DNA of 23,548 bases from Vairimorpha apis BRL 01. Taxonomy: Eukaryota > Microsporidia > Nosematidae. A program made the translations under genes and the position numbers. A model generated the notes under the pieces. The model did not search any database. It saw only the letters and a list, made by a program, of their open reading frames with translations, and was not told the origin of the DNA. Below are positions 1 to 23,548 of the stretch, piece by piece. Numbering within the stretch: the first letter of the stretch is position 1; every line of letters begins with the position of its first letter. Where the stretch lies: positions 1 through 23,548 of the forward strand of contig KE647353.1 of the NCBI GenBank assembly GCA_000447185.1, written 5' to 3'.

Positions 1-433
1 ATATATATATAAATATTAAATAATATAAAAAGCGAATATAATTAAATTATTTATAAATTAAAGAATCTTATTGTAATTTTAATTTATTTTTATTTTTTTA
101 ATTTTGTAAATTTTTTGATTTAATTCTAATTTTATTTAATGTTTTGTACAAAAACAAAATTTTTAAAAATCAATTAAAAAACAATTTTTTAATAATTTTT
201 TTTCATTTATGCCATATGTGTTATTTAAATTTAAAACTTATTTTTTTATCGATTTTTAAAGAAATTAATAAATACAAAACTCTTAATTAAATTTACTATT
301 TTTATAAAAACCTATTAATATTTTATTTTAAAAAATACTGTTGTTATTTATCTTGGAAAAAAATTTTGTTTAAATAAGTTTTTGACTCAAAATGATTATT
401 TATAATTTTTATTTAGAAATATACATTTTCAAA
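1..433. other. AT-rich intergenic region downstream of DNA ligase
   Basis: Almost pure A/T with short homopolymer runs. It lies 3' of the minus-strand ligase gene. I see no coding frame, RNA signature or repeat worth naming here. Confidence 0.6.
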
Positions 434-2185
434 TTAATTTTTTATGCTTTCGTTATAAATCAAAGTTATTTGTTTAGAAGATGTTGCATCAGTACATTTT
501 TTATCATTTCTTTCTCTTAAAAATCTAGGAAAACGAAGAGAATAACCTTTAGAGTCATTTTGAATACCACACGAATAAATTGGTGAAGGAGAAACAGCAG
601 CAGCTTTAATTTCCCAAACAATGTGAGGTTTGATCCATATATCAGGAATAGTTTGTTCTTTATATTTAATATTTTTTGGATGCATAGTACTTAAAATATT
701 TAATTCTTCGTACAATCTACCTAATGTCAATTCATCAAACCCAGTTCCAATTTTACATATAGTTTCAAAAACGTCATTTTCATTATCATAAGAAGCAAGT
801 AAAAATCCACCATACCAACCTGTTCTTTTTCCTTTGCCGTAATAAGCACCGATAACAACTAAATCAAAAGTATCAGATACGTTATCAATGTAATCCTTTT
901 TTAATTTAATCCAAGAATTAGATCTTTCAGATGGTAAATATTTTGAACTATCATCTAAAGTTTTTATCATTATTCCTTCATAATTTCCTGTTAAAGATTT
1001 TGTAAAAAAATCTTCAATTTCATCTATATTTGAACAATTTATATATTCTGAAAATTGAAATTTTCCTTTAATTTCTTCAAATTCTGAATATAAAACTTCT
1101 CTTCGATTTTCTAATGATTTATTTATCAAACTTATACCATTAAAAAAAAGAATGTCAAATATAAACACACATACAGATACATTTATGGTGGAAGTTTCTT
1201 TTCTTTTTCTTGTAGATAAAGTTTGAAAAGGCAAAATTTTATATGTTTTAAAATCATATGCCACAACTTCACCATCTAAAACGAAATCTTTATTTAATTT
1301 TGACTTAATATCAATATCAATAAATTTATTAGTACTATTTTCTAAATTTCTACTATACATTTTCATAACATTATTTACTCTATGTATTTGTATTCTTTCA
1401 CCATCGTATTTATTTTCACATGTAAATTTTTTATTTTCTACTCGTTTAAAAGCACAAGCAATATTTTTAGAAGGTTGTGCCAACATAGGTTTTAATGGAA
1501 TTCCAGGAACAATTTCAAATTCAAATTGTAAATTTTCTATGCCTTTTTTAATCAAATAATCAACTAGTTGTTCTATATCAGGTCGTTTATGATATGCTTC
1601 TTTTATAATATCATCATAATTATTTCCAAAAACTTTACCAAGAGCAATTAAAACAGTTTTAAATGCAAACTTTACTTTTAATTTCTCTTCGAAAAGTCTA
1701 AATAAAAACTTGGTTTCAATCGGAGAACATATTGAAATCATTTCTAACATTTTTCTAATTTTTAAAGTTTTTGATTTAATACCAGAAATTGATGCTATAT
1801 ATCGCAATCCGTCTATCACATCCTTAACTGATAAAGTTTTTTTTGATATAAAAAGTTGGGTTGTTCGAAATTTCATTCCAATAATTCCAAAATCTCCTTC
1901 TTTTTTATATTCTGATTTAATTATTGACATTTTACGGCCAGTGCATTCAACTAAACAATCAAAAATGATTTTGTCGCCTAAGTTTAGTTGTTGATTTTTA
2001 TATTCAGGATATATTGTAGCGGTTGATAAATATATAACGTAAATTAAATTTTGTTTATCTACTTCAATAACTTTTTTGTAATAATCTGTAAGCACATCTT
2101 GTATTTCTAATCTACCACTCAAATTATCTATTTTCTCCATTGTTTTGCTAAAAAAAAGAAATGAGTTTATTTTGATCTGATCCAT
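434..2185 (-). CDS. CDC9: ATP-dependent DNA ligase I (replicative, Cdc9/LIG1 family)
   Basis: This enzyme seals nicks between Okazaki fragments and in excision repair, using ATP to form an enzyme-AMP intermediate in the nucleus. Residues are numbered from the ATG at 2185 (583 aa). The nucleotidyltransferase signature KYDGER lies at 258-263, with the adenylated lysine at 259. It is followed by motif III LDGE (303-306), motif IIIa FIFDILFFNG (about 341-350), motif IV EGIMIK (403-408), motif V WIKLKKDY (425-432) and the OB-fold motif RFPRFLRER (about 551-559). The first 240 residues form the helical DNA-binding domain. An upstream in-frame TTG at 2194 also exists, but the ATG is preferred because a CCC motif (GGG on plus, 2188-2190) ends two bases before it. 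The N-terminus MDQIKINSFLFF contains a PIP-box-like QxxIxxFL, as expected for a PCNA-bound ligase; the usual long N-terminal extension is absent. The frame is intact through an 8-base homopolymer at 1142-1149. Confidence 0.96.
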   Translation of the reverse strand: MDQIKINSFLFFSKTMEKIDNLSGRLEIQDVLTDYYKKVIEVDKQNLIYVIYLSTATIYPEYKNQQLNLGDKIIFDCLVECTGRKMSIIKSEYKKEGDFGIIGMKFRTTQLFISKKTLSVKDVIDGLRYIASISGIKSKTLKIRKMLEMISICSPIETKFLFRLFEEKLKVKFAFKTVLIALGKVFGNNYDDIIKEAYHKRPDIEQLVDYLIKKGIENLQFEFEIVPGIPLKPMLAQPSKNIACAFKRVENKKFTCENKYDGERIQIHRVNNVMKMYSRNLENSTNKFIDIDIKSKLNKDFVLDGEVVAYDFKTYKILPFQTLSTRKRKETSTINVSVCVFIFDILFFNGISLINKSLENRREVLYSEFEEIKGKFQFSEYINCSNIDEIEDFFTKSLTGNYEGIMIKTLDDSSKYLPSERSNSWIKLKKDYIDNVSDTFDLVVIGAYYGKGKRTGWYGGFLLASYDNENDVFETICKIGTGFDELTLGRLYEELNILSTMHPKNIKYKEQTIPDIWIKPHIVWEIKAAAVSPSPIYSCGIQNDSKGYSLRFPRFLRERNDKKCTDATSSKQITLIYNESIKN

Positions 2186-3289
2186 AAGGGACAAAATGAA
2201 AAATCGTAAAATTATATCTCATTTTTATTATTTTATTATAACAAACGATTTTTAGAATTATTTAACTTAAATTTTATAATATTTAATAAACTAAAATTTT
2301 TGAATTTTTGATTATTTTCATATTAATATTGCAAAAATTAAATTATTTAAAACAATTTTATATTTACAATTGATAACTATTTTTAGAATTTATTAAAAAA
2401 ATTTTATTTTAAAAGATAAAAAAATGAATATGATTCATAAATTACAAAATTTAATTTTAAAATTATTATTTGTTGTTTAATTAAAATTCATAATATCTAA
2501 AATAATTTATATATTTTTATATATTTTTTTGTTTAACAAAATATTTTTATTGTAAAATAAGAAATTATATAGATATTAAAATAAATATTTTTTTTACAAA
2601 AATATTTTAACATTCGTTTATTTTGATACATAGTTTTATTTTTGCATAAATTCTAAATTTATATTTCTTTATGTTCTTTTACACTAAGATGTATATACTT
2701 TTTTATTTAAAATATAATAATACATTTTTTAAAAAAAAACAACATCTTTTAACAACTGACAGTCCAGGTATATTATTAAATTCAGATTCATTAGGATTTG
2801 GATTGATAGGAGATGCTATGAATCATGGTTCAGTAAATGGAGGTTTTGGATATGGTGAATATTAAAGATTAAATAAATTAATTTTCTAATATAAAAAATT
2901 TAATATTATTTTTATTTATTTATACATGATAATAAAAATATTTTTATAATAAACTTATTTATTAAGATTAAAATTTTATTTATTAATTATTTAATTTAAA
3001 AAAAATATTTTTTACTTTTTCCTTAAAACACATAATTTTTACCAACAATTTGTTTTATTTTACAAACTTTCTTTATATATAATGTATTTTATTAAAATTA
3101 AAAATGATTTTTCTATACAAAAAAACATAAATATAATTTTTAACCATTTTGTGTGATAATTATTTAATTATTCAAAAAAATTTTACAAAGATTTTAACTA
3201 AAGTTGTTTTTGAGTTAAAACATTTATTGTTTCAATTGTATAATTTTCGATAATAAAAAAACTTCAAAGATACATTTAATATCCCAAAA
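2186..3289. other. Divergent intergenic region between ligase and GluRS
   Basis: About 1.1 kb of A/T-rich DNA between two divergently transcribed genes, so both promoters must lie here. No canonical promoter element stands out against the base composition. The only part with non-random coding texture is the small open frame at 2671-2865, listed separately. Confidence 0.5.
2671..2865 (+). CDS. Possible small glycine-rich protein or gene remnant (64 codons)
   Basis: Not recognised. The first half (about 28 residues) is Lys/Phe/Tyr/Leu rich, as expected from translated A/T-rich DNA. The second half, from about residue 29, changes character: Asp, Ser, Pro, His, Met and many Gly residues, ending GGFGYGEY before TAA. 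That half uses varied GGA/GGT glycine codons and looks like real coding sequence. The ATG at 2671 has no CCC motif upstream, and an ACTAAG sits just before the second in-frame ATG at 2689, so a 3' exon after a short intron or a degraded 3' gene end are alternatives. It lies between the divergent ligase and GluRS genes. Existence as an expressed gene is uncertain. Confidence 0.25.
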   Translation: MFFYTKMYILFYLKYNNTFFKKKQHLLTTDSPGILLNSDSLGFGLIGDAMNHGSVNGGFGYGEY

Positions 3290-5205
3290 ATGCAAGACAA
3301 TTCTTTTTTAGATTATCTTTTAAAAAACAAATATGAAAAAACAGATGATTTACAAAAAGTAATAAAATCTTTATCCGTTAATAATGATTTAAAAGATCTT
3401 TTGTTTGAATTTTTACAAATTAATGCTGATTCTGATCAACAACATGTTATTAACATTTTGCTAAAAATTGAAGAAAATTTGCATACAGAAACTTCAACTT
3501 TGTATTTTGATATTCTTTTTTGTTTAATTAATTCAAATAAAATTGCAATAAAAATTATTAAGGACAAAAATATAAATCTTGAAAAATTACGTCAATCTTA
3601 TCAGCAGTCTTTTATTGAAAACAAAACACTATTGCGTGATTATAATTTCAAACCTAAAAAACAAAAAACTGCTTTGATAAAAACTGCACAAACAACTCGA
3701 TTTGCTCCCGAACCTGCAGGTTGTTTGCATATCGGACATGTGAAAGCTTTATTAGTCAATTATAATTTATCAAAATCCACCAATGGAACTTTTTTATTAC
3801 GATTTGATGATACAAATCCCGAAAAACGTTATGATATATTTGAACCTGAAATTATTAAAGATTTACAAATACTTGGAATTATGAATTATAAAATATCACA
3901 TAGTAGCGATTATTTTGATTTATTAATTGAAAAAGCTAAATTTTTAATTACAAAAAATCTGGCTTATTGCGATGATACTTCACCCGATCAATTAAAACAA
4001 GAAAGAATGGATGGTATAGAAAGTAAAAATAGATTAAATTCAGTGAACCAAAATTTAAAGATTTTTAATGAAATGATTAATGGTAAATCAAATCATTGTT
4101 TGAGAGCTAAAATTGATATGTCAAATCTCAATAAAACTATGAGAGACCCTGTTATATATCGTACATCATCATATACACATTATAGATGTGATATTTATAA
4201 AGCATTTCCTACATATGATTTTGTTTGTCCAATTTTAGATTCAATAGAAAATGTAACTACAGCTTGTAGAGCTAATGAGTACAGAGATAGAAACGAACAA
4301 TATAATTGGTTTCTTGAAAAATTAGAATTAAAAAATAAACCTAAAATTTTTGATTTTGCAAAATTAAACTTTGAAGATACTGTATTGAGCAAACGAAAAA
4401 TTGAAGAGCTTATCAAAAACAAAGTAGTTGATGGTTGGGATGATCCAAGACTTTCGACTATTAGAGGAATAAAAAGAGCAGGTATGGATATCGAAGCACT
4501 AAAAGATTATATTAATTTACAAGGAGCCTCAAATAAAACTAATACAATTTCATGGGATAAAATTTGGGCAATGAATAAAAAAGCTATTGATAATAAATCT
4601 CCTAGATTTATGGGAATTAAAAAAGATTTTTGTGTTTATGTTGAATTATTTTATGATGATGAGGATGAAAATCGCGATTATAATAAAATTGAAAAAAGCA
4701 TTGAAATTTTAGATTTAAATAAAAATCAGCAAGATGAAAATTGCATTTTTACAACAAAAAGTGTGCCATTAAATAAGAAAAATATAGAACTTGGTTATAA
4801 AAATGTAATTTATGATAAAATAATTTTAATTTCTCAAGAAGATGCACAAATACTTGAATTTAAAGAAGAGTTTACTCTTATGAATTGGGGAAATTGTATC
4901 ATTCAAGATAAAATTATCGAAAATGGAATTGTGACAAAGATTAAAGCTAATTTAAATTTGAACGGAGATTATAAAAAACAAAAAACAAAATATCTTGGAT
5001 ATCTGTGTTGGGATCAATCTCTGTGAAAATTATTGAATATGATAAAACAGAAAAAAATGAATGTATTTGGTACATGGAAAGTGCTTTTAATAATTGGATG
5101 AAAACAGATAGTCATTTACAAATTGAAAGATATGGTTTTTTATATGTTGATAAACCTTACATTTTAAATTTAGTACCTTTTACAAAACAAAAAAGAACTT
5201 ATTAA
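3290..5205 (+). CDS. GUS1: Glutamyl-tRNA synthetase, cytosolic (frameshifted near the C-terminus)
   Basis: Charges tRNA-Glu with glutamate in the cytosol; class Ib synthetase of the archaeal/eukaryotic GluRS group. Residues 1-130 are the helical N-terminal appendage. The Rossmann catalytic core follows, with RFAPEPAGCLHIGH at 137-150 (HIGH box 147-150), RFDDTNPEKR (171-180) and the KMSKS equivalent VLSKRK (365-370). The block DGWDDPRLSTIRGIKRAG (381-398) is typical of GluRS and not GlnRS. The start ATG is preceded by CCC at 3283-3285. The opening frame stops at 5026, but the family C-terminus (VKIIEYDKTEK, then LQIERYGFLYVDKP) continues in the -1 frame to TAA at 5203-5205. The best switch point is the A6 run at 4973-4978: one extra A there gives YKKTKNKISW, which resembles the KKTKxKxTWL of other GluRS proteins. 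Corrected length is about 638 aa. Convergent with TAF11 across an 85-bp gap. Confidence 0.93.
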
Positions 5206-5290
5206 ATAATTTTTAAAAAATAATATAAAACTGGTATTTAATTTTATTTAAATTAATAATAAAAATCAAAATATTTACACAAAATTTATT

Positions 5291-5713
5291 TTAATTATTC
5301 CACGGTGCATTTTTAAAAACAGAATTATGAGGTATTTTTTTATACATGCGTCGATGTGCTTCGTGAATATGCGAGGGTAATAACGGACCAACTTCACCAT
5401 TGTCTTTTTGTATACTAAGAGCAAGTTCAACCATCTCTCCTACAAATACTTTTGCTATACCACTTACAGCTATTACCATATTTGGATTTACTGCTTGTCC
5501 AATTACATTAGATATAAACTTTTTTACATTATTTTTTGGAAAATTTGATCTACGAAAAGTTTCGTATCTTTGTAATTCTTCTTCAGAAAGTTTATCAATT
5601 GAATGTTGACATGATGACATTTTATAAAATTCTGTTGACGAACTTCCTAAATCTAATTCAGAATCATCATCACTCAAGATTGGTTCTTTTTTTGGTTTAG
5701 AGTCGTCTGACAT
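5291..5713 (-). CDS. TAF11: Transcription initiation factor TFIID subunit TAF11
   Basis: Histone-fold subunit of TFIID that pairs with TAF13 and sits beside TBP in the nucleus. The 140-aa protein has an acidic, Ser/Asp-rich tail (1-45), then the TAF11 histone fold at about 45-135. The diagnostic stretch is MVIAVSGIAKVFVGEMVELA (about 79-98), followed by LLPSHIHEAHRRMYKKIP (about 112-129); both follow the TAF11 pattern of the second helix leading into the basic third helix. Yeast and animal homologues have much longer N-termini, so this is essentially the fold alone. The start is supported by CCCC (GGGG on plus, 5719-5722) five bases upstream of the ATG. The frame is intact. Confidence 0.93.
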   Translation of the reverse strand: MSDDSKPKKEPILSDDDSELDLGSSSTEFYKMSSCQHSIDKLSEEELQRYETFRRSNFPKNNVKKFISNVIGQAVNPNMVIAVSGIAKVFVGEMVELALSIQKDNGEVGPLLPSHIHEAHRRMYKKIPHNSVFKNAPWNN

Positions 5714-6085
5714 ATTAAGGGGAACAGAATAAATGTAAAAATGTTTAAATATTTATAGAATAATAATTATTTTTAGTAGTTGTAGTATTTTAAAAATTTA
5801 TTATATAAATTTTATATTATGAAAATAATAATTTTTTTGAAAAAAATATGTATATAAATTAAAAATTTATTCTAACAAAATTTTTTACATTATTTTTATA
5901 TTAAAAATCTAATCTTATAATTTAACATTAACTTGTGTTTTAATTATTTATTTTATTAATAAATCAATAATTTTATAATTTTAAAAAAACTGATTTAAAA
6001 TTAAAAATATCTATCTTCATGCTAATACTAAAAATTTCCATTTTATAATAAAATACTTTTTTTTAATTTTTATATATATACCAAA
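5714..6085. other. AT-rich intergenic region 5' of TAF11
   Basis: Promoter side of TAF11. Beyond the CCCC motif at 5719-5722 and a TATATATA tract at 6072-6079, which sits just upstream of the structured island, nothing specific can be supported. Confidence 0.4.
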
Positions 6086-6240
6086 TTGTTGTTGTTGTAG
6101 GCAGACCTAAAGCTGTCTGTTTTAGGTCAGGTTTGAGATCAGAAACCTATGTGTTGATGTTAAACAATCAACACCATTTAGCTATAAAAAGAAAACCTTC
6201 TTCAACCACATGTTTAGTCCAAAACAACAACAACAGTTGT
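6086..6240. ncRNA. Candidate structured RNA gene (or MITE-like element): four hairpins in a 12-bp closing stem
   Basis: A 155-bp island of clearly higher complexity and G+C inside an A/T desert, without a long open frame. Ends: 6087-6098 (TGTTGTTGTTGT) is perfectly complementary to 6224-6235 (ACAACAACAACA). Inside, in order: an 8-bp perfect stem GACCTAAA 6104-6111 with 6121-6128; a 6-bp stem AGGTTT 6129-6134 with 6143-6148; an 8-bp perfect stem GTGTTGAT 6151-6158 with 6167-6174; a 5-bp stem AAGAA 6189-6193 with 6198-6202. Loops are 4-9 bases. GGTTTGAGATC at 6130-6140 resembles a pol III B box (GGTTCGANNCC). TATATATA lies just upstream (6072-6079) and a T7 run lies downstream (6267-6273). The structure is symmetrical, so the strand is unknown; the B-box-like match favours plus. 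I compared it by memory with tRNA, 5S, U1-U6, SRP, RNase P/MRP and hammerhead motifs and found no convincing match. A MITE with TTG-repeat terminal inverted repeats is the main alternative. Confidence 0.4.
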
Positions 6241-6647
6241 AATTATTAAATAATTTAAATTTAAAATTTTTTTAAATTTACAAAATATAATTTGAAAATT
6301 ATACTTAATGAGAAAAGTATATTTTTAATTTTTTTTAATTTTATAATATAATATACTTGAAAATTAAATCATAATGTTCATTATTATCTAAATAATATTT
6401 GTAAATTTGTAATTTAAAATACATTTGACACTTTTTATAACATGTATAATAAAAATTAAAATAATGTTTTATTAGTAAATTAGTATTTTTATCAAAATTT
6501 ATATTACCTATAAATACAAATAAAAATCAAAAAATAAAAATTTATTCTAAACATAAATATTTAAAAAAATCTATTATTTGATATTTACAACTCTTAAAAG
6601 ATAAATTTTAAATTTACAAATTATATATATTTTATTATACTTTTTAA
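6241..6647. other. AT-rich intergenic region downstream of CAP-D2
   Basis: Starts with the T7 run (6267-6273) that could terminate a plus-strand pol III transcript from the adjacent island. The rest is A/T-rich DNA 3' of the minus-strand condensin gene, with nothing further seen. Confidence 0.4.
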
Positions 6648-9600
6648 TTAACAAACACCTAATATCTTAAATTCTTCCATATGTTTAATATCATTTATAA
6701 ATTTTTCACTCATATTAAATTTATTATACATAACTTTTAACATATCTTTATTTTGACTTGTCTTTATTAATTTAAGAAAAATCATTTCTCTACTTTTTTC
6801 TTTTAGCAAAGGTAGAAAAAAATCTAAATCAGAATTATTAATTTCTTTTACAAATTTCTCATAAACTAACGTTACAATAAAATTGTCGTTTTCACTCATA
6901 TTATAAATTATGTTTCTACTTATTAGTTTAATTTCTTCATCTTCATCAAAAATTAAATTACTTAAATAAATCGATTTATTACCTAGTCTTAAAATATTTC
7001 TTTTTAATAAATTATAAATTACTAACAATGCATTTTTTCTAACAATTTTGTTCGTATCTATCAATCCTTCAAATAAAATATTAATTTCATCTACCATACT
7101 GTTGTATAACAACAAAAAATCTCCTATAGAAATTATACAATTTGATCGGATTTTATAATTATCAGATTTAAATCCTTTTGAAATAAAATGTTTGTATTCG
7201 GTAAAAAATTCAGAACTTATACACATCAATTTATAAAGTGAAATTATCGCAACTTCTTCCAATTCTTTTATATTTGTATATTCTATGATTTTTTTAGAAT
7301 ACTCATATAATAATCCATCAGGATTATATAAAATATCTTTTTCTTTTAAATAAAAGAAAAAATCAGCAATTTCTTCTTCTGATTTATTTTCCATTACGAA
7401 ATTATCGTTAAATTTTATTATTTTAGAATCATTTTCATCTCCATCATCTATCATAAGACTTAATCTACTAGCATTTATAGATTTTCTTCTTTCTTTTATT
7501 TCTTCAGGTATTTCTATATTAATTTTTTCATTTCTTTCTTTATATTTTCGCTCTAGTATTTCTAAATATCTTAGATGATTAATACCCACACAACCAACAA
7601 TATAAATAGATTTTAATATATTCAAATTTTTCTTCTCTAACATAATTAAAAGTGATTTACAAGCTTGTTCTGGATCTAAAGTATTTTTATATATAAAATT
7701 TACCGTATTTTCTAGTACTTGATAATCAAAGAATACCATTTTTAAAATATTTTTTATTATTAAATTTATTATTTCTTCACCTTTATCATTAATATTTTCT
7801 ATTATATTATGTTTATCTCTGCCATCATTTTCTAAACAGTTATTATCATTATTTATGTTTCCTTCTTTTTATTTTTTGAAACTTTGTCATTATTGAAATC
7901 TTCATAACTAAATTTATCGATCCTTTCATTCAATTTAAGTTTTAGTATATTGCAATAAACAATTAAAATATAATCAAGCTCTTCTTTTTGAGTTACATTA
8001 AACATCAAATTAGTTACATATTGCAATATATTATAAAACGTATCAAACTCAATATTCTTTTTGATACTATATAATAAAAAAGAAGTCTCTCTTAAATCTT
8101 TATTTCTTAATATATCATTAATCAACTCATCTTTTAAATTAATAATTCTTTTTTATTAAGAATAAAATAATTCTAGAGTAAGATTCTGTAAATGTAAATT
8201 TTTTTAAAAATGAAATTATAGAGATTTTTTTGTATTTTAAATTTATTATTATTTCTTTAAAAATATTGATTATACTGTAATTTTCCCATATTAAATCAAA
8301 TGTCTGTTCAAATGCTTCTTTCGAGTCTTCAATTTCATAAAATAAGCATAGTTTGATAAAATCGAGAAAAAGTATAATTTCAGATTGTAAATTATGATTT
8401 ACAAGAATCATAACATTTTTAAGTATGTTTTTTAAAATATTATGAAATGTCATAAGATCTTTTTTGTATTTTATAAGTGAGTCTTTATCAGTTTTATTAT
8501 GTCTCAAATCTCCTTCCTTATTTTCATTCTTAATATCATATGAACTAATGTCAGTTGTATTATTTAATTCGTGAATTGCGTTTATATCAACAGTAAGAAA
8601 AACATTATTTATTAATATATAATTGCAAATTTGAACACTTTTTTTTCTTACTATAATGGTTTTATCTAAGATTTTATCACCAACCTGTTTTATAACTTCA
8701 TTTCTGATATTTAATGGAATACTATCTAATTCAAATAATTTTTCTATTAGACATAAAGATTTATATCTGACGTTGAAATAAACATCATTCAATCTTTCTA
8801 ATAAAATTCGAATTTTATCATTTATTAGTTCTTCGATTGTGTTAATATTTTCACTGTTAAATTTTTTTATTACTAATATTCAAATCATCAACACAATCAT
8901 TTTCATTTTCTTGATTAATCAAATTTTTAATATAAATTATTTGATTAAAAACAATCTCAAGATAACAATTTCGAATATAATATAACTCATTATCAATAAA
9001 TCCTTCAAATTTTTTATAATTATGAAACAATTTAGGATAAGTTGAACTGAGCTGTGAAACTATCAAAGATACATTTTTTAAAACAATTGTATTTGTTTGT
9101 AATAAACACATTTTAAGAAAAACTTCAATTATTTCAGGTATAAATATTAAAATCGCGTAAACTATTTCACTGGAATTTTCATTAAGTAAAAAATTAAAAA
9201 TATAAGAGCAAATATTTTTTATGTTATTAATAGTGTTGTTAGGTAAATTCGATATATTATCATTATTTAATACATTTATAACATCTGAAGCATTTTCATA
9301 TTCTCCTTGTAAATTATTTTCTTTTAAAAAATTATAATTATTAGATAAATCTTCAGAATTGCAAGATTTAATATTTTGTAAAATTAATAATTTTAAATCA
9401 TTATTTATCTTTTTATTTTTATTAAGTTCTAAAATTTGAAATACTATTTTAAGCTTCCATTCTATATCATTTTGAATTTTTAAAAAAGAAAGAAAATCAA
9501 TCAAAAATTCATTAGTAGATACATTCTTATTTGATATGAGATTAAACAATAAATTATAAATTGTATCTGACATTTTATTAGTTTTCAAAATTTTAAATAA

Positions 9601-9705
9601 TTTAGATTTGTTGTGATATTGTAATGATAATATTGTAAAATGTTCAATGTTTTCAGTAATTGGTTTATTTTTTACACAGTTTAATAGGTTTTCAAGGTCT
9701 TGCAT
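6648..9705 (-). CDS. YCS4: Condensin complex subunit 1 (CAP-D2/Ycs4/Cnd1), split by three one-base frameshifts
   Basis: HEAT-repeat subunit of condensin, which compacts mitotic chromosomes with SMC2/SMC4. The gene reads across four frames: about 9705-8868, 8861-8154, 8148-7870 and 7865-6648. Repairing the three switches gives about 1018 aa. An N-terminal helical part is followed by the HEAT stretch NDVYFNVRYKSLCLIEKLFE then DKTIIVRKKSVQIC (about 8792-8620), which matches the CAP-D2 block on chromosome-arm HEAT repeats. The Cnd1 core follows: MCISSEFF, IRSNCIISIGDFLLLY, VRKNALLVIYNLL and DEDEEIKLISRNI (about 7230-6900). Switch points are T7 at 8862-8868 (one base too many), T6 at 8149-8154 (one too many) and the T5/T6 tract at 7866-7877 (one too few, best placed in T5). 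No other stops break 3 kb of frame. The start ATG has CCC just upstream (GGG, 9708-9710). Homology supports CAP-D2 over CAP-G or CAP-D3; the stretches between conserved blocks are too diverged to align by eye. Confidence 0.85.
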
Positions 9706-12181
9706 GAGGGTGTATTAAGAGTAAAATAAAAAATATAATAAATAAATTTAAATATAATATTTTTATTGAAAAAATATTATTTTTGCATAAATATATTTTT
9801 TCTTGAATAGTTTCAAATAATATTATAAATTTTATTTTAGATTTTATAATGATATATAAAAATGTTTTTTATACTCTATTCTTTAGTTTAAAAAAATTTG
9901 TATAATATAATATGATTTTTTGTATTTAAACTTTAAAAAGTATTTCAATTTTAAAGTATTAAATTTATTAAACATTTTATATCTGTTTTAATTTTTTTTA
10001 TACAATAATTATCATACAATTACAAAAAAATGAAAATAATTTTACAATTTAATTTGAAATTTTAGAAGATTTTACATTTTATAATTTTTAAATAATTATT
10101 AAAATAAAATCTACACTTTTTTTGTATAAATCATTCTTTTTTACATCAAAAAAATATGATTAAAATATCTAAATTTTTACATTGAATCTTATATCATTAA
10201 CACTGATTTTTAATTAAAGTAAATTAATTATTTTTAAAGACAAAAGTTAATTTTATATTAGATATATATATTTACAAGTATAAAAACATAGAAAGTTATG
10301 CATATGATAAATAAAAATATATTTAAAAAATAAATAAATTATATATATATATATAAAGTATGATATTAAAATGATTAATAAAATAAATACATTATACAAA
10401 ATAAAACAATTAAATAATATATTTAATTTATCTATTAGAATTTTTTGAAAAGAAATATTGTAACCAAAAATATAAAAAAAATGAAAATAATTTTACCTAA
10501 AAAATATTTTTTTGTATACAAGTTTAAATATTTTATTTATATGCATAGTATTGTATCTGTGCAAACAATAGTTTGTTGGTCTGTTTCTTAAGTTTCTCTA
10601 TCTTAGATTTATTTTTATTTTCAATATAAATTATTGAATTTTTTTAAAAGTTATGAATCAGATATATATTTCGAATAGTTTTGTACTTTTAAGTTTCTTT
10701 ATATATTTTATAAGAATATTATTTTACATATCGTACAGATGTTATCACCTATGATATTTTTTTGGTTTTGTTTTCATATTAAAAACATAATTCATTTGAA
10801 AATTAAACAAATTTTAAAAGTTATATAATTTGCTTCATTATAGATCAATAATGATTCGTTACTATTTTTAAGTATATTAACTCATTCATACAATTGACGA
10901 TTTTTTTAGTCAAATAAAGTAATATATCAAAAATATTATGATAATAATTTACAAATAAATAAAAATGCATTATGATATTATGATAAATTTAATTATTTTA
11001 AATTAAAATATTAATTATAACAGTAATGTAATTTTATTTAATTTATTTAATATTGTAAAATTTTTAAATAGTCTTAGTTGTAAATATAATTTTTTTTAAT
11101 AATTAAAAATCATTTTTAATTAACTAAATTTAAGCAAATTATAATTTTATAATTTTAAAACAGTTTAATAAAATTATTTAATATAAGAAAGCATATTAAT
11201 TTAAATATTAAATTAAATTTTTTATTTTATTAAATGTAGATTCATAATAGAATATATCAAAATAAAGTTTTAAAAAAAATTATTTTATTTTAATGGTATA
11301 ATATTTTTCATATTTTTTAAAATATATTCATTTTATATGGTTCTAGTTTTTGTAAATTAATTTTAATCTTCTAAAAAAATGAGATAGCAATTTGGGTTGC
11401 TTTTTTAAAATATACTAAAAAAAACATTTTATAAATTCAAAATAATAAAACATTCATTCATTCTTAATACATTATATTAAATTAACTATATTAAATTGAA
11501 TTAAATGTTTAATAAACAGATTTAAATAATAATGAAAATTTAAAAAGAATATAAATATATATTAAAATTATGTTAAATTATAAAATAGATAATATAATGC
11601 TAATTAGAATAAATATATTCACATTAAAATAAGAAAATCTAGAAATTTATATTTATTTAAATATTTATTTCATTTTTTCTATCTTTTATTTTATAAAATA
11701 TTTTTTAATTTAATCTTTAATTTATATAAGAAATATTTTTAAATAATATATAAAACTTTTCATTTGCAATTTTTTTCTAATCTTGTATTAAATTATAAGT
11801 CATTGAATTTATTTTATGTTTTGTAATATATTTAAATTTGTTTTTTATGAAATATTAATTTTTTTAATTGACACTTATCAATATGATATCTTTCATGTTA
11901 AAACATAAACCAATAAATTATTTTAAAAATGACATCTGTTTGAGAAATACTTTATTAAAAAACATTTCAATACATTACATCTATCTTAAAGACATCTATT
12001 AAAAAACAAATCTAACATATTGTATTTTTAATCAATTGTTATATTAAAAGACTAGCATTGTTTTATAAAATATTTTTGTTTATCAACATATTTTTCTAAT
12101 AAGAAACAATAATCATATAATATTTTAAAACTAAGTTTTATAAATTATATCAACCATTCATTTCTCAATATTCTTATTTGT
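9706..12181. other. 2.5-kb AT desert between CAP-D2 and the homeobox gene
   Basis: Mostly featureless A/T. Three spots differ: a higher-complexity stretch at about 10533-10760 with a short coding-like minus-strand frame, a (TA)n tract at about 10358-10371, and a small hairpin with a T6 tail at 11386-11406. No convincing full gene was found on either strand. Confidence 0.45.
11386..11406 (+). other. Short hairpin followed by a T6 run
   Basis: AGCAA (11386-11390) pairs with TTGCT (11397-11401) around the loop TTTGGG, directly followed by T6 (11401-11406). An A7 run at 11373-11379 could extend the pairing. G and C are scarce in the surroundings, so the compact motif is noticeable, but no transcript end is otherwise indicated. 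Confidence 0.2.
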
Positions 12182-12553
12182 TTAATGAATTATCAGACAT
12201 TCCCTTCTAGCTTTGACCAATAACATGTACAATGTGGAAATTGGAATATCAACAATTGTAGGTGTGCTATCTGAATATTCGTCTATAGGTATATCTCTTT
12301 TTTTTGTCATTTGTCTAGTATTTTGAAACCATTTTTGAATACTTTTAGGATGTACATTAATTAAAAGAGCAATATCAATGATAGTAGAAGTAGAAGGAAA
12401 TTTGCTTATCTCAAACACATTATTTAGTACTAAAGTTTGAAATCTGGTTTTTCTAGTTTGTTTACCATATTTATTAGCTGTAGTTGATATTCTTCTTAAT
12501 TTAAGTAATCCTAGCAATGACTGCCATTCTTTTGAATTGTAACGTATGTTCAT
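12182..12553 (-). CDS. Homeobox (homeodomain) transcription factor
   Basis: DNA-binding regulator expected in the nucleus. The homeodomain occupies about residues 28-87 of 123. Arg/Lys-rich N-terminal arm residues (KQTRKTRF, 31-38) lead into helix 1 (about LVLNNVFEISKFP, 41-53). Helix 2 is around TIIDIALLINV (57-67), and the recognition helix SIQKWFQNTRQMTKKR is at 71-86. Taking W75 as homeodomain position 48, the invariant N51 (N78) and R53 (R80) are kept, while position 52 is Thr in place of the usual Arg. The short tail (88-123) has no recognised domain. Microsporidia are known to carry a family of small single-homeodomain proteins of this size. The start is supported by CC (GG, 12556-12557), a weaker form of the start motif. 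The gene stands alone between two deserts of about 2.5 and 2.7 kb. Confidence 0.92.
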   Translation of the reverse strand: MNIRYNSKEWQSLLGLLKLRRISTTANKYGKQTRKTRFQTLVLNNVFEISKFPSTSTIIDIALLINVHPKSIQKWFQNTRQMTKKRDIPIDEYSDSTPTIVDIPISTLYMLLVKARRECLIIH

Positions 12554-15284
12554 AAGGTTTACAAAATTTTGATTTTTTTTAAATAATTTAATCCTTTATA
12601 TTGATCAAATTTATGAGTCACTTTTGATCTAAAAAAAATATTTAAATCAACATAAATTTTAGCAATTTGAAATATTTTATTACTGAAAAATAAAAATATT
12701 TGTATTAAGTATTTATTTTTAATTTGATATATATTTTTCTATTATTTTTAATTGTATATAAGTTTTTTAATAATTTATTTAATATGTTTAGATTTTTTTG
12801 GCATCTTTATAAACAAAACGAATACTAAAATTTTAAAAATGAAGTTATACAATCTATTAAGAGTTTTTATATTAAAATAAAATTTATTTATTTGTTTTAG
12901 ACAGTGTGTTTATTAAATTAATTTATTTTATATTTAAATTTTAATATATATATAAAAGAAAAAATTATTTTATGATATTAACTAAAGTTGTATTTTTTAA
13001 ATACATTTATATCAAAAATTAATTTATATGTATTTATGTTATATAAAAATATTTGGCAGTTAAATTTATAGCTGTAAAATAATTATTTGGAGGTATAGAC
13101 CGTGAATAACAATAAATAAATGTTTTTTACATTTTAATTTTACGAATAAAGACAAATAATTTATATGAAATTTCGAATTATTTATTGGTATTAAATCGAT
13201 TTTGACATTTTGAAATTTTTAACACGCAAAAAAGTATTAATATAATGTCATCAGTACATAATTAATACACAAATAATTAAATTATTTTAAATTCATATAA
13301 AAAAAACATCCAGTTAAGATTGTTTTGATTATTACATCATGATCAGTAATAGAAATTAATTAACAAATATTTTTTTTATTTGAATGATCTTATAATATAT
13401 ATAAAAAATTTGATATGTTCTTAATTAATAAACAATTTAAATTCAAAACTGTTTATAAGTTTTTTGCAGTTAAAACATAATAAAATAATTGTTTATAATT
13501 TTATTATATAAATAGTATTTTAAAATATATAGAAAAAGTTTATTTAAATATTTTTAAAGTTATTTTTATATGTTCTATTTAAATCAATTTTATTTTGCAA
13601 ATAATAAAATATTCTCAGTAATAAGAATCTTATTACATTGTTTTTGTATATCATAATATGTTGAAAATTTTAATTACATAAAAAAATTTGAAATTGGTTT
13701 TAAACGTTTAAATAAAAAATTTAAATATATTTTTTATGTATCATATAATATAATAAAAAAACATATAAATATATTATAAAACTTTGGTTATTCAAATTTT
13801 ATAACATTTTTTATATTTTTAATAAATCTTTTGTATCAAATCTTTTAATTTACACAAAATGACAAATTTTAATAAAATTTAACAAATGTCAAACAATCAA
13901 TAAAGTTAAAAAAAATTTAAAAACTTTATTATTTTATAGTCCAATTTATATAAAAAATGATTTATTTACACTTATGTTTTTTAAATTTTTTAAATATCAT
14001 TTTTTTTAAATTAATGTTTAAATTAAATTTTACTTATCAAAAATTTTGATAAAACAAATTAATAAATAAAATTTTTTTATTGTCATGGTCATAATAAATT
14101 TTTATTATAAAACATTTCAAAGTTATTTAAGGTATAATAATTTGATAATTACAAAAAATTTATACTCTTTAATGTATAATTCTTAAGTATTACATATATT
14201 TATATTACACAGTAAAAAATTGAAGAAATTATGTAATGAAAAATATTTTTGCATTATTAACTTTTTATTCTATAGTTTTTTTTAAGTAAATTCTAAATTT
14301 TTAAATATAAAAATTTAGGTATTTAAATATAGTTTAAAAAGTTAAGTTGTTTTTTTCATATTTAAAAAAATTCATCTACTAAAAAAACTATTTAATAAAT
14401 TTTTTTATTTACAAAAGTCTTATTTATAGTCTTATTTTAAAATAATAAAATTTTTAATTTTATATGAAAAAAAAATTAAAATAAAAATTTTGTTAAAATC
14501 AAAACTAGTTTAATATTTTTTTTTATTTTCGAAAAATTAGTAAAATTACATGATTATCCTAATTTAATTATATTTTATATTGATCACTGATTTTTTATTG
14601 TGTAAAAATATATATATATATTTATTTAATAAATATATAAATGTAATTTTTTATGTTAATAATGTATATTTTAAGTTATGTAAAGATTTTTAAAATTCTA
14701 AAGAAATCATATTTAACTTTTTAACTTTTGTATATACATATAAAAAAATCTTTTGTTTAAATTATTTAAATAAAAATTTTTTTTAAATATTTTTTTATAA
14801 TAAGTTTAGTATATTTAGAAAATTTCAAAAAAAATTTATATTAAAATTTTTATTGTTTAATAAATTAGACATAATAAAAATAATTTTTATAATATCTGAA
14901 GTGTATTTTACATTTTATATAAATGTAATTTTCTTTAAAATAACGATTATAAGAAATAAAATTTTTATTAGTTTTGTGTATCAATTATTTAAGAAAATAA
15001 AAAAATTCATATATTTAAGATTTGAAAAATCTTTTTATTAATTTCTAATTTTCATACATTTTTTAAAGAAATAAAAATCTTCATCTTATTTACTATACAT
15101 AATTTGAGCTTTTTTTATACATAAGCATTTTCTTTTTTTTGTAATTTTCTTTTTATAATCTGTTTTAATGAATATTATTGATTTTCATTTTTTTAATATC
15201 AATCTTTTTTCTTAAAATATATTTAATATTAGTAGCAATTTTTGATTAAATATTTAAATTTAATATTTATTTTATATAAAACCC
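12554..15284. other. 2.7-kb AT desert between the homeobox and FYR genes
   Basis: The longest gene-free stretch in the window. It is A/T homopolymer and dinucleotide texture throughout. A 62-codon TTG-initiated frame at 14853-15041 has only the Ile/Phe/Lys composition expected by chance. A small less A/T-rich patch lies at about 13085-13110. It separates two divergent genes, so it must hold both promoters, but none can be pinpointed. Confidence 0.5.
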
Positions 15285-16069
15285 ATGTCAGATGCACATA
15301 GAGAATCTCAAACTTCTAAATCCTCATACAATAATAAAGAATCAATGCACAAGAAACCTCACTTAAATAACTCTCAACATAGAGAAACAATACAAAGAAA
15401 TGTACAACATCCACAACACAGAGATCTGCAACAAAAAGATACACAACACATAAAATCTCAATTTACCGAATCACAATATTCTGCTTTTGCCAGACTTTAT
15501 ACAACACATGTTTCGTTGTTCAAAAAGAAACGAAATTTACAAGAACAACTTAAATCTAAACTTAAAACACAAAATATTTTAAAACAATGTATCTTAGAAA
15601 AAGAAGCAAATAATTTAAAAAAACCAAATCAATTTCAAAAGATATATCACAAAAAGAATTTACTTTTTCATTAACCAAATCATCAGACACTTTTTTTGAA
15701 CTTGTTGATCTTGGACAATTACCAACAACAAATTTTGAAAAATATCATACTAAAGAATATATTTATCCAATTGGATACATTGCAAAAAGATTTTATTCTA
15801 CAAACACACATTCTAAAATACTTTATACGTGTAAAATACTTGAGAACTGTTTTTTGATTGAATCTGAAGAAGGTCAAATTTGGAAAGGTTTAGATATGTG
15901 GACTAATTTTGTTAATAATTTTGATAATTCTTTTGAGTTTAAAACGTTTGAACACTTTTTTGGATTGAGTTACAAAAACATTCAACTTCTAATCGAAAAA
16001 TTGGGAGATATATCTGTTTTTGTAAATTATGTAACTTTAGATGAAAGAACTTCAAATAATAATAAATAA
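15285..16069 (+). CDS. FYRN/FYRC-domain nuclear protein, TBRG1-like (one frameshift)
   Basis: FYRN and FYRC are paired motifs of chromatin proteins such as MLL/trithorax and TBRG1, so a nuclear chromatin role is expected. The ATG is preceded directly by CCC (15282-15284). The first frame stops at 15674. From about 15620 the -1 frame is open to TAA at 16067-16069 and carries the conserved part, so one A is missing from the A7 run 15617-15623. Corrected length is 261 aa. Residues 1-60 are polar, Gln/His/Ser-rich; about 65-112 is a basic coiled coil (YSAFARLYTTHVSLFKKKR onward). FYRN begins at YIYPIGYIAKRFYS (159-172) and continues through ILYTCKILENCFLI (179-192). FYRC is FEHFFGLSYKNIQLLIEKLG (222-241). 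A coiled coil ahead of adjacent FYRN/FYRC, with no SET, PHD or JmjC domain, is the TBRG1 architecture. Domain assignment is firm; the TBRG1 comparison is inference. Followed in tandem by a possible TFIIE-beta gene. Confidence 0.75.
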
Positions 16070-16564
16070 AATTTGAGTGTAAAATATTAAGCAAATAATT
16101 TATAAATTTTATTTAAATTTTTATATTTGATAATTAAGTTGATAATTTTTTAATTTTATTAAAAATTTAAAAAGGTTTTTAAATACAAAATAAGAATTTT
16201 ATAAAAAATAAAATTTAAAGTCAAATTCTTTTTGTTTATTATTTCAAAAATAAAAACATTTATACTATAGAATATAATTTAAATTAGTTTTATAAATTTT
16301 AAATATTATGTAAATTGTTTTTAAATTGTATAGTTTAATTATTATAGATTTTAAATCAGATTTTTTTTATAATATATAATTATATTTTTATACATTTTAA
16401 ATTTTATATAATTTAAATTTTGTAGATTTCAAAAAAATTATTTATTTTACAATAACATTACTTTTTATTATTATACATTTTAAATTTTATATAGATAAAT
16501 TTGAAATATTTTCATTATAAAAATATCTCAATTGTTTTTACTTTTAAATATTTTGTTCCTTCAA
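16070..16564. other. AT-rich intergenic region between two plus-strand genes
   Basis: Contains the 3' end of the FYR gene transcript and the promoter of the next gene. An in-frame TTG at 16501 extends the downstream reading frame, but the residues it adds look like translated intergenic DNA. Nothing else was seen. Confidence 0.4.
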
Positions 16565-17271
16565 ATGGATTTAGAAGCCTTAAGAGAAAAAAAGAAAAAA
16601 TAAAACAACAAAATGAAATATTAAAAAAACTGAATTACAAACTTGAAGCTCTTCTAGTTTCATTAGACACTTATTCAATATCTAAATCCTTTAATGATAC
16701 ACAAAATGAATTTTCTAATATTAAATCTAAAAATAATAATTTTAAAGATGTTAACAAAAATGAATATTACAAAATAGATTCAATAAAAACAGAATTTAAT
16801 AATTTAAATAAAGCAATGTCTAACAATTTCATTAAAAAAGAATTTTATGACTTCAACATAAAAAATTCAAATAAAGCGACCACTGATAAAACAATTACTA
16901 ACAACTTAAACACTTTAAATAAAACAAATAACGATAATTTACAGTCTATAAAATCTGATATTTCATTTTTAGATCAAGATACATCTTTTAATACTTATCA
17001 AAATACAAGTTTATTGATGGACACTAAGAACATTTTTTTAAATAGAATATCTTCGGATACAAATCTTAAAAAATCTAATAAGGGTTATATTCTTAAAATT
17101 GTAGATCTTCTATATGAAAATAAAAATGGACTTCCATGGGAAGAAATAATTCAGAAATCAGGTGTTCCAAAATATAAATGTATAGAAATACTTAATAATA
17201 TGATAAAATCTAATCCTCCTGTACTTATTAAAAAGAGAGATAAAGGATTTACATGTTATTTAAATATGTAA
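16565..17271 (+). CDS. Coiled-coil plus winged-helix protein, possibly TFIIE subunit beta (frameshift near the start)
   Basis: The ATG at 16565 follows a CC start motif (16558-16559) and opens MDLEALREKK before a stop at 16601. The main frame (open from before 16501 to 17271) takes over after the A7/A6 runs at 16587-16600, so one A is probably missing there. The joined protein is about 235 aa. Residues 1-40 are a charged coiled coil (MDLEALREKKEKIKQQNEI onward). Residues about 45-170 are Asn/Lys/Ser-rich and low complexity. About 175-235 is a winged-helix-like end: GYILKIVDLLYENKNGLPWE, then a helix, then IKSNPPVLIKKRDKGF. This resembles the TFIIE-beta core, in which a helix starting IV-Y/L-M leads to NPKIE and a KYxFKPxYN strand; the MD-x-x-LRE start is also shared. 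The second TFIIE-beta winged helix and basic tail are absent. The family call is tentative; that it is a real gene is well supported. Confidence 0.55.
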
Positions 17272-17659
17272 ACTGTTGATTAAAAATTGTTTTATGTGTC
17301 TAAATTTATAAAAAAAAATAAAATTTATTATTTGTTAAATGTGAATATAGATTATATTATTTTTTAATTTTAATCAAATAATATTTTATTTGTATTTTAT
17401 CATTTTAAAATATTTTTTTAAATTAATAAAATATTATAATGTAATATCAATTAATAATATTTGAATAAATAAAATTATTTTAAATTATAATACAATACCT
17501 TATTATATTTTTCATTATTTTTATTTTACCAATTGATAATGTTTTTTACTTTAGTGTTAATAATTTTAATGAATATATATGCTAAATATAATTTTATTTT
17601 AAACTATTTAAAATAATATTCTGACATAATTTTAATATTTAAAAATAACTTAAACAAAA
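17272..17659. other. Convergent AT-rich intergenic region
   Basis: Lies between the 3' ends of two convergent genes. A/T tracts only; no feature supported. Confidence 0.4.
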
Positions 17660-18178
17660 TTATTTTATTAATTTATAAACATATACCAACAAAATTCCAC
17701 AAATAACCAACCCAAAAACTTTCCCCCATTTCCTCAATAAGGCACAATTAAACCACCTATTTTTATACTGTCTTAATTCCCTATTAGTATTTACTAAATA
17801 AGTTTGAGTACTATCAACATTACTAATTAAATTATCAATAGGCATATTTGCTTCTTCTATAACAAGTCCAATATATTGATTAAGGTGAACCAAATATTCA
17901 GCATCATTTTTTATATCTTTAATTTTTTGTTGTCTTATTAAACTGTGTTTATGTTTTTCTATCTCTACTAACTTTTTATCTTCATAGATTCGTCTAAATT
18001 TCTGTTTTAATTTAATATAATCGTTAATTAAATTTTGGTTTATTGTCGAACAAGATATTAAATCATCATTAATTTGTATTAAATCGGTTATATTTGTTTC
18101 TAATGTTTTGTTTTGTTCAAACATGTAATTATTTAAATTATTTTTCAATATTATTAAGTTTTGTCTAAATTCATTCAT
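17660..18178 (-). CDS. Tail-anchored SNARE-like membrane protein
   Basis: A 172-aa protein with the layout of a SNARE: helical N-terminal part (1-90), heptad-patterned SNARE-like helix (about 92-140), a short basic linker (LLRKWGK, 147-153) and a single C-terminal transmembrane helix (about 154-169) leaving only three residues, so a tail anchor facing the cytosol. The segment LVIEEANMPIDNLISNVD (105-122) resembles the syntaxin (Qa) zero-layer region LVxxQxxxIDxIxxNV, with the +1 Ile, +2 Leu and +3 Val layers in register. The position of the central Gln falls on Ala110, so the hallmark zero-layer residue is not conserved. Qb SNAREs (Sec20, Gos1, Vti1) are alternatives. It would act in ER-Golgi or later vesicle fusion. 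No CCC motif precedes the ATG at 18178, unlike most neighbours. Confidence 0.6.
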   Translation of the reverse strand: MNEFRQNLIILKNNLNNYMFEQNKTLETNITDLIQINDDLISCSTINQNLINDYIKLKQKFRRIYEDKKLVEIEKHKHSLIRQQKIKDIKNDAEYLVHLNQYIGLVIEEANMPIDNLISNVDSTQTYLVNTNRELRQYKNRWFNCALLRKWGKVFGLVICGILLVYVYKLIK

Positions 18179-19240
18179 TTTTATTTTGTTATAATTAATA
18201 TTTTTTATTTTTGTTTTATAATTTTTTGATTTAGTAATTTTGTTTTATAATTTTTAAAATTAATATTATTTTGTTTTTAATTAGTGTAATTTTTATATTT
18301 TAAAAAATAAAGTCTATTTTTTTACAGATTTGATGTTTTTTAAAATTTGACATAAATTTGCATTGTTTTGTTTTATTTATTAATTTTCTAATTTTTATTT
18401 TGATTTGTATCATTCGATTTTTTTTATAAATAAAAATTTTTATTTGATGAATTAAAACTAATATATTTTTATTTATCAAAATATTTGCTAACATAATGAT
18501 GATTGTCTATTTATGAATATAAATGTTTTAAAAATATCAAATTATTTTGACAAGGTTTTATAGTTATTTAATTTTGTATAAGTTATATTTTTAAAAAAAT
18601 AGTTTTGTTAAAATTTCAAATTAATATATAATTTATTAATTTATTAATAATCCAGTTTACAAGTCATAAAATATTTACATTTTTTCTTTATAAATATTTA
18701 AATATTTTTAAATTAGTTTTGTATAATTGAAATTTTTCATTGTTTTACATTTCAATTAAAATTAATATCACAAACTTGAAAAATTTTTAATTTATATTAA
18801 TTTTTAACAAAATAAAAATCAGAATAAAAAATTTATTTAAAATAATATTATATTTATTAAATATTTTAAAAACTCAAAAATTTACATCTTTATAATAAAA
18901 AAAATTATTATTATATAAATAAACTGTTTTTTATGATAACATTACATTTAAACAACACTTTTTTAAATTAAATATCTTAATATATTTAATTTATTATAAA
19001 TCATTTTTATTTTTTTAAAATATTTCAAATATTAGTTATAGTTGAAAAATATTTTAATTTCAATAAAAAATAATAATACTAAAAAATTTTTATAATAAAC
19101 TTTTTACAACAATTAAAATCTATTTATTAACATTAATATTATTCATTTCTAATGCCCTAAACAATAATTTATATTTTAAAATTTGTTAACACATTATTCT
19201 ATATCAAAATATAATAAATTTCCATTTTAAGAAACAGCCC
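18179..19240. other. 1.06-kb divergent intergenic AT region
   Basis: Promoter region for the SNARE-like gene (minus) and the orphan gene (plus). The only open frame, 18300-18494 on minus, is Ile/Lys/Asn filler and was not accepted. The CCC at 19238-19240 belongs to the orphan gene's start. Confidence 0.45.
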
Positions 19241-19651
19241 ATGACAAATCAACAAAAATCACAAATAACAAATCACAGACTAAACGAAATAAACAATAAA
19301 TTAAAAAATTTTAGTTCACTTCCTTTTCCATTACAAACACCAGAATACAAATCAATTCTTTATAAAATGAAAAACGAATTAGAAACAACCGAATATACAA
19401 TAAATATTCCATCATATAAATATCCACTTATTCCTAAACACATTCCTGATTGTAAATTATTTTTAGAAAAAGATAAAAAAGGTAATTTTCGTTGTACGAT
19501 TAAATCAAATGATTTTAGAGATTTAAAACGCGCTATCACAGAAATAAATAAATGTTTGGATGAAGGATTTTTAGAGTTTGATGAAAGTAAATTATCTGAA
19601 TGGGAAAAGTTTTACATTTGGTGGTTTTATCATAATACTAAATTTAAGTGA
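19241..19651 (+). CDS. Conserved-looking hypothetical protein (136 aa)
   Basis: Not recognised. The start is well supported: ATG directly preceded by CCC (19238-19240), as in the FYR gene. Composition is balanced for this genome, with Trp, Cys, Pro, His and Gly present. Residues 1-25 are polar and probably helical; 28-60 are Pro/Tyr-rich (LPFPLQTPEYKSILYK near the start). Residues about 65-115 look like an alpha/beta module: IPKHIPDC, a beta hairpin LFLEKDKKGNFRCTIKS (about 73-89), then a long helix FRDLKRAITEINKCLDE (about 92-108). The end is aromatic (SEWEKFYIWWFYHNTKF). No signal peptide or membrane segment is seen. It is convergent with MCM4. A small nuclear or RNA-binding protein is possible but unsupported. 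Confidence 0.7.
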   Translation: MTNQQKSQITNHRLNEINNKLKNFSSLPFPLQTPEYKSILYKMKNELETTEYTINIPSYKYPLIPKHIPDCKLFLEKDKKGNFRCTIKSNDFRDLKRAITEINKCLDEGFLEFDESKLSEWEKFYIWWFYHNTKFK

Positions 19652-20076
19652 AATTTTTTGTAAGTTTCGTTTGTTGATATAAATCTTTATTTAATAAATA
19701 TAAAAAATATTTTTTTTTATTTATATTAATAAAAATAAAACTTTTTTAAGTTAAGTAGAAAATTATTGTATTTAAAATAAAGCAATAATAATATTAAATG
19801 TTTAAATATTATAATATTATTATTAAAAAAATAATATATTTGTTACATATTTAATAAATAAACTTCACATTTTTACTAATAAATAGTATTATTATAATTT
19901 AGAAATTTATTAAATTAATAGTAAAATAAAAAAATTTATTTTTATTTTGATAAAAACAAAGATTTATATTAAAAAAAAATTATTAATTATATAAAATAAA
20001 ACTTGATAAATAATTTTATATTTTTTATTAAATAAAAATACACTTTATTCATACTCGAAAATAAATTTAAAAACAC
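19652..20076. other. Convergent AT-rich intergenic region
   Basis: Between the 3' ends of the orphan gene and MCM4. Contains T and A runs that may serve as 3'-end signals; nothing specific was identified. Confidence 0.4.
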
Positions 20077-22287
20077 TTAATTTTTTATTTTCTCATATTC
20101 TCCATTTCCATCTTTACAAATAAGTTCTTCATATTCCAATTCATCAAGACATTCTTTAACCATTTTATCATTAGATTTAGTTTCTTCAATAATATTTTCA
20201 AAACTAAGTTTCTTTTTTCTTAACAATTTCAGAATTGTGTTTTTTAAATCCTCTACAAGTTTTTGTTTCGAAGCAGTTACACCAGAAATTATCATATCCA
20301 TATCAATTTTACCTGTAATCGGATCAATAGCATACATTAAAAGTGACTCCTTTACAATTCTTAAAGCTTCTTTAACATCTTCTACTTCTATTGAAGTAGA
20401 AAATCTCATTCGAGCATGTGCTTCACTTAAACGTATCAAACTTTCAAGTTGTCTTGTAGTTGCAGTTATCGTATTTCCATTATCAATTTGTCGTAAGTCC
20501 ACATAAGCTTGACTCAGTGATTTTATACTTTCTGGAGTAAGTTTCGGTTCAATACGTTTAGCTTCTTTTATATAAGCTTTTAACAAATCTTTATCTATTA
20601 CGTCATAATCATCATTTTGATCAGAGTAAATAGATGCTATATGATTTCCTATTTCTCTATCTCGCACTTCATCATGTTTATCGATTAATAAACATACGAC
20701 ATCAAATCTACTTAAAAGAGTCGGTGGTAAATTAATATTTTCTACTATATTTTTTTTAGGATTGTATTTACTTTCAATCGGATTACAACTTGCCAAAATT
20801 GAACATCTAGCATTTAAAGTTGTGATAATTCCGGCTTTAGCTACTGAAACGGTTTGCTGTTCCATCACTTCGTGTAAAACACTTCTAGTACTATCAGACA
20901 TTTTATCAAATTCATCTATACAACAAATTCCATTGTCAGATAGAACAAGAGCACCAGATTCAAGCACGTACTGACCAGAATCAGGGTCACGACTTACACT
21001 AGCTGTCAATCCAACTGCACTAGTTCCTTTCCCACTTGTATACATTCCTCGTTCAGTTATTTTATTTATAAATCCAAGTAATTGAGATTTAGAAATTCCA
21101 GGATCTCCTGCTAATAAAATATTAATATCTCCACGTAGTCTAGAATTTCCCAATTCTTTTCGTACACCACCAAATAATTGTAATAGAAGTGCTTTTTTTA
21201 CATCTTCCATGCCACAAACTGATGGCGCTATACTTTTATATAATTTTGTATAAATATTTCCTTGTTGTCGTAGTTTATCGATTTCTTCTACATAATTTCT
21301 GTTATTTAATTTATTTTTATTTGATTTTTTATCTACTTCATTATCACTAACTTTTTCTATGTTTTTATCTACATTCTCAACATTTTCTTCTTGATTATTT
21401 AAATATTCATAATTTAGTAACTCTAAATAAGTTCTAAACGTACTTTTAATTTTTTTCAAATTAGGATTAACTCTAACAGGAACAGCTTTTAATATACCAG
21501 TCACTTCAACTTTATCTCCAGGAATCAAGCTATCAACTAACTCATCACGAGACACTAAAGACAAACTTAATGGTGTAGTTCCATCAGGAATATTTTCAGA
21601 TAACTCTTGTATTTTTATAATCTGTTTATCATCATAAAACCCTTTATTATGTTTAATTTCAAAAGTAAATCTTCCACCACATTTACAACTAATAGGTTGG
21701 TTTATCACATTTTTGATACTTTCAACTTCCATACAATTTTTACATTTTATACATTCAAAAACAGCTTTATTTAATTCTGGTATAACACCAGAAGTACGTA
21801 TAACCATTCCTTTTAACTTAATTATTTTATCAATATCACTAGGATCAAAATTTCTAATATTAACTTTTTTTCCTATATTAAATAACCGTATTTTAATTAA
21901 ATTAACGGTATTTGGATAAGTTTCAAAATAAATTTCTTGTAAACTGTTTTCTAAAATTGGAAGAGTTTCAAGTGGATATAAAACGAGCTGACTTTTTAAA
22001 ATTGGATCAAGTAAATTACAATCAAGATCAAAAATATAATTTTGTGTTGAGTTTATATTCTCAAATATTTGTAAATAATTTTCCATGTTGTGTATAAATT
22101 CTTTAAATTTTTCTGATGTTTCAAATACGTTAATACTTGTTCCCCATATAAGTTTAACACGTTCTGTTTCTATTATAGGACTGTATGTTGAGGATATGTC
22201 GCCTTGTGATGGTGTGAGATTCAAATGAGCATCGTTACTGGCATCATGAAATGAAAAAATTGAAGATTGTTGTGAATTTGAAGTCAT
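20077..22287 (-). CDS. MCM4: DNA replication licensing factor MCM4 (MCM2-7 helicase subunit)
   Basis: ATPase subunit of the MCM2-7 replicative helicase, loaded at origins in G1 and active in the CMG complex. In 736 aa: a Ser/Thr-rich N-terminal tail (1-40), shorter than in yeast or animals; the N-terminal A domain; a zinc-binding region with C179, C182 and C185, then C201 and C203; and the OB fold ending in PVRVNPN (270-276). A low-complexity Asn/Glu/Lys insert occupies about 297-332. The AAA+ core has Walker A GDPGISKS (394-401), presensor-1 hairpin region, Walker B CCIDEFDKM (455-463), sensor 1 ASCNP (499-503), arginine finger SRFD (526-529) and sensor-2 region TTRQLESLIRLSEAHARMR (610-628). 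A C-terminal winged helix lies at about 670-736. The block SDSTRSVLHEVMEQQTVSVA identifies MCM4 over the other MCMs. The start is supported by CCCC (GGGG, 22291-22294). The frame is intact despite an 8-base homopolymer near 20751. Confidence 0.97.
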   Translation of the reverse strand: MTSNSQQSSIFSFHDASNDAHLNLTPSQGDISSTYSPIIETERVKLIWGTSINVFETSEKFKEFIHNMENYLQIFENINSTQNYIFDLDCNLLDPILKSQLVLYPLETLPILENSLQEIYFETYPNTVNLIKIRLFNIGKKVNIRNFDPSDIDKIIKLKGMVIRTSGVIPELNKAVFECIKCKNCMEVESIKNVINQPISCKCGGRFTFEIKHNKGFYDDKQIIKIQELSENIPDGTTPLSLSLVSRDELVDSLIPGDKVEVTGILKAVPVRVNPNLKKIKSTFRTYLELLNYEYLNNQEENVENVDKNIEKVSDNEVDKKSNKNKLNNRNYVEEIDKLRQQGNIYTKLYKSIAPSVCGMEDVKKALLLQLFGGVRKELGNSRLRGDINILLAGDPGISKSQLLGFINKITERGMYTSGKGTSAVGLTASVSRDPDSGQYVLESGALVLSDNGICCIDEFDKMSDSTRSVLHEVMEQQTVSVAKAGIITTLNARCSILASCNPIESKYNPKKNIVENINLPPTLLSRFDVVCLLIDKHDEVRDREIGNHIASIYSDQNDDYDVIDKDLLKAYIKEAKRIEPKLTPESIKSLSQAYVDLRQIDNGNTITATTRQLESLIRLSEAHARMRFSTSIEVEDVKEALRIVKESLLMYAIDPITGKIDMDMIISGVTASKQKLVEDLKNTILKLLRKKKLSFENIIEETKSNDKMVKECLDELEYEELICKDGNGEYEKIKN

Positions 22288-22463
22288 TTTGGGGTAGTTT
22301 GAATAATTTATATTATAAATTTATGACATTGAATAAAAGTGTGTAAATATTTAAAAAAAGGAGTATGAATTTAAGAATAATAAATTATATTTTTGTTTTG
22401 ATAATTAAAATAATTTTTTTTTATATGAATATAAAATTAAATATATAAAAATAATTTTGATTT

Positions 22464-22600
22464 ATAAAAATTTATAGATTATAATTTAATAAAAAAGTAT
22501 ATATTATCAACAAGATATATTTTTATATATTAATAAAAATTTATAGAATATAATTTAAAAAAAAGTGAAAATTATCAAACAAGATATATTTTTATATTTA
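22464..22600. repeat. Two-copy tandem direct repeat, period about 69 bp
   Basis: Unit 1 (about 22464-22532) and unit 2 (about 22533-22600) share AAAAATTTATAGA, TATAATTTAA, ATTATCAA and ACAAGATATATTTTTATAT in the same order and spacing, with a few substitutions and one-base indels. The similarity is far beyond chance A/T matching because it includes the rarer C/G positions. Confidence 0.7.
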
Positions 22601-22908
22601 AAAATAAATTTTTTTTAAAAAGAATGTAAATATTATTAAATGATAAAATAAAAATTTTTTTTTGTTTTGCAAGTTTAAAATAAATTATAAGATTGAATGA
22701 ATTTAAAAAATATATTTTTTCATTTTAATGTTTTAATTTAAAATTATTATAAGCTTTCTTACAAAAATGTTTTTAAAATACTAAAATTACAACAAAAATT
22801 ATTAAAAATTAAAAAAATTGTTATAAAGTTATTAAATTAAAACTATCACTAATTCTTTTTAAAAAGTATAAAAAATATTAAATCAAATTTTTTATATCAA
22901 AAATAAAA

Positions 22909-23034
22909 TTTATAAATTCTGATAATTTATATTTTTATTAGAAATTTAAAAAAATTTTAAAATAATATATCTAAAGATATTTATTTTTTTAAAAAAAATA
23001 TAAAATAAATTTATAAATTCTGATAATTTATATT
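22909..23034. repeat. Duplicated 25-bp inverted-repeat motif
   Basis: Identical 25-base copies at 22909-22933 and 23010-23034, 101 bp apart. Each contains TATAAATT, spacer CTGAT, then AATTTATA: an 8-bp perfect inverted repeat that could form a hairpin or bind a dimeric protein. It lies about 620-750 bp upstream of the MCM4 start. Confidence 0.6.
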
Positions 23035-23548
23035 GAAAAAAATTTTGTAAATCAAATACATAAAAAATTAATTTTTAGCATATATATAATTACAAAATAT
23101 TTTAAATTTATTATAGTAAATAAAAATAATCAATTATAATTTTATATGATAAAAATATTTATTAATTTTTAATTATACATTTGTTTTAACATAACATAGA
23201 AAATCTAATCACTTTTTGATAATAGAATAAATATAATATTATAGTACTATTGTTTAAAATAAATCTAATTTTTATTAAGTATAAATTAAATTATAAATTT
23301 AAAGTACATTAAAAAATTTTTATTTGAAAAATACAAACATAAATTTTCTTGATTTTAACTAAATTTAATTTTACAAATATTTTTGCCAATTTTTCAAAAC
23401 AAAAAATTTTAGTAATATTTTTATACAAATTTAATATTACTTAAAAAAATACATTTGATAATTTTTAAATTTTTTTTAATTTATTAAACTATAAAATATT
23501 AATTTCTTTTAAAATTTTTTACTAGAAAATTAATTTCATAAAAAATTT

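Follow-up and report, generated by a model that had tools for sequence, protein, structure and literature searches.

Positions 6093-6235 of the window (the whole analysed stretch of 23,548 nucleotides on contig KE647353.1 of Vairimorpha apis BRL 01) are, with a probability of about 0.95, a solo LTR of a Ty3/gypsy-type retrotransposon, 143 bp long and running from TGTTGT to ACAACA. The element lies in the intergenic stretch from TAF11 to a condensin gene, and its G+C content is 35.7%, against 18.1% for the window; the remaining 781 bases of this intergenic stretch contain 77 G+C. It is an ordinary remnant of a mobile element. The plus strand of the LTR is defined as the direction of the coding frame adjoining copies C5 and C171, two copies with identical LTRs by which the element was identified. 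The features referred to below are the following:

6088..6092, no strand: left copy of the 5-bp target-site duplication, GTTGT (end-aligned comparison of copies)
6093..6235, + strand: solo LTR, 143 bp, TGTTGT...ACAACA (copies, ends, duplications, junctions)
6093..6110, + strand: end of the integrase frame as in C5, last five codons and stop, CCRQT-stop (18 nt aligned to C5; the window copy reads the same)
6102..6119, + strand: hairpin CAGAC/GUCUG (6102-6106/6115-6119), alternative to the first stem of the earlier note; paired in 95% of cells in 21 copies
6130..6140, + strand: putative B-box-like word GGTTTGAGATC; similar in many copies
6151..6174, + strand: hairpin GUGUUGAU/AUCAACAC; paired in 95% of cells in 21 copies
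6183..6189, + strand: TATAAAA, possible LTR promoter; found in 16 of 21 aligned copies
6210..6235, + strand: ATG with a frame that stays open as far as the LTR end, presumed gag start (C171 frame, copy comparison)
6236..6240, no strand: right copy of the 5-bp target-site duplication, GTTGT (end-aligned comparison of copies)

At least 23 dispersed copies of the repeat, the window copy included, are present in the organism's own genome (5,960,447 bases, 223 contigs), all copy counts being lower bounds. Searching the genome with positions 6040-6290 returned 18 places, the window's own among them, and the diverged copy C199 as query added four more (C222:9802-9935, C202:29613-29739, C205:14295-14419 and C134:724-830). 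One further copy, C204, was reached via inside sequence, and C111 as query yielded no further copies in the same genome. Identity between the window copy and the 17 others of the first search ranges from 97% down to 71%, indicating that copies of different ages are present; with its two nearest copies 97% identical, the phrase "recent arrival" in the earlier note is a fair one.

The borders of the copies were set by aligned end words, replacing the inner TGTTTT that an automatic search had wrongly taken as border in seven copies. The ends TGTTGT and ACAACA are common to the copies and are mutated in C12, C188b and C111 (17 copies with a 3′ end). Of the 18 copies of the first search, 15 entered the test for a target-site duplication, C171 and C5 being left out for having inside sequence on one side and C178b for being cut off by a contig end. 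An exact 5-bp duplication flanks 12 of the 15, the mutated 3′ ends of C188b and C111 having been placed by alignment once the flanks had been seen; C12 matches at four of five positions, and C145 and C98 at three. When the right flanks were shuffled 20,000 times, at most 6 exact duplications arose against the 12 observed; the mean was 0.80, close to the yield expected from pairs left unmoved by the shuffling. Anchored duplications of 3, 4 or 6-9 bp were found in none of the 15 copies. The later copies C222b and C202b match at four of five positions each, so that, of 17 copies pooled, 12 are exact, 3 have a single mismatch and 2 have two; this pool leaves out C205 (inside sequence on the left, 1/5), C204 (inside sequence on the right) and C134 (5′ end degraded, judged by eye). 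C171 and C5 match at two of five, as expected with inside sequence on one side.

Both marks expected at the edges of an LTR, short inverted TG...CA ends and a fixed short duplication (4-6 bp), are seen here, the latter at 5 bp. Solo LTRs of yeast Ty elements likewise have short inverted ends and a 5-bp duplication left once the inside is lost; the window LTR has the same pattern, and the yeast LTRs are longer. The earlier note had described a 12-bp perfect terminal inverted repeat, which is indeed present (6087-6098 against 6224-6235), although not all of it belongs to the element: the right arm lies wholly inside it, whereas only 6 nt of the left arm do so, the remainder being the 5-nt duplication and one flanking base. 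The repeat is in part accidental, the duplicated GTTGT by coincidence lengthening TGTTGT. Taken by itself, the element has a 6-bp terminal repeat, TGTTGT/ACAACA, and what had been taken for simple-repeat termini are these LTR ends lengthened by chance.

The class of the element is decided by its junctions with retrotransposon sequence: it is an LTR and not a DNA-transposon MITE, because four other copies adjoin reverse transcriptase (RT), RNase H, integrase, polypurine-tract or primer-site sequence. Directly upstream of the C5 copy and in the same orientation, open pieces match RVT_1, RT_RNaseH, Integrase_H2C2 and rve in that order, which by domain matching is the Ty3/gypsy order. The pieces are split by one stop and by frame changes, for which reason we regard this copy as broken. 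A polypurine tract, AAAGAGGGAAGAG, stands directly before the TGTTGT of C5, and the integrase piece, which along its full length shares 57% identity with a Nosema granulosis 'Transposon Tf2-6 polyprotein', reads through AAAGAGGGAAGAG into the repeat and stops there (...KREE-CCRQT-stop). On the other side of the element, the C171 LTR, identical to that of C5 over 142 bp, leads through ATT and TGGCGACAG into an open frame and, beyond it, an N run. TGGCGACAG complements the 3′ end of tRNA-Ser(CGA) plus CCA over 9 nt, the best of 43 tRNA genes with ends as called by Infernal (next best 7 nt), and is a putative primer-binding site on the strength of that modest match. An earlier candidate primer, tRNA-Arg (best match 6 nt, 42 genes with ARAGORN ends), was superseded when the Infernal ends were adopted, ARAGORN having apparently extended the two tRNA-Ser genes by one base too many at either end. 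Both comparisons started one base beyond the first base after the LTR, with no effect on the match.

The C171 LTR sits in a LINE-like reverse transcriptase copy (L013, C171:68600-73700); a paralogous, nearly identical version of the target stretch that lacks the insertion is found at about L013:3800-3832, beyond an N run. The right flank of C5 is GACAT, against the GTTAC expected for C171, and the two look like separate insertions. As judged from sequence similarity, C205 and C204 present both junctions again in decayed form. In C205, a stretch at 12863-13363, 70% identical to the C5 pol, and a decayed zinc-domain stretch are followed by a polypurine tract, GTTGAAGAG, and the repeat; in C204, a decayed repeat is followed by TGGCAACAACGC, related to the primer-site stretch, and by a relative of the start of the C171 frame (73-74% identical), beyond which lies an integrase relative interrupted by many stops. 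The RT-RNase H-integrase order, the polypurine tract and the primer-binding site by which a Ty3/gypsy LTR is recognized are in this way found via C5, C205, C171 and C204. No inside sequence of the C5 and C171 type was found in the flanks of the other copies, which were covered for about 2-2.5 kb or more, or to the contig end, for 15 copies and for about 100 bases for C222b, C202b and C134, save for three loci, the window included, in which 24-42 bases match at the nucleotide level. These matches to the inside of C5 (29 bp at window 11028-11056; 42 bases in L017 and 24 in L012) were taken as chance.

Dispersal with target-site duplications, forecast by the earlier note should the sequence be an element, was borne out by the genome search; the class that it proposed, a MITE, was not. 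A non-autonomous DNA transposon, moved in trans by a transposase and having TGT-type inverted ends, would account for a short, dispersed repeat with inverted 6-bp ends and a fixed 5-bp duplication, the very pairing of terminal repeat and duplication by which MITEs are classified. Families of just this description, of unknown superfamily, with terminal inverted repeats beginning TGT and 5-6 bp duplications, are reported from Nosema bombycis, N. antheraeae and N. ceranae in excerpts of PMC4405373. What makes a MITE very improbable here is that the repeat has a polypurine tract and pieces of reverse transcriptase, RNase H and integrase at one border and a primer-site-like stretch and an open frame at the other, and that the orientation of both junctions is the one needed by an LTR. 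Another way to account for a single LTR is assembly collapse, with the whole element present in the organism. No complete copy with both LTRs around one inside is assembled in this genome, the C171 copy running into Ns and that of C5 starting at a contig end, which would mean that whole elements are hard to assemble. Against a collapse, 15 of the 18 first-search copies are assembled through both sides, 12 of these with exact duplications, and a 143-bp repeat should be short enough for reads to span; we consider a collapse improbable.

The other reading offered by the earlier note was a structured noncoding RNA gene, perhaps transcribed by pol III; such a gene might have spread to many places in the genome or have been recruited from an LTR. 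The four perfect hairpins in a row that the note described are all there (6104-6111/6121-6128, 8 bp; 6129-6134/6143-6148, 6 bp; 6151-6158/6167-6174, 8 bp; 6189-6193/6198-6202, 5 bp), as is the B-box-like word, which is similar across many copies. The TATA tract upstream (about 6070-6080) and the T run downstream (about 6268-6274) exist as well, but outside the element, in A/T-rich flank. On the plus strand, 6086-6240 has a folding energy of -48.2 kcal/mol (z -5.4), matched by none of 200 dinucleotide shuffles, and the 6102-6119 and 6151-6174 hairpins far exceed in pairing their slid controls, which reach at most 41% and 66%, respectively, on the 21 aligned copies (C134 and C204 lying outside this set). 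The other stems of the earlier note are paired in 78%, 85% and 80% of cells, against at most 55%, 64% and 65% when slid; for the terminal stem, the slid control is 97% paired at +3 too and is uninformative because of the triplet repeat. On the other hand, the opposite strand folds alike (-49.1, z -4.9; 0 of 200 shuffles as good), so that neither strand is singled out by its fold; for 6093-6235, the element by itself, z is -4.1 on the plus and -2.5 on the minus strand, and single-copy folds of 17 other copies, plus strand, range from z -5.3 down to -0.1. Changes on both sides of a stem are few (1 cell for 6151-6174 and 2 for 6102-6119; 4, 0 and 1 for the other stems, in copies that are related), and many of the stem changes are G-C to G-U, also a product of C-to-T mutation. 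The earlier note's remark that the sequence matches no known RNA family holds: Rfam gave no family at gathering score in the whole window and, relaxed, only chance-level hits in 331 bases (MIR474, E 1.1; CRISPR-DR22, E 3.8), and ARAGORN found no tRNA in the window. With no Rfam family, dispersed copies in place of one locus, target-site duplications and retrotransposon junctions, an RNA gene is highly unlikely. Selection on RNA structure is possible. In L093 (C222b) and L096 (C134) the B-box-like word is GGTTCGAGAT, nearer the pol III B box than the window's GGTTTGAGAT.

Under the solo-LTR reading, a Ty3/gypsy-type element would have integrated into the spacer that separates TAF11 from the condensin gene. 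Its integrase would have cut the target with a 5-bp stagger and so have produced the GTTGT seen on both sides, a mechanism suggested by the element type. Recombination between the two LTRs would then have taken out the inside and one LTR, a step that we infer because internal sequence is lacking while the duplication is kept. In the whole element, the LTR would hold the promoter, at TATAAAA, and the coding frame would reach into an LTR at either end: the first 18 nt of the LTR would end the integrase frame, and the ATG 27 nt past the TATA box would open the presumed gag frame. The frame from the ATG at 6210 runs on in C171 through the primer-site stretch to the gap, and the ATG with an open frame to the LTR end is found in 14 of 20 copies examined, the six lacking it being diverged copies. 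From these alignments, the coding frame seems to extend into the LTR on either side of the element; the gag of Ty1 also starts within its own LTR. The border residues EEC occur in two (P0001 and P0003, not P0002) of three Nosema granulosis proteins compared and may mark the same LTR border there.

Retroelement sequence is abundant in this genome: at E 0.001, genome-wide searches gave 58 RVT_1 and 15 rve matches, many with internal stops, and several retroelement lineages are present within less than 6 Mb. Besides C5 itself and C204, the C5 integrase has nine other genome matches, 23-29% identical, which by that measure would belong to other lineages. Among 120 listed relatives (of 7,993) of the MCM4 encoded in the window, those with species names that come closest are from Vairimorpha ceranae and V. 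bombi (75%), V. necatrix (71%) and Nosema granulosis (70%); one further entry is 100% identical. As to the neighbouring genes, the minus strand of window 6648-9705 holds the condensin-subunit gene, with a Cnd1 match in 6648-7739, and after it further minus-strand frames, 8139-8453 and 8857-9705; these may be parts of one gene broken by frame changes, or may reflect assembly errors. Window 12182-12553, minus strand, encodes a 123-aa homeodomain protein (Pfam E 6.9e-11).

LTR retrotransposons of Nosema bombycis were reportedly described by Xu et al. in 2006, and the 'Tf2' polyproteins of Nosema granulosis have an integrase of the same family as that of C5. Ty3/gypsy elements are well documented in microsporidia, as excerpts of PMC4202319, PMC3614468 and PMC13174016 attest, and excerpts of PMC5012567 place LTR elements in Nosema species. 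As far as the descriptions excerpted from PMC4202319 and PMC3614468 allow comparison, the present element is like those of other microsporidia in its RT-RNase H-integrase order and differs in that its LTR is only about 142 bp long and seems to overlap the frame at both ends. No report of solo LTRs of microsporidia was found in the literature searched, by titles and abstract starts, and the word 'solo' is absent from the main text of PMC4202319, PMC7313128, PMC4405373, PMC3614468 and PMC5012567. The Nosema MITE families excerpted from PMC4405373 resemble the present repeat, by description and not by sequence, in being small and dispersed, in their TGT ends, in a 5-6 bp duplication and in host group, and differ in being filed as MITEs.

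The identification of a solo LTR removes a candidate RNA gene and shows that, in a genome rich in A/T, such a remnant can be mistaken for a MITE or a structured RNA. It also points to a very compact LTR, seemingly sharing sequence with the coding frame at both ends. Since a TGT start and a 5-6 bp duplication are marks of the present solo LTR, some of the Nosema MITEs of unknown superfamily that show them may be solo LTRs as well. A broader proposal, to which we give rather less than an even chance, is that the Nosema TGT MITE families are solo LTRs of this compact Ty3/gypsy lineage. On that view, the polyprotein frame would start in the 5′ LTR and stop in the 3′ LTR, each about 142 bp long, and two RNA hairpins of the LTR would be maintained by selection. 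The borders, the duplication length and the features of the junctions allow the small TGT...ACA repeats of Nosema and Vairimorpha to be sorted anew into MITEs and solo LTRs.
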